64,000 bases of DNA, taken from Streptomyces actuosus. GTDB taxonomy: Bacteria; Actinomycetota; Actinomycetes; Streptomycetales; Streptomycetaceae. The notes beneath the pieces were generated by a model that did not search any database, had not been told where the DNA came from, and saw only the letters and a program-made list of their open reading frames with translations. A program made the position numbers and the translations under genes. The stretch spans positions 186,001 through 250,000 of the forward strand of contig NZ_JAFFZS010000003.1 of NCBI RefSeq assembly GCF_016921115.1, in the 5' to 3' direction. This document shows positions 1 through 64,000 of the stretch, piece by piece. How positions within the stretch are numbered: position 1 is the first letter of the stretch; each line of letters begins with the position of its first letter.

Positions 1-1
1 G

Positions 2-298
2 CGCAGGCGGTGCGCCGACGTGATCGGCCTCGCCGACGAGCCGCCGCCCTCCGACGGTGTCCCCCTGCTGGAGACGGTGATGCGGGACGGGCAGCGTACT
101 GGCGCGAGCCCCACCGTCGACGTGTGCCGGCAAAGACTCGCGGCGGATCTGGACCTGCTGCCCCCGGCGGCGCGCAGGATCCGGGCCCCGCGTGCGCCAG
201 GGGCGACCGCGTCGGCGCGTCTCGGCGCGCTGACCGACCGCGTCCGGCGGGACGTCGCGCACGGTGCGGCCGTGTCGGCGATCCGTGAGGATCCATGA
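2..298 (+). CDS. pncB: Nicotinate phosphoribosyltransferase, C-terminal part (5' end outside window)
   Basis: Only the last 98 codons are present; the reading frame is open from the first bases and stops with TGA. The segment (VMRDGQRT near the start, then LPPAARRIRAPRAP and a basic helical end) reads like the C-terminal subdomain of actinobacterial nicotinate phosphoribosyltransferases, which join nicotinate to PRPP in NAD salvage. The catalytic barrel lies outside, so the assignment rests on C-terminal resemblance alone. Its neighbours, a DUF1876 protein and a phosphofructokinase, are families found with the PncB2 gene in the mycobacterial dormancy regulon, which fits the call. Confidence 0.7.
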   Translation, partial: RRRCADVIGLADEPPPSDGVPLLETVMRDGQRTGASPTVDVCRQRLAADLDLLPPAARRIRAPRAPGATASARLGALTDRVRRDVAHGAAVSAIREDP

Positions 299-393
299 CC
301 GCACACGACAGGGTCCGCGACGGAGCCCGTGGCAGGGATCCGCATCGGGGACCGGCGGCGGAGGGCCGCGGCAGGGGTAGGCAACAGAGCGGA

Positions 394-410
394 CGGACCT
401 GATCGGTCCG
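394..410. promoter_or_regulatory. Inverted repeat upstream of the DUF1876 gene
   Basis: CGGACC and GGTCCG arms flank TGATC, a perfect dyad with a 5-base centre ending 22 bases before the ATG. It resembles the GGnCC-N4-GGnCC sites found before several other genes here, but the centre is one base longer and the site is closer to the start. It could be an operator overlapping the promoter or leader. Confidence 0.45.
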
Positions 411-432
411 CAGCGAGGCGAGGTGGACAACG

Positions 433-720
433 ATGACGCACTCATCGGAATGGAAGGCACGTCTTCACCTCTTCGAGGACGAGCACGGGACGACACAGGC
501 GCACGTGGTCCTGGACACGGGGACGACCGCGGTCACGGGCCACGGGACGGCCCACCGCAACCCCGCGGACCGCGACGACCCGGGCATCGGCGAGGAACTG
601 GCGGCCGGCCGGGCCATGCGCGACCTCGCCGAGAAGCTGCTGAACGCCGCTGAACGCGACATCGAGCACGCGGGTTCGCCCCGGCCGGGCGCCCACCAGG
701 TCGCCGGATGGCCGCTGTGA
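433..720 (+). CDS. DUF1876 domain protein (Rv1738/Rv2632c-like)
   Basis: The 95-residue protein opens with a strand pattern (WKARLHLFEDEHGTTQAHVVLDT) followed by the GTAHRNPADRDDPGIGEELAAGRAM block typical of DUF1876. The family is small, soluble and cytoplasmic; Mycobacterium Rv1738 is strongly induced in hypoxic dormancy and has been proposed to act on ribosomes, though the role is not settled. Length is normal for the family. An upstream dyad at 394-410 may be its operator. The gene is convergent with pfkA and separated from it by a perfect palindrome that could terminate both transcripts. Confidence 0.88.
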   Translation: MTHSSEWKARLHLFEDEHGTTQAHVVLDTGTTAVTGHGTAHRNPADRDDPGIGEELAAGRAMRDLAEKLLNAAERDIEHAGSPRPGAHQVAGWPL

Positions 721-736
721 CCGTACGCCGGGCACC

Positions 737-760
737 GTCCCGCCGCGGCCGCGGCGGGAC
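737..760. terminator. Perfect 24-bp palindrome between convergent genes
   Basis: GTCCCGCCGC pairs with GCGGCGGGAC around a GGCC loop. It sits 17 bases after the DUF1876 stop and about 115 bases past the pfkA stop, between convergent genes. A 10-bp all-perfect stem without a U-tract is a common actinobacterial terminator form and could serve both directions. Confidence 0.6.
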
Positions 761-873
761 CTCGGCCACGCCCTGACAGCGACCGCCGTCGCGCACCGGC
801 GGACCGGTACGCGGCCCCGAGCGGCTCCGGCGCGCTCGGGGAGGCGGAGTCCTGACCGCGACCTCGGCGACGG

Positions 874-1899
874 TCAGCCGAAGAACACTTCGAACTCGTC
901 GTACAACGACGGGTCGACGAGCTTGGTCTTCGGCCTGCTGCCGTCCAGCGGCAGTAGAACGACGTCGGTGCCGCGCAGGGCGACCATCGTGCCGAAGTCG
1001 CCCTGCGCGACCGCGTCGATCGCGTGCAGTCCGAAGCGCGTGGCCAGCCACCGGTCGAAGGCACTCGGAGTCCCGCCGCGCTGGATGTGACCGAGCACCG
1101 TGGTGCGGGCGTCCGTGCCGGTGCGCCGCGCGATCTCCTGCGCCAGCCACTCGCCGATGCCGGACAGCCGCACATGGCCGTACTCGTCCAGCGAGCGGTC
1201 CTTGAGCACCATCTGTCCCTCCTTGGGTGCGGCACCCTCGGCGGCGACGACGATCGGCGCGTAGTTGATCTTGAATCGGCTCTGCACCCACGCGCAGACC
1301 TGGTCGATGTCGAACGGCCGCTCCGGGATGAGGATGACGTTCGCGCCGCCGGCCACGCCGGCGTGCAGCGCGATCCATCCCGAATGCCGGCCCATCACCT
1401 CCACCACCAGGGTGCGCATATGGGACTCGGCGGTGGTGTGGAGCCGGTCGATGGCCTCCGTCGCGATGCCGACGGCGGTGTCGAACCCGAAGGTGTAGTC
1501 GGTGCCGACCACGTCGTTGTCGATCGTCTTCGGCACGCCGACCAGCCGGATGCCCTCGCGGCTCAGCTCGGTGGCCGCACCGAGGGTGTCCTCGCCCCCG
1601 ATCACGACCAGCGCGTCGACGCGGTACTCGGCCAGGGTGTCCCTGACGCGCTGCACCCCGTCCTCGTGCTTGTACGGATTCGTACGGGAGGAGCCGAGGA
1701 TCGTTCCGCCGCGCGGAAGGATCCCCCGCACGTCGGAGACGGCCAGCGGCACCACTTTGCCCTCCAGCGCACCGCGCCAGCCGTCCCGCAGACCGACGAA
1801 GTCGAAGCCGTACTCCTGGACACCCTTGCGCACGACGCTGCGGATCACGGCGTTGAGACCGGGGCAGTCGCCGCCACCGGTCAGCACTCCGACCCTCAT
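874..1899 (-). CDS. pfkA: 6-phosphofructokinase (PfkA family)
   Basis: The 341-residue protein phosphorylates fructose-6-phosphate to fructose-1,6-bisphosphate in glycolysis. Visible motifs are the nucleotide-binding GGGDCPG (8-14), GGEDT (101-105), the catalytic PKTIDND (123-129) and the substrate loop MGRHSG (169-174). The GGEDT signature matches the actinobacterial group III enzymes, which use ATP; strict PPi-dependent enzymes differ here. Length is normal and the ATG is preceded by a GGAG-rich stretch. A GGnCC-N4-GGnCC palindrome lies 98 bases upstream of the start at 1998-2013. Streptomyces usually carry several pfkA paralogues, so this may be a condition-specific copy rather than the housekeeping one. 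Confidence 0.95.
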   Translation of the reverse strand: MRVGVLTGGGDCPGLNAVIRSVVRKGVQEYGFDFVGLRDGWRGALEGKVVPLAVSDVRGILPRGGTILGSSRTNPYKHEDGVQRVRDTLAEYRVDALVVIGGEDTLGAATELSREGIRLVGVPKTIDNDVVGTDYTFGFDTAVGIATEAIDRLHTTAESHMRTLVVEVMGRHSGWIALHAGVAGGANVILIPERPFDIDQVCAWVQSRFKINYAPIVVAAEGAAPKEGQMVLKDRSLDEYGHVRLSGIGEWLAQEIARRTGTDARTTVLGHIQRGGTPSAFDRWLATRFGLHAIDAVAQGDFGTMVALRGTDVVLLPLDGSRPKTKLVDPSLYDEFEVFFG

Positions 1900-1997
1900 G
1901 ACTCCCTCCTTCGCGCACGGTGTGACGTCGGCGGGTGCGGATCGGCCGCCGGTCGCACGGTCAGGGTCACACTGCCCGTCTCCGTCGAGGCGGACCC

Positions 1998-2013
1998 GGG
2001 GCCCGAAGGACCC
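1998..2013. promoter_or_regulatory. Candidate stress-regulon palindrome upstream of pfkA
   Basis: Read on the minus strand the site is GGGTCCTTCGGGCCCC, a GGnCC-N4-GGnCC inverted repeat. It lies 98 bases before the pfkA start, the same range as similar sites before other dormancy-type genes in this window. The relaxed pattern is common by chance at this GC content, so position is the main support. Confidence 0.4.
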
Positions 2014-2109
2014 TCCCCACCATCATGGGCGGCCGCGGCCCCACCGGCGAGCCGCCGGACCCGCCCCCGCACGCCCTCCGGCACGGGGCCCGGGCCGGAA
2101 GGCGCGAGC

Positions 2110-3060
2110 CTACGGACGCCGCCGACGGCGACGGGCTCGGGCCCGGGGCAACCCGTTGCCACCGACCGCGTCCGCCGTACTGCGGGCCACCAGTTCCAGC
2201 AGGAGCCGGTTGACCTCGGCCGGACGTTCCAGCGGCAGCAGGTGCGAGGCCCTCGGCACCACCGCGAGATCGGCGGAGGGGATTCCGGCGGCGAGGGTGG
2301 CGCTGTGCGAGGCGGGCGTGATCTGGTCCTGCGCGCCCACCGCGACGAGGACCGGGCACCGGGCCAGCACGGGAAGGGCCGCCAGCTGGTCGTGCGCCAT
2401 GAGCGCCGGATAGCAGGCGGCGATGGTCATCGTGGGCACTCGGGTCATGGCCTGGATGGTGAGCCGGGCGGCGATGGGGTCCACCGGGTCCCCGTACAGC
2501 AGCGGCCGGCTCAGCAGGAAGGCGATCCGGCCGGTGTAGCGGCGCACGGTGTCCACGGCCCGCGGCACGCGGGCCAGCCGCGGCAGACCGGTGGCCAGGG
2601 CCAGGTGCAGGACCCGGGCCGCCGCGGGCGGCAGCCCCATCGGCGTGCCGTTCAGCTGCCCGGCCGACGTCGACAGCAGAGCCGTCCCCGCGACCCGGGT
2701 CCCGAACAGTTCGGGACACGCGGAGGCCAGGGCCATGATCGCCATACCGCCCATGGAATGGCCGACGAGCACCACCGGCCCGGTCGGGGCCGTTGCCCCC
2801 AGCACCTGGCGGAGGTCGTCGCCCAGGCGCTCGACGGTGACCGGGGCCGCGCCGAGCGTGGATCGGCCGTGGCCGCGCTGGTCGAACAGGACCAGGCGGG
2901 AGACCCGGCCGAGGTCGGGGACCTGGAACTGCCAGGCGGTGGCGTCGAGCATGTAGCCGTGGCAGAGCACCGCTGTCAGGGGTGCGTCCGGGTCACCGGC
3001 GACGGTGACGTGGAGACGTGCGCCGTCGTCCGTCGTGACCGTGGTGGCCTGCGCGGACAT
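2110..3060 (-). CDS. Alpha/beta hydrolase
   Basis: A 316-residue soluble hydrolase of the alpha/beta fold. The oxyanion-hole HG is at 34-35, the nucleophile elbow GHSMGG at 100-105 puts the catalytic Ser at 102, and a late acid (VGAQDQ) and histidine (PRASHLLPLE) complete the triad. The DQRGHGRS stretch is typical of esterase or haloperoxidase-like members. No signal peptide is present. I chose the start at 3060 (MSAQ); an alternative ATG three codons upstream at 3069 is equally possible. The C-terminus ends in a run of arginines. The substrate cannot be told from sequence. Confidence 0.85.
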   Translation of the reverse strand: MSAQATTVTTDDGARLHVTVAGDPDAPLTAVLCHGYMLDATAWQFQVPDLGRVSRLVLFDQRGHGRSTLGAAPVTVERLGDDLRQVLGATAPTGPVVLVGHSMGGMAIMALASACPELFGTRVAGTALLSTSAGQLNGTPMGLPPAAARVLHLALATGLPRLARVPRAVDTVRRYTGRIAFLLSRPLLYGDPVDPIAARLTIQAMTRVPTMTIAACYPALMAHDQLAALPVLARCPVLVAVGAQDQITPASHSATLAAGIPSADLAVVPRASHLLPLERPAEVNRLLLELVARSTADAVGGNGLPRARARRRRRRP

Positions 3061-3254
3061 GCCCTCCATTGTCCCTGCCCGGTGCTCGTGTCTCACAACC
3101 TGCGGCGATCCGCGACGCCTCGGGAACGGCCCCGCGGGCCGGCCCGAGCGCGCGGCGCGAGCGGCGTCCCCACGGGGCGACGGCGGCTCCGGGCCTCCGG
3201 CCGCGGGACCCGGCGGTCCGGTGTCCGGCCGGAACCGTCGCCTTCCCCCGGACG

Positions 3255-3300
3255 GGTGATGCCACCGCCAGGGGACCGGTGATGCCACCGCCAGGGGACC
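3255..3300. repeat. Perfect 23-bp tandem duplication
   Basis: The unit beginning GGTGATGCCACCGCC and ending GGGGACC occurs twice in direct succession, 3255-3277 and 3278-3300, with no mismatch. It lies in non-coding DNA and looks like a recent slippage duplication. Confidence 0.9.
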
Positions 3301-3740
3301 CTCCGCGCCGTGCCGCCCGCTGGTGGCGGGCCGTCGAGCAGAAGGCGGACGTGGTGCTCGCGGCCACGCGAGGGACGGTGCGCGCGGGCACCCGAGGGGT
3401 ACGGAGGCCTCGGCAGGCGGCACCAGCACCCGGGTGCCGGACGGCGAGGAGAGGGCGCGCCCGGCACACCCGGCGCGCCCCGGCGGTGCGCGCACGCCGG
3501 TCCGGGCCCGGGTGGGCAGGGCGACAGGACCGACCGGACACCGCTCATGACCGGCGAGGAGCGCGGGGCGGGATCGACCGGGCAGCCGGGCCGGCCGGTC
3601 GCAGGTCGGCACGGAGCCGGCGCGAGGCGGAACGGCCCGGGCGGGAGGCGGAACGGGCGTCCGGCACTGACCGGCCACGAGCCACCACGCGGCGGGTGGA
3701 GGCGGAAGCGCGGGGCGTCCGGGACCTGCCGCGAGGGCGC

Positions 3741-3777
3741 GGGACCGACCGGCCCCACCACGGGACCGACCGGCTCT
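3741..3777. promoter_or_regulatory. Two tandem GGGACCGACCGG palindromes upstream of the SRPBCC gene
   Basis: GGGACCGACCGGCCCC (3741-3756) and GGGACCGACCGGCTCT (3762-3777) repeat with a 21-base period, about two helical turns. They end 112 and 91 bases before the SRPBCC ATG. Tandem in-phase sites suit cooperative binding of a dimeric regulator. Confidence 0.5.
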
Positions 3778-3868
3778 CGCGCGAGCCGCCCCCGACCCGG
3801 TAAGCCGGGAGCAGGCGACCGGCTCCGCCGGCAGCCGGGTCCGCTCCCCGACGATCAGGGAGGACACC

Positions 3869-4558
3869 ATGTCCCAGCAGCCCGAATGCGGGCGGCGGCG
3901 GGGAGCCCGCCTGCTGCCCCTCACGCTCTGCGCGGCGTCCGTACTGTATGCGCGGCGACTGCGGCCACGCCTGCTGAGCTGGGGTGCGACACCGGACGAG
4001 GCAGCGGCCGACTACCCCGGCGACGAACTGTTCCCCGACGCCGACACCGCCTCCACCATGGCCACCACCCTGCCCGCGCCGCCCGAGGAGGTCTGGCCCT
4101 GGCTGGCGCAGATGGGAGCCGATCGCGCGGGCTGGTACAGCTGGGACCGCCTCGACCACTGCGGGGAACCGAGCGCGGAGCGCATCGAGCCCGACTGGCA
4201 GCAACTGGAGGAGGGGCAGCGGCTGACCGCGACGCGTGACGGCAACGCCTGGTTCACCGTGGCCCGCCTGGAGCCGAACCGGACCCTTGTCCTGCGCTCC
4301 GACCTGCGTCTGCCCGGCGGCCGCTCCTTCGACCCGCAGTACGACGCCGTGCCGCGGGCGCGCGCGGACGGGATCTGGGGCTTCCACCTGCGGCCGACCC
4401 CCGACGGCGGAACCCGCCTGGTGGTGCGCACCCGCGGCCGGAGCCACCCGCATCCGCTCACCCGGCTGTTCGACGTCCTGTTCGGCGAGCCCGCGCACTT
4501 CGTCATGCAGACCCGCCAGTTCCACAACCTGCGCCACCGCGTCGGCGCCGCGGCCTGA
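3869..4558 (+). CDS. SRPBCC (START/Bet v1-like) family protein with N-terminal anchor
   Basis: The 229-residue protein has a hydrophobic stretch at about 14-28 after basic residues, which could be a membrane anchor. From about residue 55 it reads as an SRPBCC ligand-binding barrel: TLPAPPEEVWPWLAQMGADRAGWYSWD is the typical first strand, helix and loop, and a long C-terminal helix ends the protein. Such proteins bind hydrophobic ligands or act in polyketide-like chemistry, but no specific role can be given. The ATG has AGGGAGGA at a suitable distance. Two tandem palindromes lie about 90-130 bases upstream. The response regulator gene begins 39 bases downstream. Confidence 0.8.
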   Translation: MSQQPECGRRRGARLLPLTLCAASVLYARRLRPRLLSWGATPDEAAADYPGDELFPDADTASTMATTLPAPPEEVWPWLAQMGADRAGWYSWDRLDHCGEPSAERIEPDWQQLEEGQRLTATRDGNAWFTVARLEPNRTLVLRSDLRLPGGRSFDPQYDAVPRARADGIWGFHLRPTPDGGTRLVVRTRGRSHPHPLTRLFDVLFGEPAHFVMQTRQFHNLRHRVGAAA

Positions 4559-4597
4559 CGCGGGCGCATCCCCGGACCGGAAGGCGGCCGACACCCC

Positions 4598-5311
4598 ATG
4601 AGCACCCGGGCCACCGACAGGGACGGCAGCACGCGCGTGCTCGTGGTCGAGGACGACCGGGGCATCGCGGAATCCCTCGTGCGCGGCCTGCGGCAGGCCG
4701 GATACGCCGTCGAGGGCGTCCGGACCGGCCGGGCGGCCCTGGCAGCCCCGTCGCCCGATGTGGTGCTGCTCGACCTGGGACTTCCCGACGTCGACGGCGT
4801 CGAGGTCTGCCGCCGGCTCCGCGCCCGCTCGGACGCCGCGATCATCGCCGTGACCGCCCGGGGCGAGGAGGCGGACCGCGTGGTGGCCCTGGACGAAGGC
4901 GCAGACGACTACCTCGTCAAACCGTTCGGGTTGGCCGAGCTGCTGGCCCGGATCCGAGCCGTGCTGCGCCGCCGGCGCCCGGCCGAGCCGGAGATCCTGC
5001 GCCACGGGCCGCTCGCGCTCGACCTGCGCACCCGGCACGTCGCAGTCGACGGACGCACGGTGACCCTGACCCCGAAGGAGTTCTCCATCCTGGAGTGCCT
5101 GGCCGCCGACCCGGGCCGGGTGGTCAGCCGGCAGCAGATCCTGGAACGGGCCTGGGACGCCCACTGGTACGGCCCGACCAAGGTGCTGGACGTCCATGTC
5201 GCCGCGCTGCGCCGCAAACTCGCCGCACCGGGCCTGATCGAGACGGTCTACGGGCACGGATTCCGGCTCGGCACGGTCCGCGCGGACCGGCAGCCGGAGG
5301 AGCGGCCGTGA
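4598..5311 (+). CDS. OmpR/PhoB-family response regulator
   Basis: The 237-residue regulator has a receiver domain (about 13-125) with acidic pocket VVEDD, phosphoacceptor Asp59 in VVLLDLGLPD and the conserved Lys in DYLVKPFG, then a winged-helix DNA-binding domain (VTLTPKEFSILECL through VYGHGFRL). It is the cytoplasmic output of the two-component system formed with the next gene, whose GTG start overlaps its stop by 4 bases. The pair sits directly upstream of the flavin/ferredoxin operon, which is its likely target. The signal is unknown. Confidence 0.95.
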   Translation: MSTRATDRDGSTRVLVVEDDRGIAESLVRGLRQAGYAVEGVRTGRAALAAPSPDVVLLDLGLPDVDGVEVCRRLRARSDAAIIAVTARGEEADRVVALDEGADDYLVKPFGLAELLARIRAVLRRRRPAEPEILRHGPLALDLRTRHVAVDGRTVTLTPKEFSILECLAADPGRVVSRQQILERAWDAHWYGPTKVLDVHVAALRRKLAAPGLIETVYGHGFRLGTVRADRQPEERP

Positions 5312-6705
5312 CCCGCCGCATCACCTGGACCCTCCTGACCCTCACCTGCGTGCTGCTCGTGCTGGCGGTCGTACCGCTGGCGGTGTCGATGACGGCGCGC
5401 GAGCGGGTCGCCTACCGCGACAGCCAGCGAGCGGCCACCCGCGTCATCGCCGCGGCGGCCGAGGAACACCTCTCCGACCACAAGTCCGCGACCACCATGC
5501 GGCGCGAGCTCACCGCCGCCGCCCGGGTCGGCGACTGCGCCGCCGTGTACGACGCCACCCGGCACCTGGTGGCCGCCACCCCCTGCACGGCGGCGCAGGG
5601 CGAGGAGGCGCAGGAACTCGTGGCGGAGGTGCTGGCCGGGCACGAACCGGAGCCGCCGGAGAACGAGGGCCGGCTGCTGGCGGCGGAACCCGCCGGCGAG
5701 GTGCGCCGGCCCGCCGGAGCCGTCGTGCTGGCCCGCTCCGCGTCCCCGCTCGACGCCCGCATCGCCGCGATCTGGGGCTGGTCCGCCGCGATCGGCACGG
5801 CCGGGCTGGCCGCGTCCGTGCTGCTGTCCGTCCGCCTCGCCCGCTGGGTCAGCCGCCCCCTGTCGACCCTGGACGCCAGCGCCCGGCGACTGGGCGAGGG
5901 CGCCCTCGGGGAACGGGCCGACGTCGGCGGAGGACCGCCTGAGGTGCGCCGGCTGGCCGCCACGTTCAACACCATGGCGGCGCGCACCGAGGCCTTGGTG
6001 CACGGCCACCGGGCCGTGATCGCCGATGTGTCCCACCAACTGCGCACCCCGCTGGCCGCGCTGCGGCTGCGGCTCGACGTCCTCGCCGCCGGGGCCGACC
6101 GCGACACCGCGGATGAACTCGCCGCCGCCCAGGAGGAGATCGCCCGGTTGTCCCGGCTCGTGGACGGACTCCTCGCGGTCGCCCGCGCCGAGCAGGCCAC
6201 ACCCCGCCCCACCGCCGTGCGGGTCGGGGAGGTGGTGACCGAGCGTTTGGCCGCCTGGACGCCCGTCGCCCAGGAACGCGGTGTCCGGCTGGCCGGCGTG
6301 TCCGGCGGGCCGACCCCGGCCGTCGCACTCGGCACCGGCCACTTGGAGCAGATCCTGGACAACCTGATCGCCAACGCCGTCGACGCCGTCCCCGCCGGCG
6401 GGACGGTCACCGTCGACCACCGCGCCGCGGGCGGCACCGCCCGGATACGGGTGCGGGACGACGGACCCGGGATGACGGACGGGGCGAAGGCGGTTGCCTT
6501 CCGCCGGTTCGGCAACCCCGAGGCCCGGGGCACCGGACTCGGGTTGGCCATCGTCCACCGGCTGGTCACGGCCAACGGCGGCACCGCACGGCTGGAGGAC
6601 ACCCCCGGCGGAGGGCTGACCGTCGTCCTGGATCTCCCGCTGTGGCCGCAGGACGGGCGGGGACGGGGCGCGCCGAGATCTTCACCGGTTCTGAAGAAGA
6701 CGTGA
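5308..6705 (+). CDS. Membrane sensor histidine kinase
   Basis: A 465-residue HAMP-type kinase. TM1 is at about 5-27, followed by an extracytoplasmic loop of about 120 residues containing two cysteines, TM2 near 155-180, a HAMP linker (RWVSRPLSTLDASARRLGEG), the dimerisation helix with phosphorylated His243 in SHQLRTPL, and a HATPase domain with N-box NLIANAVDA, DDGPGM and GTGLGLAIV. The GTG start overlaps the regulator stop (GTGA). The paired extracytoplasmic cysteines might sense redox state; that is inference. The last codons contain a CTTCA-N7-TGAAG dyad (6680-6696) that could be an operator for the next operon. Confidence 0.95.
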   Translation: MTRRITWTLLTLTCVLLVLAVVPLAVSMTARERVAYRDSQRAATRVIAAAAEEHLSDHKSATTMRRELTAAARVGDCAAVYDATRHLVAATPCTAAQGEEAQELVAEVLAGHEPEPPENEGRLLAAEPAGEVRRPAGAVVLARSASPLDARIAAIWGWSAAIGTAGLAASVLLSVRLARWVSRPLSTLDASARRLGEGALGERADVGGGPPEVRRLAATFNTMAARTEALVHGHRAVIADVSHQLRTPLAALRLRLDVLAAGADRDTADELAAAQEEIARLSRLVDGLLAVARAEQATPRPTAVRVGEVVTERLAAWTPVAQERGVRLAGVSGGPTPAVALGTGHLEQILDNLIANAVDAVPAGGTVTVDHRAAGGTARIRVRDDGPGMTDGAKAVAFRRFGNPEARGTGLGLAIVHRLVTANGGTARLEDTPGGGLTVVLDLPLWPQDGRGRGAPRSSPVLKKT

Positions 6706-6785
6706 GCGGGTTCCTGAGCACCCGCGGCACAGGCTGGAGAGTGCACGCAGCCGATCCGGGCCGCACGTCCACCAGGAGCGCTGCC

Positions 6786-7145
6786 ATGACCTCCCCGCCC
6801 CACGACTTCGACCCGAGCGTCCCGCCGGCCCCCTCCGCACAGGCACGGCAACGCGGACTCCGCCGCAGCCGGCGGCTGACCCGGTGGATCGCCGTCACTG
6901 CCGCAGCCGGCGCCGCCGCGCTCGGCGGCCTGTACACCCACCTCCTGCCGGGCGGTTCGGCCGCCCCGGCACCGGCGCGGCAACCGGCGGCGTCCCCGGC
7001 CACGACCGCGGGGGACGACGACGGCGGGCACGGCGAACCGGGCGAGCACGACGACGACGGTGCCACCCCCGCGGCGCCCCAGCCCCCGGCCCAACCTCCC
7101 ACCCCCACCGGGCAGCAGCCGCACACCACGACGGGGGCGTCATGA
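6786..7145 (+). CDS. Small membrane-anchored protein with Pro/Thr-rich tail, first gene of the apbE operon
   Basis: The 119-residue protein has a basic N-terminal segment (RRSRRLTRW), one membrane helix at about 35-52 and an exported low-complexity tail rich in Pro, Ala, Thr, Asp and His that ends in TTTGAS. I recognise no family. Its stop overlaps the apbE start (ATGA), so translation is coupled. In comparable clusters this place is often held by an FMN-binding-domain protein that ApbE flavinylates; no such domain is present here. The terminal TGAS is weakly like the SGAT flavinylation motif, which is speculative. It may instead be a degenerate partner or scaffold. Confidence 0.65.
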   Translation: MTSPPHDFDPSVPPAPSAQARQRGLRRSRRLTRWIAVTAAAGAAALGGLYTHLLPGGSAAPAPARQPAASPATTAGDDDGGHGEPGEHDDDGATPAAPQPPAQPPTPTGQQPHTTTGAS

Positions 7146-8107
7146 CCACCCGCCCGCCGGCACCCCCGCCCGCACGCCTCGTCTTCCCTGCCCTGGGCAC
7201 CACCGCCGACCTCCTCGTCACCGACCCGGACGCCCTGTCCACCGCCGAGTTCGTCCTGCGAGCCGAACTGGCCGCCGCCGACCTCACCTGCAGCCGCTTC
7301 CGCCCCGACTCGGAACTCACCCGCGTCAACCTGGGCGCGGGCACCACGACGACGGTCAGCGCCCGCTTCGCGGAGGCCCTGCACACCGCCCTGCGGGCCG
7401 CGCGGCTCACCGGCGGGGCCGTCGACCCGACGGTGGGCAGCGCCGTCATCGCGCTCGGCTACGACCGCACCTTCGCCTCCGTCCGCCCCGAGGACGCCCG
7501 CCCCGTGCCTGTGGCCCGCCCGGCGCCCGGCTGGCAGCGGATCGACTTCGACCGGCGCACCCGGCGACTCCGCCTGCCCCCGCACACCCGCCTCGACCTG
7601 GGCGCCACCGCCAAGGCCCTGGCCGCCGACCGGGCCGCCCGCCGCGCCGCCGCCACCACCGGCAGCGGAGTCCTGGTCAGCCTCGGCGGCGACCTTGCGG
7701 TCGCCGGAACCCCACCGCAAGGGGGCTGGCGGATCGCACTCGCCGACGACCACGCACGGCCCGGCACCCGGCCGGGACCCGCCGTCGCGGTGAACAGCGG
7801 AGCGATGGCCACCTCCGGCGTCCGGGTGCGCACCTGGCGGCGCGGCGGACGCACCCTGCACCACATCGTCGACCCGGCCAGCGGAGAGCCCGCCGCGCCC
7901 GTCTGGCGCACCGTCACCGTCGCCGCCTCCACCTGCGTGGACGCCAACGCCGCCAGCACGGCGGCCGTCGTGCTCGGCGACCGCGCCGTGCCATGGCTGC
8001 GCGACGCCGCCCTGCCCGCCCGGCTGACCGGCCTCGACGGCACCGTCGTCCGACTCGCCGGCTGGCCGCCCGACACCCGCGCCCCCGCCCCGGGAGGCCC
8101 GCGATGA
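7142..8107 (+). CDS. apbE: FAD:protein FMN transferase (ApbE)
   Basis: ApbE cleaves FAD and attaches FMN to a Thr or Ser of exported redox proteins. The 321-residue protein shows the family core: SRFRPDSELTRVN, the TGGAVDPTVG block, DLGATAKALAADRA, the LVSLGGDLAV strand, and the metal/FAD-binding late motif (HHIVDPASGEPA, then VDANAAST). Length is normal. No clear signal peptide or lipobox is seen at the N-terminus (MTTRPPAPPPARLVF), so it may act in the cytoplasm or depend on another anchor. ATGA overlaps join it to the genes on both sides. The expected FMN-binding target is not obvious nearby. Confidence 0.92.
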   Translation: MTTRPPAPPPARLVFPALGTTADLLVTDPDALSTAEFVLRAELAAADLTCSRFRPDSELTRVNLGAGTTTTVSARFAEALHTALRAARLTGGAVDPTVGSAVIALGYDRTFASVRPEDARPVPVARPAPGWQRIDFDRRTRRLRLPPHTRLDLGATAKALAADRAARRAAATTGSGVLVSLGGDLAVAGTPPQGGWRIALADDHARPGTRPGPAVAVNSGAMATSGVRVRTWRRGGRTLHHIVDPASGEPAAPVWRTVTVAASTCVDANAASTAAVVLGDRAVPWLRDAALPARLTGLDGTVVRLAGWPPDTRAPAPGGPR

Positions 8108-8790
8108 CGACCCTCGCCCTGAACGGCAGCCCTCTGTGGTACGCCGGCCGCGCCGGCGGCACCGTCGCGCTGATCCTGCTCACCGCCACCGTGGTGCTCG
8201 GCATCGCCTCCGGCGGGCGGGCGGCACCCCGGCGGATCGGCCGCTTCGAGATCGGTGTGCTCCACCGCAACCTGTCCCTGCTCACCCTGGCCTTCCTCGC
8301 CGTGCACGTGGCGACGGTGGTGCTCGATCCGTTCGTGCACCTGAGCTGGGCGGTGGCCGTGCTGCCGTTCGGGGCGTCGTACCGGCCGCTCTGGCTCGGC
8401 CTGGGCACCGCCGCCTCGGATCTGCTGCTGGCGGTGCTGGCGACCACCGCGCTGCGGCTGCGGCTGGGAGTGCGGCGCTGGAAGGCGGTGCACTGGACCG
8501 CGTACGCGGCGTGGCCGCTCGCCCTCTTCCACGGCGTCGGAACCGGCACCGACACCCGGCTCCCCCTCCAGCTGTGGCTGTACGCCGCGTGCCTGGCCGC
8601 GGTGGTCGCCGCCGTGTGGTGGCGGCTCGCCCGGTCCGGTCCGGGCCGGGTCACCGGACGCCTGGTGGCGGCCCTGTCCGCCGGCGCCGTCCCGGTGCTG
8701 CTGACCGCGTTCCTGGCGAGCGGAGCGCTGCAGCCCGGCTGGGCCCAGCGCGCCGCCGCGGCGGCGATCACTGCCGGAGGCGGACGGTGA
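8104..8790 (+). CDS. Ferric-reductase-like transmembrane protein (MsrQ/YedZ-like)
   Basis: A 228-residue polytopic membrane protein with about six helices. Histidines placed for haem ligation are visible in VLHRNLSLLTLAFLAVHVATV and in HWTAYAAWPLALFHGVGTGTD, the pattern of ferric-reductase-like haem b membrane proteins. It probably passes electrons across the membrane between the cytoplasmic NADH/ferredoxin partners encoded next and an extracytoplasmic flavin or other acceptor. It starts in an ATGA overlap with apbE and ends in a GTGA overlap with the NuoF-like gene. The electron acceptor is unknown. Confidence 0.85.
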   Translation: MTTLALNGSPLWYAGRAGGTVALILLTATVVLGIASGGRAAPRRIGRFEIGVLHRNLSLLTLAFLAVHVATVVLDPFVHLSWAVAVLPFGASYRPLWLGLGTAASDLLLAVLATTALRLRLGVRRWKAVHWTAYAAWPLALFHGVGTGTDTRLPLQLWLYAACLAAVVAAVWWRLARSGPGRVTGRLVAALSAGAVPVLLTAFLASGALQPGWAQRAAAAAITAGGGR

Positions 8791-10130
8791 ACGGCCCGGC
8801 CCCGGCGCCCCTCGCTCCGAACGGCACCGCAGCCGGAGCCGACGATCCCGCGACGGACCGGCTGCTGGCCGGCTGGCGGGCCACCGGCCGTCCCGCCGAC
8901 CTGACCGGCCACCTGCGGCGGCACGGGCCGCCCCCGAAGGCCGCACGGGCCGGCGCCGGCGTGGCGGCAACCCTGGCAGCGGTGGTCGAGGAGGCCGGGC
9001 TCACCGGGCGCGGCGGCGCCGGATTCCCCACCGCGCGGAAGCTGCGTGCCGTCGCGGCGGCCCGCGGCCGCGCGGTCGTCGTGGTCAACGCCATGGAGAG
9101 CGAGCCCGCCAGCCGCAAGGACCAGTTCCTGCTCGCCGTCGCGCCCCACCTCGTCCTCGACGGCGCCGTCCTCGCCGCGACCGCGGTCGGCGCCGACACC
9201 GTCCACGTATGCGTGCCCCGTCTCCGTCACGCCCAGTTCCAGCAACTGGGTGCGGCCGTCGAGGAACGCGCCCACGCCCGCCTCGACCCGGTGCGGATGC
9301 GCCTGCACGCCCTCCCGCACGCCTACGTCTCCAGCGAGTCGACCGCCCTGGCCCGCTGGCTCGACGGGGGACCGGCACGCCCCCGCGGCGGCACACCGCG
9401 CCTGCACGACCGCGGCGTGGCCGGGCGGCCCACCCTCGTCCACAACGCCGAGACCCTCGCCCATCTCGCCCTCGTCGCACGGCACGGACCCGCCTGGTTC
9501 CGGCAGGCCGGCACACCGCAGGAGCCCGGCACCACACTCGTCACGGTCTCCGGCGCCGTCGCCGTCCCGGCCGTCCTGGAGGTCGCGCTCGGCACACCGG
9601 TCGCCGCCGTCCTCGACCGTGCCGGCGGCCCCACCGAGCCGCTGCAGGCGGTCCTGCTCGGGGGCTTCGCCGGGACCTGGCTGCCGCCCGAGCACCTGCC
9701 CACCCCCCTCACCCGGCGCGACCTCGCCCCGCTGGGCGCAGCACCGGGGGCGGGCGTGCTCGTCGCACTGCCCGCCTCGGCCTGCGGGCCGTGCGAGACG
9801 GCCCGCATCCTCGCCTACCTGGCCGCCCACGGAGCCCGGCAGTGCGGTCCCTGCCGGTTCGGGCTGCCCGCCGTCGCCGCGGACTTCGCCACGCTGGCCG
9901 CAGGACGGGCCGACCCCGAGCTGCCCTCCCGGCTGCACCGCCGGACCGCCCTGCTGCCGGACCGCGGCGCCTGCCGCCACCCGGACGGAGCCGCCCGCCT
10001 CGCCGCCTCCGCGCTGCGCACCTTCGCCGAGGACATCGAACGGCACCTCACCCGCGGCGCCTGCCCCGCCGCCCACCGGACGCCCCGCATCCCCGTACCG
10101 CCCGCCACACCCCCGGAGACCTGGCGATGA
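8787..10130 (+). CDS. NuoF-like NADH/FMN/iron-sulfur oxidoreductase subunit
   Basis: The 447-residue protein resembles the NADH-binding subunit of complex I. The FMN/NADH glycine loop is GRGGAGF (74-80), followed by NAMESEPASRKDQ, equivalent to the NuoF NADEGEPGTFKD segment, then an SLBB-like region (VSGAVAVPAVLEV) and a C-terminal 4Fe-4S site with Cys333, Cys336, Cys353, Cys356 and Cys396 as candidate ligands (two CGPC motifs and GACRHP). No NuoE or NuoG gene is adjacent, so this is a free-standing relative. It likely oxidises NADH and feeds the ferredoxin and membrane protein of the same operon. The GTG start overlaps the previous stop. Confidence 0.88.
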   Translation: MNGPAPAPLAPNGTAAGADDPATDRLLAGWRATGRPADLTGHLRRHGPPPKAARAGAGVAATLAAVVEEAGLTGRGGAGFPTARKLRAVAAARGRAVVVVNAMESEPASRKDQFLLAVAPHLVLDGAVLAATAVGADTVHVCVPRLRHAQFQQLGAAVEERAHARLDPVRMRLHALPHAYVSSESTALARWLDGGPARPRGGTPRLHDRGVAGRPTLVHNAETLAHLALVARHGPAWFRQAGTPQEPGTTLVTVSGAVAVPAVLEVALGTPVAAVLDRAGGPTEPLQAVLLGGFAGTWLPPEHLPTPLTRRDLAPLGAAPGAGVLVALPASACGPCETARILAYLAAHGARQCGPCRFGLPAVAADFATLAAGRADPELPSRLHRRTALLPDRGACRHPDGAARLAASALRTFAEDIERHLTRGACPAAHRTPRIPVPPATPPETWR

Positions 10131-10360
10131 ACCGCGCCCGCGCCGGCACCCGCACCCTGCGCGTCGACCGCATCGCCTGCACCGGGCGGGGCCTGTGCGC
10201 CGAACTGCTCCCCGAGCTGATCGCCCTGGACGAATGGGGCTACCCCGTCGTCGCGGACCCGACCGTCCCCGGCCGGCTCCGCGGCCACGCCCGCCGCGCC
10301 GTCGCCGCCTGCCCGCGCCTGGCCCTGCGCCTCGACGACACCGGACGTCGCCCCGGGTGA
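10127..10360 (+). CDS. Ferredoxin, probably [3Fe-4S]
   Basis: A 77-residue ferredoxin with the C-x5-C spacing in CTGRGLC and a distal CP (AACPRL), so three cluster ligands, the usual pattern of Streptomyces [3Fe-4S] ferredoxins that serve P450s and oxidoreductases. The ATG overlaps the stop of the NuoF-like gene, so the two are translationally coupled and probably exchange electrons. The gene closes the operon; a strong hairpin follows 22 bases after its stop. Confidence 0.9.
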   Translation: MNRARAGTRTLRVDRIACTGRGLCAELLPELIALDEWGYPVVADPTVPGRLRGHARRAVAACPRLALRLDDTGRRPG

Positions 10361-10382
10361 CCCTCCCGCGACCGCACCGGCT

Positions 10383-10408
10383 GTCCGGCCCTGGGAGCAG
10401 GGCCGGAC
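10383..10408 (+). terminator. Terminator hairpin after the ferredoxin operon
   Basis: GTCCGGCCCTG pairs perfectly with CAGGGCCGGAC over a GGAG loop, an 11-bp GC stem with no U-tract. It separates the electron-transfer operon from the P-type ATPase gene. Confidence 0.75.
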
Positions 10409-10500
10409 GTCCCCTGCCGCCGGACCTCTCGCGCGCGTTGTATGGAGGGGGAGGCGACGGACGGGAACCGGCCCGCCGCCCGGAAGGACCGAGGTGCGCC

Positions 10501-12834
10501 ATGGACCACACCACCCTCCGCGAGCGGCTGCGCCGCCCGGCCGCCGAGGGCGCCTCCCCCCGGTTCGAAACGGTGCTCCTGGCCGTCACGGCGGCAGCCC
10601 TGACCGCCGGAGTCGTCGCGTGGCTCCTCGGCGCCCCCGGCACGGCGGACCTGTTCTGGGCCCTGGGCACCGTGTCCGCCGTCGTACCCGCGATGGGCTG
10701 GGTACTGGCCGCCCTGCGGCACGGCCACGCGGGTGTGGACCTCATCGCCGTGCTCGCACTCGGCGGCACACTGGCCGTCGGCGAGTACCTGGCCGGTGCC
10801 CTGATCGCGCTGATGCTCGCCACCGGCCGCACCCTGGAAGCGGCCGCCCGCCGGCGCGCCTCCCACGATCTGCGAGCCTTGCTGGAACACGCGCCTCGCT
10901 CGGCGCGCCGCCGCACGGACGCCGGTGTTTCCACGATCCCCCTGGACGAGGTCGCCGTCGGCGACCTGCTCGTCGTCGGCTCCGGCGAAGTCGTCCCCGT
11001 CGACGGACGCGTCGAGAGCGCCGCCGCCGTCCTCGACGAGTCGGTGCTCACCGGCGAGCCCCTCCAGGCCGAGCGGAGCCGGGGCGAACGGGTACGCAGC
11101 GGCGCGGTCAACGCCGGTGCCGCCTTCGAACTGCGCGCCGACGCCACCGAGCAGGACAGCACCTACGCCGCGATCGTGCGGCTGGCCCGGCAGGCCGGGG
11201 CCGAGTCCGCGCCCGTCGTCCGGCTGGCCGACCGCTACGCGGCCTGGTTCCTGCCCCTGGCCCTCGCGGTGGCGGGACTGGCGTGGCTGCTCAGCGGCTC
11301 CGCCGTACGCGCCGTCGCCGTCCTGGTCGTCGCCACGCCCTGCCCGCTGCTGCTCGCCGCGCCGGTCGCCGTCGTCTCCGGCATCTCCCGCGCCTCCCGC
11401 CTCGGTGTCGTCGTCCGCGACGGCGGCGCCCTGGAGAACCTGGGGCGGGCCCGCACCCTCCTGCTCGACAAGACCGGCACCCTCACCCGCGGGCGGCCCC
11501 GCGTCCTCGACGTCACGGCCGCCCCCGACATCCGGCCCGCGGAGGTCCTCCGCCTGGCCGCATCGCTCGACCAGTACTCGCCCCACGTCCTGGCCCGGGC
11601 CATCGTCGACACCGCCCGCGAGCGGGGGCTGGAGCTGTCGCTCCCCGACGACGTCAGCGAGGAAGCCGGGCGGGGCGTCACCGGACGGGTGGACGGGCAC
11701 CAGATCTCCGTCGGCCGGCCCGGTCCCGGGGGCGGCGCGCGGCCTGCCTGGGCCACGGCGGTGGACAACCGAGCCCTCCTCGACGGCGCGGCCGTCGCCT
11801 GGCTCAGCGTCGACGGGCACCTGGCCGGAGCCGTCCTGCTGCGCGACCCCCTGCGCCACGACGCCCCGCGCACCCTGCGCCACCTGCGCGCGGCGGGGAT
11901 CCACCGGCTCGTGATGCTCACCGGCGACCGTGCCGCGCCCGCCCAGGAGGTCGCCGCCGTCCTCGGCCTCGACGCCGTGAGCGCCGAACTCGGCCCGGCC
12001 GACAAGGTCGCCGCCGTACGCACCGAACGCGAACGCGCGGTCACCGTGATGGTCGGCGACGGCGTCAACGACGCACCGGCGCTCGCCGCGGCGGACATCG
12101 GCGTCGCCATGGGGGCGCGCGGGTCCACCGCCTCCTCCGAGGCCGCCGACATCGTCCTGACCACCGACCGCGTGGACCGCCTGGCCGACGCCGTGTCCAT
12201 CGCCCAGCGTGCCCGGCGGATCGCCGTGCAGAGCGCCCTGGGCGGCATGCTGATGTCGCTGGCCGCCATGGCGGCGGCCGCCGCCGGCCTGCTGCCGCCG
12301 GCCGTCGGCGCGCTGCTCCAGGAAGGCATCGACGTCGCCGTCATCCTCAACGCCCTGCGCGCCCTGCGGGTCGACCGGGCCGTGCGGCCGGCCCTCACCC
12401 CGGCGGCCGAGGCCCTCATCCACCGGTTCGCCGCCGAGCACGATGATCTGCAGGACGTCCTCGAAGCCGTGCGCGACGCCGCCGACCGCCTCTCCGGTAC
12501 CCCCGGCCCGACCGCCCTGGCCGCCGTCGAGGACACCCACCGGCTGCTGACGGAGCGTCTCCTGCCGCACGAGTACGCAGAGGAGCACCAGCTCTACCCG
12601 GCCCTGGCCCCGACCCTCGGCGGACCCGAGGCCACCGCCACCATGAGCCGCGCCCACACCGAGATCGAGCGCCTGTCCCGACGTATCGCCACCCATCTGC
12701 AACTGGCCCACGCCGAGGGCGAACTGGCACCCGAGCAGCTCGACGACCTGCGCTCCTGCCTCTACGGCCTGAACACGGTCCTGCGCCTGCACTTCACGCA
12801 GGAGGAGGAGAACTACTTCTCGCTCGCTCCCTGA
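10501..12834 (+). CDS. P1B-5-like metal-transporting P-type ATPase with C-terminal hemerythrin domain
   Basis: The 777-residue protein has hydrophobic helices at about 20-110, an actuator domain with LTGEP (about residue 183), a membrane metal site TPCPLLLAAP with Cys281, phosphorylated Asp323 in DKTGTLT, the hinge MVGDGVNDAPALAAADIGVAMG and two last helices. Residues from about 640 to the end form a hemerythrin-like four-helix bundle (EHDDLQ, HEYAEEHQLYP, HTEIE, HFTQEEENYF). TPCP plus hemerythrin is the P1B-5 pattern, in which Fe(II) or Ni export has been reported. The hemerythrin domain probably senses oxygen or iron. There is no N-terminal metal-binding domain. GGAAGGACCGAGG precedes the ATG. 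Confidence 0.93.
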   Translation: MDHTTLRERLRRPAAEGASPRFETVLLAVTAAALTAGVVAWLLGAPGTADLFWALGTVSAVVPAMGWVLAALRHGHAGVDLIAVLALGGTLAVGEYLAGALIALMLATGRTLEAAARRRASHDLRALLEHAPRSARRRTDAGVSTIPLDEVAVGDLLVVGSGEVVPVDGRVESAAAVLDESVLTGEPLQAERSRGERVRSGAVNAGAAFELRADATEQDSTYAAIVRLARQAGAESAPVVRLADRYAAWFLPLALAVAGLAWLLSGSAVRAVAVLVVATPCPLLLAAPVAVVSGISRASRLGVVVRDGGALENLGRARTLLLDKTGTLTRGRPRVLDVTAAPDIRPAEVLRLAASLDQYSPHVLARAIVDTARERGLELSLPDDVSEEAGRGVTGRVDGHQISVGRPGPGGGARPAWATAVDNRALLDGAAVAWLSVDGHLAGAVLLRDPLRHDAPRTLRHLRAAGIHRLVMLTGDRAAPAQEVAAVLGLDAVSAELGPADKVAAVRTERERAVTVMVGDGVNDAPALAAADIGVAMGARGSTASSEAADIVLTTDRVDRLADAVSIAQRARRIAVQSALGGMLMSLAAMAAAAAGLLPPAVGALLQEGIDVAVILNALRALRVDRAVRPALTPAAEALIHRFAAEHDDLQDVLEAVRDAADRLSGTPGPTALAAVEDTHRLLTERLLPHEYAEEHQLYPALAPTLGGPEATATMSRAHTEIERLSRRIATHLQLAHAEGELAPEQLDDLRSCLYGLNTVLRLHFTQEEENYFSLAP

Positions 12835-12981
12835 CATGTGCCCCGTGGTGCTGCGGGACCGTCCACGGCGCGGAGTACCGGATGGTGTGCGGGCGCGGGG
12901 CGGGGTGGGACACACCGCGCCCCGGTCCGGGCGGCGGGTGGCTGGACGGTGGCTCGTGGCGGGTGGTCGGCGGCCGCCCGC

Positions 12982-13617
12982 TCAGCGTCGGATCAGGCCG
13001 AGGCCGGTCGCGGCTGCGACCGCGGCGGTGCGGGAGTCGACACCGAGCTTGGCGTAGACCCGGGCCAGATGGGACTTGACGGTGCCCTCCGTGAGGTGGA
13101 GCCGCCGGCCGATGGCCTGGTTGGACAGGCCGTCGGCAACCAGGGCCAGGACCTCCGTCTCCCGCCGGGTCAGGGAGGTGCCGGGCGACCGCAGCCGGTT
13201 CATGAGCCGGTCGGCGACCGCCGGGGCCAGGGTGGTGCGGCCGGCGGCAGCGGTGCGCACGGCGGCCGCCAGATCCTCGGGCGGTGCGTCCTTCAGAAGG
13301 TAGCCGGTGGCACCGGCCTCGATCGCGGGCAGGGTGTCCGCATCGGAGTCGTAGGTGGTGACGACGACGACCCGCGGGGCGGCCGGGCGGGCGGTGATCG
13401 CGGCCGTGGCCTCCGCCCCGCTCATCCCCCTGCCGAACTGCAGGTCCATCAGGACGACGTCGATGTCGCCCTCGGCGGCGCGCGCGACCGCATCCTCGGC
13501 GGTGGCCGCCTCGGCCACCACCTCCAGGCCCGGCTCGGTCTCCAGCACGGCACGCAGGCCGGCCCGCACCACCGGATGGTCGTCGGCGAGCAGGAGGCGG
13601 ATGGGGGGCGCGGTCAC
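12982..13617 (-). CDS. NarL/LuxR-family response regulator
   Basis: The 211-residue regulator has a receiver domain (LLLADDHPVVRAGL, phosphoacceptor Asp in DVVLMDLQFG, Lys in GYLLKDAP) and a C-terminal LuxR helix-turn-helix (LTRRETEVLALVADGLSNQAIGRRL and EGTVKSHLARVYAKLG). The GTG start overlaps the stop of the kinase gene (GTGA), so the two are coupled. It probably binds the dyad at 14957-14990 between the kinase gene and the divergent ABC exporter, controlling both. Confidence 0.95.
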   Translation of the reverse strand: MTAPPIRLLLADDHPVVRAGLRAVLETEPGLEVVAEAATAEDAVARAAEGDIDVVLMDLQFGRGMSGAEATAAITARPAAPRVVVVTTYDSDADTLPAIEAGATGYLLKDAPPEDLAAAVRTAAAGRTTLAPAVADRLMNRLRSPGTSLTRRETEVLALVADGLSNQAIGRRLHLTEGTVKSHLARVYAKLGVDSRTAAVAAATGLGLIRR

Positions 13618-14915
13618 GGGCGGTCCTCGGGGTCGTTCGCGGAGGAGGAGACAGCAGGAGCAGAAGGAGATGCGGAAGGAGATGCGGAAGGAGGAGTGGG
13701 AGGAGGAGTGGGAGGGGACGCCGGGAGAGCCGCGAGGGGCAGCCGGACGGTGAGGGCCGTGCCCTGGCCCGGGGACGACCGCAGGGTCAGGGTTCCGTCC
13801 AGATCGTGGATCCGCGCGCGCATCGCGGCCAGCCCGAATCCGCCGCTCGCCGGGTCCGGGGCGGGGAGCCGGCCGGGGTCGAACCCGACACCGTCGTCGA
13901 CGACGTCCAGGGCGACGTGGTCCCCGAGGTGACGGAGGGCGACCTCGGCCGTGGTCGCGTGCGCGTGGCGGACGGTGTTCGCCAGAGCGGACTGGGCCAC
14001 GCGCAACAGAGCCACCTCGACGGCCGTCGGCAGGGGCACCGCCGTGCCGGTCACGCGGAAGCGGGCGGCGATCCGGTGCCGCGCGCCGGTCGTGGCGCAC
14101 AGGCGTTCCAGCGCGTCCGCGAGGGTGGTCCCTTCGAGCGCGGGCGGCGTGAGAGCGGCCACGAAGCGGCGGGCCTCGACGAGATTGTCCGCGGCGGCCT
14201 GGCGGGCCTGGGTGACATAGCGGGCGGCGTTTCCCGAGGTGTCGGGCAGGGTCCGCTCGGCGGCACTCAGCAGGAGCTGGATGCTGGAGAACCCCTGTGC
14301 GAGGGTGTCGTGGATCTCGCGGGCCAGACGTTCCCGTTCGGCCAGCACCCCGGCGGTGTGCTGGGCCTCGGCGAGATCGGCGCGGGTGGCGGTCAGTTCC
14401 TCGATCAGACGCCTGCGGTGCTCGCTCTCCCGGTACAGGGCCTGGTACCCCCACACCACGGCGACCGCGACCGCGGCGCCGAGCGCCGGGCCGATCGCCA
14501 TGGCCGGGCTGAACGAGCCCTGGTGAGCGGCGAAGGCACCCGTCGCGGCCAGGGCGGTCGCGGCCACGGCGACCAGGCCGGAGCGCCGCGGCAGCAGATG
14601 GAGCTGGAGGAAGTACAGGGGGAAGGCCAACCACACGCCGTCCGCGGACAGCACCAGCAGCATCAGCCATGCGGCCCCCACCGCGGCCAGCCACCACACC
14701 GCGGCCCGGCGGGAGCGGCGGACACCGGGCAGGAGCGGTCCGGCCGCGTACACCAGACCGCACAGCGCCGCCGCGGCGACGATCGCCCCGGCGTGCTGCC
14801 GGCCGTCGACCACGGCCCGGGCGCCGGCGAGGGCGAGCAGCGCGACGATCAGCAGATGCAGGCACCAGGCCAGGGCACGGGTGGTCGGGGTGAGAGCGGG
14901 AGCGGTGGTGTTCAC
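13614..14915 (-). CDS. NarL-type sensor histidine kinase
   Basis: The 433-residue kinase has about six N-terminal membrane helices (residues 10-165) with almost no extracytoplasmic domain, an intramembrane-sensing layout. A HisKA_3 helix carries the phosphorylated His in REIHDTLAQGFSS, and the HATPase domain shows NTVRHAHATTAEVAL, DDGVGFDP and GFGLAAMRARI. The C-terminal 35 residues are a Pro/Ser/Ala tail encoded by imperfect GGAGGA/GATGCGGAAG tandem repeats, likely variable between strains. Kinases of this form next to ABC exporters commonly sense cell-envelope or antimicrobial stress. Confidence 0.93.
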   Translation of the reverse strand: MNTTAPALTPTTRALAWCLHLLIVALLALAGARAVVDGRQHAGAIVAAAALCGLVYAAGPLLPGVRRSRRAAVWWLAAVGAAWLMLLVLSADGVWLAFPLYFLQLHLLPRRSGLVAVAATALAATGAFAAHQGSFSPAMAIGPALGAAVAVAVVWGYQALYRESEHRRRLIEELTATRADLAEAQHTAGVLAERERLAREIHDTLAQGFSSIQLLLSAAERTLPDTSGNAARYVTQARQAAADNLVEARRFVAALTPPALEGTTLADALERLCATTGARHRIAARFRVTGTAVPLPTAVEVALLRVAQSALANTVRHAHATTAEVALRHLGDHVALDVVDDGVGFDPGRLPAPDPASGGFGLAAMRARIHDLDGTLTLRSSPGQGTALTVRLPLAALPASPPTPPPTPPSASPSASPSAPAVSSSANDPEDRP

Positions 14916-14956
14916 AGTCCTTCCAGCCTAAGGAAACGGAGCACGTGGGGGCCTCC

Positions 14957-14990
14957 ATCGAAAGTTACAACCCCGGCGCTGCCTTTCGAT
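14957..14990. promoter_or_regulatory. Dyad between the two-component system and the ABC exporter
   Basis: ATCGAAAG (14957-14964) and CTTTCGAT (14983-14990) are perfect inverted repeats separated by 18 bases. The dyad lies in the divergent promoter region, 42 bases from the kinase start and 96 from the permease start. It is AT-richer than its surroundings and is the best candidate site for the NarL-type regulator. Confidence 0.65.
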
Positions 14991-15085
14991 CCGTGAAGTG
15001 CCATCCCCGGCCGGATGCCCGCGCGGGGGGCGAGCGGCGACGGTGGAGACACCCACCACCACCGTCGGAAAGGGCAGCCCGAACC

Positions 15086-16174
15086 GTGTACGTCGCCTGG
15101 AGAGACCTCAAGTTCGCCAAGGGGCGGTTCGCCCTGATGGGGACCGTCATCGTGCTGATCACCCTGCTGGTCGCCCTCCTCTCCGGACTCACCGCCGGGC
15201 TGGGACGGCAGAACGTCTCCGCGATCACCGGTCTGCCCGCCGACCGGATCGCCTTCGACGAGCCCGCAGACGGGCAGGACCTTTCGTTCTCCGACTCGAC
15301 CGTCACCGAGGAGCAGTGGCGGCGCTGGTCCGCGAGTCCGGGCGTCACCCGCGCCGAACCGCTGGGCATCACCACGACGAAGGCCACCGCGGGTGATCAC
15401 AGCGCAGGGGTGTCCGTCTTCGGCGTCCGCCCCGGCTCACCCCTCGCCCCGGACGGTGCCCGGATCGACGAGCGCTCCGTGGTGCTGTCCACCACGGCCG
15501 CGGAGGAACTCGGCGCCGAGCCCGGCGACACCGTCGGCCTCGCCGGGCGGCACCTGACCGTGGCCGTCATCGAGGGCGACGCCTCCTTCAGCCACACACC
15601 GGTCGTGTGGACCAGCCTCGACACCTGGCGGACCACCGCGCCGCCGGCCGGCGCGGGCGACACCCCGACCGCGACCGTGATCGCCCTGACCACGGGCGAC
15701 GGCGCCGACGTGACGGCCGCCGACCGGGCCGCCGGGACCCGGACGGTCACCAAGGACGCGTCGCTGACCGCGATCGGCTCCTACACCTCCGAGAACGGTT
15801 CCCTGCAGCTGATGCGGGCCTTCCTCTTCGCCATCTCCGCCCTGGTCGTCGGCGCCTTCTTCACCGTCTGGACGATCCAGCGCAGCGGCGACATCGCCGT
15901 CCTCAAGGCCCTCGGCGCCTCGACCGGCGCCCTGCTCAAGGACGCCCTCGGCCAGGCCGTCGTCCTCCTGACCGGCGGCACCCTTCTCGGCAGCGGCATC
16001 GCCGCAGGCATCGGCGCCTCGCTCGGCGGCTCGGACGTGCCCTTCGTCCTCACTCCCGCCACGGTCCTCGTACCCGCCGCCGTGATGATCCTGCTCGGTG
16101 CGCTCGGGGCCGCGCTCTCCGTCCGCCGTATCACCTCCGTCGACCCCCTGACCGCCCTGGGAAGTGCCCGATGA
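15086..16174 (+). CDS. ABC transporter permease (FtsX/MacB type)
   Basis: The 362-residue permease has an N-terminal helix (about 14-36), a large extracytoplasmic domain to about 230, and three C-terminal helices in the FtsX domain (FLFAISALVVGAFFTVWTIQRSGDIAVLKALGAS is characteristic). The GTG start at 15086 is preceded by AAAGGGCAG and begins right at the conserved YVAWRDLKFAKGRF; longer in-frame starts add non-conserved sequence. With the next gene, whose ATG overlaps its stop, it forms an exporter probably involved in envelope stress or antibiotic resistance, controlled by the divergent two-component system. Confidence 0.93.
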   Translation: MYVAWRDLKFAKGRFALMGTVIVLITLLVALLSGLTAGLGRQNVSAITGLPADRIAFDEPADGQDLSFSDSTVTEEQWRRWSASPGVTRAEPLGITTTKATAGDHSAGVSVFGVRPGSPLAPDGARIDERSVVLSTTAAEELGAEPGDTVGLAGRHLTVAVIEGDASFSHTPVVWTSLDTWRTTAPPAGAGDTPTATVIALTTGDGADVTAADRAAGTRTVTKDASLTAIGSYTSENGSLQLMRAFLFAISALVVGAFFTVWTIQRSGDIAVLKALGASTGALLKDALGQAVVLLTGGTLLGSGIAAGIGASLGGSDVPFVLTPATVLVPAAVMILLGALGAALSVRRITSVDPLTALGSAR

Positions 16175-16854
16175 GCCTGAACCTGACCGACATCACCCTG
16201 ACCTATCCCGACGGTGACAGCCGCCTGACCGCCCTCGACCACGTCACCCTGCACGTGCCGAAGGGCAGCCTGACCGCCGTGGTCGGCCCCTCCGGATCAG
16301 GCAAGTCCAGCCTTCTCGCCGTCGCCGCCACACTCGTCACCCCCGATTCCGGCACCGTCTGCGTCGACGGCACGACCACCACCGGCATGACCCGCGGTGC
16401 GCTCGCCGCACTGCGCCGCCGCACGATCGGCATCGTCTTCCAGCAGCCCAACCTGCTGCCCTCCCTCACCGCGGCCGAACAGCTCCAGGTCATGGCCCGG
16501 ATCGACGGCCGGTCCCCGGTCACGGCACGTCGCAGGGCCATGGAACTGCTGGACGCCGTCGGCCTCGCGGACCAGGCGCAGCGACGCCCCCACCAGCTCT
16601 CCGGTGGGCAGCGGCAGCGCGTCAACATCGCCCGTGCGCTGATGAACGACCCCACGGTGCTCCTCGTGGACGAACCCACCAGCGCCCTGGACCACGAACG
16701 CGGGGCCGCCGTCGTCGGCCTCGTCACCCGCCTCACCCACGAGCGAGCCACCGCCACCGTCCTGGTCACCCACGACCGCACGCACCTCACCGCCGCCGAC
16801 CGGGTCGCCGAGGTCCACGACGGACGCCTCAGCCTCCCGGCCCCGGCCGCCTGA
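16171..16854 (+). CDS. ABC transporter ATP-binding protein
   Basis: The 227-residue ATPase has Walker A GPSGSGKSS (about 36-44), the Q-loop in FQQPNLLPSL, signature LSGGQRQRV, Walker B VLLVDEPTSALD and the switch His in VLVTHD. It belongs to the MacB/LolD class of ATPases that drive FtsX-type permeases mechanically. The ATGA overlap couples it to the permease gene. Confidence 0.95.
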   Translation: MSLNLTDITLTYPDGDSRLTALDHVTLHVPKGSLTAVVGPSGSGKSSLLAVAATLVTPDSGTVCVDGTTTTGMTRGALAALRRRTIGIVFQQPNLLPSLTAAEQLQVMARIDGRSPVTARRRAMELLDAVGLADQAQRRPHQLSGGQRQRVNIARALMNDPTVLLVDEPTSALDHERGAAVVGLVTRLTHERATATVLVTHDRTHLTAADRVAEVHDGRLSLPAPAA

Positions 16855-17032
16855 CCCCGCCGTGTCCCGCCCCGCACCGGTCGGGACCCGAGCAGGCGCC
16901 GGCCGGGGCGCCGCGACTCCCCTGACGCGGAACCCCGCGAGGGCCCGTGACGGCGGTCGTGCCGCCGGTGCTGATCGGGCGACCGGCGCGTTCCCGTGCG
17001 GCCCCGGTGGCGGCCGGTCGTCCCGGGGGAAA

Positions 17033-17047
17033 GAGCCGACCGGCCCC
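17033..17047. promoter_or_regulatory. Candidate stress-regulon palindrome upstream of the DUF2180 gene
   Basis: GAGCCGACCGGCCCC differs by one base from the GGnCC-N4-GGnCC pattern and ends 88 bases before the GTG. A second, weaker relative (GGCCGGTCGTCCC) lies at 17012-17024. The 16855-17135 gap holds no gene that I can see. Confidence 0.35.
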
Positions 17048-17135
17048 GTCCCCGCCGCCGCTCCCCGGCCCACCATGGAGGTGGACAGCGAAGAAGGGGT
17101 GGGACACAGGTGTCGGGCAGGCAGGGAGGTGTGTC

Positions 17136-17360
17136 GTGAACTGCTACGACTGCGCGCTGGAGAAGAAGGTGACGCCCGCGATCGCCGTGTGTGCGCACTG
17201 CGGCTGCGGACTCTGCATGGAGCACGCGTGCGTGGTCGGTCAGGCCGTGCAGCGGCCGGCGGGCATGGGACCGAGTTCCAGCCGGACGCTCGCGCGTCGC
17301 GTGATCTGTTCGGTGTGTCACGAGGCCGAGGTGTTCGGCCCCGTGCAGCACGCCGCATGA
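17136..17360 (+). CDS. DUF2180 zinc-ribbon-like small protein
   Basis: The 74-residue protein carries paired cysteines (NCYDC, CAHCGCGLCMEHACV, CSVC) arranged like a small treble-clef or B-box zinc site, matching DUF2180, a family found in Streptomyces and archaea with no known function. The GTG is chosen because AGGGAGGT lies just upstream and the conserved NCYDC follows at once. It is followed after 109 bases by the site-2 protease gene and may share its transcript. Confidence 0.85.
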   Translation: MNCYDCALEKKVTPAIAVCAHCGCGLCMEHACVVGQAVQRPAGMGPSSSRTLARRVICSVCHEAEVFGPVQHAA

Positions 17361-17469
17361 AACGGCGCTGCCCGGCGGGGCCGCGCCGTCCGCCGACGGG
17401 GACGAGGTGCCCTGCCCAAGCCGTCGACACGGGCTCCGGCTCGGGCAGGGACGGAGAGCGAGGCGTGCG

Positions 17470-18609
17470 GTGAAGGAGACGCTGCCCCTGGGGCGGATCG
17501 CGGGAATCCGCGTCGGCCTGCACTGGAGCGTGCTGGTCATCATCGCCCTGGTGGCCGGCACGCTCGCCGTCGGCCGCTTCCCGGACGCCTATCCCGGACA
17601 CTCCGCCTGGGCCTACTGGATCCTCGCCCTTCTGGCTGCCGTGGTGTTCCTCGGTTCGCTCCTGGCCCACGAACTGGCCCATGCCGTCGTCGCACGGCGC
17701 AACGGCGTCGCGGTAGACGACATCACCCTCTGGATGCTCGGCGGCGTCGCCCGTCTCCACAGCGAGGCCCGGACGCCCGGCGCGGAGCTGAGGATCGCTG
17801 CCGTGGGGCCGCTGACCAGCGCAGCCATCGGCGGAGCGTGCGCCGCGCTGGCCCTGTGGCTCGATGCCCTGCACGCCTCCGGGCTGGTCGTGGAGGCCGT
17901 GGCATGGCTCGCCGCCATCAACATCGTGCTGGCCGTCTTCAACGCCCTGCCCGCCGCCCCGCTCGACGGCGGGCGACTGCTGCGGGCCTGGCTGTGGCGT
18001 CGTACCGGCGACCGCATGCGGGCCACCCGCGGTGCTGCGGCCGCGGGCCGGGCCCTGGGCTGGTTCATGATCGTGACCGGTTTCGCGGCGGTACTCCTCG
18101 CCGGTGACCTGTCCGGGCTCTGGGCCGCCCTGATCGGTTGGTTCCTGGTCGCCACCGCGACGGCCGAGGAACGCCAGGCACAGCTGCGCGGCGTGCTCGC
18201 CGACCTGCCGGTCAGCCGGGTGATGACCCGTGACCCGGTCACTGTCCCGGCCGCCGTCACCCTCGCGTCGTTCCTGGCGGAGGGTCCTTTCGGGCACTAC
18301 CGGCACTCCGCCTTCCCGGTCGTCGCCCCTGACGGCACGGTGGTCGGGCTGATCACGGTCCCGCTCGTCAACCGCACTCCCGTAGAGGCCAGGTCCGTCA
18401 CCACGGTCGGCGCCGTGATGCTCCCACTGGCGGACGTGATCACCAGCGGCCCGGACGACCCGGTCGTGGACCTCGTGCCGCGGCTGGAAGCGAGCCATGC
18501 GCGCCGGGCTCTGGTCCTGGACGGTGATCGCCTGGTCGGCATCGTCACGCTCGCCGACATCTCCCGGGCACTGTCCTGGTTGACCGCGGCCACGCGCCCC
18601 GGCACCTGA
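17470..18609 (+). CDS. Site-2 protease family metalloprotease with CBS domains
   Basis: The 379-residue membrane protein has the zinc motif HELAH at 67-71 in the second hydrophobic segment and the third ligand in NALPAAPLDGGR, the S2P/rhomboid-like intramembrane layout. After about six helices it ends in two CBS modules (about 245-375: VMTRDPVTVP, HSAFPVVAPDGTVVGLIT, RALVLDGDRLVGIVTLADIS), which usually bind adenine nucleotides and would tie activity to energy state. Related proteins cleave anti-sigma factors or other membrane regulators; the substrate here is unknown. I chose the GTG at 17470; upstream codons look non-conserved. Confidence 0.9.
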   Translation: MKETLPLGRIAGIRVGLHWSVLVIIALVAGTLAVGRFPDAYPGHSAWAYWILALLAAVVFLGSLLAHELAHAVVARRNGVAVDDITLWMLGGVARLHSEARTPGAELRIAAVGPLTSAAIGGACAALALWLDALHASGLVVEAVAWLAAINIVLAVFNALPAAPLDGGRLLRAWLWRRTGDRMRATRGAAAAGRALGWFMIVTGFAAVLLAGDLSGLWAALIGWFLVATATAEERQAQLRGVLADLPVSRVMTRDPVTVPAAVTLASFLAEGPFGHYRHSAFPVVAPDGTVVGLITVPLVNRTPVEARSVTTVGAVMLPLADVITSGPDDPVVDLVPRLEASHARRALVLDGDRLVGIVTLADISRALSWLTAATRPGT

Positions 18610-18949
18610 CACGCGCGGTCAGGGCGCCGGCAGGAGGGCGGTGGTCGTCGCGCCCGGACTCCCGGAAGGCGCCCGGTCGTCCCGCGGCGGCGCAGGCCTC
18701 TCCGAGCGGTGGCGCGTGCGGCACGGCCGCCGTCGCGCACCGGGCCCAGGCCGGGGAACCGGCGACAGTCGCCGACCCGGGGCCCGGCCCCGTGCGGTCC
18801 ACCGCCGTACGACCGACTCCGGTGTCGGTCCGAAGGATTCCCCCGCCGCAGGAATGCACCCGCCCGGGACGGGGTACGCGAGGCGCGATCGCGCCCGTGA
18901 GCTGCACCGCTCGTGGGCGACACGCCCCCCGCGAACGAGGGAAGCCGTG
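18610..18949. other. 340-bp intergenic region
   Basis: No gene is apparent. It holds a half-matching GGTCCGAAGGATTCC element near 18827 and the palindrome GGCGCGATCGCGCC at 18882-18895, 54 bases before the next start. Confidence 0.6.
18882..18895. promoter_or_regulatory. 14-bp perfect palindrome upstream of the SseB-like gene
   Basis: GGCGCGATCGCGCC is fully self-complementary and lies 54 bases before the ATG at 18950. It could be an operator; no known regulator is assigned. Confidence 0.35.
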
Positions 18950-19351
18950 ATGGACACTTCCGCGAACGACAACCACGCCAGCCCGGCGCAGCGCGCGCTG
19001 GACGCCCTGGCCCGCGACACCGAGGACGCGGCGGCACTGGAGACGCTCGCCGGCTGCGACGTACTGGTGCCCGTGCCCGACGACGCCACCGACGCGGCCG
19101 CCGGGGACCCCTCCGCCGTGGCCCTGCCGGTGCTGGAACGGCCGGGCAGTGAGCCCGTGGTCCCGGTCTTCACCTCGGAACTGGAGATGGCCGGGCTGCT
19201 GCCGTACATCTCGCGCTACCGCCTGGTGCCCCTGGGCGCCCTGGCCGCGCAGTGGCCGACCGACGACGTCTCCCTGACCATCGACGCCGGCTCCTCGCAT
19301 CCGCTGACCCTCACCTCCGAGGGGGTACGGACACTGCTGGCCCGGCCTTGA
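18950..19351 (+). CDS. SseB-like N-terminal domain protein
   Basis: The 133-residue acidic protein resembles the SseB N-terminal fold (LDALARDTEDAAALETLAGCDVLVPVPDD, then a strand VVPVFTSELEMAG and a terminal TSEGVRTLLA). In actinobacteria such proteins are uncharacterised. No signal peptide or membrane segment is present, so it should be cytoplasmic. The ATG at 18950 follows AGGGAAG. The gene is convergent with the MarR gene. Confidence 0.8.
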   Translation: MDTSANDNHASPAQRALDALARDTEDAAALETLAGCDVLVPVPDDATDAAAGDPSAVALPVLERPGSEPVVPVFTSELEMAGLLPYISRYRLVPLGALAAQWPTDDVSLTIDAGSSHPLTLTSEGVRTLLARP

Positions 19352-19447
19352 GGGCGGGCGTCGGCCGCAGGGCCGATCCGTGGGGTGCACCTCGTCCGCC
19401 GGCTCCGCCTGCGGCCGCCACCGGTCGCAGGCTCCGCGGCGGTGCGC

Positions 19448-19855
19448 CTACAACCGGTCCTCGTGCCGCTCGCCGAGCATCCGCTGCAGCACTCCCCGCT
19501 GGAGCGGCAGCACCTCGTCGTGCAGGCGGCGGCCCTTGCCGGTGAGGGCCACCCACACACCGCGGCGGTCCTCGGCGCAGATCGAACGCTGCACCAGACC
19601 GTCCTTCTCCAGGCGGCCGATCAGGCGGGACAGCGCGCTCTGGCTGAGGTGCACCCGCCCGACGAGGTTCTGCACCCGGCACAGGTCACCCTCCTCGGGG
19701 GCGGCCGCGGCGAGGACGTCGAGCACCTCGAAGTCGCTCGCGCCCAGGCCGTGCGGATGCAGGGCGCGGTCGATCTCGCACATGGTGCGCGCATGCACGG
19801 ACAGGATGTCCCGCCAGCGTTCCTCGAGCCGGGTCTCGGCCGTCGTCAGTGCCAT
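19448..19855 (-). CDS. MarR-family transcriptional regulator
   Basis: The 135-residue protein has the MarR winged helix-turn-helix: dimer helix (RDILSVHARTMCEIDRAL), recognition region (VQNLVGRVHLSQSALSRLIGRLEKDGLVQR) and wing (EDRRGVWVALTGKGRRL). Such proteins are usually autorepressors released by phenolics, lipids or oxidants. A TGCAACTAGTT half-palindrome 39 bases upstream is its likely autoregulatory site, and a perfect form of that sequence lies before the dienoyl-CoA reductase gene 29 kb away, a candidate second target. Confidence 0.93.
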   Translation of the reverse strand: MALTTAETRLEERWRDILSVHARTMCEIDRALHPHGLGASDFEVLDVLAAAAPEEGDLCRVQNLVGRVHLSQSALSRLIGRLEKDGLVQRSICAEDRRGVWVALTGKGRRLHDEVLPLQRGVLQRMLGERHEDRL

Positions 19856-19884
19856 GTCTGCACGGTAACACCGGAACGGCCACC

Positions 19885-19904
19885 AGTTGAGTGTGCAACT
19901 AGTT
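19885..19904. promoter_or_regulatory. MarR-type operator upstream of the MarR gene
   Basis: The stretch holds AGTTG and CAACT arms six bases apart and overlaps TGCAACTAGTT (19894-19904). It agrees at 12 of 14 positions with the perfect palindrome at 49118-49131. It is notably AT-rich for this genome. Confidence 0.65.
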
Positions 19905-19918
19905 CCGGGGCAGGGGAC

Positions 19919-20266
19919 TCACGCGCCGTCCTGCAGCAGCCCCACCAGGTTGCCGTCCGGGTCCTTCACCGAGGCGATCAGCCGCCCGCCGCCGACGTCC
20001 TGCACGTCCTGCAGCAGCTCTGCGCCCGCCCGGAGCATCGCGGCCAGCCGGTCCCGGATGTCGTCCACGTGCCAGTAGGGCACCGGCCCCGTCATGCCCT
20101 TGGCGTGGCCGTTCGGGTCGAGCCCGACATCCTGTCCGGCGGCCTTGTACCCCACGTAGTACGCCTCGTCCGCGTACGGTTCCACCCCCAGCAGCGCGGC
20201 GAACAGGGGCTTCGCCCGCTCCAGGTCCTTGACCGGGTAGATGATCGTCTGGACGCCGGCGGTCAT
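19919..20266 (-). CDS. VOC/glyoxalase-family protein
   Basis: The 115-residue protein has a single vicinal-oxygen-chelate repeat pair: QTIIYPVKDLERAKPLFAALLG at the start and ASVKDPDGNLVGLLQ at the end, with YWHVDD in the middle. Family members bind a metal or act as drug-binding or lyase enzymes; the substrate is not predictable. The ATG at 20266 is favoured because AAGGAG is correctly placed for it and abuts the in-frame GTG three codons upstream. It lies just upstream of the MarR gene in the same direction, so it may be cotranscribed with it. Confidence 0.88.
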   Translation of the reverse strand: MTAGVQTIIYPVKDLERAKPLFAALLGVEPYADEAYYVGYKAAGQDVGLDPNGHAKGMTGPVPYWHVDDIRDRLAAMLRAGAELLQDVQDVGGGRLIASVKDPDGNLVGLLQDGA

Positions 20267-20385
20267 GGCACTCACTCCTTCTGGTGGTATCGCCCGACAG
20301 GTCGTCGTCGGTTCTCTCACGCTAGGCCCGGGGAGCCCGCCGGGGCTTCTTCGATCCTGACCGGTCGCGGGCTCCCGTCCCCGCC

Positions 20386-20830
20386 TCACTCGTTGTGCAG
20401 GACCTCGGAGACCGTGAGCCGGGCCGCCCGCCGGGCCGGGACCGCCGCCGCGCCCACGGCCGCGATCAGGACACCCGCCAGGGCCGGCAGCCCGACGGTG
20501 GGCGCATCCCGGACGTCCGTCATCGAATCAGGGCCTCGTCGTCGGAGCGCGCGATCACGTGGGCCGCGCCCGGCAGCCCCTCCAGCAGCGACTGGATCGC
20601 GCGGTCGCCGTGCGTCGGGAGAACCTCCTTGCCGTCGTGGTGGCTGCCCACGTACACCGTCACGTCGTAGGTGGTGCGACCGCCGTCGTAGCCGGCCGGC
20701 GTCATCGCCGGGCCCGACGCGAACACCACTGTCGACACCCCGAGGAGCACGGCCGACTTGCCCGCCGGCGTGCCCGACGGCGTGTCGAGCGGGCAACCGA
20801 GGGCGGCCCCGGGACGCAGATCATCGTTCA
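20386..20830 (-). pseudogene. Remnant of an FtsX-family ABC permease
   Basis: Two pieces of one permease family lie in adjoining frames. The upstream piece (GKSAVLLGVSTVVFASG followed by an extracytoplasmic-like segment) stops at 20521; the second (about 45 residues, LPALAGVLIAAVGAAAVPARRAARLTVSEVLHNE) is the usual C-terminal helix and tail. Most of the middle, including the other FtsX helices, is missing, and no ATPase gene is adjacent. I read this as a deletion remnant. A short functional protein from the last piece cannot be excluded but is unlikely. Confidence 0.7.
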
Positions 20831-20987
20831 GGGCGACCGCCGACCACGACGGGGTTCGGCCACCGTCCACCCGGCGTGCGGTCCGGTCGCGTGAGGGGGT
20901 ACGGCCGCGCCGCTCCCGAGGGCCCGGCCGTTTCGGCGACCCGACCCGAACGGGCTTTGCTCGCACGGCCGTTCGGTACCGGACAAA

Positions 20988-21001
20988 GGACCGGAAGGCC
21001 C
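20988..21001. promoter_or_regulatory. Candidate stress-regulon palindrome upstream of the HTH gene
   Basis: GGACCGGAAGGCCC fits GGnCC-N4-GGnCC and ends 80 bases before the ATG at 21082, the same distance as comparable sites elsewhere in the window. Confidence 0.4.
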
Positions 21002-21081
21002 GGACAGAGCGGCCCGGCATACGGAACAGTGGGAAGACGCGGTGTGAGGCAGCCCCGACGGAAGGGACGGAGGGGAGCGCG

Positions 21082-21369
21082 ATGCTGAGGACTCCCGTCA
21101 GTGACCGGCGCCTGGACATCCTGGAGCGGCTCAAGGATCCCTGCGCACACTTCCCGCCGGAGTGGCGGGGCGACCCGGCCGAGGACGGCGTCACCGCGCA
21201 GGCGGTCGCCGCCGCGCTGGGCGTCCCCCGCCGCGTCGCCGAGAGCGATCTCACGCTGCTGGCGCGCATAGGTCTGCTGCGCACACGGCACGTCCGGCGC
21301 CGCACGCTGTACCGCCGGGACGAGATACGCATCGCCGAGGTGGCGAGGATGTTCGAAAAGGGCTGGTGA
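21082..21369 (+). CDS. Small winged-helix (ArsR-like) protein
   Basis: The 95-residue protein is almost only a winged helix-turn-helix: RRLDILERLKDP, then DGVTAQAVAAALGVPRRVAESDLTLLARIGLL and a wing RHVRRRTLYRRDEIRIAEV. It lacks the metal-binding cysteines of ArsR sensors. It is most likely a DNA-binding regulator whose targets are unknown. GGAGGGGAG precedes the ATG. The neighbouring permease remnant is divergent from it. Confidence 0.82.
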   Translation: MLRTPVSDRRLDILERLKDPCAHFPPEWRGDPAEDGVTAQAVAAALGVPRRVAESDLTLLARIGLLRTRHVRRRTLYRRDEIRIAEVARMFEKGW

Positions 21370-21710
21370 GCCTCCGACGGCGACCAACGGGGGCGCCAGA
21401 GCGACCGTGCCGCAGACGGCGAGGGGTCCACGGCTCGGCGCCCGTCACGCCACCGGCGAGCGCGGTTCATGGGCCACAGCGGCCGCGGCACGCCCCGCGG
21501 CCACCGGGGACGACCTCCCCGGACGGCTGTCTCGGACGGCCTGCCCGGACCGCAGCACGCCGGCAGGGCCACGGGACGTCGGCGCGGGTTCTCCCGCGCC
21601 TGCCTGTACCGGCCCGTCGACCGGCGTCGGCCGACGGCGTCCCTCGGCTCCCCCCGTTCCCTCCGGTCGGCCCTAAGGTGGGCGGCACACCCGGCGAAGG
21701 GCAGGCACCC
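21370..21710. other. 341-bp intergenic region
   Basis: No gene or convincing repeat is seen. A possible -10 (TAAGGT, about 21673) lies 30-40 bases before the next start. Confidence 0.5.
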
Positions 21711-22676
21711 ATGGACCGACCTGAGGAACTCGTCCCGCTCCACTACCTCCGCCTCCCCGGCCGCGGCCCCGAGGACGTCGTCGCCGACGGGCAGGGAAGA
21801 ATCCTCACCGGACTGGAGGACGGGCGCATCGTGCGCGTCTCCGGGCTCGCGGAGCCCGGAACACCGGTGCGCACCGAGGTGCTCGCCGAGACAGGGGGCC
21901 GGCCCCTCGGGCTCGAACTCCCCCCGGACGGCGACCTGCTGGTGTGCGACGCCGAGCGGGGGCTGCTGCGCGTCTCCCTCGGCGACGGCACCGTGCGGGT
22001 CCTCGCGGACACGGTGGAGGGCGAACGGATCCGGTTCGCCAGCAACGTCGTCGCCCTGCCCGACGGCAGCGCCTGCTTCACCGTCTCCAGCCGCCGCTAC
22101 CCCCTGGACCAGTGGATCGGCGACCTCGTCGAACACACCGGCACCGGGCGGCTGCTGCGCCTTCGGCCCGGTCGGCACGAGCCCGAAGTACTGCTGGACG
22201 GGCTCCAGTTCGCCAACGGATGCGCAGTGGGCCCCGACGGCTCCTTCCTCGTCGTCGCGGAGACCGGCGCGTACCGACTCACCCGTTACTGGCTCACCGG
22301 CCCCCGCGCCGGGAACGCCGAGCCCTTCGCCGAGAACCTGCCAGGCATGCCGGACAACATCTGGCGCGCCGGACCCGACGGCCCGATCTGGGTCGCGCTG
22401 GCCGGGCCGCGCGTACCCCCGCTGGACCTGCTGCATCGCGCCGGCCCCGGAGTCCGTCGAGGCGCCGCCCGCGCGGCCGTGCACGCACCCTTCCGCCCCA
22501 TGGGCGGTGTCGCCGTCCTCGCCGTCGGTGACGACGGCCGCATCCTGCACCACCTCGCCCGCCGCCGTTCCGGCTTCCGCATGGTCACCAGCGTCTGCGC
22601 GGTGGGGGAGCGGCTCGTCCTGGGCAGCCTGTGGGAGCCGGGCGTCGCCGTGTGCGCCGCCCCGGAAGCGAAGTGA
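21711..22676 (+). CDS. SMP-30/gluconolactonase-like beta-propeller protein
   Basis: The 321-residue protein shows repeated propeller blades: GPEDVVADGQGRILTGLEDGRIVRV, RPLGLELPPDGDLLVCDAERGLLRV, FASNVVALPDGSACFTV, FANGCAVGPDGSFLVVAETGAYRLTRYWL and GMPDNIWRAGPDGPIWVAL. This is the strictosidine-synthase/SMP-30 class, whose members are lactonases or uncharacterised hydrolases. No signal peptide is present. GAAGGGCAGG precedes the ATG. The substrate is unknown. Confidence 0.88.
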   Translation: MDRPEELVPLHYLRLPGRGPEDVVADGQGRILTGLEDGRIVRVSGLAEPGTPVRTEVLAETGGRPLGLELPPDGDLLVCDAERGLLRVSLGDGTVRVLADTVEGERIRFASNVVALPDGSACFTVSSRRYPLDQWIGDLVEHTGTGRLLRLRPGRHEPEVLLDGLQFANGCAVGPDGSFLVVAETGAYRLTRYWLTGPRAGNAEPFAENLPGMPDNIWRAGPDGPIWVALAGPRVPPLDLLHRAGPGVRRGAARAAVHAPFRPMGGVAVLAVGDDGRILHHLARRRSGFRMVTSVCAVGERLVLGSLWEPGVAVCAAPEAK

Positions 22677-22719
22677 CCCCCGCCGGGGCCGCGGGATAGG
22701 GTGAGGACCGGCCATGATC

Positions 22720-22746
22720 ACCCCCCCGGCGGTGCGGTCGGGGGGT
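22720..22746 (+). promoter_or_regulatory. GC hairpin in the leader of the fluoride-export operon
   Basis: ACCCCCC pairs with GGGGGGT across a 13-base loop, ending 20 bases before the crcB ATG. A leader hairpin here invites comparison with the fluoride riboswitch, but I cannot fit that consensus. It may be the terminator of the previous gene. Confidence 0.4.
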
Positions 22747-22766
22747 CCAGTAGGAGACGTACGACG

Positions 22767-23228
22767 ATGACAGCCCCGGGAGCCGAGAGCCTCCGCGTCC
22801 GGACGCGCGCGCCGTGGCGGTCCGCGTGGCGGGCGCAGATCCCCGTCCTCGCGGCGGTGGCGCTCGGCGGCGGTGCCGGTGCCGCCGCCCGGTACGGGGT
22901 CTCGCTCTGGGGGGCCTCGCCGGCCGGCGGGTTTCCCTGGCAGACCTTCTGGACCAACGTCGCCGGCTGCGCGGTGATAGGCGTGTTCATGGTCCTGATC
23001 ACCGAGGCGCTCGCCGCCCACCGGCTCGTGCGGCCCTTCTTCGGCACCGGCGTCCTCGGAGGGTTCACCACCTTCTCCACCTACGCCGTCGACATCCAGA
23101 AACTGGTCGACACCGGCCATGCGCGCACCGCGCTGGCCTACCTGGCGGCGACCCCGCTCGCGGCGCTGGCCGCGGTCTGGGCCGCCGCCGCGGCGACCCG
23201 GCGCGTCCTGACCTGGAGGCAGCGATGA
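22767..23228 (+). CDS. crcB: Fluoride ion channel CrcB/Fluc, first subunit
   Basis: The 153-residue protein has four membrane helices after a basic N-terminal extension of about 25 residues. Family motifs are [21 protein letters not shown] (the conserved Asn of the fluoride pore) and [11 protein letters not shown] (phenylalanine box). CrcB exports fluoride passively as an antiparallel dimer; two subunits here imply a heterodimer with the second crcB. The ATG at 22767 has TAGGAG upstream. Its stop overlaps the DUF190 start. Confidence 0.95.
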
Positions 23229-23605
23229 CGAGGCTGACCGGCCGCGCCCTGCGCGTGACCGTCTTCATCGGCGAGAACGACACCTGGCACCACAAACCGC
23301 TCTACAGCGAGATCGTCCACCGCGCCCACGCCGCCGGCCTCGCCGGGGCCAGCGTCTTCCGCGGCATCGAGGGCTTCGGCGCCTCGTCCCTGATCCACAC
23401 CCAGCGGCTGCTGTCGCTGAGCGAGGACCTGCCGGTGGCGGTCGTCGTCGTCGACACCGAGGAGCGCGTCCGGGCCTTCCTGCCGCAGCTCGACGAACTC
23501 GTCACGGAAGGCCTGGTGATCCTCGACGACTGCGAGGTCATCCGGTACGTCGGCCGCGGCACCGGCTCCGGCACGACGGACGCGAAGGGTGAGAACTCGT
23601 TGTGA
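23225..23605 (+). CDS. DUF190 protein
   Basis: The 126-residue cytoplasmic protein has the DUF190 core ([45 protein letters not shown]), a PII-like ferredoxin fold. Members are regularly encoded with crcB and are thought to regulate fluoride export or bind a nucleotide; that is unproven. It lies between two crcB genes with 4-base overlaps at both ends. Confidence 0.92.
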
Positions 23606-23976
23606 ACTGGCTGCTGGTCGTCGGCGGCGGCATGATCGGCGCCCCCCTGCGCTACCTCACCGACCGCGCGGTGCAGTCCCGCCACGATTCGGTCTTCCCC
23701 TGGGGCACCTTCGCCGTCAACGTCACCGGCTGCCTGCTCCTCGGCCTGTTGACCGGCGCCGCGGTCGCCGGCGCCGCCGGCTCCCACCTGCGGCTGTTGC
23801 TCGGCACGGGGCTGTGCGGCGCCCTGTCCACGTACTCGACCTTCTCCTACGAGACGCTGCGGCTGACCGAGACCGGAGCCCGGTTCTACGCGGTCCTCAA
23901 CGTCGCGGCGAGCATCGCGGCCGGCCTGGGAGCGGCCTTCCTGGGCGTGACCCTCGCCCGCGGGCTGTGGGCCTGA
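23602..23976 (+). CDS. crcB: Fluoride ion channel CrcB/Fluc, second subunit
   Basis: The 124-residue protein has four helices with [25 protein letters not shown] and [16 protein letters not shown], the same pore motifs as the first subunit without its N-terminal extension. The GTG start overlaps the DUF190 stop. Together with the first crcB it should form a heterodimeric fluoride exporter. Confidence 0.95.
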
Positions 23977-24924
23977 GGGTCCTCCGGTCGCCCTGCTCGC
24001 AGAAGCGCGTCGCACCGGGCGGTTCGGCCGACCTCGCCGGACGCCGCTCGTCGGTGTCACCTCGTCACCAGGCCCGCTGCCGTGCGCGGCCCCGGCCGGC
24101 CCCCTGTCACACGCGTGTGAGCCTGGTTCCCGCGCGCCCGGAGCGCCTGCCGTGGCCCCCGTGTACGCCGGCTCGCCCGCGCACGTACAACTGCACCAGA
24201 CCGCTCGCGGCAGCGCCACGGCGGTCGGACCGACCGGGCCGGTTCGCCGCAGGGGCCACAGCCCGGCGAGCCCGGCGAGCACCGCCACGGCCGTGAGCAC
24301 CCGGAGGCCGGGGCCGACGAACTGCACGGCGAGAAGCCGGAGTCCCTCCGCCCCGGGCGGCTGGATCCATGAGGTCGGGTCGCCGGGTGCGAAGAGATCA
24401 CGGCGAGCGACAGCACGGCACGGGTGCCGTGCCCACTGCTACCGCCCGGCACCGCCGGGCCCGCGGCCGGGACGGGCCCCCGCAGCCGCGCGGGCCGGTC
24501 CGGCCACGCGGATCGGGTGCCGTTCCCGACTCGGCGGTCCGGCGAGCCCCTGTCCCCGGCGGCGGGTGTGCCGTCGGCGAGCCCCCGGCGCGGGCGGACG
24601 GTGCCCTTCGGCGAGGCTGCCCGGGGCCCGCGCTCGGGCGGCCGGTGGCACGTCCGCCACGCGCGCGGGGGGTCGTGCGGACGTCCCCGCGCGCCTCGGG
24701 GCGCCGGGCACGCTCACCCGCCGCACGGTGCCCGGTCCGTTCGTTTCCGTCCGGGGCGGGTGCGGCCGTACGCCGTGTGTGCGCACCCGCACCGCACGCC
24801 CCGGCACCCGCCCTCCGGGCGCACGGCGCTACCGTCCGCCACGTACCCGGGGCGCGGTCTCTTGCCCCCGTGTAGTAAGACTGTCCCCGCCGCACCCGCC
24901 CCACCCTGAGAAGAACTGGATCCC
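23977..24924. other. 948-bp intergenic region without a clear gene
   Basis: Frames here have repetitive Arg/Pro/Gly composition. On the minus strand around 24230-24370 one frame reads AVQFVGPGLRVLTAVAVLAG, membrane-like, and may be a decayed membrane-protein fragment, but no start or family is evident. A 14-bp palindrome lies at 24107-24120. Confidence 0.5.
24107..24120. repeat. 14-bp perfect palindrome
   Basis: TCACACGCGTGTGA is self-complementary. It lies 131 bases after the second crcB stop in non-coding DNA; an operator role is possible but no adjacent promoter is evident. Confidence 0.35.
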
Positions 24925-25761
24925 ATGAGCGCCATCAGCGTCGGTCAGGCCGTCGTCCTCGGAATCGTCGAGGGGGTGACCGAATTCCTGCCCGTCTCCT
25001 CCACCGGCCATCTCAAGATCGCCGAGGGGCTCATGGACATTCCCGTGGACGACGCCGCCGTGGTCGGATTCTCGGCCGTCATCCAGGTCGGGGCGATCGC
25101 CGCCGTGCTCCTGTACTTCTTCAAGGACATCGTGCGGATCGTCTCCGCCTGGTTCCGCGGGCTGCAGGACAAGGAGGAGCGCTACCACCACGACTACAAG
25201 TTCGCCTGGTGGGTGATCTACGCCACCCTCCCGATCGTCGTCGTGGGCCTCGCCGCGAAGCCGCTCATCGAGGGCCCGCTCGCCTCGCTGTGGGTGGTGG
25301 CCGGCTCGCTGATCCTCGGCAGCGGTGTGATGTGGGCGGCCGACCAGATGGGCCGCCACAAGCGCGGAGAGGACGACACCTCTCTGAAGGACGCGATGCT
25401 GGTCGGCAGCTCGCAGATCCTCGCCCTGCTCTTCCCCGGGTTCTCCCGCTCCGGCGCCACCATGTCCACCGCTCTCATGCTCGACCTGGACCGCGTCGCC
25501 GCCACCCGCCTGTCCTTCTTCCTGGGCATCCCCGCGCTCACCGGTGCCGGCCTGTACGAGCTGAAGGACGCCCTGGGTGCCGGGGTGGGCGCCGCACCAC
25601 TGGCCGTGGGCACCGCGGTCTCCTTCGTCGTGGCCTACGCCTCCATCGCCTGGCTGCTGAAGTTCGTGGCCAAGCACTCCTTCAACGCCTTCGTGCTGTA
25701 CCGCATCGTGATCGGCGTGGCGCTGTTCGGCCTGCTCGGCGCGGGCGTGCTCGACAGCTGA
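24925..25761 (+). CDS. uppP: Undecaprenyl-diphosphate phosphatase
   Basis: The 278-residue membrane enzyme dephosphorylates undecaprenyl diphosphate to recycle the cell-wall lipid carrier and gives bacitracin resistance. The two signatures are EGVTEFLPVSSTGHL (about 12-26) and PGFSRSGAT (about 171-179). About eight helices are present and the length is standard. The ATG is preceded by GAGAAG. A very strong terminator follows 17 bases after the stop. Confidence 0.97.
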   Translation: MSAISVGQAVVLGIVEGVTEFLPVSSTGHLKIAEGLMDIPVDDAAVVGFSAVIQVGAIAAVLLYFFKDIVRIVSAWFRGLQDKEERYHHDYKFAWWVIYATLPIVVVGLAAKPLIEGPLASLWVVAGSLILGSGVMWAADQMGRHKRGEDDTSLKDAMLVGSSQILALLFPGFSRSGATMSTALMLDLDRVAATRLSFFLGIPALTGAGLYELKDALGAGVGAAPLAVGTAVSFVVAYASIAWLLKFVAKHSFNAFVLYRIVIGVALFGLLGAGVLDS

Positions 25762-25778
25762 GCCGCGGTCGCGCCCTC

Positions 25779-25816
25779 GGGGGCGGGGAACCTGTTCGTC
25801 CAGGTTCCCCGCCCCC
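25779..25816 (+). terminator. Strong terminator after uppP
   Basis: GGGGGCGGGGAACCTG pairs perfectly with CAGGTTCCCCGCCCCC around a TTCGTC loop, a 16-bp stem, followed by GGATTCTTGTT. It isolates uppP from the next operon. Confidence 0.9.
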
Positions 25817-25837
25817 GGATTCTTGTTCGCATCCGTC

Positions 25838-25867
25838 TTGACACCGAGGTCCGGCCACCCGGAGTAT
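25838..25867 (+). promoter_or_regulatory. Sigma-70-type promoter of the GntR operon, probably leaderless
   Basis: A perfect TTGACA (25838-25843) is followed after 18 bases by GAGTAT (25862-25867). Transcription would begin about 25874-25875, at the GTG itself, and no ribosome binding site lies before that GTG. The transcript is therefore probably leaderless. Confidence 0.7.
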
Positions 25868-25874
25868 CACTCCC

Positions 25875-26606
25875 GTGAACCTGTCAGACAGCCAGACAGC
25901 TGGTCAGGGTCCCCGGCGCGTCAGCGCCATGGAGGCCGTGCTGGCGCACCTGCGCCACGCCATCGAGCACGGCGAGTACGCGATCGGCGACAAACTGCCC
26001 TCCGAGGCCGAGCTGTGCCGCACCCTGGAGGTTTCCCGGCCGGTGCTGCGCGAGGCGCTGCGCGCCCTGCAGACCATGGGCCTGACCGTCTCCAGGACCG
26101 GCAAGGGCACCTTCGTGGTCGCCAACGCGGTGGAGGACCCCACCTTCGGCGACTACGCGGCCAGTGACCTGCTGGAGGTCCGCCGCCACATCGAGATCCC
26201 GGTCGCCGGATACGCCGCGGCGCGCCGCACCCGGGAGGACCTCGACCACATCGAGCATCTGCTGGACCGCATGGAGCACGAGTCCGACACCACCGCGTGG
26301 GTGGCCATGGACACCCTCTTCCATCTCGCGATCGCCGAAGCCTCCCAGAACCCCGTCTTCCGCCGGGTGATCGAGGAGATCAGGGATGCCCTGGCCCGCC
26401 AGTCCGCGTTCCTCAACGAGGTCGGCGGACGGCGTGACCGGGGCCACCGCGAGCACGTGGCGATCTACGAGGCCCTGCTGGACGGCAGCGAGAGCGACGC
26501 CGTGGAGGCCATGCGGTTCCACCTCGACGGCGTCGAGAACACCCTCACGACGATCGTGCGCTCCGCCCAGCAGGACGCCCCGGCGGACGGCGGGCCCCCG
26601 GTATGA
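25875..26606 (+). CDS. GntR regulator, FadR subfamily, of the Asn/Asp/Gln operon
   Basis: The 243-residue regulator has an N-terminal winged helix (about 17-85: HLRHAIEHGEYAIGDKLPSEAELCRTLEVSRPVLREALRAL, then TGKGTFVV) and an all-helical FCD effector domain (about 100-235) with metal-site residues Asp and His in TLFHLAIAEASQN and GHREHVAIYEALLDG. FCD domains bind carboxylates or amino acids, which fits control of the downstream asparaginase, aspartase and glutaminase genes. The GTG start is leaderless. A CTGTCAGACAG palindrome in codons 3-6 may be its autoregulatory site. Confidence 0.92.
   Translation: MNLSDSQTAGQGPRRVSAMEAVLAHLRHAIEHGEYAIGDKLPSEAELCRTLEVSRPVLREALRALQTMGLTVSRTGKGTFVVANAVEDPTFGDYAASDLLEVRRHIEIPVAGYAAARRTREDLDHIEHLLDRMEHESDTTAWVAMDTLFHLAIAEASQNPVFRRVIEEIRDALARQSAFLNEVGGRRDRGHREHVAIYEALLDGSESDAVEAMRFHLDGVENTLTTIVRSAQQDAPADGGPPV
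25881..25891. promoter_or_regulatory. Palindrome inside the first codons of the GntR gene
   Basis: CTGTCAGACAG is a perfect dyad with the GT-N3-AC core of FadR-type operators, and CAGACAG repeats 8 bases later. It lies just downstream of the predicted transcription start, well placed for roadblock repression. Confidence 0.45.
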
Positions 26607-26857
26607 GCGAGCAGTCGCGGCGGCCGGGCGTCCCCTGCGCCGGACCCGTGGCGCCGGCCCCGCCCGCCGCCGGCCCCGCGCCGGTCCCCGCCGCCGGCCG
26701 TGCCGGACCCACCACCGGGCCGTCCGCGCCGCCGCACGCGGGCGGCGCGGCCGCCGGCCGGACCGGCCTCCGCGGGCCCGTCTCCCGCACCTCTTCCAGG
26801 GCCGCCGCGCGCACCCCCGCGCCCGGCCACGACAACCCACCAGTGATCCAGGCAGTG

Positions 26858-27874
26858 ATGTACAGCAGCTCTCCAGCGGACGCACCCCTTGTCCGTGAAC
26901 CCCTCCACGCCCCCGTAGCCCACCTCGTCCGCGGCGGGGTGATCGAGGGCATCCACTACGGCTCGGTCGTCGTCCTCGGTACCGGCGGCGACGTCGAACT
27001 CCAGCTCGGCGACATCGAGGTGGCCTTCTACCCGCGCTCGGCGCTCAAGCCCGTCCAGGCCGTCGCCATGGTCCGGGCCGGGCTGCCGCTGGAGGGCGAC
27101 CTGCTGTCGCTCGCCGCGGCCAGCCACTCCGGCGAGGAACGCCACCTCGCCGGGACCCGGCGGATCCTGGAGCTGGCCCGGCTCACCGAGGCCGACCTGC
27201 GCAACATCCCCGACCTGCCGTTCGACCCGGTGGTACGGGACGCGTGGATCCGCGAGGGGCGCATGCCCGGCCGGCTCGCGCAGAACTGCTCCGGCAAGCA
27301 CGCCGCGATGCTGTACACCTGCCGGCTCAACGGCTGGTCCCTGCACGACTACCTCGACCCCGGCCACCCGCTGCAGAAGGCCGTCGCGGAGGTCGTCGAG
27401 GAACTCACCGGGCAGCGGGTCGCCCAGGTGACGGTCGACGGCTGCGGCGCGCCCCTGTTCTCCGTCTCCCTGCACGGCCTCGCCCGCGCCGCGGCCCGCA
27501 TCACCGCCGCCCCGCCCGGCACGCCCGAGGCGAAGGTGGCCGACGCGATGCGCGAGCACGCCGAGATGGCGTCCGGCTCCGGCCGTGACGTGGCCGCGCT
27601 GATGCGGGCCGTGCCCGGACTGCTCGCCAAGGACGGCTTCGAGGGTGTGCAGGTCGCCGCGCTTCCCGACGGCCGCGCCGTCGCCGTCAAGATCGCCGAC
27701 GGCGCCGACCGCGCCCGCATACCCGTGGCCGCCGCCGCCGTCGCCCGGGCAGGCGTCGAGCCCGGGCTGCTCACCGAGTTCGCGGGCGAGCCGCTGCTCG
27801 GCGGTGGGGTGCCGGTCGGCCGTGTCCACCCGGTGCGCGCCCTGGACCCGCTCGCCGCGCCGACCGGGGCCTGA
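26858..27874 (+). CDS. L-asparaginase, Rhizobium etli type II-like family
   Basis: The 338-residue enzyme belongs to the thermostable bacterial asparaginase family (PF06089) unrelated to E. coli AnsA/B. Diagnostic stretches are [16 protein letters not shown] (Ser-x-x-Lys catalytic pair), [10 protein letters not shown] and [10 protein letters not shown]. It would hydrolyse asparagine to aspartate and ammonia. The N-terminus is uncertain: the frame is open back to an ATG at 26603 that overlaps the GntR stop, but those 85 codons are Pro/Ala/Gly-rich and not conserved, so I chose ATG 26858 just before [21 protein letters not shown] at 26843 is also possible. Confidence 0.88.
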
Positions 27875-27933
27875 CCGCCGCCCCGCCCGCCCTCTCGTAC
27901 TCCCCGCACCTCGGAAAGAGGACCCACACCGCC

Positions 27934-29343
27934 ATGACCGCCGCCACCCGCAGCGAACACGACCTCCTGGGCGAGCGCGACGTCCCCGCCGGCGCGTACT
28001 GGGGCATCCACACCCTGCGCGCCACGGAGAACTTCCCGATCACCGGCACCCCCATCTCCGCCCACCCCCACCTGATCGACGCCCTCGCCGCCGTGAAGGA
28101 GGCCGCTGCCCTCGCCAACGAGGAACTCGGCCTGCTGGAGCCGGAGAAGGCCGCCGCGATCGTCGCCGCCTGCCGCGAGATCCGCGGGGGTGCCCTGCAC
28201 GACCAGTTCGTCGTCGACGTCGTGCAGGGCGGCGCCGGTACCTCGACCAACATGAACGCCAACGAGGTGGTCGCCAACCGGGCGCTGGAACTGCTCGGCT
28301 CCGCCAAGGGCCAGTACGCCCGTCTGCACCCCAACGAGGACGTCAACCGCGGTCAGTCGACCAACGACGTGTACCCGACCGCCGTCAAGATCGCGACGGT
28401 GTTCGCGGTCCGGGGCCTGCTCAGGGCGATGTCCGTGCTGCAGGACGCCTTCGCCCGCAAGGCCGTCGAGTTCCGCGACGTGCTCAAGATGGGCCGCACC
28501 CAGTTGCAGGACGCGGTGCCGATGACCCTCGGCCAGGAGTTCTCCGCGTTCGCCGTCATGATCGAGGAGGACCGCAGCCGTCTCGCCGAGGCCGTCGAAC
28601 TCATCCATGAGATCAACCTCGGTGCCACGGCCATCGGCACCGGCCTCAACGCGCCCGCCGGATACGCTGAGGCCGTCCGCCGCCATCTCGCCGACATCAC
28701 CGGCCTCCCGCTGGTCACCGCCGCCAACCTGGTCGAGGCCACCCAGGACTGCGGGGCGTTCGTCCAGATGTCCGGCGTGCTCAAGCGCATAGCGGTCAAG
28801 CTCTCCAAGAGCTGCAACGACCTGCGCCTGCTGTCCTCCGGCCCCCGCGCGGGCCTCGGCGAGATCAACCTGCCGCCGGTGCAGGCCGGTTCGTCCATCA
28901 TGCCCGGCAAGGTCAACCCGGTGATCCCCGAGGTCGTCAACCAGGTCGCCTTCCAGGTCATCGGCAACGACGTCACCATCACCATGGCCGCCGAGGCCGG
29001 ACAGCTCCAGCTCAACGCCTTCGAGCCGGTCATCCTCCACTCCCTTTCCGAGTCCATCACCCATCTGCGCGCCGCCTGCCTCACCCTGGCCGAGCGCTGC
29101 GTGTCCGGCATCACCGCCAACACCGAGGTGCTGCGGGCGAGCGTGGAGAGCTCCATCGGCCTGGTCACGGCGCTCAACCCGCACATCGGGTACACGGCCG
29201 CCACCGACATCGCCAAGGAGGCACTCGTCACCGGTCGGGGCGTCGCCGAACTCGTCCTGGAGAAGGGGCTGCTGCCGGCCGACCGACTCGCCGCGCTGCT
29301 CCGTCCCGAAGTCGTCGCCGGCAGCGGCGCACGGCTTGCCTGA
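27934..29343 (+). CDS. aspA: Aspartate ammonia-lyase
   Basis: The 469-residue enzyme deaminates aspartate to fumarate and ammonia. It has the fumarase/aspartase signature [10 protein letters not shown] (about 323-332), [27 protein letters not shown] and [10 protein letters not shown] with residues typical of aspartase rather than fumarase. Length is standard. AAAGAGGA precedes the ATG. Placed between asparaginase and glutaminase, it completes conversion of asparagine to fumarate. Confidence 0.95.
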
Positions 29344-29382
29344 CCTGCGAAAGCGCGCCAGAACCGGCCCGGAGGCAGAATA

Positions 29383-30312
29383 GTGATCATGACGTCGTCG
29401 ATGACCTTCGAGCCGGTCCTGAAGCGCATCGCCAGGGAGGTCGAGCAGTTGCCCGGCCGCGGGCGTCCCGCCGACTACATCCCGGTCCTCGCCGCCCGTG
29501 ACCCCCGCCGCTTCGGCATGGCCGTGGCGGAGCTGGACGGCACGGTGTACGGCGTCGGGGACTGGCGCGAGCCGTTCTCCGCGCAGTCCATCACCAAGGT
29601 CTTCACGCTCGCCCTCGACCTCGCCCGCGAGGGCGACGCCCTGTGGGAGCACGTGGGCCGCGAGCCCTCCGGCAACCCGTTCAACTCCCTGGTGCAGCTG
29701 GAGTACGAGAACGGCATCCCGCGGAATCCTTTCATCAACGCGGGCGCCCTCGTCGTCACCGACCGCCTGCACACCCGCACCGGCGACGCTGCCGGCGAGC
29801 TGCTGGCGTTCCTGCGCGCCGAGAGCGGCAACCCCGGCCTCGGCTTCGACACCCAGGTCGCCGCCTCCGAGAACGCCCACGGCGACCGGAACGCGGCCCT
29901 CGCCCATTTCATGGCCGCCTACGGCAACATCGGCAACCCCGTCCCCGAACTCCTCGACCAGTACTTCCGCCAGTGCTCGATCAGCGCCTCCTGCGCCGAC
30001 CTGGCCCTGGCGACCGGCTTCCTGGCCCGGCACGGCATCCGCGCGGACGGCGGCCGGCTGCTCACCCGCAGCCAGGCCAAGCAGGTCAACGCCGTGATGC
30101 TGACCTGCGGGACCTACGACGCGGCGGGCGAATTCGCCTACCGCGTCGGCTTGCCCGGCAAGAGCGGCGTCGGCGGCGGCATCATCGCCGTCGTCCCCGG
30201 CCGCTGCACCCTGTGCGTATGGAGTCCCGGCCTCGACGAGCGCGGCAACTCGGTGGCGGGGGTGGCCGCTCTGGACCGGTTCACCACACTGACCGGCCTG
30301 TCCGTGTTCTGA
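29383..30312 (+). CDS. glsA: Glutaminase
   Basis: The 309-residue enzyme hydrolyses glutamine to glutamate and ammonia. The catalytic Ser-x-x-Lys is in FSAQSITKVFTLAL (about 67-70), with ENGIPRNPFINAGALV and GLPGKSGVGGGIIAV also conserved. The GTG at 29383 sits 7 bases after GGAGG; the ATG at 29389 is an alternative. It starts 39 bases after aspA and ends the operon. Glutaminase release of ammonia can also serve acid resistance. Confidence 0.95.
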   Translation: MIMTSSMTFEPVLKRIAREVEQLPGRGRPADYIPVLAARDPRRFGMAVAELDGTVYGVGDWREPFSAQSITKVFTLALDLAREGDALWEHVGREPSGNPFNSLVQLEYENGIPRNPFINAGALVVTDRLHTRTGDAAGELLAFLRAESGNPGLGFDTQVAASENAHGDRNAALAHFMAAYGNIGNPVPELLDQYFRQCSISASCADLALATGFLARHGIRADGGRLLTRSQAKQVNAVMLTCGTYDAAGEFAYRVGLPGKSGVGGGIIAVVPGRCTLCVWSPGLDERGNSVAGVAALDRFTTLTGLSVF

Positions 30313-31002
30313 CCGGGACGCCGCCGCGACGGCCGCGTGCCGGCCCGCCCGCGCACCCTGGTGATCCGGTTGAGGACGAGGCGCCCCGTCCGTCCGTCGA
30401 GATCGTCTGCATGGTCCGGCGGAGGAAGCACCGGCCTGTGGGCCCAGGACCTGCCCAGGAGCCCATGGACCTGCCCGCGGGCCCCGGCCGCTCCGGCCCG
30501 ACGGGGCCACCGGTCCCCGTCCTGTGAGCCGGCGGCCGACCCCGCCGGGTTTCCCGCTCTCCCGGACCTCCGCACCCCCTCGGGTGCCCGCGGCCCTCGT
30601 GTCCCGTCCCGGGCCCGCCGGCGATGCGGCCCGGCCCGGTTCGGCCGGCCGCCCCGGCAGACGGCGCCCGCCCCGGGCCCCGTTGAGGCGTCCCCGCCGA
30701 TCAGTCCCCGCAGGGGGCTTCGCCGGCAGCGGAGCCGGAGGCGGGGAACGAGGGACCGGACCGTCACCGGGGTCCTCGCGCTCACCGTCCTCCCCGGCGG
30801 CGGCCCCGCGGACCTCGGCCGGTCGGTGCCGGCCGTGTCGGGCGGCGCGCTCGCCCTCGTCGTGCTGTGGCAGGCCCGTCAGGCGGTGCGGGCCCCGGCA
30901 CCGGGACCGGCGGCGTGAGGGGCCCGCGCACCGACCGCGGCCGCCTGATGCTCGTCCTCGCCCTCGCCGCGGCCGTCCTCCCCGCCCAGGCCGCGCAAGC
31001 GG
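30313..31002. other. 690-bp intergenic region, probably decayed
   Basis: No intact gene is visible. Short membrane-like runs occur in different plus-strand frames (VTGVLALTVLPGG near 30770, MLVLALAAAVLPAQ near 30950), consistent with a degraded membrane-protein gene running into the GT87 remnant downstream. Confidence 0.5.
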
Positions 31003-32610
<1,608 letters not shown>

Positions 32611-32619
<9 letters not shown>

Positions 32620-32629
32620 ATGAATCAAC
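32611..32629. promoter_or_regulatory. Dyad over the carboxypeptidase start codon
   Basis: GTTGAT and ATCAAC arms flank CATATGA, covering the ATG of the carboxypeptidase and the 10 bases before it. The stretch is strikingly AT-rich for the region. It could be an operator or a hairpin that limits initiation. Confidence 0.45.
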
Positions 32630-33128
32630 CTAGGAACTGACGCTCTGTCCGCCAGGCGGGACGGGCCGAACGCCGCGCGCGAGCACCCGGATGCCGCACC
32701 GCCCCCGCGTCGTCCGCCCGGCCGGAATCCGGCAGGCGGCGCGACGGGCGAACGCCTGTGCCCCGATGTGACGGTGCGACAGGGGGGGCGGAACAGGCCT
32801 GCCGGGGACGGAACAGGGCGCAACGGCCCGCACGGCCGGAACCGGCCCGAGCGGATCGAACGAGGGCGGGCGGGATACCGGAACCGGGACGGGCGCCGAC
32901 ACGGGGGTGGGGGAGGGCCGGATCACGATCGGCCCGCAGCACGCGACGCCCCGGTCGATCTCAGCGCCCTGCCGGTCACCCCCGGGGGGCCGGGTCCGCT
33001 CCGACGACGGCCTGGCCTTCCGCAAGCGTCGCTCCGCCGAGTCCGGGGCCGTCGTGCATGCCGACGGGACGATCCGGACGAATACCGGCCCCGTGGAGGC
33101 CGAGCGGCGCCGAGCCGGGGTGGGACCC
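32630..33128. other. 499-bp intergenic region
   Basis: No gene is recognised between the carboxypeptidase start and the Rho gene stop. Frames are Arg/Gly/Pro-rich without family resemblance. It should hold the carboxypeptidase promoter near 32640. Confidence 0.5.
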
Positions 33129-34274
33129 TCACACCGATGGCAGAGCCGGCCGGATCCGGCGCAGGAAAACGGCGTTGTCGGGCGTCTCGCGCAGCTTCTC
33201 CAGCAGGGCCTCCGTGCGGGCGTGGCCGTCACGGGTCCGCAGAGCCCGCCGCAGTCCCGCCACGGCCGTCGACTCGGCGGCAGAGAGCAGGAGTTCCTCG
33301 CGGCGGGTGCCGGACCGCTCGACGTCGACGGCCGGGAACAGCCGCCGGGAGGCCAGTTCCCGGTCGAGGCGGAGCTCCATGTTCCCGGTGCTCTTCAGCT
33401 CCTCGAAGAAGAGGTCGTCGGCGCGGGACCCGGTCTCGACCAGGGCCGTGGCGAGGAGGGTGAGGGAGCCGCCCTCCTCGGCCGACCTGGCGGCACCGAA
33501 GAGCTTCTTCGGCCCGTGCAGTGCGGCGGCGTCGACGCCACCGCTGAGCGTGCGGCCCCCGGCGGCGGCAGCGTGGTTGTGCGCCCGGCACAGCCGGGTG
33601 AGGGAGTCGAGCAGGACGACGACGTCCTCGCCGTCCTCCACGAGCCTCCGCGCCCGCTCGATCACGAGCTCGGCCAGGGCGATGTGCTGCCGCGGCGCAC
33701 GATCGAAGGTGGAGGCGTACACCTCGCCCCGCACGGAACGCCGCATGTCGGTGACCTCCTCGGGCCGCTCGTCGAGCAGCACCACCATCAGCCGGCACTC
33801 GGGGTGGTTGCCGGCGACGGCGGCCGCGATCTGCTGGAGCAGTACGGTCTTGCCGGTCTTCGGCGGCGCGACGATCAGCCCGCGCTGCCCCTTGCCGACG
33901 GGCGCGATCAGGTCGACGACCCGCCCGGTGAGTCCCGCGGCGGGGTGCTCCAGCCGCAGGCGCCGGTCGGGGTGCAACGGTGTCAGGTCGCCGAAACGGC
34001 GCCGCCCGCGCAGCGCGTCGGGCGTGCGGCCGCCCACGCGGACGATGTCGGTGACGCCCGCACGGCCGCCGTGCGGACCCTCGACGAGGTCGCCCGTGCG
34101 CAGGCCGTACCGGCGGATCAGCGCGGCCGGGACCTGGGGGTCGGCGGGGGAGGGCAGGCAGGTCGTGGCGGAGCGCAGATGGCCCTTGCCGCTGCCGTCG
34201 ACGTCCAGGACACCGATGACGGGCCGTGCGGCGGAGGGCTGGTGCAGGGGCGGGTTGTCGAGTGTGGTGGTCAC
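33129..34274 (-). CDS. rho: Transcription termination factor Rho, short second copy
   Basis: The 381-residue protein contains the Rho RNA-binding/helicase core: an S1-like primary-site part (about 30-85, RYGLRTGDLVEGP), Walker A APPKTGKTVLL (about 141-151), Walker B VVVLLDSLTRLCRAHN, the Q-loop ALHGPKKLFGAARSAEEGGSLTLLATALVETGSRADDLFFEELKSTGNMEL and arginine-finger region. It lacks the long charged N-terminal extension of the housekeeping Streptomyces Rho and has Thr in place of Ala in the PPKAGKT loop. It is thus probably a paralogue with altered RNA choice or drug sensitivity. The leader (34275-34570) is unusually repetitive. Confidence 0.93.
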   Translation of the reverse strand: MTTTLDNPPLHQPSAARPVIGVLDVDGSGKGHLRSATTCLPSPADPQVPAALIRRYGLRTGDLVEGPHGGRAGVTDIVRVGGRTPDALRGRRRFGDLTPLHPDRRLRLEHPAAGLTGRVVDLIAPVGKGQRGLIVAPPKTGKTVLLQQIAAAVAGNHPECRLMVVLLDERPEEVTDMRRSVRGEVYASTFDRAPRQHIALAELVIERARRLVEDGEDVVVLLDSLTRLCRAHNHAAAAGGRTLSGGVDAAALHGPKKLFGAARSAEEGGSLTLLATALVETGSRADDLFFEELKSTGNMELRLDRELASRRLFPAVDVERSGTRREELLLSAAESTAVAGLRRALRTRDGHARTEALLEKLRETPDNAVFLRRIRPALPSV

Positions 34275-34859
34275 GGTGGTCGGTCGGTCCTTTCCCGGAC
34301 TGGGGCACGAGGCAAGGGGGTGAAGGAGACGCCGCGCACGTCAGGACGGCGGGCAAGCGCGCCTTCGGCGGCGGGAACGGTCGCTCGGGCGCGACGGGTC
34401 GAGGCCGTCGCCACGGGAGCGATCCGGAAGATCCGCGGGGCTCGGCCGGACTCCGTGAGAGTCCGCGGGACTTCGCGACCGTCCGAGGGAACCGTGAGAA
34501 CCCGAAGGGTCCGCGAGAATCCGGAAGAGCCCGTGAGAGGAGTGATGTGAAGAGACCGTGGACGGTCTGTCTGCACGTCGCCCGCGACGGGGCGTACAAA
34601 CGTGCTGCCGTCACTGTACCACCGGCCGGCTGCGATCCGGCACGTCTCCTTTCGGCGCCCTCGCCTGCGGCGGGACCTCCCCCTGACGCGGCGGCGTTCC
34701 GGCGAGCGTCCCCAGGCCCCGTCGGCGCGGACGCGGGTACCCGGCACGGCAGGTGAGCGCGTGGCCGGAGCCCCGCTTCCCGGCCCTTCCCCGGGCTGGG
34801 TCGTACGGGCAGAATCGAACGGCGCTTTCCGTGTCACTCCGCTTCGCCGAGGAGCCCAG
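34275..34859. other. 585-bp divergent region between rho and the P450 gene
   Basis: It holds the repetitive rho leader (34421-34568) and the promoter of the P450 gene. No coding gene is apparent; reading frames mirror the repeat. Confidence 0.6.
34421..34568 (-). repeat. Degenerate ~20-bp tandem repeat in the rho leader
   Basis: On the minus strand the leader repeats units such as ATTCTCGCGGACCCTTCGGG and TTCTCACGGTTCCCTCGGA about five times with a period near 20. Units are pyrimidine-rich, and some form small stems (GGACTC with GAGTCC). A perfect dyad AGACCGT-GG-ACGGTCT lies at 34553-34568. The pattern resembles an array of Rho-loading sites and may autoregulate this rho gene. Confidence 0.55.
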
Positions 34860-36098
34860 GTGGATCACCAGCCCGTCCCGCCCCACCGCATGGACGCCGC
34901 CGGCGGCTGTCCCCACGCCGCCAACGCGGCACTTCTGGAACGTGGTTCGGTCGTGCCGGTGGTGCTGCCCGGCAGGATCGAGGGGCGGGCCGTGGTCGGG
35001 CACGAGGCGCTCCGGGAGTTCCTCGCACACTCCGAGGTCGCCAAGGGCCCGGAGCACTTCACGGCTCTGCGCGAGGGGCGCATCCCGGCGGGTTGGCCGC
35101 TGATGACGTTCGCGACCGTGCCGGGCATGACCACGGCCGACGGCGACGACCACCGGCGGCTGCGCGGGCTGGTCAGCCGGGCCTTCACCCCCCGCCGTGT
35201 CGAGGAACTTCGGCCCCGGATAGTAGAGTTGACGGATCGTCTGCTGGAGGACCTGGCCCGTTCGGCGGAGGAGAGCGGCGGCGACGCCGACCTGCGCCGC
35301 CATGTCGCGCTGCCTCTGCCGATGGGAGTGATCGGTGAACTGCTCGGTGTGGGTGCCGAGTACCGCGACCGACTGCACCGCCTGTCCGGCCAGGTCGTAG
35401 CCACCGACATCGACCCCGCCGAGGCGATCACAGCCAACCGCGAACTCGTCGCCCTCCTGGGCGAGATCGCCGCCGCCAAGGCCGAGCACCCCGGGGACGA
35501 CCTCACCAGTGCCCTGATCGCGGCCCGGGACGAGGGAGGCGACCGGCTCGACGGGCAGGAACTCATCGGCACCATGCTGCTGATGGTCATCGCCGGCCAT
35601 GAGACCACCCTCAACCTCATCACCAACGCCGTGCGGGCCCTGTGCGCGCACCGCGACCAACTCGCACGGGTCCGCGAGGGCGAGGCGGGCTGGGACGACG
35701 TCGTCGAGGAGACGCTGCGCTGGGACGCCCCCGTCAGCTATTTCCCCTTCCGCTACCCCGTCCGGGACCTCACCCTCGACGGCACGGTCCTTCCGCGGGG
35801 TCTTCCCGTGCTCGCGGGGTACTCCGCCGCCGGGCGCGACCCGGCCGTGTACGGACCGGACGCCGACCGGTTCGACGTGACCCGCCCGTCCCGCGCCTCG
35901 GCGGCCCGCCACCTGTCCCTGGGGCACGGCACCCACTACTGCCTGGGCGCCCCCCTGGCCCGGCTGGAGGCCACGGTCGCCCTGGAACGCCTCTTCACCC
36001 GCTTCCCGGACCTGGACCTCGCCGTCCCCGACTCCGAACTGCCCCGGCTGCCGAGTTTCGTCGGCAACAGCGTCGGCGCGCTGCCCGTGCGGATCTGA
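34860..36098 (+). CDS. Cytochrome P450
   Basis: The 412-residue soluble P450 has the I-helix AGHETT (oxygen-activating), the K-helix ExxR in EETLRWD, and the haem-binding loop LGHGTHYCLGAPLARLE with the Cys ligand. The first position of the haem signature is Leu rather than Phe. The GTG is chosen because GGAG lies 5 bases upstream. It hydroxylates an unknown substrate, probably using a ferredoxin encoded elsewhere. The methyltransferase gene follows after 55 bases, so the two may modify the same compound. Confidence 0.95.
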   Translation: MDHQPVPPHRMDAAGGCPHAANAALLERGSVVPVVLPGRIEGRAVVGHEALREFLAHSEVAKGPEHFTALREGRIPAGWPLMTFATVPGMTTADGDDHRRLRGLVSRAFTPRRVEELRPRIVELTDRLLEDLARSAEESGGDADLRRHVALPLPMGVIGELLGVGAEYRDRLHRLSGQVVATDIDPAEAITANRELVALLGEIAAAKAEHPGDDLTSALIAARDEGGDRLDGQELIGTMLLMVIAGHETTLNLITNAVRALCAHRDQLARVREGEAGWDDVVEETLRWDAPVSYFPFRYPVRDLTLDGTVLPRGLPVLAGYSAAGRDPAVYGPDADRFDVTRPSRASAARHLSLGHGTHYCLGAPLARLEATVALERLFTRFPDLDLAVPDSELPRLPSFVGNSVGALPVRI

Positions 36099-36139
36099 CC
36101 GCCCGGGCGACGCGCGGAAGGCCCGATGCCCCTCGCTGG

Positions 36140-36145
36140 TAGCGT
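36140..36145 (+). promoter_or_regulatory. -10 element for a leaderless methyltransferase transcript
   Basis: TAGCGT lies 8 bases before the ATG at 36154 with no ribosome binding site between, the TAnnnT spacing typical of leaderless Streptomyces genes. Confidence 0.45.
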
Positions 36146-36153
36146 GTCCAGGG

Positions 36154-36879
36154 ATGTTCAGCCCCGAAGGCCCCACCTTGCGCGAACTCGCGGTGCAGGC
36201 GCTGTCGTCCGTCGAGCGCGGCTACGACCTGCTCGCGCCGAAGTTCGACCACACCCCGTTCCGGACGCCCCACGCCGTCCTCGACGCCGTCGCCGCGGCG
36301 CTGGAGGACGCCGGCCCCTTCGAGGACGGCCTGGACCTGTGCTGCGGCACGGGCGCCGGCGCGGACGTGCTGGCCCGCCTGTGCCGCACCAGCGTGACCG
36401 GCGTCGACTTCAGCGCCGGCATGCTGGAGGTGGCCCGCAGCCGTGCGCGGGGCGCGCACCCGCGCACGGCATGGGTGCGCGCCGACGCCCGCGCCCTGCC
36501 GTTCGCCGCCGCCTTCGACCTGGTGGTGAGCTTCGGTGCGTTCGGGCACTTCCTGCCCGGCGAACTGCCCGGCCTGTTCCGCCAGGTGCGCAGCGTGCTG
36601 CGTCCCGGCGGCCGGTTCGCCTTCCCGATCCTCGCCCCGCCCCGCCCGACCACGCCCGCCTACTGGATGCTGCTGGGCTTCGACACCGCGATGCGGGTGC
36701 GCAACGCGGTGTGGCGCCCGCCGTTCGTCATGTACTACCGCGCCTTCCGGCTCGGGGACGTGCGCCGCGAGCTGGAGCGTGCGGGGTTCGCCGTGGAACT
36801 GCGCCCGCTGACCGAGTTCGGGCGGCGCCGCGACGGCAGCCCTCGCGTGCGGATGGTCCTGGCCCGGCGCGAGGCATAG
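36154..36879 (+). CDS. Class I SAM-dependent methyltransferase
   Basis: The 241-residue enzyme has motif I DLCCGTGAGADVLA (about 62-75), the acidic SAM-ribose residue in VTGVDFSAGMLEVAR, VRADARALPF and a post-motif LRPGGRFAFPI. It is a Methyltransf_11-type small-molecule methyltransferase with unknown substrate. It follows the P450 gene and has its own probable leaderless promoter, so it may be transcribed separately or together with it. Confidence 0.92.
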   Translation: MFSPEGPTLRELAVQALSSVERGYDLLAPKFDHTPFRTPHAVLDAVAAALEDAGPFEDGLDLCCGTGAGADVLARLCRTSVTGVDFSAGMLEVARSRARGAHPRTAWVRADARALPFAAAFDLVVSFGAFGHFLPGELPGLFRQVRSVLRPGGRFAFPILAPPRPTTPAYWMLLGFDTAMRVRNAVWRPPFVMYYRAFRLGDVRRELERAGFAVELRPLTEFGRRRDGSPRVRMVLARREA

Positions 36880-37086
36880 CGCCCGACACCCGCTTCCCCT
36901 CCGGCGCGCGGCTCATTCCGCGGGCACCGGGAGCCGCCCGTGGCTTTGACCGGGTGGACGGCGGGGACGGGCGCGGCCCGATCCGGAGCGCGGGCGCCGC
37001 ACGGGCCGGCCGGGCCCGAGGACGTCGCACTCCGGCGGTGGCGACCCGGGCGGGCGGTCCGCGGGACGGCACCGCCGGTCGTGTCG

Positions 37087-37950
37087 TCAGCCGGCGGAGG
37101 GAAGGGTGAACTCGTAGACCAGCGCGTCGTCCTCCCGGATGTCCACGAACAGGTCGGTGATCTCCAGCGGACGGCCGTACTGGTCGTGCACGTGCCGGGT
37201 CACCCGCATCGACAGGGCGTCGTCGAGGCTCGTGATGGAGTCGCGGTGGTGCAGGCTGAGCCCGGCCCGGCGCATCCAGTCGTAGGCGCGCCGCAGCTGG
37301 GCCGAGGTGGTGCCGTCGGCCCGGCCCCGGTAGCGGGCCAGCTCCTCCACCTCCGACAGCGCGACGGTGGAGAAGGAGGTGACCGCCGTACGCCGCCCGC
37401 GCCCCGCGGCGGCGGCCGACTCGTAGCGGTGCACCAGAGTCGGCCGGTGCGGGGCCAGTCCGAGGGCCTGCGCGTGCTCCGGCGGCGGCGCCTCCCAGGC
37501 CACCGTGGTCCGGTCCGGTCCGTCCGGATGCGGGCTGCGCGCACCGACCGGGAACGTCAGTGCGGCGGGATGCTCGACGGGCGGCCCGGGCAGGGCGGCG
37601 TGGCTGCCGCGCCGGTCGGTGGCGACCAGCCCGCGGCGGCGCAGCACCTCCAGCGCCTGGCGGACGGTCTCCCGGCTGACGCCGAAGTGCTCGGCCAGCT
37701 GCCGTTCGCCCGGCAGCCGCTCGCCGGGCGGAACGGTGCCGTCCCGCAGCTCGCCGAGCAGCTCCGTCGCGACGCGCCAGTACAGCGGCGGCTCCTCACG
37801 CGGATGGTCGAGCCCGAGCCGCCGCGGGGCGGGGCGGTCGAGCGGAGGGCGGGCGTCGTACGGGGGCAGGGCGCCGAGCGGGTGCCGGCCTCCGAAGGAG
37901 TCCCGGTGATCGAGGGTGTGCGGGGGGTCGTACGGGGTGGTGCGGGCCAT
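37087..37950 (-). CDS. GntR regulator, HutC subfamily (UTRA domain)
   Basis: The 287-residue protein begins with about 50 unconserved residues, followed by a GntR helix-turn-helix (LLGELRDGTVPPGERLPGERQLAEHFGVSRETVRQALEVLRRRGLV) and a UTRA effector domain (about 130-285) ending HVHDQYGRPLEITDLFVDIREDDALVYEF. HutC-type regulators respond to sugars, amino sugars or amino acids. A site nearly identical to the DasR operator lies 63 bases upstream of its start, so it either autoregulates or is a DasR target. It shares direction with the serine hydrolase and acetyl esterase genes upstream. Confidence 0.93.
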   Translation of the reverse strand: MARTTPYDPPHTLDHRDSFGGRHPLGALPPYDARPPLDRPAPRRLGLDHPREEPPLYWRVATELLGELRDGTVPPGERLPGERQLAEHFGVSRETVRQALEVLRRRGLVATDRRGSHAALPGPPVEHPAALTFPVGARSPHPDGPDRTTVAWEAPPPEHAQALGLAPHRPTLVHRYESAAAAGRGRRTAVTSFSTVALSEVEELARYRGRADGTTSAQLRRAYDWMRRAGLSLHHRDSITSLDDALSMRVTRHVHDQYGRPLEITDLFVDIREDDALVYEFTLPSAG

Positions 37951-38012
37951 GCCGCGCCTCCTGTTGGTGACGTGCCGTGTCCGTGCGGGTTCGGTGCGCC
38001 ACCAGATCTAGC

Positions 38013-38028
38013 ATTGGTCTAAACCACT
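38013..38028. promoter_or_regulatory. DasR-like operator upstream of the GntR gene
   Basis: ATTGGTCTAAACCACT agrees at 14 of 16 positions with the DasR site ACTGGTCTAGACCACT recalled from Streptomyces. TGGT and ACCA arms are perfect. It lies 63 bases before the GntR start codon. Confidence 0.7.
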
Positions 38029-38080
38029 TGGGAAGAGAAGTCGCCCTGTTCGGCTGAAAGCGGACTGCCCGCAGCCGGAC

Positions 38081-39253
38081 CTACAGCACGCTGTACAGGG
38101 CGTCGACCAGTGCCGTCTTCCTGGGGTCGTCGGCGATACGGGGCCCCATCGCGTTCATCGCGTACCCCAGGGACACGCCCGCCTCCGGGTCCGCCAGGCC
38201 GCACGAGCCGCCGAAGCCGTCGTGTCCGAAAGCGCGCGGGTTCGGTCCGTACGAGCCGTTGGCCCCGCTCAGCCACAGGCCGAGCCCGATCTCCGTCTCG
38301 TGCTCGAACCCGGCTCCCAGGACCAGGTCCCGGCAGCTGCCCTGCCCCTCACGCACCCGCTCGGCCGCCTCCGGCGACAGGATCCGGTGGCCGTCGTACG
38401 TCCCCCGGCCCGCGAGAATGCCGTACAGCGCCGCGATCGCGCGGGCGGTGCCGTGGCCGTTCGCGGCCGGGATCTCGGCGGCCCGCCACCGGGGCGTGCC
38501 GGCGTGGGCGGCACCCACCAGCGGATTGGCCAGGGCGGCGAGCGCGGCGGGTGGCAGCTGGCCGAACGACGCGGGGGTGCCCCCTCCGGCGGCCGCCGCC
38601 CGCGGGTGGACCAGTTCCGCCGCCCGGTCGGCGTCCTTCTCCGGCAGCCCGATGGTGAACTCGATGCCGAGCGGTCCGGTCACCTCCCGCTCCAGGAAGG
38701 CCCCCGGCAGCAGCCCCGCCACCCGCCGCACCACCTCCCCGACCAGGAAGCCGTAGGTGAGCGCGTGGTAGCCCGAACGGGAACCCGGCTCCCACCAGGG
38801 CTCGGTGGCGGCCAGCCGGGCCGTCGTCAGCTCCCAGTCGCACAGGTCCTCGAACGAGTGCGGTTCGCGCAGGCCGGCCAGGCCCGCGCGGTGGGAGAGC
38901 AGATGCCGCACCAGGACCTTCTCCTTGCCGGCCGCGGCGAACTCCGGCCAGTACGCGGCCACCGGGGCGTCCAGGTCGAGCAGCCCCCGGTCGGCCAGGA
39001 TGTGCGCGCACAGCGCCACCGGTCCCTTCGTGGTCGACCACACGTTGACCACCGTGTCCTGCTCCCACGGCCGGGTGCGTGCCGCGTCGGCCCAGCCGCC
39101 CCACAGGTCGACGACCCGCCTGCCGTCCACGCTCACCGCCACGCCGGCACCCAGCTCGCCCCGGCCCCGGAAGTTCTCCTCGAACGCCGCGCGCACCGCA
39201 CTGAAGCGCGGGTCGCAGTGGCCGTGGATCCGTGGTGCCTCGTGCTCGCTCAT
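38081..39253 (-). CDS. Serine hydrolase, beta-lactamase class C/EstB type
   Basis: The 390-residue protein has the catalytic SxxK in VWSTTKGPVAL (about 72-75), the Tyr motif YHALTYG and a C-terminal FGHDGFGGSCG equivalent to the KTG region of esterase-type members. It has no signal peptide, so it is likely a cytoplasmic esterase rather than a lactamase. It lies between the GntR regulator and an acetyl esterase in the same direction. Confidence 0.9.
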   Translation of the reverse strand: MSEHEAPRIHGHCDPRFSAVRAAFEENFRGRGELGAGVAVSVDGRRVVDLWGGWADAARTRPWEQDTVVNVWSTTKGPVALCAHILADRGLLDLDAPVAAYWPEFAAAGKEKVLVRHLLSHRAGLAGLREPHSFEDLCDWELTTARLAATEPWWEPGSRSGYHALTYGFLVGEVVRRVAGLLPGAFLEREVTGPLGIEFTIGLPEKDADRAAELVHPRAAAAGGGTPASFGQLPPAALAALANPLVGAAHAGTPRWRAAEIPAANGHGTARAIAALYGILAGRGTYDGHRILSPEAAERVREGQGSCRDLVLGAGFEHETEIGLGLWLSGANGSYGPNPRAFGHDGFGGSCGLADPEAGVSLGYAMNAMGPRIADDPRKTALVDALYSVL

Positions 39254-39371
39254 CGGTCCTCCGTGTCGACGGGAAGAGGCCGCTCCGTCGCGGCCCGTGA
39301 CCCCTGAACATACCGACTGGTCGGACCAGAGAAAAGGGCTGCGGCGGGCCGTGCGGCACCCGCCCCGGCAC

Positions 39372-40340
39372 TCAGGCGTACGAGCGCAGCCAGCGCAGCT
39401 TGGCCGCCTCGTGGTGAGGGCCGCCGCCCTCGTGGTCGTTGAAGTCGTACACCTCGACGGCCTTGTCCTCGTGCGCCCAGGCGTTGTATGCGGCGAAGAC
39501 CGTGGAGGGCGGGCAGGTCTGGTCCTCCAGGCCCACCGAGAACAGGGCGGGGGCCCGGCCGCGGGCGGCGAAGTGCACCCCGTCGAAGTAGGAGAGGGTG
39601 CGCAGGGCCTCCCCGGAACGGCCCCGGTGCGTCCTGAGGTACAGGCCGATCTCCCGGTACGGATGCCGGTCCGTCAGGGTCGTGGCGCGCGGGAAGTCGC
39701 ACAGGAACGGCACGTCCGGGGCGACCGCGACGAGGTCGGGAACCAGGCCGCCCACGGCCAGTGCGATACCGCCCCCCTGGCTGGCACCGACGGCGGCGGT
39801 CCGCGTCGCGTCGGTCTGCGGATGCGAGCGGGCCGCCTCGACCGCCCGCACGGCGTCCGTGAACACCCGCCGGTAGTAGTAGTTCTCGGGTGCGTCGATG
39901 CCCCGGGTCATGAAGCCCGGGTAGGCCGGCCCGCCGCCCAGCGGATCCGCGGTGCCCCCGCCGCCGCCCCAGGCGCTGCCCTGGCCGCGTGTGTCCATCA
40001 CGAAGTGCGCGCGCCCGGCCGACGCCCACAGCAGATGCTCGTGCGGCAGCCCGCGCCCGCCGCCGTACCCGACGAACTCCACGACCAGCGGCAGCGGTTC
40101 CCCGGCGCCGGCCGGCAGGATCAACCAGCCCTTCACCGGGTGACCGCCGAAGCCGGCGAACGTCACGTCGTACACCGTCACCGTGGTCAGTCCCGTGTCG
40201 ACCGGCTCGAACCGGGCATCCAGGTCGTGCTCCCGCGTCTCCTGCAGGGTCTTCGACCAGAACGCGTCGAAGTCCTCCGGCGCGACGGAGGTGCTGCGGT
40301 AGCCGCGGAGCTCGTCGAGCGGAAGGTCGAACAGGGCCAT
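39372..40340 (-). CDS. Acetylxylan esterase/cephalosporin-C deacetylase family
   Basis: The 322-residue enzyme matches the AXE1/carbohydrate esterase family 7: N-terminal LFDLPLDELRGYRST, PLVVEFVGYGGGRG, FVMDTRGQGS, the nucleophile GASQGGG and late Asp (GLEDQTCPPSTVFAAYN) and His (HEGGG). It removes acetyl groups from xylo-oligosaccharides or related compounds inside the cell; no signal peptide is seen. With the serine hydrolase and HutC-type regulator it suggests a small sugar-ester utilisation locus. Confidence 0.93.
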   Translation of the reverse strand: MALFDLPLDELRGYRSTSVAPEDFDAFWSKTLQETREHDLDARFEPVDTGLTTVTVYDVTFAGFGGHPVKGWLILPAGAGEPLPLVVEFVGYGGGRGLPHEHLLWASAGRAHFVMDTRGQGSAWGGGGGTADPLGGGPAYPGFMTRGIDAPENYYYRRVFTDAVRAVEAARSHPQTDATRTAAVGASQGGGIALAVGGLVPDLVAVAPDVPFLCDFPRATTLTDRHPYREIGLYLRTHRGRSGEALRTLSYFDGVHFAARGRAPALFSVGLEDQTCPPSTVFAAYNAWAHEDKAVEVYDFNDHEGGGPHHEAAKLRWLRSYA

Positions 40341-40514
40341 GCGGGACCGCCTTCACGTGCGGGGACATGCGGACGATCACACCGTAGGCGGTGGACGGGA
40401 GCGCCTTCCACCCCCACCGCCCGGCGGCGGAGACCCCGGCGCGCAGCCCTTGCGGCGCGCCGCCCCCCGCTTCCCGGGGCCGGCCGCCTCAGCGGAGTTC
40501 GCCCGCGTCCGAGC

Positions 40515-40665
40515 CGGTGTCGGGGCAGGCGGCGCCCGCCCGTCGAGGAGCGGCGTCCGGTGTGTGCTCCGGGGGTACCCCGTGCCCGAAGAGCCTGGCG
40601 GGAGAGCGGGCCGTAAGACCGGAAGTCCGCGTACGGGACACACTCGGGTGCTCGGCCGGCGAGGC
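40515..40665 (-). mobile_element. Diverged, truncated copy of a MITE-like element
   Basis: Read on the plus strand, CAGGCGGCGCCCGCCCGTCG and the following GAGGAGCGGCGTCCGGTG match the reverse complement of the element at 51202-51366, as does the CGTACGGGACACACTCGGG block about 100 bases later. Differences near the left end are mostly transitions. The right end has no clear terminal repeat, so this copy is decayed and in opposite orientation. Confidence 0.65.
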
Positions 40666-40686
40666 GGGCGAGGTAGCCTCCGGCGT

Positions 40687-40752
40687 CCTTGGGGCAGCGG
40701 CGAAGGCATCTCCTGGGGCAGTGGTGGGGGTACCTCCCGCGCCTTGGGGCAG
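40687..40752. repeat. Three CCTTGGGGCAG-type short repeats
   Basis: CCTTGGGGCAG occurs at 40687-40697 and 40742-40752, with CCTGGGGCAG at 40712-40721; the last two flank GGGGGTACCTCCC, which can fold. The unit looks like a common Streptomyces intergenic repeat and may mark the end of the downstream Rv1733c-like transcript. Confidence 0.6.
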
Positions 40753-40801
40753 TGGGGGAGCGCGCCGGGTGTCGTGAGGGGGCGAACGCCGCCCGGCGGC
40801 A

Positions 40802-41395
40802 CTAGATCTCGCCGCGGCTCCGCCGGGTCCACTCCGGCTCGGTCAGGGCCCAGTCCCGGTCCCACTCGGCCATCCGGCGCCGCATCGCCCCCCGGCGCAC
40901 CGCGGACTGCGCGAGAAGGACCGTCGCCGCCGTGGCGCCGGCGGCGCAGATGCCCAAGGTGAACGCGTGCTGCCAGGCCGCCGTCGCACCGGGCGGTGGC
41001 GGTACGTTCCGCCCGGCGGAGTCGAACCACACGTCGACCGTGTCGCCGCTGCGCGTCCCGGCCGGGACGCGGACCTCGGACGTCCTTGTCCGCCCGCCCT
41101 CATCCGTCCAGCGCGCCTCGACACTGAAGGTCCGCGGGGTCGCGCCCTCCATCGCCGGCGGCCTGTCCGGCGTCGTGCCGACGACCTTCGCACTGACCCG
41201 GTGGCGATCCGCGCGCTGCTGTGCCGCCATGGCCTCCGCGTCGTCATGGGCCCACCAGCCGGTGACCACCCCGGCCAGGGGGGCGCCCAGCACCAGCAGG
41301 ACGGTCACGGCCAGCGCCGTCCAGGCTTCCACGATGTCCGACCGGCGCCGCAGCGGGTTGCGCTGCCGGCGCCGGGCGCGCGCCCGGCTTCGCAT
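40802..41395 (-). CDS. Rv1733c-like membrane protein
   Basis: The 197-residue protein has two membrane helices (about 25-47 and 140-162) around an extracytoplasmic loop, with the family N-terminus RRRQRNPLRRRSDIVEAW and C-terminus MAEWDRDWALTEPEW. Rv1733c of Mycobacterium is a dormancy-regulon membrane protein of unknown function. GAGGAGG precedes the ATG at 41395; an upstream in-frame ATG at 41458 is less likely. A paralogue lies at 57750-58328. No GGnCC-type site is seen before this copy. Confidence 0.88.
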   Translation of the reverse strand: MRSRARARRRQRNPLRRRSDIVEAWTALAVTVLLVLGAPLAGVVTGWWAHDDAEAMAAQQRADRHRVSAKVVGTTPDRPPAMEGATPRTFSVEARWTDEGGRTRTSEVRVPAGTRSGDTVDVWFDSAGRNVPPPPGATAAWQHAFTLGICAAGATAATVLLAQSAVRRGAMRRRMAEWDRDWALTEPEWTRRSRGEI

Positions 41396-41530
41396 GTCGA
41401 CCTCCTCGCCGTCACGCCCGCGAGTGCCCACACGGTGTGTACTCCATCCAGAGGACAATGTTCACCGTACTCGCGCAAATGGGCGGGTCGAGCGCAAGAC
41501 GGGGGTGGGCGGGGGCAGCGGTGCGGCGCG

Positions 41531-42278
41531 TCAGCCGAAGCGCTCGATGCGGATGCGGTCCACGGGCTGGCCGGCCCCGACGAGAAGGCGCGCCGCGTGC
41601 TCGGCGAAGGCGTTCGAGCCGCAGACGTAGGCCTCCCATCCGCCGTCGGGGGCATCCGCCACCACGGGCGCAACATGGGCGGCCGTGAGCCGTCCGATCG
41701 GCACACCGGGCGGCGCGCTGCGCGTGAACACGGGCGTCGTCTCAGCGCCGTACTCCCGCGCGTAGATCAGCTCCCGCGGGCTGCGCGCCGACACCAGCAG
41801 CCGCAGCGGGGCGGCGAGGGCACGCGCCCGGTGGTGCCGCACCATCGACATCAGCGGTACGACACCGGAGCCGGCGCCGAGGAGCAGTGCGGGCCGGTCA
41901 CCGGGCCAGGCGAAGAAGCCGCTGAGCGGGCCGCGCACCTCCACCCGGTCGCCGACCTCGGCCACCGTGTGGAACCAGCCGGACACCTCGCCGCCTTCGA
42001 CGTGGTCCAGGGTCAGCTCGATGTGCCCGGTGTCGTCGGGCGCGGAGGCGAGGGAGTAGTGGCGCTGGGCGGTGTATCCGTCGGCGGCCCGCAGCCGCAG
42101 CATCAGGTGCTGGCCGGGCAGATGACCCGCCCAGCCCGGCACGGCCAGCCGGAAGCTCGTCGCACGGGGGGTCTCGCGGCGGATCCCGCTGATCGTGGCG
42201 GTCTGCCACACGGAGGCCGCCCGGCCGCCGACCTCGATCCGGCCGGGCACCGCGAAACGCGTCGGGGGAGTGAAGGTC

Positions 42279-42286
<8 letters not shown>
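41531..42286 (-). CDS. FAD/NAD-binding ferredoxin-reductase-like flavoprotein
   Basis: The 251-residue protein has the ferredoxin-NADP reductase fold: FAD-binding RHYSLASAP (about 75-83), the VSGWFHTVAEVGDRVEVRGPLSGF strand set, and NAD(P)-binding LLLGAGSGVVPLMSM, ending with YVCGSNAF and the C-terminal aromatic-adjacent RIERFG. It lacks an iron-sulfur domain. The GTG start overlaps the stop of the molybdopterin enzyme gene by 8 bases, so it probably supplies or accepts electrons for that enzyme. Confidence 0.92.
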
Positions 42287-42902
<616 letters not shown>

Positions 42903-43544
42903 GGTTCAACCGTACGGGGTCGCGGACGGTGCTCCGTTCCCTCCCCGGGGCGCGCCCGCGATCCGGTCCCGGGCTCCCTCCGGCCCGGCGGCGTCCGGGC
43001 GTTGCCGCACACGGATACTCCGCGAACCGGGCCGGATCCTCCCCGCCCGCCGGCCCGCCGGCCCGCCCGGCGGGGAAGGCGGCACGGCGGCCGTCCGCGA
43101 CCTGTGTCAGGACACGGCGCTCGGCGTCGGCCGGGCGCAGGACCCGCACCCGGTGGCCGACGGGGTTCCCGCGGCCCCGATCGGCCCGCCGTGCGCCGTG
43201 CCCGCCGTGCCCGACGCACCGGCCCGCCCGCTTGCCGTGCCCACCGCGCACACGGAACCCCCACCGGAACGGGCCGGGACGGCCCCGGGGCCGGAGGCCG
43301 GGTCGAGGGCCGGGGCGGCAGCCGGCGTGACGGCCGGGGAGGAGATCGAGGGCGGGCCGGGGAGGCGGTCGGCGTCCTGTCGCCGGCCGGGGTAGGGTGG
43401 CGGTTCGTCCGCGGAGCGTCCGCGGCAGGCAAACGAGGAGGTGAGACCCATTCCCGCCATGTCAGGTCGGGTGCTCTCCCCTCGAATCCCCGTCAGCCGC
43501 TGACGACGAGAGCGCCCTTCGCCCACGAAAGGCCCTCGGCTCCC
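42903..43544. other. 642-bp divergent intergenic region
   Basis: Between the molybdopterin enzyme and methyltransferase starts. One plus-strand frame (about 43080-43395) is open but Pro/Ala-rich and not recognised. No strong repeat or promoter was seen. Confidence 0.5.
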
Positions 43545-44345
43545 ATGCCCGTCTCCTTCCCGTCCGCCGCCCCCTCCGACCGGTTCTCGGACGTCGTCGC
43601 CGCGCTGCGCGCCGCAGGCTGCGTCTTCGCCGAGGACGAGGCGCGCCTCCTCCTCGGCGCCGCCCGCACCCCCGCCGAACTCACCGCGATGGTGGAGCGC
43701 CGGGCGGCCGGACTGCCCCTGGAACACGTCCTCGGCTGGGCCGAGTTCCGCGGTCTGCGTATCGCCGTGGAACCAGGTGTGTTCGTCCCGCGCCGCCGTA
43801 CCGAGTTCCTCGTCGAGCAGGCGCTGTCCCGCGTCCCGCACGCCGCCGTCGTGGTCGACCTGTGTTGCGGTTCGGGCGCGGTCGGCGCGGCGCTGGCCGC
43901 GGCCCTCGGGGTCGTGGAACTGCACGCCGCCGACGTCGACCCGGCCGCGGTGCGCTGCGCCCGCCGCAACACGGCCGGGCACGGCGGCCGGGTGCACACC
44001 GGCGACCTGTTCTCGGCGCTGCCCGTCGACCTGCGCGGCCGGATCCACATCCTCGCCGCGAACGTGCCCTACGTCCCCACGGCCGAGGTGGCCCTGCTCC
44101 CCGCCGAGGCGCGGGACCACGAACCGCTGACCGCGCTGGACGGCGGTTCCGACGGCCTCGACATCCTGCGGCGGGTCGCCGCCGAGGCGCCCCGCTGGCT
44201 CGCCCCCGGCGGCTGCCTCCTCGTCGAGACGAGTGAGCGGCAGGCCCCGGCCGCAGCCGAGGCCTTCGTCCGCGCCGGGCTCGCCGCCGACCCGGTGGTG
44301 TCCGCAGAACTGCACTCCCATGTCGTCGTGGGCACCCGGACCTGA
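43545..44345 (+). CDS. HemK-like protein N5-glutamine methyltransferase
   Basis: The 266-residue protein matches the PrmC/HemK architecture: an N-terminal helical domain (VAALRAAGCVFAEDEARLLLGAA), RRAAGLPLEHVLGWAEFRGLRIAVEPGVFVPRRRTEFLVEQAL, motif I VVDLCCGSGAVGAAL, and NVPYVP in place of NPPY. NVPY is usual in an actinobacterial subgroup annotated as putative N5-glutamine methyltransferases. Release factors are the expected substrates of true PrmC; this copy may act on another protein. Confidence 0.88.
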   Translation: MPVSFPSAAPSDRFSDVVAALRAAGCVFAEDEARLLLGAARTPAELTAMVERRAAGLPLEHVLGWAEFRGLRIAVEPGVFVPRRRTEFLVEQALSRVPHAAVVVDLCCGSGAVGAALAAALGVVELHAADVDPAAVRCARRNTAGHGGRVHTGDLFSALPVDLRGRIHILAANVPYVPTAEVALLPAEARDHEPLTALDGGSDGLDILRRVAAEAPRWLAPGGCLLVETSERQAPAAAEAFVRAGLAADPVVSAELHSHVVVGTRT

Positions 44346-44352
44346 CGGCCCC

Positions 44353-45093
44353 TCAGGTCGTCGTTCCGCTCTCCGGCGTGCCCGGAGGCGCCGAGGGACG
44401 TCCGCCGTGGCCGCGCGGGCCGTGGAAGGAGTGCCGGTCGTGCCGGTCGCGCGGTGCCCTGTCCTTGAGGGCGTCCAGGTCGCCGGAGACCGCGTGGACG
44501 GCCGTCCGCGTACCGTCGTCGGCCCGGGTGCCGACCAGGACGGCCCGGTCCCCCTTCTTCAGGGCACCGGCCCCGGAGTCCTTCTCCGGGCTGCCGGACG
44601 ACGAGTCGTCGAACCGGCGCACGGTGGTGTCTCCGCTCACCGTCCAGGTCCAGGACGTGCCGTCCTCGCTCTTCACGGTGACCTGGTCGCCGTCCGTCTT
44701 CTCGACAGTGCCGCGCTGCCAGACCCGGACGATCCACTCGCCGCTGTCGCGGTCCTTGACGGTCGCCTCGCCGTGCACCCCCGCACCGGCCCCGCCGAAC
44801 CAGCGGCCGAGGTGGCCGTGCCTGCCGTCGGGCTCGCCGGGGGACGGTGACGCCGACGAGGACGCACCGGGGGAGGCGGTACCGGAGCCGTCCGAGGTCG
44901 CCGCGTAGGCGACGGTCCCGCCCAGGGCCAGTACGGCGACGGTGGTCCCGGCGATCACGGCCCTGCCGCGCACCGAGCGGCGCCTCCACAGCGCGGCCGG
45001 CCCCCGCCGCGGGCGGCCCCCACCCGGCTCGCCCAGCAGCTCGGGCCCGGTCCACCCGGTCGTGCGGTCTTCCCGGTCCGGATCGTGCATCAC
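44353..45093 (-). CDS. Anchored extracytoplasmic DUF5666-like protein
   Basis: The 246-residue protein has a cytoplasmic N-terminus, one membrane helix (about 45-65, AVIAGTTVAVLALGGTVAYAA), a Ser/Pro linker and an extracytoplasmic beta-rich module (GTVEKTDGDQVTVKSEDGTSWTWTVSGDTTVRR, then LKKGDRAVLVGTRADDGTRTAVHAV) resembling DUF5666 OB-like domains. A His/Arg/Gly tail could bind metal. Function is unknown. It is convergent with the HemK-like gene, 7 bases apart. Confidence 0.75.
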   Translation of the reverse strand: MMHDPDREDRTTGWTGPELLGEPGGGRPRRGPAALWRRRSVRGRAVIAGTTVAVLALGGTVAYAATSDGSGTASPGASSSASPSPGEPDGRHGHLGRWFGGAGAGVHGEATVKDRDSGEWIVRVWQRGTVEKTDGDQVTVKSEDGTSWTWTVSGDTTVRRFDDSSSGSPEKDSGAGALKKGDRAVLVGTRADDGTRTAVHAVSGDLDALKDRAPRDRHDRHSFHGPRGHGGRPSAPPGTPESGTTT

Positions 45094-45285
45094 GGCTCAC
45101 TCCTTCGGCCACGCCGTCCACCTGATGCTGCGATTGTGGGACGCGCGCGATAAGGAACCGGTAACGGCTTCCTGTGAATCCGGGCGCCGCCCCACAGCCG
45201 CCCCGGTACGCGAGCGCTCCGGCTCTCCGGCTCTCCGGCGCGTGATCGGCGGTGCGCGCGGCTCCGGCCGGCGTTCAGTGGTCGT

Positions 45286-47355
45286 CTACGGTGGCGTCAC
45301 GCGGGCCCGTGCGATGAGCAGGGCCACGTCGTCGTGGTTGTCGGGGTGGTGCAGGGCGCGCAGCAGGAGGTCGCAGACCTCCTCCAGCGGGCGCGCGGGA
45401 TCGTCGAGGAGGGACAGCAGCTCCTCCAGCCGCTCGTCCAGGGGCTGCCGGCGGGTCTCGACCAGGCCGTCGGTGTAGAGCACCAGCAGGTCACCGGGGG
45501 CGATGTCGACGGTGACCGTGGAGAAGGCCACCCCACCCACGCCCAGTGGCGCTCCGGTGGGCAGCTCCAGCAGCTCCGGCGGATGTCCGGGGCGTACCCG
45601 CGCCGGGGGAAGGTGCCCGGCGTTGGCGATCCGGCACCGGCCGAGCCGCGGGTCGTGGACGGCGTACACGCAGGTCGCGATGGCCTCGTCGAGGCCCGCC
45701 GTGATCCGGTCCAGGTGCTCCAGCAGCACCGCGGGGTCCAGGTCGAGAGTGGCGAGGGTGGTGGTCGCGGTGCGGAGCCGGCCCATCGTGGCGGCGGCGT
45801 TGATGCCGCTGCCCATCACGTCCCCCACGACCAGTGCCGTCTTGCCGTCCTCCAGCGGGATGACGTCGAACCAGTCGCCGCCGACCTCGGTGGTGGCGCC
45901 CGCGGGCTGGTAGCGCGAGGACACCTCCAGGCCCCCGGTGACCGGCGGATGGCTGGGCAGGAGGCTGCGCTGGAGGGTGAGGGCGGCGTTGCGGGCGTTC
46001 TGGTACCAGCGGGCGTTGTCGATCTGCACGGCCGCCCGCGCCGCCAGCTCCCGGGCCAGCACCAGGTCGTCCCGGCCGAACGGCAGGGGATTGCGGGTCC
46101 GCTTCAGGTCCAGGGACCCGAGCACCTCCCCGCGGGCGATCAGCGGCACGGCCAGATAGGAGTGCACGCCCGCGGCGGCCAGCAACTCGGCGGCCTCGGG
46201 GGAGCGGGCGATGCGCGGCAGGTCCGCCTCCTCGACGTGCTCCACGAGCACCGGCCGTCCCGTGCGCACGCACTGCGTGACGAGGCGGTCCGGTCCGTAG
46301 CGGGCGATCTTCCCAGGCGGGTCGGCCGCCCGCAGTGCCTCGGGAGCGGCGTCCGCCTGCACCGCCAGGGCACGGATCACCGCGGGCTCGGCGGGGCCGA
46401 GGCTGCTGCGGCGGCCCTCGACCACCGCCTCCAGCAGGTCGACGGCGGCCACGTCCGCCAGCTCCGGCACGGCGACGTCGGCGAGTTCGTGGGCGGTGCG
46501 CTCCAGCTCCAGCGTGGTGCCGATGCGGGTGGAGGCATCGGCGATCAGGGCCAGGCGCCGCCGGGCGGCCTCGGCCTCCAGCCCGGCCCGGTACTGGTCG
46601 GTGATGTCCGTGACCGAGGCGGCCACACCGAGCACGGTGCCCAGGGTGTCCTCCAGCCGGTACAGGGAGACCGACCAGGCCCGGTCCTGGTCCGGGTCGC
46701 CCGGGATGCGGCCCACGGCGGGCCGGTCCAGGATCGGCAACCCGGTGCCGAGCACCTGTCGGGCGGCGGCCTCCAGCCCCTCGGCGTCCATCTGCGGCAG
46801 CGCCTCCCGCACGGTGCGGCCCAGGTAGTCCTCGGTCGGCACGCCGCTGATCTGCTCCAGTGCGGGGTTCGCCGACAGGTAGCGCAGGCCCGTGTCCAGC
46901 ACGGCCAGGCCCATCGGCGACTGCGACACCATCCGGGTCGACAGCGCCACGTCCCGCTCCAGGCGACGCAGCGTCGACCGGTCGGCGGCCAGCCCGAGGG
47001 CGTAGACGTCGCCCCGGTCGTCCAGCAGGCGCACGTTGCGGAACTCCACCAGCCGGGTGGAGCCGTCCTTGTGCCGCACCGGGAAGGCACCGGCCCAGCT
47101 CTGGCCGGTCTGCATCACATCGGTGAAGAGCTTCACGACCAGGTCGACGTGCTGCTCGTGCACCATGATCTCGGCCGCGGGCCGTCCCAGGGCTTCTCCT
47201 GCCGAGTACCCGAACAACTCCTCGGCCTGGGGGCTCCACAGCACCACCCGGCCCTGGTCGTCGAGGACCACGGAGGCCACGTTCAGCACGTCGAGCAAGC
47301 CGCTGGGCCGCACCGGCCCGCCTCCCTCGGCCACCGGAGATCCGGCTGTACTCAT
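45286..47355 (-). CDS. PAS-PAS-GAF-PP2C (SpoIIE-type) protein phosphatase
   Basis: The 689-residue protein has two PAS domains (about 18-135 and 140-260), a GAF domain (about 275-430) and a SpoIIE-like PP2C phosphatase (about 455-685) with metal-site motifs VGGDWFDVIPL, VVGDVMGSG, NAGHLPP, YTDGLVETR and HDDVALLIAR. Such proteins dephosphorylate anti-sigma-factor antagonists in partner-switching pathways; the STAS protein at 58.5 kb is one conceivable partner type. ATG 47355 is chosen because GAGGCGG precedes it and the PAS domain starts soon after. Confidence 0.93.
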   Translation of the reverse strand: MSTAGSPVAEGGGPVRPSGLLDVLNVASVVLDDQGRVVLWSPQAEELFGYSAGEALGRPAAEIMVHEQHVDLVVKLFTDVMQTGQSWAGAFPVRHKDGSTRLVEFRNVRLLDDRGDVYALGLAADRSTLRRLERDVALSTRMVSQSPMGLAVLDTGLRYLSANPALEQISGVPTEDYLGRTVREALPQMDAEGLEAAARQVLGTGLPILDRPAVGRIPGDPDQDRAWSVSLYRLEDTLGTVLGVAASVTDITDQYRAGLEAEAARRRLALIADASTRIGTTLELERTAHELADVAVPELADVAAVDLLEAVVEGRRSSLGPAEPAVIRALAVQADAAPEALRAADPPGKIARYGPDRLVTQCVRTGRPVLVEHVEEADLPRIARSPEAAELLAAAGVHSYLAVPLIARGEVLGSLDLKRTRNPLPFGRDDLVLARELAARAAVQIDNARWYQNARNAALTLQRSLLPSHPPVTGGLEVSSRYQPAGATTEVGGDWFDVIPLEDGKTALVVGDVMGSGINAAATMGRLRTATTTLATLDLDPAVLLEHLDRITAGLDEAIATCVYAVHDPRLGRCRIANAGHLPPARVRPGHPPELLELPTGAPLGVGGVAFSTVTVDIAPGDLLVLYTDGLVETRRQPLDERLEELLSLLDDPARPLEEVCDLLLRALHHPDNHDDVALLIARARVTPP

Positions 47356-47665
47356 CCCGCGCACCGCCTCGCCTCCGCCCGTGTGTGCGGCCCGTCTTCC
47401 CCCGTGCCGACTGCCCCCGTCGTACCGCGCACAACCCTTTCTCCCACGCCTCCTGCACCCACCTCCACGATCCCTCAACACGGCCGGAAACGTACTCCCG
47501 ACGCCCGCCCGGAGGGAATGGATCCGACGCGCGACCGCCCGCCGCGACACGGTCACCGGGGCGACCGATGCCGTTTCCTGTTTTGGTCTGTACATGACCA
47601 TCTGATCGGGCCAGACTGAGCGCCGGACCGCCCCCGTGCGCCGCCCCACCCGAGGAGTCCGTTCC

Positions 47666-48547
47666 ATGCCGCTGAACCCTGTCCGGCAACGTTGTCGGTC
47701 GGCCCTGACGGGCCTGGCCGCTCTCGCGACCGCCACCGTCCTCACCCTGTCCGCCGCACCGCCCGCGGCGGCCTCCGACACCTGGACCGAGGTCGGTTCC
47801 GACCGGGCCGCCCCGCTGACCGAGAGCCAGGGCCTGACCTCGGTGGAGATCCCTTCCGGCAGCCCCAACCACTACACCGGCATCGGCACGATCCCCTTCG
47901 GTGTCGCCCTGCGCGGCTGGAACCACGTCGGCGACCCCGACGCCTCGTACGACGGCCACTACATAGAGCCCTACCAGCGGGATTCGGGGGGCGCGAAGAT
48001 GTTCCGCGTACAGGCGCCGGACGGCACCTGGTCGGAGTACGTCCACGCGCTCGGCCCCGGCGAGGCCCTGAACAACTCCTGGGTCGCCGTCTCACCCGAC
48101 GGTCAGTGGATGCTGGCCGGCGAGTGGGGCACCATGAGCCGGCTGCTCGTCTTCCCCACGCCCGGCGTCAACGCGGCCACCTCGCCCTCGTCCGACCTGC
48201 CGCAGGCCTCGACCGTGCGGCTCGACCGCGCCGTGCGCGACGTGCAGGGCTGCGACTTCGTCACCGCCACCCGTCTGCTGTGCTCCTCCGACGACCCCGA
48301 CGGGAGCCTGTTCGGCCTCACCAAGCCGCTCCTGCAGGTCGACCTGTCCGCGGCACCCGGCGGCTCCGACGTCGCCGGCCACGTCACGGCCCTGCGCCGG
48401 CTGCCCACGCGCTCCGGCTGCTCCGGCGGCTTCGAGACGGAGGGCATCGACTACGACCGCCGGACCGGGACCCTGCGCGTCATCGTGATGTCGCCGGGCT
48501 TCTGCGTCCTCACCGACAGCATGACCTACCGCTTCACCCGGGGCTGA
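47666..48547 (+). CDS. Secreted protein of unknown function
   Basis: The 293-residue protein has a signal peptide (SALTGLAALATATVLTLSAAPPAAAS, cleavage near residue 36). The mature part is acidic with repeated strand-like segments (GTIPFGVALRGWNHVGDPDASYDGHYIEPYQ, VSPDGQWMLAGEWGTMSRLLVFP, GCDFVTATRLLCSSDD), reminiscent of a small beta-propeller, with six or so cysteines. I recognise no named family. GAGGAG lies before the ATG at 47666. It is followed by a canonical terminator. Confidence 0.75.
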   Translation: MPLNPVRQRCRSALTGLAALATATVLTLSAAPPAAASDTWTEVGSDRAAPLTESQGLTSVEIPSGSPNHYTGIGTIPFGVALRGWNHVGDPDASYDGHYIEPYQRDSGGAKMFRVQAPDGTWSEYVHALGPGEALNNSWVAVSPDGQWMLAGEWGTMSRLLVFPTPGVNAATSPSSDLPQASTVRLDRAVRDVQGCDFVTATRLLCSSDDPDGSLFGLTKPLLQVDLSAAPGGSDVAGHVTALRRLPTRSGCSGGFETEGIDYDRRTGTLRVIVMSPGFCVLTDSMTYRFTRG

Positions 48548-48550
48548 CCG

Positions 48551-48622
48551 CGGGGTGCCGGCCCGGCCCCGGCACCCCGAACCGGCCGCCGGTGGCCCCC
48601 ACCGGCGGCCGGTGCTTTTCTT
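48551..48622 (+). terminator. Double terminator with U-tract
   Basis: A hairpin CGGGGTGCCGG/CCGGCACCCCG (48551-48579) is followed by CCGGCCGCCGGTGG/CCACCGGCGGCCGG with a CCC loop (48582-48612) and then TGCTTTTCTT. The second is a textbook intrinsic terminator, rare in this GC-rich window. Confidence 0.92.
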
Positions 48623-48690
48623 GGGGGTGCGGGAGCGGCGACGCGGAGAACCCGCACCGCCGCGCCGCGGTGAGGGAAGGAGCGATCACC

Positions 48691-49059
48691 ATGGCCGGCA
48701 AGCGACTGCACGAGGAGCCCGTCTCCGTCGAGATCAGCGGCTGCAGCAAGGAGGACGCCCGCATCGTCTTCGACGCGCTGTGCGCGTGTTTCGAGTCCGA
48801 CCGGGGCGCCGGGGACGTCCCCCAGCAGCTGCACGAGACCCGCCCCATGGTGTGGCTCGGCACCTTCGAGGTCACGGAGGCGCACACCTGCCCGCCGCCG
48901 GGCCGGCTGTCCTCCACCGTCGAGGCCGACGCGCAGGGCGGCTACTGGGCCATCGACCGGCTGCGCAGCACCCTGGACTCCCTCTTCGCCGTGCGGGACC
49001 TCTCCAGTGCCTCGGGCGACCAGGAGCGGGAACTGCACGTCCTGCTGGGCAGCCGATGA
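48691..49059 (+). CDS. Small conserved-looking protein of unknown function
   Basis: The 122-residue protein has no signal or membrane segment. It alternates helix and strand (VSVEISGCSKEDARIVFDALCACF, MVWLGTFEVTEAH, LSSTVEADAQGGYWAIDRLRSTLDSLF, ERELHVLLGSR) in a pattern like a small alpha/beta domain. GGAAGGAG is well placed before the ATG, and codon use is typical. I cannot assign a family. Confidence 0.7.
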   Translation: MAGKRLHEEPVSVEISGCSKEDARIVFDALCACFESDRGAGDVPQQLHETRPMVWLGTFEVTEAHTCPPPGRLSSTVEADAQGGYWAIDRLRSTLDSLFAVRDLSSASGDQERELHVLLGSR

Positions 49060-49085
49060 CACCCGCGGGCGGCCCGCCGGGATGA

Positions 49086-51201
<2,116 letters not shown>

Positions 51202-51203
<2 letters not shown>

Positions 51204-51366
51204 TGCCGCACCAGGCGACGTTCGCCCCGTCGCGACGCCCGGCACGCGCTCTCGCCGCACCGGACGAGAGCCCGAGTACATCCCGTACGAGGGCCTCCGG
51301 CCGGTACACCGGGAGCACGCACCGGACGCCGCTCCTCGACGGACGAACGTTGCCTGCCGCGGCACT
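51202..51366 (+). mobile_element. MITE-like element with terminal inverted repeats
   Basis: The left end AGTGCCGCACCAGGCGACGTTCG and the reverse complement of the right end, AGTGCCGCGGCAGGCAACGTTCG, match at most positions. The 165-bp element has no coding capacity. A diverged copy lies at 40515-40665 in opposite orientation. It abuts the end of the fadH-like gene and supplies part of its stop codon. Confidence 0.72.
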
Positions 51367-51540
51367 GGTCTCCAGCGCTGTGACCGGAAGGGTTCACCGG
51401 CAGACCTTTCCGGTCCCGGCACCAGCCGTGTCGACGCGGGAGGCGGTGGCCCGGCACCGCCCTCCCCGACGGGCGGACGTCGCCGGGCCCCGCACCGCGA
51501 CGGGTGCGGGGGTCGCCGCCCCCGTCCCTAGGATGAGTCC
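51367..51540. other. Upstream region of the PadR gene
   Basis: It contains an imperfect dyad GACCGGAAGG with CCTTTCCGGTC near 51380-51413 and a possible -10 at 51529-51534. The whole 337-bp gap from 51204 has no gene. Confidence 0.45.
51529..51534 (+). promoter_or_regulatory. -10 element for a leaderless PadR transcript
   Basis: TAGGAT is followed by 6 bases and the ATG at 51541, with no ribosome binding site, so transcription probably starts at the ATG. Confidence 0.5.
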
Positions 51541-52152
51541 ATGTCACTCCCGCACGCGATCCTCACCGCCCTGCTGGAAAGGCCGTCCTCGGGACTGGAG
51601 CTCACCCGCCGGTTCGACAAGTCGATCGGCTACTTCTGGTCCGCGACGCACCAGCAGATCTACCGTGAGCTGGGGAAGCTGGAGGCCGAGGGCCACATCC
51701 GCGCGCTGCCGCCGGAGCAGCCGGCCCGAGGGCAGCGCAAGAGCTACGAGGTCCTGCCCGCGGGCCGCGCCGAACTGGAACGGTGGACGGCCGCGGCGCA
51801 GGACCCCAAGCCCCTGCGCGACGCCCTGCTGCTGCGGCTGCGCGCCGCGGCCGTGGTCGGCACCGCCGGGCTGGAGGGCGATCTGCGGCGCCACCTCCAG
51901 CTGCACCGGCGGCAGCTGGAGGAGTACCGGGAGATCGAGCGGCGCGACTTCCCGCCCGGCAAGGACGGCCCGCAGGACCGGCTGCATCACCTGATCCTGC
52001 GGGCGGGTATCGACCTGGAGACCTTCTGGACGCAGTGGCTCGCCCAGGCCCTGGAGGAGCTGCCCGACCTGCCCGGCGGACCGGGCGGCGGCACGGACGT
52101 CACAGACGGTACGGCTTCGAGCGACGGCGCACGAACCACGCCGTCGCGATGA
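51541..52152 (+). CDS. PadR-family transcriptional regulator
   Basis: The 203-residue regulator has the PadR winged helix (LPHAILTALLERPSSGLELTRRFDKSIGYFWSATHQQIYRELGKLEAEGHI, then GQRKSYEVLPAGRAELERW) and a C-terminal helical dimerisation domain (about 100-175). PadR proteins commonly repress detoxification or transport genes and bind phenolics. It lies downstream of the dienoyl-CoA reductase gene and may help control it. Its last 53 bases overlap the 3' end of the convergent surface-protein gene. Confidence 0.93.
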   Translation: MSLPHAILTALLERPSSGLELTRRFDKSIGYFWSATHQQIYRELGKLEAEGHIRALPPEQPARGQRKSYEVLPAGRAELERWTAAAQDPKPLRDALLLRLRAAAVVGTAGLEGDLRRHLQLHRRQLEEYREIERRDFPPGKDGPQDRLHHLILRAGIDLETFWTQWLAQALEELPDLPGGPGGGTDVTDGTASSDGARTTPSR

Positions 52153-52642
52153 CCCCGGCGCCGACCAGGGCCGCACCGACGCCCAAGGTGACCGGCCCGT
52201 AGTCACGGACGGCACCGCCCAGGCCGCCCGCCACCCCGCGTGAGGGCGAGGCCGTCGCCGAGATGGTCGGTGTGGAGGGCGCGGACACGATCACGGACTG
52301 GGTGCCCGCGGTCTGCTGGTTGGAGCAGACGACGACCACGGTGTACGTGCCGGGGTTGACGTCGGACCAGGCGGCCGACTGGCTCACCCCCGTCCCCGAC
52401 AGTGCCACCTGGCGCCCCTGGGAGAAGTCGTCCTGGCTGCTGTTGAGCAGGGAGCCCGTGCCCCAACTGCCGTTGATCTGGGTACAGGCACTGGTCACCA
52501 CCGACACGGTGGACCCGGTCGTGCTCACCGAGATGCCCGAGCCGCGGGCGTCGGCCGGTCCCGCGGCAGCCAGGGCGAGCGGGAACGCGGCGGCGGCTGC
52601 CACGGTCAGGCCGCCGCGGCGGAGAAGTCTCACGTTGCGCAT
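52100..52642 (-). CDS. Secreted protein with C-terminal membrane anchor
   Basis: The 180-residue protein has a signal peptide (LRRGGLTVAAAAAFPLALAAAGPADA), a Ser/Thr-rich beta domain with two cysteines (SACTQINGSWGTGS and VVVCSNQQTAGTQSVIV) that probably form a disulfide, a Pro/Thr/Ala linker and a C-terminal helix with basic tail (LGVGAALVGAGVIATAWFVRRRSKPYRL). The layout is like a cell-wall or membrane-attached surface protein; no LPxTG is seen. I chose ATG 52642 because it starts the signal peptide. Function unknown. Confidence 0.8.
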   Translation of the reverse strand: MRNVRLLRRGGLTVAAAAAFPLALAAAGPADARGSGISVSTTGSTVSVVTSACTQINGSWGTGSLLNSSQDDFSQGRQVALSGTGVSQSAAWSDVNPGTYTVVVVCSNQQTAGTQSVIVSAPSTPTISATASPSRGVAGGLGGAVRDYGPVTLGVGAALVGAGVIATAWFVRRRSKPYRL

Positions 52643-52844
52643 GGGAGTGTCCTCCGGCGGCACGGTTGGCGGTACATCCCTTGCGCCGCCGAGGATCGGG
52701 AACGCCCGTGCTGCCTCAGACGCAGCCAACGTGCCCGCGGTGCCGCCCGCATGCGGACCGCATCCGGGCAGGTGACGGATTCCATCGGACGGCCCATGCG
52801 GGCCCCGCCCGGCGGCGCCGGCCGCGGCCTGCGACGGGGCGGTG

Positions 52845-53380
52845 TCAGTGCCCCGTGGTCACCGTCCGCTCCGGGGTGAAGCCGCCCCAGGTGCCGTCCG
52901 GCAGCTTCGCCCGCAGCCGCACCCGGTGCGTGACGCCGGCCTCCCGGCCCGCGTAGAAGCTGTACGACGCCCGCTCCTGCGGGGCGCTGCCGCCCCACAC
53001 CAGTGACGTGGCGGTCCGGCCGTCGAGCTGGATCTCGTACTCCGTGACCACCCCGTCCGCGCCCGGCGGCACCCAGGACAGGTCCAGGTAGTAGGCGCCG
53101 CCCGCCCGGTGCGACCCGGCGCCGAAACCGGTCGGGGCGGTGGCCCGGCCGTCGTCGGAGCCTCCACGACCCTGCTGCCGCCCCGGTAGACCTCGTAGGC
53201 GCGCACGCCGTCGGCGGCGGACACCGCGTTCCACATCACGTGCACACCGGTGGCGCTGCCCGCCTCGGCGATGACACCGGTCGGCGCTCCGGGCATCCGG
53301 CCGCTCTCCCCGGTGGTCGCGCCCGCCCAGCCGCAGGCGGTCGCCGGCAGCAGGCACCCGTACAGCAGAACGCGTCGCAC
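52845..53380 (-). pseudogene. Fibronectin-type-III lipoprotein-like gene with one frameshift
   Basis: A GTG with GGAGGT upstream begins VRRVLLYGCLLPATACG, a lipoprotein-like signal, then a first FnIII-like module (PTGVIAEAGSATGVHVMWNAVSAADGVRAYEVYRGGSRVVE). Near 53160 the frame shifts and continues as DDGRATAPTG and a second FnIII-like module (YYLDLSWVPPGADGVVTEYEIQL) to a stop at 52845. Total length is one base short of whole codons, consistent with a single lost G in GTGGAGG. It may be a true pseudogene or a sequencing error; corrected, it would be about 178 residues. Confidence 0.75.
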
Positions 53381-53412
53381 GACGTGACCTCCCGGTCCGA
53401 CACGGGCATGTG

Positions 53413-53426
53413 TTGGTACGGACCAA
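53413..53426. promoter_or_regulatory. GntR/DasR-like dyad between lipoprotein and chitosanase genes
   Basis: TTGGTACGGACCAA has perfect TTGGT/ACCAA arms around four bases, the architecture of DasR sites though the centre differs. It lies 32 bases before the lipoprotein start. A second TGGTGACCA dyad is at 53482-53490. Confidence 0.5.
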
Positions 53427-53759
53427 TATGCGCCCCGGGGTGAGGGTGCATCAAGGGGTCGGTCGCCGTACGGGCCGGCATTGGTGACCATCGGGAGAAG
53501 TTACGTATGCTGAACCCCCTTGCGGCTGAACTCCCGACGAGGGCTGGGAAGTTCATGCCGACGGCGCGGGCCGCTGTCGTCGCTGTCCCCGCGCCGGTGC
53601 AGGCGGCCCGGGGGCCGGAACCGAGGCAGGCTCGGCCCCCGGCCCCTGTCGGACCGTCAGGCGCCGTGCACCATACGGCCCCCTCGAAGTGGCCGCGCGC
53701 CGGGACCCGCGTCAGATTGGGCCGGGTGTCCGCCACCGTCCCCATGAGGGGGTCCCATC
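53427..53759. other. 333-bp divergent upstream region of the chitosanase gene
   Basis: No gene is seen. It is AT-richer around 53470-53520 (GTTACGTATGCTGAAC), a likely promoter area. Confidence 0.5.
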
Positions 53760-54470
53760 GTGCGTGTCCAGTCGCTGACGCTGGCCGCGGCAGGCCTCGC
53801 CCTGCTGGCCCCGACGATGCCACCCGCCGCCCCGCGGCCCGCGGCAGGTCCGGCCGGGGCCTCGGCGGCGGTGCGGCAGGAGGGCGTGGTCGGGGCGGCC
53901 GACCTGCTGGCGCGGGTGCGCACGTGCGACCAGATCTCCCGGGGCCGCTACCGCACCGACGACGGTGAGGAGCCGACGGTCGCGGTGTGCGGAACCCGGG
54001 ACGCCGTCTTCTGGACCGCCGACATGGACATCGACTGCGACGGCCGGCCCGGCCCGGCCTGCAACCACCTCACGGATCCGCTGTACAACGGGACCACCGC
54101 CTCCGTGCAGTCCGACGGCCGCTACCCGAGCGCGGAGGACCTGCCCTATATCGTCGTGCCCGCCCCGAGCCGGATCTGGGACCCCCGCGGCGACGGTGTG
54201 CGCGGCGGCTCCGTCGCCGCCGTCGTCCACGAGAACCGGGTGGAGTACGCCGTCGTCGCCGACACCGGCCCCGCCGACATCATCGGCGAGGCCTCCTTTG
54301 CCACCGCCCGGGCCCTCGGCATCCGTGCCGACCCGCGCGGCGGCGGGGCGGCCTCCGGGGTGACGTACATCGTCTTCCGCCACTCCCAGGTGAAGCCGAT
54401 CGAGGACCACACGGCGGCGGTGGCGGTGGGACAACGGCTGGCCCGGCTGTTCGTCGTCGGCGGCGACTGA
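53760..54470 (+). CDS. Glycoside hydrolase family 75 chitosanase
   Basis: The 236-residue secreted enzyme has a signal peptide (LTLAAAGLALLAPTMPPAAP) and the GH75 core: VAVCGTRDAVFWTADMDIDCDGRPGPACN, LPYIVVPAPSRIWDPRGDGVRGGSVAAVV, and VVADTGPADIIGEASFATARALGI with the conserved acidic residues. It endo-hydrolyses chitosan. Length is normal for bacterial members. The GTG at 53760 is taken as start; the ribosome binding site is weak (GAGGGGG). A DasR-like dyad upstream fits amino-sugar control. Confidence 0.93.
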   Translation: MRVQSLTLAAAGLALLAPTMPPAAPRPAAGPAGASAAVRQEGVVGAADLLARVRTCDQISRGRYRTDDGEEPTVAVCGTRDAVFWTADMDIDCDGRPGPACNHLTDPLYNGTTASVQSDGRYPSAEDLPYIVVPAPSRIWDPRGDGVRGGSVAAVVHENRVEYAVVADTGPADIIGEASFATARALGIRADPRGGGAASGVTYIVFRHSQVKPIEDHTAAVAVGQRLARLFVVGGD

Positions 54471-54685
54471 CCCGGGGCCCCCTCGCGCGACGCGGGCGAC
54501 CGGGCGGGTCAGGGCCCGCGCACCGGCCGCCCGCCGGGCAGTGCCCCGGCCAGGCTCCCGGCGCCCCCGTCGGACCACCACGTCCGGCACCGGCACCGCC
54601 GGCCGCTCCCCGCCCCGGCCACCAGCACCCCGGAGCACCGTCGTCGGCGACCCGAGCGACTCCGCGGGCCCTGGCTCCCGCGTCG

Positions 54686-55096
54686 TCAGACCTTGCGGTA
54701 GCCGTACGCCTCCGCGGCCGCCGCCTCCACCGCGTCGAGGTCGGCGCCGGCGGCCGCCGTGACGACCGCGGCGACGGCACCCTCCACGAACGGGGCGTCC
54801 ACCAGGCGCGTGTCCGGGGGCAGTTCGTCGCCCTCGGCCAGCAACGCCTTCACCGTCAGCACCGCACTGCCGAGGTCGGCGAGGACGGCGACCCCGGCAC
54901 CGCGGTCCACCGAGGCGGCCGCCCCGGCGATCAGTTCCGCGCTGGTGCCCAGCCCGCCGCCCTCGGTGCCGCCGGCCGGCGCGACGGCCACCGACGCGCC
55001 GGCACCAGCGAGGCCCCGCGCCAGCTCGGCCACGGACGCCGCGACCTGCGCGCTGTGCGACACCAGGACGACCCCCACCCGCAGCGCGTCACTCAC
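54686..55096 (-). CDS. dhaM: PTS-dependent dihydroxyacetone kinase, phosphotransferase subunit DhaM
   Basis: The 136-residue protein is the EIIA-man-like domain only: VGVVLVSHSAQVAASVAELA with the phosphorylated His, GGTEGGGLGTSAELI and VAVLADLGSAVLTVKALL. It passes phosphate from HPr to DhaL-bound ADP. It lacks the HPr/EI-like extensions of enterobacterial DhaM. Its start overlaps the dhaL stop by 8 bases. Confidence 0.93.
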   Translation of the reverse strand: MSDALRVGVVLVSHSAQVAASVAELARGLAGAGASVAVAPAGGTEGGGLGTSAELIAGAAASVDRGAGVAVLADLGSAVLTVKALLAEGDELPPDTRLVDAPFVEGAVAAVVTAAAGADLDAVEAAAAEAYGYRKV

Positions 55097-55700
55097 CGGC
55101 GGCCTCGCTCCCGGCCTCCGCGAGCGCGGCGATCAGCAGGGCCGACGAGGTCGCCCCCGGGTCCTGGTGCCCGATGCTGCGCTCCCCGAGGTAGCTGGCC
55201 CTGCCCTTGCGGGCCTGCATCGGCGTGGTGGCCAGGGCCCCCTGCTCGGCGGCGGCGCGGGCCGCGCCGAACCCGTCGGCGAGCGCGTCCACCGCCGGGA
55301 CCAGGGCGTCGATCATGGTCTTGTCGCCGGGCGAGGCTCCGCCGAGCGCCATGACCGCGTCCACGCCGCTGCGCAACGCCGCCGCCAGTTCCGCCTCCCC
55401 GACCTCGGCGGCGTCGCCGAGGGACTTGCCGGTGCGGCGCAGCAGCGTTCCGTACAGCGGCCCCGACGCCCCTCCGACCGTCGAGATGAGCTGCCTGGCC
55501 GCCAGCAGCAGCACGGCACCCGGCGTGTTCGGGTCCTCCTTCTCCAGCGCGGCGGCGACCGCGGTGAAGCCCCGCTGGAGGTTGCTGCCGTGATCGGCGT
55601 CCCCGATCGGTGAGTCGAGAGCGGTGAGCCGTTCGGCTTCGCGGTCCACGGAGACGGCGGTCGCCGTCATCCAGCGGCGGAAGAAGTCGGCGTCGAGCAC
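55089..55700 (-). CDS. dhaL: Dihydroxyacetone kinase ADP-binding subunit DhaL
   Basis: The 203-residue protein has the DhaL nucleotide motif IGDADHGSNLQRGF (Mg-ADP binding Asp residues), GASGPLYGTLLRRTGKSL, SPGDKTMIDALVPAVDAL and the C-terminal RASYLGERSIGHQDPGATSSALL. It binds ADP permanently and transfers phosphate from DhaM to dihydroxyacetone on DhaK. The GTG start has TAGGAG upstream. Confidence 0.95.
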   Translation of the reverse strand: MLDADFFRRWMTATAVSVDREAERLTALDSPIGDADHGSNLQRGFTAVAAALEKEDPNTPGAVLLLAARQLISTVGGASGPLYGTLLRRTGKSLGDAAEVGEAELAAALRSGVDAVMALGGASPGDKTMIDALVPAVDALADGFGAARAAAEQGALATTPMQARKGRASYLGERSIGHQDPGATSSALLIAALAEAGSEAAGE

Positions 55701-55795
55701 GGGATCTCCTAGCGTGAGAGGTGGCGCGGCATGGGGTGGGGCGGGACGGGGCGGACGGGTCGCCGCACCGGCCCCTGTCGTCTCGCGTACGCCGG

Positions 55796-56788
55796 TCACA
55801 TGCCCCAGCGCAGCGCCGGCGTCCGCACCGGCGCGTCCCACAGCCGCAGCAGCTCCTCGTCGACCTGGCACAGCGTGACCGAGGCGCCCGCCATGTCGAG
55901 CGACGTCACGTAGTTGCCGACGAGGACGCGCGCGACGGCCACGCCCCGCTCGGTCAGCACGCGCTGCACCTCGGCGCTGAATCCGTACAGCTCCAGCAGG
56001 GGCGTCGCGCCCATGCCGTTGACCAGGAGCAGTACGGGGTTGCGCGGGCTCATGTCCTCCAGGATGGTGTGCACGGAGAAGTCGGCGATCTCAGCGGACG
56101 TCATCATCGGCCGCCGCTCGCGCCCCGGCTCGCCGTGGATGCCGATCCCCAACTCCAGCTCGCCCGGCGGAAGATCGAACGTGGGGCTGCCCTTGGCCGG
56201 CGTCGTGCACGCACCGAGCGCCACCCCGAAACTGCGCGATCCGGCGTTCACCTGCCGGGCGACCGACTCCACCCGCTCCAGTGGCTGCCCCTCCTCCGCC
56301 GCCGCGCCCGCGATCTTCTCCACGAACAACGTCGCCCCGGTGCCGCGCCGCCCGGCCGTGTAGAGGCTGTCGGTGACCGCCACGTCGTCGTCGACGAGGA
56401 CCTTGGCGACCTGGATTCCCTCGTCCTCGGCCAGTTCCGCCGCCATGTCGAAGTTCAGCACGTCGCCTGTGTAGTTCTTCACGACGAACAGCACCCCGGC
56501 CCCGCTGTCCACGGCCGCCGCGGCCCGCACCATCTGGTCGGGCACCGGCGAGGTGAACACTTCACCGGGACACGCCGCCGACAGCATCCCGGGGCCCACG
56601 AAACCGCCGTGCAGCGGCTCGTGCCCCGAGCCGCCCCCGGACACCAGCGCCGCCTTGCCGGCCACGGGCGCGTCCCGTCGTACGATCACCCGTCGGTCGA
56701 CGTCGACGGTCAGCTCCGGGTGGGCGGCGGCCAGGCCCCGCAGGGCGTCGGCGACGACGGTCTCCGGGACGTTGATGAGCATCCTCAT
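55796..56788 (-). CDS. dhaK: Dihydroxyacetone kinase substrate-binding subunit DhaK
   Basis: The 330-residue protein binds dihydroxyacetone covalently through the His in LGIGIHGEPG. Other conserved parts are VSGGGSGHEPLHGGFVGPGMLSAACPGEVFTSP, VLFVVKNYTGDVLNFDMAAE and LLLVNGMGATPLLELY. GGAGG lies before the ATG at 56788. It is the first gene of dhaKLM, which feeds dihydroxyacetone into glycolysis using PTS phosphate. The isomerase gene is divergent across 432 bases. Confidence 0.96.
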   Translation of the reverse strand: MRMLINVPETVVADALRGLAAAHPELTVDVDRRVIVRRDAPVAGKAALVSGGGSGHEPLHGGFVGPGMLSAACPGEVFTSPVPDQMVRAAAAVDSGAGVLFVVKNYTGDVLNFDMAAELAEDEGIQVAKVLVDDDVAVTDSLYTAGRRGTGATLFVEKIAGAAAEEGQPLERVESVARQVNAGSRSFGVALGACTTPAKGSPTFDLPPGELELGIGIHGEPGRERRPMMTSAEIADFSVHTILEDMSPRNPVLLLVNGMGATPLLELYGFSAEVQRVLTERGVAVARVLVGNYVTSLDMAGASVTLCQVDEELLRLWDAPVRTPALRWGM

Positions 56789-57220
56789 GGGTACCTCCAA
56801 AGGAGCGGAGCAGCGACTCCCCGACCTGTGTTCCCACCGGTCGGAGCTGGTGTCTTCAGTTGGCGGCCGCGGCCGTCCGCGGCGGTCGGAAGAGTGTTCC
56901 GGCGGTACGGGCAACGGGGACGTGCCGACTTCGGTAACGGTGCGTCAGGCGGTCGTGGCTCGACGTACGTGCGGTGGCCCGGGGTCTTCTGGGGGCAGTA
57001 TCGACCTTGAGGTGGCGAAGGTCACGCGCGCGTGCCGAAGGGGGCTCCGCGTCGCGGCCGACCCGCGCCCAGGCGACCGGGCGGCGTCCCGCCGAGGGGA
57101 CGCGCGGACGCGCCGCTCACGGGGCCACTCCGTCAGGACGCCCCCGCCGGTAGACGCCCCCCGACCGCACGCCCGATCCGCCGCTCCTGCGCGGACCCGG
57201 GCGCGCGGTAGGCTCCGGAC
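56789..57220. other. 432-bp divergent region between dhaK and the RpiB-like gene
   Basis: No gene is evident. It should hold the dhaKLM promoter and, at 57209-57214, a -10 for the RpiB-like gene. No clear operator was recognised. Confidence 0.5.
57209..57214 (+). promoter_or_regulatory. -10 element for a leaderless RpiB-like transcript
   Basis: TAGGCT is followed by 6 bases and the ATG at 57221 without a ribosome binding site. Confidence 0.45.
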
Positions 57221-57685
57221 ATGCGGATCTCCGTCTACTCCGACATGGACGCACCCGTGGCCCGCGCCCTGATCGCGGAGCTGGAGCAGCGCGGCCACGA
57301 GGTGGCGGCGTACGGAGCACTGCGGCCCGGTGACGACCCGCAGTGGGCGGCCTGCTCCGCGGCGGCGGCCCGCGAGGTCGCCGCGGGCCGCGCCGACCAG
57401 GCCGTCGTGTGCTGCTGGACCGGCACCGGCGCCTCGATCGCCGCCAACAAGGTGCCCGGTGTCCGCGCGGCCCTGTGCACGGACGCCTATACGGCGGACG
57501 GGGCGCGCCGCTGGAACGACGCCAACGTACTCGCCCTGAGCCTGAGGCTGACCTCCGAGCCGCTGCTCAAGGAGATCCTCGACGCGTGGTTCGCCGGCGC
57601 GGCCGGTGACGAGGCTGACGACCGGGAGAACCTGGCCCGGGTGGCACGCCTGGACCGGGCCCGGACTCCCGCACAGGCGCCGTAG
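57221..57685 (+). CDS. RpiB/LacAB-family sugar-phosphate isomerase
   Basis: The 154-residue protein has the family core ISVYSDMDAPVARALIAELEQRGHEV, the catalytic-Cys region VVCCWTGTGASIAANKVPGVRAAL and RRWNDANVLALSLRL. RpiB interconverts ribose-5-phosphate and ribulose-5-phosphate; relatives isomerise other phosphorylated sugars and often accompany DhaKLM in erythritol or sugar-alcohol catabolism. The exact substrate is open. Confidence 0.9.
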   Translation: MRISVYSDMDAPVARALIAELEQRGHEVAAYGALRPGDDPQWAACSAAAAREVAAGRADQAVVCCWTGTGASIAANKVPGVRAALCTDAYTADGARRWNDANVLALSLRLTSEPLLKEILDAWFAGAAGDEADDRENLARVARLDRARTPAQAP

Positions 57686-57749
57686 GGACCCGCCGCCGCA
57701 CGGGCGGCGTCAGCCGGTCGACCGTAGGGATGCGCCACCTACCGCGGCA

Positions 57750-58328
57750 TCAGCCGGTCCGGTGGCCCCAGCGGGGTTCCACCACGTCCCACTCCCTGCC
57801 CCAGGCCTCGATGCGCCGCCGGTCCAGACGCCACCGCACCACGGCACCGCAGCCGAGCGCCAGACCCGCCAGGCCGAGCGCGGCGGCGCCGCCGAACAGG
57901 GCCGACTCGAGGGCGGCCTCCGCCGGGCTCGGCGGCTCGTGGGCGAGCGCCCCACGCGCGTCCAGCCACACCACGACGTGCGCGCCGGCCTTCTGCCCGG
58001 AGTCCACCAGGGCGTAGCCGGTGCGGGTGGCGCCGTCCGGCGCCGTCCAGCGCACCTTCGCCGTGACCCGGTCCCCGGAGCTGGAGTCCCCGATGGCCGG
58101 TCGCGATGAGTCGGTCACCAGGACGGCCTGGACGGGATACCGCTCGGTGCGCTGCCGGGCGAGGGCCTGGTCCGTGGCGTGTGCCGCCATCAGACCGACG
58201 AGCGTTCCGCCCACGGTGATCACCAGCCAGACGACCAGGACCACCCAGGCCTCGACGACGTCGTCGTGCCGCCGCAGCGGATTGCTGCGCCACCGCCACA
58301 GGCGTCGCTTCACACGCGTGCCGCTCAT
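57750..58328 (-). CDS. Rv1733c-like membrane protein, second copy
   Basis: The 192-residue protein has the family N-terminus WRSNPLRRHDDVVEAW, two membrane helices (about 27-48 and 137-160) around an extracytoplasmic loop, and the C-terminus REWDVVEPRWGHRTG. It is a paralogue of the 40802-41395 protein. A perfect 18-bp palindrome 103 bases upstream is a candidate dormancy-regulator site, matching the DosR control of mycobacterial Rv1733c. GAGGAGG precedes the ATG. Function is unknown. Confidence 0.88.
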   Translation of the reverse strand: MSGTRVKRRLWRWRSNPLRRHDDVVEAWVVLVVWLVITVGGTLVGLMAAHATDQALARQRTERYPVQAVLVTDSSRPAIGDSSSGDRVTAKVRWTAPDGATRTGYALVDSGQKAGAHVVVWLDARGALAHEPPSPAEAALESALFGGAAALGLAGLALGCGAVVRWRLDRRRIEAWGREWDVVEPRWGHRTG

Positions 58329-58431
58329 CGGTGCGCACCTCCTCGTCGCCGTCCGCTTCGCCTCTTCGCCTCCATGCCGCCACGATGACGGTGGGAGCCG
58401 GTCCGTCGGCAGAGGCCGACCGGCCGTGGCA

Positions 58432-58449
58432 GGGGACCGTTGGGTCCCC
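58432..58449. promoter_or_regulatory. 18-bp perfect palindrome upstream of the second Rv1733c-like gene
   Basis: GGGGACCGTTGGGTCCCC has 7-bp arms around GTTG. It is the strongest of the GGnCC-N4-GGnCC sites and lies 103 bases before the start at 58328. Confidence 0.6.
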
Positions 58450-58473
58450 TTCGAAGGCCGGCCGAGGGGCCGT

Positions 58474-58875
58474 TCAGCCCCGTAGGTCCCCGGCCGGCGC
58501 CGCGGCGCGCCCGGCCCCCGCGACAGCGAGGGTCTCCGGGAGCCGCGGCATGATGTCGAAGACGCCGTCGAGGCCCACGTGGCGCACGATGCGCAGGAAG
58601 TGGGCGTTGTCCGCGACGAGCCGCAGCCGCCCCTGGCGGGCCAGGGCCCGGTTGCGGGCACGACACAGCACCCCGAGTCCGGCGCAGTCGATGAAGGACA
58701 CCGCCCGCAGATCCAGCACGACGTCCGGTCGCGGCCCGGCGGTGAGTGTGTCGAGCCGCGCGGACAGCGGCGGCGCACTGAGCAGGTCCAGGTCGCCGCG
58801 CGGGGCCACGACCGTCGTCCCGGTGGCGGAACCCTTGCTGTCGGCCGGTGCGGGGTCGGCGGATGGTTCGGACAT
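58474..58875 (-). CDS. STAS-domain anti-sigma-factor-antagonist-like protein
   Basis: The 133-residue protein is a STAS domain (VVAPRGDLDLLSAPPLSARLDTL, VVLDLRAVSFIDCAGLGVLCRARNRAL, LRLVADNAHFLRIVRHVGLDGVFDI). In classic antagonists the loop reads DSSGL with a phosphorylated Ser; here it is DCAGL, so both serines are missing. It may bind anti-sigma factors without phospho-control or act as a sensor. It is divergent from the HTH-FMN gene across a shared region with a palindrome. Confidence 0.9.
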   Translation of the reverse strand: MSEPSADPAPADSKGSATGTTVVAPRGDLDLLSAPPLSARLDTLTAGPRPDVVLDLRAVSFIDCAGLGVLCRARNRALARQGRLRLVADNAHFLRIVRHVGLDGVFDIMPRLPETLAVAGAGRAAAPAGDLRG

Positions 58876-58911
58876 ACGGACAGACAATCGGGCTGGACGG
58901 TGCGTGCGGAA

Positions 58912-58925
58912 GGGCCGACCGGCCC
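58912..58925. promoter_or_regulatory. Palindrome in the STAS/HTH-FMN divergent promoter region
   Basis: GGGCCGACCGGCCC differs at one base from the perfect palindrome before the phosphoketolase gene. It lies 36 bases from the STAS start and 129 from the HTH gene start. Confidence 0.5.
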
Positions 58926-59054
58926 AAGCATTGCGTCCCGGCCGGGCCCAGTCTGGAGGTGCCGGACGGACACAGGGCGGCCGAGCCCTGCCGGCCCGGT
59001 TCCCCATCGCTCCGGGCCGCCGCCCGCACGGCCCGAACTCAGGAGGTGACCGCC

Positions 59055-59729
59055 ATGGCCGGACAGGCTCTGCCGAAGACGGCGAAGGAGACTCCGACCG
59101 GCGACCTGGGGCGCCGGATCGCCCTGCGGCGCGCGCAGCTGGGGCTCACCCGGGAGGAAGCGGCAGCCCGCGCCGGGATGCCCGGCTCCTACCTGCGCCA
59201 CTTGGAGGAGCACCCGGGGGCCGCGCCCGGTTCCGGCGCCCTGCGGAGGGTGGCCGCGGCGCTCCAGACCAGTCTGGCCGAGCTGATGGGCGCCGGCGCC
59301 GACCGGCCACCCGGTCCGGGCCGGGCCCTGCGCGGTGCCTCCTTCACCGAACTGGACGCCGAGGAGTGCCGTGCCCTGCTGGCCGAGCACGGCGTCGGGA
59401 GGCTTGCCCTGCTCACCGTCGAGGGCATCGTCGTCGTCCCCGTCAACTACAGCGTCGTCGACGGCGCTGTCGTCTACCGCACCGACCCGCGGGCGACACC
59501 CGCTCGGGCGGCCGGCCGCCGGGTGGCCTTCGAGGTCGACCGCATCGACGACGCCTTCAGCACCGGCTGGAGCGTCCTGGTCAGGGGACCGGCGCAGGCC
59601 GTGACCGATCCGGCCGCCGTGCGCCGGCTGGCGGACCGCGCTTCCGGCGAGCCCTGGGCCGGCGGACTGCGCCCCCTGTGGATCCGTATCGATCCCGCCG
59701 CCATCTCCGGACGTCGCATTTCGGCCTGA
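59055..59729 (+). CDS. HTH (XRE) fused to a pyridoxamine-5'-phosphate-oxidase-like FMN domain
   Basis: The 224-residue protein begins with a Cro/XRE helix-turn-helix (about 16-75: LGRRIALRRAQLGLTREEAAARAGMPGSYLRHLEE) and continues as a split-barrel flavin or F420-binding domain (about 95-222: AEECRALLAEHGVGRLALLTVEGIVVVPVNYSVVDGAVVYRT, then VAFEVDRIDDAFSTGWSVLVRGPAQAV). The fusion suggests a redox- or flavin-sensing regulator. AGGAGG precedes the ATG. The next gene encodes the same barrel without the HTH. Confidence 0.9.
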   Translation: MAGQALPKTAKETPTGDLGRRIALRRAQLGLTREEAAARAGMPGSYLRHLEEHPGAAPGSGALRRVAAALQTSLAELMGAGADRPPGPGRALRGASFTELDAEECRALLAEHGVGRLALLTVEGIVVVPVNYSVVDGAVVYRTDPRATPARAAGRRVAFEVDRIDDAFSTGWSVLVRGPAQAVTDPAAVRRLADRASGEPWAGGLRPLWIRIDPAAISGRRISA

Positions 59730-59753
59730 AAGGGTCCGTTGTCCGACTCGGCC

Positions 59754-59767
59754 GGGACTCATGGCCC
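59754..59767. promoter_or_regulatory. Candidate palindrome upstream of the FMN split-barrel gene
   Basis: GGGACTCATGGCCC has a GGGAC/GGCCC arrangement around TCAT, close to the DosR half-site GGGAC. It ends 77 bases before the ATG at 59845. Confidence 0.45.
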
Positions 59768-59844
59768 CTCCGTTCCCGGCGCTGCCCGGCGGAGGCTGGT
59801 CCGGTACCACACCGCCCATCGCATCCGGTGAAAGACGAACGCCC

Positions 59845-60279
59845 ATGTATCCCAACGACGGATTCCGCGAACTCGACCGGCAGGAGTGCCTGCGCCTGAT
59901 GGCCAAGGTCCCGGTCGGGCGGGTCGTCTTCACGCGCCAGGCCCTGCCCGCGGTGCTGCCGGTCAACTTCCGCGTCGACGCCGACGGCGCCGTCCTGCTG
60001 TGCACCTCCGCCGCCTCCGACCTGGTGCGCGCCGTCGACGGCGCCGTCGTCGCCTTCGAGGCCGACGAGATCGACAGCGCCCGGTTCAGCGGCTGGAGCG
60101 TCGTCGTCACCGGCCCCGCCGCGGTGATCACCGACCCCGCCGAGCACGAGCGCCTGGCCCGCACCGGCCCGCGCTCCTGGGCGCCGTCCCCGTGGGAGGT
60201 CTTCGTGCGCATCGAGCCCGACCTGGTGACGGGCCGGGAACTGGTCGCCGGCCACAGCCGGTACGGCCTCGATCCGTGA
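59845..60279 (+). CDS. Pyridoxamine-5'-phosphate-oxidase-like FMN/F420 split-barrel protein
   Basis: The 144-residue protein is a single split barrel: [48 protein letters not shown], then [28 protein letters not shown] and a C-terminal strand [13 protein letters not shown]. Mycobacterial relatives lie in the DosR regulon and bind F420 or FMN. It may act as a flavin-dependent reductase or ligand-binding protein. Start ATG 59845 begins just before the conserved helix. Confidence 0.9.
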
Positions 60280-60312
60280 CCGCCCCGGACGGCTTACCCG
60301 TTTCGGCCGGAT

Positions 60313-60326
60313 GGGCCGATCGGCCC
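60313..60326. promoter_or_regulatory. Perfect palindrome upstream of the phosphoketolase gene
   Basis: GGGCCGATCGGCCC is a perfect 14-bp palindrome ending 87 bases before the ATG at 60414. The exact sequence should be very rare by chance even at this GC content. Confidence 0.6.
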
Positions 60327-60413
60327 TGTCGGGTCCCCGGCACGGCGGACAGGGTGGTGAGGTGCGTACGGCCTGCACCGCCCCACCGCACCCGACCGGA
60401 AGGGACCCCCGAC

Positions 60414-62798
60414 ATGCCCGCCGATCCCCAGCAGGCGTCCCCTCGGCTCGACGCCGACGAACTGAGGACCCTGGACGCCCATTGGCGCGCCGCGAACTAC
60501 CTGGCCGTCGGCCAGATCTACCTCATGGCCAACCCCCTGCTGACCGAGCCGCTGCGCCCCGAGCACGTCAAACCGCGCCTGCTCGGGCACTGGGGCACGT
60601 CACCCGGCCTGAACCTCGTGTACACCCACCTCAACCGCGTCATCAGGGCCCGGGACCTGAACGCCCTGTGCATCTGGGGGCCCGGGCACGGAGGCCCCGC
60701 GGTCGTCGCCAACTCCTGGCTGGAGGGCTCGTACACCGAGACCTACCCGGACGTCACCCAGGACGCGCCCGGCATGGCCCGCCTGTTCAAGCAGTTCTCC
60801 TTCCCCGGCGGCATTCCCAGCCACGTCGCCCCCGAGACACCGGGCTCCATCCACGAGGGCGGAGAACTCGGCTACGCGCTCTCGCACGCCTACGGCGCCG
60901 CCCTGGACAACCCCGACCTGGTGGTGACCTGCGTCATCGGCGACGGCGAGGCGGAGACCGGGCCGCTGGCCGCCTCCTGGCACTCCAACAAGTTCCTCGA
61001 CCCCGTCCACGACGGAGCGGTCCTGCCGGTCCTCCACCTCAACGGCTACAAGATCGCCAACCCGACGGTACTGGCCCGCCTTCCCGAGCCGGAGCTCGAC
61101 GACCTGCTCCGGGGCTACGGCCACGACCCGATCCACGTCACCGGCGACGACCCCGCCGCCGTCCACCGCGCCATGGCCGAGGCCTTCGACACCGCCCTGG
61201 ACCGCATCGCCGCCCTGCAGCGCGCCGCACGCGAGGACAGCGCCACCGAACGCCCGCGCTGGCCCATGATCGTGCTGCGCACCCCGAAGGGCTGGACCGG
61301 CCCCGCCGAGGTCGACGGCCTGCCCGTCGCCGGCACCTGGCGCGCCCACCAGGTGCCGCTGTCCGCCGTCCGCGACAACCCCGATCATCTCCGGCAGCTG
61401 GAGGCGTGGCTGCGCTCCTACCGCCCCGAGGAACTGTTCGACGAGGACGGCCGCCCTCGGCCGGAGGTCCTCGCCTGCGTCCCCGACGGCACCCGCCGCC
61501 TGGGCTCCACCCCGCACGCCAACGGCGGCCTGCTGCTGCGCGAACTGCCCCTGCCGGACCTGGACACCTACGCCGTCCCCGTCGACAAACCCGGCGCGAC
61601 GATGCACGAACCCACCCGTGTGCTGGGCGAGTTGCTCCGGCACGTCATGCAGGCCACGGCGGACCGGCGAGACTTCCGCCTCGTCGGCCCCGACGAGACC
61701 GCCTCCAACCGGCTCCAGGCCGTGTACGAGGCCTCCGGCAAGGCCTGGCAGGCGCAGACGCTCCAGGTCGACGAACACCTCGACCGGCACGGCCGGGTCA
61801 TGGAGATCCTCTCCGAGCACACCTGCCAGGGCTGGCTGGAGGGCTACCTGCTGACGGGCCGGCACGGGCTGTTCTCCTGCTACGAGGCGTTCGTGCACAT
61901 CGTCGACTCGATGGTCAACCAGCACGTCAAGTGGCTGCGCGTCACACGCCCGATGAGCTGGCGCGCCCCCATCGCCTCCCTCAACTACCTGCTCACCTCA
62001 CACGTGTGGCGGCAGGACCACAACGGCTTCTCCCACCAGGACCCCGGCTTCGTCGACCACATCCTCAACAAGAGTCCCGAGGCCGTACGCGTCTACCTGC
62101 CGCCGGACGCCAACACCCTGCTGTCCGTGGCCGATCACGCCCTGCGCAGCCGTGACTACGTCAACGTCGTCGTCGCCGGCAAGCAGCCCTGCTTCGACTG
62201 GCTCACCATGGACCAGGCCCGCGTCCACTGCGCCCGCGGCGCCGGCGTGTGGGACTGGGCCGGCACCGAGGACGGTACCCGGGACCCCGACGTCGTCCTC
62301 GGCTGCGCCGGCGACGTGCCCACCCAGGAGGTCCTGGCCGCCGCGCAGCTGCTGCGCCGGCACCTGCCCGAGCTGGCGGTACGCGTGGTCAACGTCGTCG
62401 ACATCGCCCGCCTCATGCCCAGTGAGGAACACCCCCACGGCATGACCGACTTCGAGTACGACGGACTGTTCACCACCGACAGGCCCGTCATCTTCGCCTA
62501 CCACGGCTACCCGTGGCTGGTCCACCGGCTCGCCTACCGCCGCAGCGGTCACCGCAACCTGCACGTGCGCGGCTACAAGGAGATCGGCACCACCACCACG
62601 CCCTTCGACATGGTCGTCAAGAACGACCTCGACCGTTACCGGCTCGTGATGGACGTCATCGACCGCGTGCCGGGCCTCGCGGTGCGCGCCGCGTCCGTAC
62701 GGCAGCGGATGGAGGACGCGCGGCTGCGCCACCACGACTGGATCCGGATCCACGGCACCGACCTTCCCGAGGTCGCCGACTGGGCCTGGGACGGCTGA
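60414..62798 (+). CDS. xfp: Phosphoketolase (xylulose-5-phosphate/fructose-6-phosphate)
   Basis: The 794-residue thiamine-diphosphate enzyme cleaves xylulose-5-phosphate or fructose-6-phosphate with phosphate to acetyl-phosphate. Family landmarks are [15 protein letters not shown] near the N-terminus, [17 protein letters not shown], the ThDP-binding [33 protein letters not shown] and the C-terminal [15 protein letters not shown]. Length is standard. AAGGGACC precedes the ATG. Acetyl-phosphate formation could supply ATP when respiration fails, fitting the low-oxygen theme of neighbouring genes. Confidence 0.97.
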
Positions 62799-62863
62799 CA
62801 GGGGGCCCGCCGGGCCCGGCCCACGGGACGTTCGGTCCTCCGGCCGGGCCCCGCGGCCCCCTG
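62799..62863 (+). terminator. Long-range inverted repeat after the phosphoketolase gene
   Basis: CAGGGGGCC (62799-62807) pairs with GGCCCCCTG (62855-62863); the interior is also GC-rich and foldable. It begins at the stop codon and may end transcription, but it encloses the palindrome at 62825-62838. Confidence 0.45.
62825..62838. promoter_or_regulatory. Candidate palindrome upstream of the DoxX-like gene
   Basis: GGGACGTTCGGTCC fits GGnnC-N4-GGnCC loosely and lies 109 bases before the ATG at 62948. Confidence 0.35.
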
Positions 62864-62947
62864 TGGCACGACCGCCCCACGCGGGACATTGAAGGCGCAA
62901 CGACAGGCGCGACCCAGCGCCTGCCGGTCTCGGAGGGGATGAGCACC

Positions 62948-63565
62948 ATGGCAGTTCACGAACACCCGCACCGCCGCTTCGGCTTCCACTTCCGGTCCAC
63001 CGACCGGGCCGGGACCGCACCGGAGGCCGCCGGCACCGCGGAGGCGACCGCGATCCGCGCCTACGCGTTCGCCGGACTGCGTCTGCTCACCGGCTTCGTC
63101 TTCCTGTGGGCGTTCCTCGACAAGACGTTCGGCCTCGGCTACGCCACCCAGTCCGGCAAGGGATGGATCGACGGCGGCTCGCCCACCAAGGGCTTCCTCA
63201 GCCACGTCGCCGCCGGACCGATGGAGTCCACCTTCCACTCCTGGGCGGGCGCCGCCTGGGCGGACTGGCTGTTCATGCTCGGCCTGCTGGGCATCGGCGT
63301 CGCGCTCATGGCCGGCATAGCCCTGCGGCTCGCCGCCGCGGCGGGCACCGTGATGATGGCGCTGATGTGGATGGCGGAGTGGCCACCGGCCAAGCACCTG
63401 TCGGACGGCTCGCCCAGCATGTCGACGAACCCGTTCGCCGACTACCACCTCGTCTACGCCGTGGTCCTGATCGCGCTGGCCGTGGCGGGCGCGGGCGCCA
63501 CCTGGGGCCTCGGCCGCCTGTGGGCCCGGCTGCCGATCGTCGACCGCAACCGCTGGCTGCGCTGA
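62948..63565 (+). CDS. DoxX-like four-helix membrane protein
   Basis: The 205-residue protein has an N-terminal cytoplasmic segment of about 35 residues and four helices (about 42-62, 105-125, 128-148, 165-185) with FAGLRLLTGFVFLWAFLDKTFGLGY, typical of DoxX/TQO-small-subunit relatives. Such proteins take part in thiol or quinone redox at the membrane or oxidative-stress defence. ATG 62948 fits the GGAGGGG binding site better than the in-frame ATG at 62939. Function is inferred only by family. Confidence 0.82.
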   Translation: MAVHEHPHRRFGFHFRSTDRAGTAPEAAGTAEATAIRAYAFAGLRLLTGFVFLWAFLDKTFGLGYATQSGKGWIDGGSPTKGFLSHVAAGPMESTFHSWAGAAWADWLFMLGLLGIGVALMAGIALRLAAAAGTVMMALMWMAEWPPAKHLSDGSPSMSTNPFADYHLVYAVVLIALAVAGAGATWGLGRLWARLPIVDRNRWLR

Positions 63566-63576
63566 CGGCCACACCG

Positions 63577-63615
63577 GCACCGCCCGGCGCGGGAGTTCTC
63601 CCCGCCGGGCGGTGC
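63577..63615 (+). terminator. Strong terminator after the DoxX-like gene
   Basis: GCACCGCCCGGCG (63577-63589) pairs with CGCCGGGCGGTGC (63603-63615), and GGGAG/CTCCC inside extends the stem past one bulged C. There is no U-tract. Confidence 0.85.
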
Positions 63616-63744
63616 GCTGCCGTGGGCCGGGGCCCGCTGCGGCAGGGCGCACGCACGGGGGCGGACGGCGCAGGGCCCGGAGCGGGAGGGACAGGGGAAT
63701 GCGCCCTGTCATGACCTGGCGCCCGGCGCCTACGGTGGTGGCGC

Positions 63745-63756
63745 CACAGCGCTGTG
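63745..63756. promoter_or_regulatory. 12-bp perfect palindrome upstream of the last gene
   Basis: CACAGCGCTGTG is self-complementary and followed by ACACC. It lies 125 bases before the GTG at 63882 and could be an operator. Confidence 0.35.
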
Positions 63757-63881
63757 ACACCGATCCGGCAGGGCGGAGACCGACCGCCCGTACGACAGGC
63801 ACCACCCTTCCCGTGAATCCGCTCGGGCCGCGCGCCGAGAGCGTGCGGAACCGTGCACGTCGTAAGTCGCTGGAGGCTGCT

Positions 63882-64000
63882 GTGTCCCGACCCCGCGTCG
63901 CCCTGATCGCCGACCCCACCTCCCCCGAGGGGTGCAGCGCGTACCTCGCCGAAGCGGTCGCCCTGCTCACCGGTGCCCCGCCGGTCCGTATCGACTCCCG
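63882..64000 (+). CDS. Unknown protein, 5' end only
   Basis: A GTG with TGGAGG upstream opens a frame reading VSRPRVALIADPTSPEGCSAYLAEAVALLTGAPP to the window edge. About 39 codons are present. The start resembles a Rossmann-like beta-alpha unit but too little is visible to assign a family. Confidence 0.6.
   Translation, partial: MSRPRVALIADPTSPEGCSAYLAEAVALLTGAPPVRIDS

Follow-up and report, generated by a model that had tools for sequence, protein, structure and literature searches.

In Streptomyces actuosus, a conserved hairpin in the untranslated leader of a second, compact rho gene (rho2) probably controls the amount of the second Rho protein, as the comparison of related leaders suggests. 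The overall reading favoured here, with about even confidence, is that the leader acts on rho2 as a cis-regulatory RNA, with Rho-dependent attenuation as the most likely mechanism, and that the tandem array inside it is a linker expansion with probably little function of its own. The leader lies in a window of 64,000 nucleotides (positions 186,001 to 250,000 of contig NZ_JAFFZS010000003.1, from an assembly of 8.45 Mb), whose numbering is used throughout (Table 1).

The identity of the Rho2 protein was confirmed by its two Pfam families, by PDB Rho chains matching with E values down to 3e-116, and by a domain organization consisting of the Rho RNA-binding domain and the ATPase domain without a long N-terminal extension. 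The main Rho is encoded at G000:C210:7810-8949 in an open frame of 736 codons and is 57% identical to Rho2 (55% over the BLASTP alignment). The rho gene of the window is thus a duplicate, compact copy, distinct from the main rho. The initial annotation had spoken of a rho leader; the array does precede a rho gene, but it is this second copy and not the main one. Of 199 Streptomyces genomes sampled, 107 have two Rho matches. The upstream regions of 106 of the 107 were studied, the remaining one belonging to a rho2-like match in G184 (67% over residues 76-378).

Table 1. Features at the rho2 locus, in window coordinates.
Feature	Position	Strand	Basis
rho2, second compact Rho, 381 aa	33129..34274	-	Pfam PF00006 and PF07497
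Shine-Dalgarno hairpin, GUCC-GGGAAA-GGAC	34287..34300	-	sequence conservation
P3, inner hairpin within an outer CCGC/GCGG stem	34331..34374	-	shared CCGCCG...GCGG frame
P2, outer stem and inner hairpin (GG-A-UCGCUC...GAGCGACC around GGCGACGG..CCGUCGC)	34376..34425	-	local fold
Degenerate 10/20-nt tandem array with terminal dyad (34553-34568)	34421..34568	-	linker between P1 and P2
P1, probable 5'-terminal hairpin, GCACGU-UUGUA-CGCCC..GGGCG-ACGUGC	34573..34606	-	covariation and model R1
Probable extended -10 element, GTGGTACAGT plus 6 nt, TACAGT at 34613-34618	34607..34622	-	fixed spacing to P1
Divergent cytochrome P450 gene, start inferred	34860..36098	+	PF00067

A peptidase S11 (D-Ala-D-Ala carboxypeptidase) gene lies near rho2 on the same strand (31315-32823), and such a gene on the strand of rho2 is found inside the fetched flank in 76 of 80 named relatives; a functional link or shared transcription of the two genes is possible. 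The P450 gene is present in the fetched flank of only 5 of the 80. On plasmid p1 (616 kb) of Streptomyces angustmyceticus, a rho2 relative is 72% identical, and no P1 match up to E 1 was found within the searched stretch. The rho2 of locus L026 is 79% identical, has an unrelated-looking upstream region, and its P1 is not recognisable. A Rho-like protein encoded beside an N-6 DNA methylase on plasmid pKP058 of Kitasatospora purpeofusca is only distantly related (58.8% identical) and is annotated, in a longer frame, as hypothetical.

The untranslated leader of rho2 is about 332 nt long and consists of P1, a linker, P2, P3, a C/U tract and the Shine-Dalgarno hairpin. In the window, P1 reads AGCACGUUUGUACGCCCCGUCGCGGGCGACGUGC and has a local fold of -16.1 kcal/mol; in relatives it takes the form AGCACUUGUGUACGCCC-loop-GGGCGCCGGUGC, downstream of GTGNTANNNT. 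Automatic anchoring, which used the -10-type motif together with a loose P1 pattern, succeeded for 91 of the 106 leaders. In 87 of these, GTGNTANNNT starts 16 nt ahead of P1, a count in which the presence of the motif is partly given by construction and the spacing less so. In most of the 15 unanchored leaders P1 was recognised by eye, though not in L026 and L135. The evidence for the transcription start is comparative, namely the -10-type motif at a fixed spacing ahead of P1. A start of rho transcription downstream of the array, the outcome that the initial annotation had named as refuting its own proposal, appears unlikely from this spacing and from P1, which suggest a start upstream of the repeats. 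Short upstream ORFs in the leader were inspected by eye alone, and P1 loop lengths vary.

There is good evidence that P1 works as an RNA, given by compensatory changes in an alignment of 66 of 90 distinct rows. Its structure of 11 pairs is formed in 90.3% of the aligned cells, a percentage flattered because rows that matched badly or nearly duplicated others (e.g., L068, L088, L118, L119, L130-L132) were left out. Both sides of a pair have changed in 43 cells, compared with 11.7 in shuffled alignments (reached in 0 of 500), and structures slid along the alignment drop to 29-50% paired. The covariation score is likewise higher (0.206 vs 0.109; 0 of 500), and 7 of the 11 pairs have changed on both sides, compared with 4.0 in shuffles (reached in 2 of 500). 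Pairing is incomplete at two places, the outermost pair 1-43 being open in 38 of the 66 rows and pair 6-38 in 16. The asymmetric internal loop (UGUGUA / CC) contains G8 and G10, which hardly vary, between helices that do covary.

P1 is also closely tied to rho2. A covariance model of P1 (R1), whose alignment includes the copy of the window, found a single significant site in the genome of origin, at E 5.2e-5; the next best site had E 0.39, and a second copy elsewhere in the genome was therefore rejected. In 101 Streptomyces genomes, all 43 matches at E<=0.0034 lie upstream of rho2. The gene is present in 48 of these genomes, five of which have no P1 match at this threshold, and none of the 53 genomes without rho2 has one. 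Since the 101 genomes include most of those from which R1 was built, the matches at rho2 are partly given by construction, but the absence elsewhere is not. Twelve weaker matches (E 0.016-0.1) at other places are at about chance level. Across 296 genomes of the class, matches were obtained in 15 of the same genus, seven of them outside the R1 source set (E 1.4e-12 to 0.0088), and rho2 adjoins P1 in all seven. Four weak matches in other genera (E 0.001-0.008) were dismissed as close to chance, none having rho2 in the fetched stretch. At the 80 named rho2 loci, which overlap with the R1 source genomes, 79 had upstream DNA, and P1 was detected in 74 at E<0.01 and in 77 at E<0.06, approximately 200-365 nt before the gene; seven further matches (E 0.039-0.83) lay at other places.

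Compensatory changes in P1 and a consistent location before one gene family are what is expected of a cis-regulatory RNA. No Rfam family matched the window at gathering score, and a cmscan run against every Rfam family, admitting matches as weak as E 1, found none in 34275-34625 or in L025:1225-1510. A literature search whose coverage left out most subscription journals returned no described Streptomyces rho leader and no described P1. Even without any link to a drug, P1 is a conserved candidate for a cis-regulatory RNA, without an Rfam match in the tested stretches.

Another explanation is that P1 is a 5'-terminal stabilising hairpin and that the leader is otherwise unregulated, its pyrimidine bias being a by-product of composition. 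P1 does sit directly at the inferred transcript start, and 5' hairpins that stabilise mRNA have reportedly been described for aprE of B. subtilis and gyrase of M. smegmatis, in work cited in PMC3765725. A generic stabiliser, however, would have no need to preserve one specific internal loop or to stay confined to one gene, and it leaves aside the pyrimidine content, which exceeds the 95th percentile of the control in 71 of 71 leaders, as well as the preserved frames of P2 and P3. This explanation is considered unlikely.

P2 of the relatives (ACCUCG/CGAGGU), counted on 29 rows of 34 tried, is paired in 94% of cells with hardly any covariation. The P2 of the window folds with z -1.93 (14 of 200 shuffles as stable), and from its position and the shared architecture we infer that it (GAUCGCUC/GAGCGACC) is homologous to that of the relatives. 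The frame of P3 with its variable inner stem was followed by eye in the correctly anchored rows among 61, some of which were mis-anchored; its fold has a median z of -2.06 in 58 relatives and -0.39 in the window. Closer to the gene, 80 of 106 rho2 upstream regions, and 60 of 71 named ones, have the motif GTCC..GARAGGAC around the Shine-Dalgarno site, in the 40 nt that precede the protein match. Folding of the last 55 nt of the leader hardly exceeds that of shuffles (median z -0.73; window +1.19). The linkers of the relatives fold better than shuffles, with a median z of -1.91 as against -0.02 in the window, and the whole leader of the window does no better than shuffles (z -0.33).

The main rival to Rho-dependent attenuation is control by a factor that binds P1. 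The leader would then be a ligand- or protein-sensing RNA that acts independently of Rho, in which the internal loop of P1 binds a small molecule or Rho2 and the Shine-Dalgarno hairpin provides the translational output. The two nearly invariant guanines between covarying helices fit such a role, as do the occurrence of the Shine-Dalgarno hairpin in 80 of 106 regions, the folding of linkers and P3 in relatives, and the precedent of a rho-named structured RNA in Pseudomonas (PMC2864571, of which parts were consulted). On the other hand, P1 is small, with 11 pairs, has no Rfam match, and in the window is separated from the start codon by about 300 nt. Sensing by P1 is regarded as possible, albeit on the improbable side.

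The composition of the leaders favours Rho-dependent attenuation. It was evaluated on the 71 leaders that could be anchored among the 80 named loci (eight were unanchored and one had no upstream DNA). Their median pyrimidine fraction is 0.634, compared with 0.498 in random neighbouring stretches, and all 71 exceed the 95th percentile of this control; the C/G ratio of the best 78 nt is 2.54 vs 1.43, with 70 of 71 above the 95th percentile. When 35 non-coding-like upstream regions serve as the control, all 71 leaders lie above for pyrimidines and 50 of them for C/G. The leader of the window is milder, with pyrimidines at 0.59 (above 0.56) and a maximum C/G of 2.13, just under 2.16 and below the median relative. 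As a class, the rho2 leaders are pyrimidine-rich with C above G, as judged from their sequences and as expected of Rho-loading RNA; the C-rich, G-poor composition of Rho-dependent attenuators and autoregulated rho leaders was found for C/G in 70, and for pyrimidines in all, of the 71. A high pyrimidine content is no proof of a Rho site.

Because the gene encodes Rho and its leader has the composition that Rho prefers, Rho-dependent attenuation is proposed as the most likely mechanism. Rho, be it the main Rho1, Rho2 itself or both, would load on the pyrimidine-rich leader and stop transcription early within it, and rho2 would be made when Rho activity falls. P1 may protect or position the 5' end of the rho2 mRNA, while P2, P3 and the Shine-Dalgarno hairpin may tune loading and translation. 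Against attenuation, the leaders are structured, which can hinder Rho, P2 is almost devoid of covariation, and P3 of the window hardly differs from shuffles. The idea of a Rho-loading region that had been put forward for the array thus survives in part: the leaders are pyrimidine-rich as a class, but the linkers of the relatives fold, which speaks against a simply unstructured loading stretch there.

The array itself is real and lies where the initial annotation had placed it. Tandem Repeats Finder (TRF) reported arrays of period 20 at 34448-34499 (score 55) and 34492-34538 (score 57), and only 1 of 400 shuffles scored at least 55. At lag 20 the sequence is identical to itself at 0.445 of positions; the maximum over lags 19-21 was matched by 1 of 5000 dinucleotide shuffles, and the top value over any lag from 10 to 44 by 7 of 5000. 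Lag 10 gives an even higher identity (0.464). The repeat is therefore built on a unit of about 10 nt, which by eye reads RYYCYCNCGG in the mRNA, and the unit of about 20 bp described earlier persists as a super-period. Of 863 other stretches of 148 nt in the window, 22 reach the lag 19-21 value, for which codon periodicity is our guess. The array is pyrimidine-rich only mildly (60.8% on the mRNA strand), and the C-richest part of the leader lies elsewhere: C/G is approximately 1.2-1.8 in 78-nt windows over the array, compared with the leader maximum of 2.13. The small stems once ascribed to it are at chance level in the mRNA (z -0.74 for 34418-34560; z -1.21 for 34421-34580). The terminal dyad, by contrast with these stems, does form a hairpin of six pairs (AGACCG-UCCA-CGGUCU, -8.0 kcal/mol; 6 of 200 shuffles as stable), and it was not seen by eye in the upstream regions of relatives that were inspected. 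As a separate observation, the plus strand opposite the array (34421-34580) folds better than shuffles (z -2.41, 1 of 200).

A DNA search with the whole leader covered 295 Streptomyces genomes, 73 of which gave a match. Among the matches listed, a few touch its edge, the best ones cover the gene-proximal leader or the promoter and P1, and many others are short and lie at unrelated places; no listed match falls inside the array except in the genome of origin, and the array was rejected as a conserved element. The starts of P1 and P2 are 181 nt apart in the window and 73-103 nt (median 93) apart in 29 relatives. When TRF was run on 150 distinct leaders, tandem copies just behind P1 appeared in few (L001, L071, L174, L117, L204 and L025), and the units differ: TTCTTCCCGG, of 10 nt, is repeated 3.7 times in L071, a 23-base unit occurs twice in L174, the linker of L117 contains a CTCCGGTT-like run, and L204 and L025 have shorter duplications. 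A general 10-nt periodicity of all linkers was not found (lag 10, z -4.4); in the pooled linkers, lags 8, 5, 11, 19 and 22 exceed mononucleotide shuffles, as related linkers would give.

Since the array lies in an enlarged P1-P2 linker and unrelated duplications occur there in other leaders, it looks like one of several expansions that a tolerant linker has undergone independently. In the favoured reading this one is a lineage-specific tandem expansion, probably with little function of its own. Neutral replication slippage in non-coding DNA is a rather likely origin for the array alone and is compatible with the favoured explanation of the leader: the copies are degenerate and not seen in relatives, and the duplications in other linkers are unrelated to them. 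One point does not sit easily with slippage, as the periodicity remains well above shuffles despite diverged units, and such divergence would take time if nothing keeps them. A functional array could consist of YC-bearing decamers that form an in-phase ladder of Rho primary sites, or of repeated protein-binding sites. It could draw on the 10-nt periodicity, on the pyrimidine block in each unit and on the separate 10-nt repeat in the linker of L071, but few of the 150 leaders have tandem copies behind P1, their units differ, linkers at large lack the 10-nt period, and the C/G of the array is low; we regard this as quite improbable. The reading of the array itself as a conserved Rho-loading or protein-binding element is not supported: the array was found in no relative, its C/G is below that of the best stretch of the leader, and a few other linkers carry duplications unrelated to it.

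The Rho2 protein was compared by alignment at the positions where at least 20 of 21 main Rho copies share the E. coli residue, using 110 close Rho2 proteins (30 plus 80 from named genomes, with duplicates kept and some species present twice). The changes are F64 to H (82), M186 to V (110), P279 to A (92), S281 to G (101), M327 to A (110) and F335 to L (110), and E. coli positions 102 and 104 are missing in all 110. E. coli position 337 is occupied by Ser in 92 of the 110 close Rho2 proteins and in 11 of 20 distant ones, while Gly is found in 21 of 21 main Rho proteins and in 27 of 130 Rho2 copies. G337S is, as we take it, a bicyclomycin-resistance change in E. coli, and F64 is presumably part of the Rho primary RNA site. 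A literature search for G337S found no paper. The Rho2 of the window, which itself has Ser at position 337 and changes at RNA-binding positions, is a candidate bicyclomycin-tolerant Rho, and its recognition of its own leader is uncertain because the RNA-binding domain differs (F64 to H in 82 of 110; 102 and 104 missing). The Leu320 to Met mechanism of M. tuberculosis, as given in the parts of PMC8828861 consulted, was ruled out, Leu320 being kept in both Rho1 and Rho2.

According to the consulted parts of PMC8269248, one of the Rho duplicates of S. lividans is mutated in the bicyclomycin-binding and RNA-binding domains, and the idea at the protein level is therefore already in print. This second Rho, set beside ours by description, is probably the same kind of protein as Rho2; the passage in question concerns the protein and mentions no leader RNA. 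Streptomyces is described as insensitive to bicyclomycin though the Rho of S. lividans is inhibited in vitro, and export or a non-essential Rho are the explanations given in the parts of PMC6934819 consulted. The boldest reading of the locus would be that the rho2 leader senses Rho activity: Rho1 would terminate in the leader, and its inhibition, for instance by bicyclomycin from a neighbouring Streptomyces, may lead to read-through and to the production of a drug-tolerant backup Rho. This candidate reading is doubtful, and its backup part is weakened by the 27 of 130 copies that have Gly337. If true, it would help to explain the insensitivity of Streptomyces in spite of a main Rho that is sensitive in vitro; a direct explanation would be a Rho duplicate that combines a changed drug pocket with a conserved leader of its own. 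It would also be a possible case of a termination factor gene that reports on termination itself.

Several known systems can be set beside the rho2 leader. The Pseudomon-Rho RNA motif is located upstream of rho. It is a conserved structured RNA of Pseudomonas (Rfam RF01720), as seen in the consulted part of PMC2864571, and resembles the rho2 leader in being tied to a rho gene and presumed to act in cis. However, the rho2 leader precedes a second, compact Rho in Streptomyces, and it is placed outside RF01720 because neither the window nor L025 matches that model; it may nevertheless work alike without being a member. Autoregulated rho leaders form a second group, with rho/rhoL of E. coli and the leaders of B. 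subtilis and Caulobacter. There, too, a long untranslated leader stands before rho, where Rho can stop its own synthesis, whereas the Streptomyces gene is a duplicate whose leader has the conserved 5' hairpin P1 and a Shine-Dalgarno hairpin, and whose autoregulation is putative. Finally, Rho-dependent attenuators are found in structured mRNA leaders of the mgtA/corA type, and attenuation by Rho in a structured leader was reportedly described by Kriner and Groisman in 2017, as cited in PMC11109978. Such leaders share with that of rho2 a structured RNA and a possible Rho-loading stretch before the gene; the difference is that the target gene of the rho2 leader itself encodes Rho.
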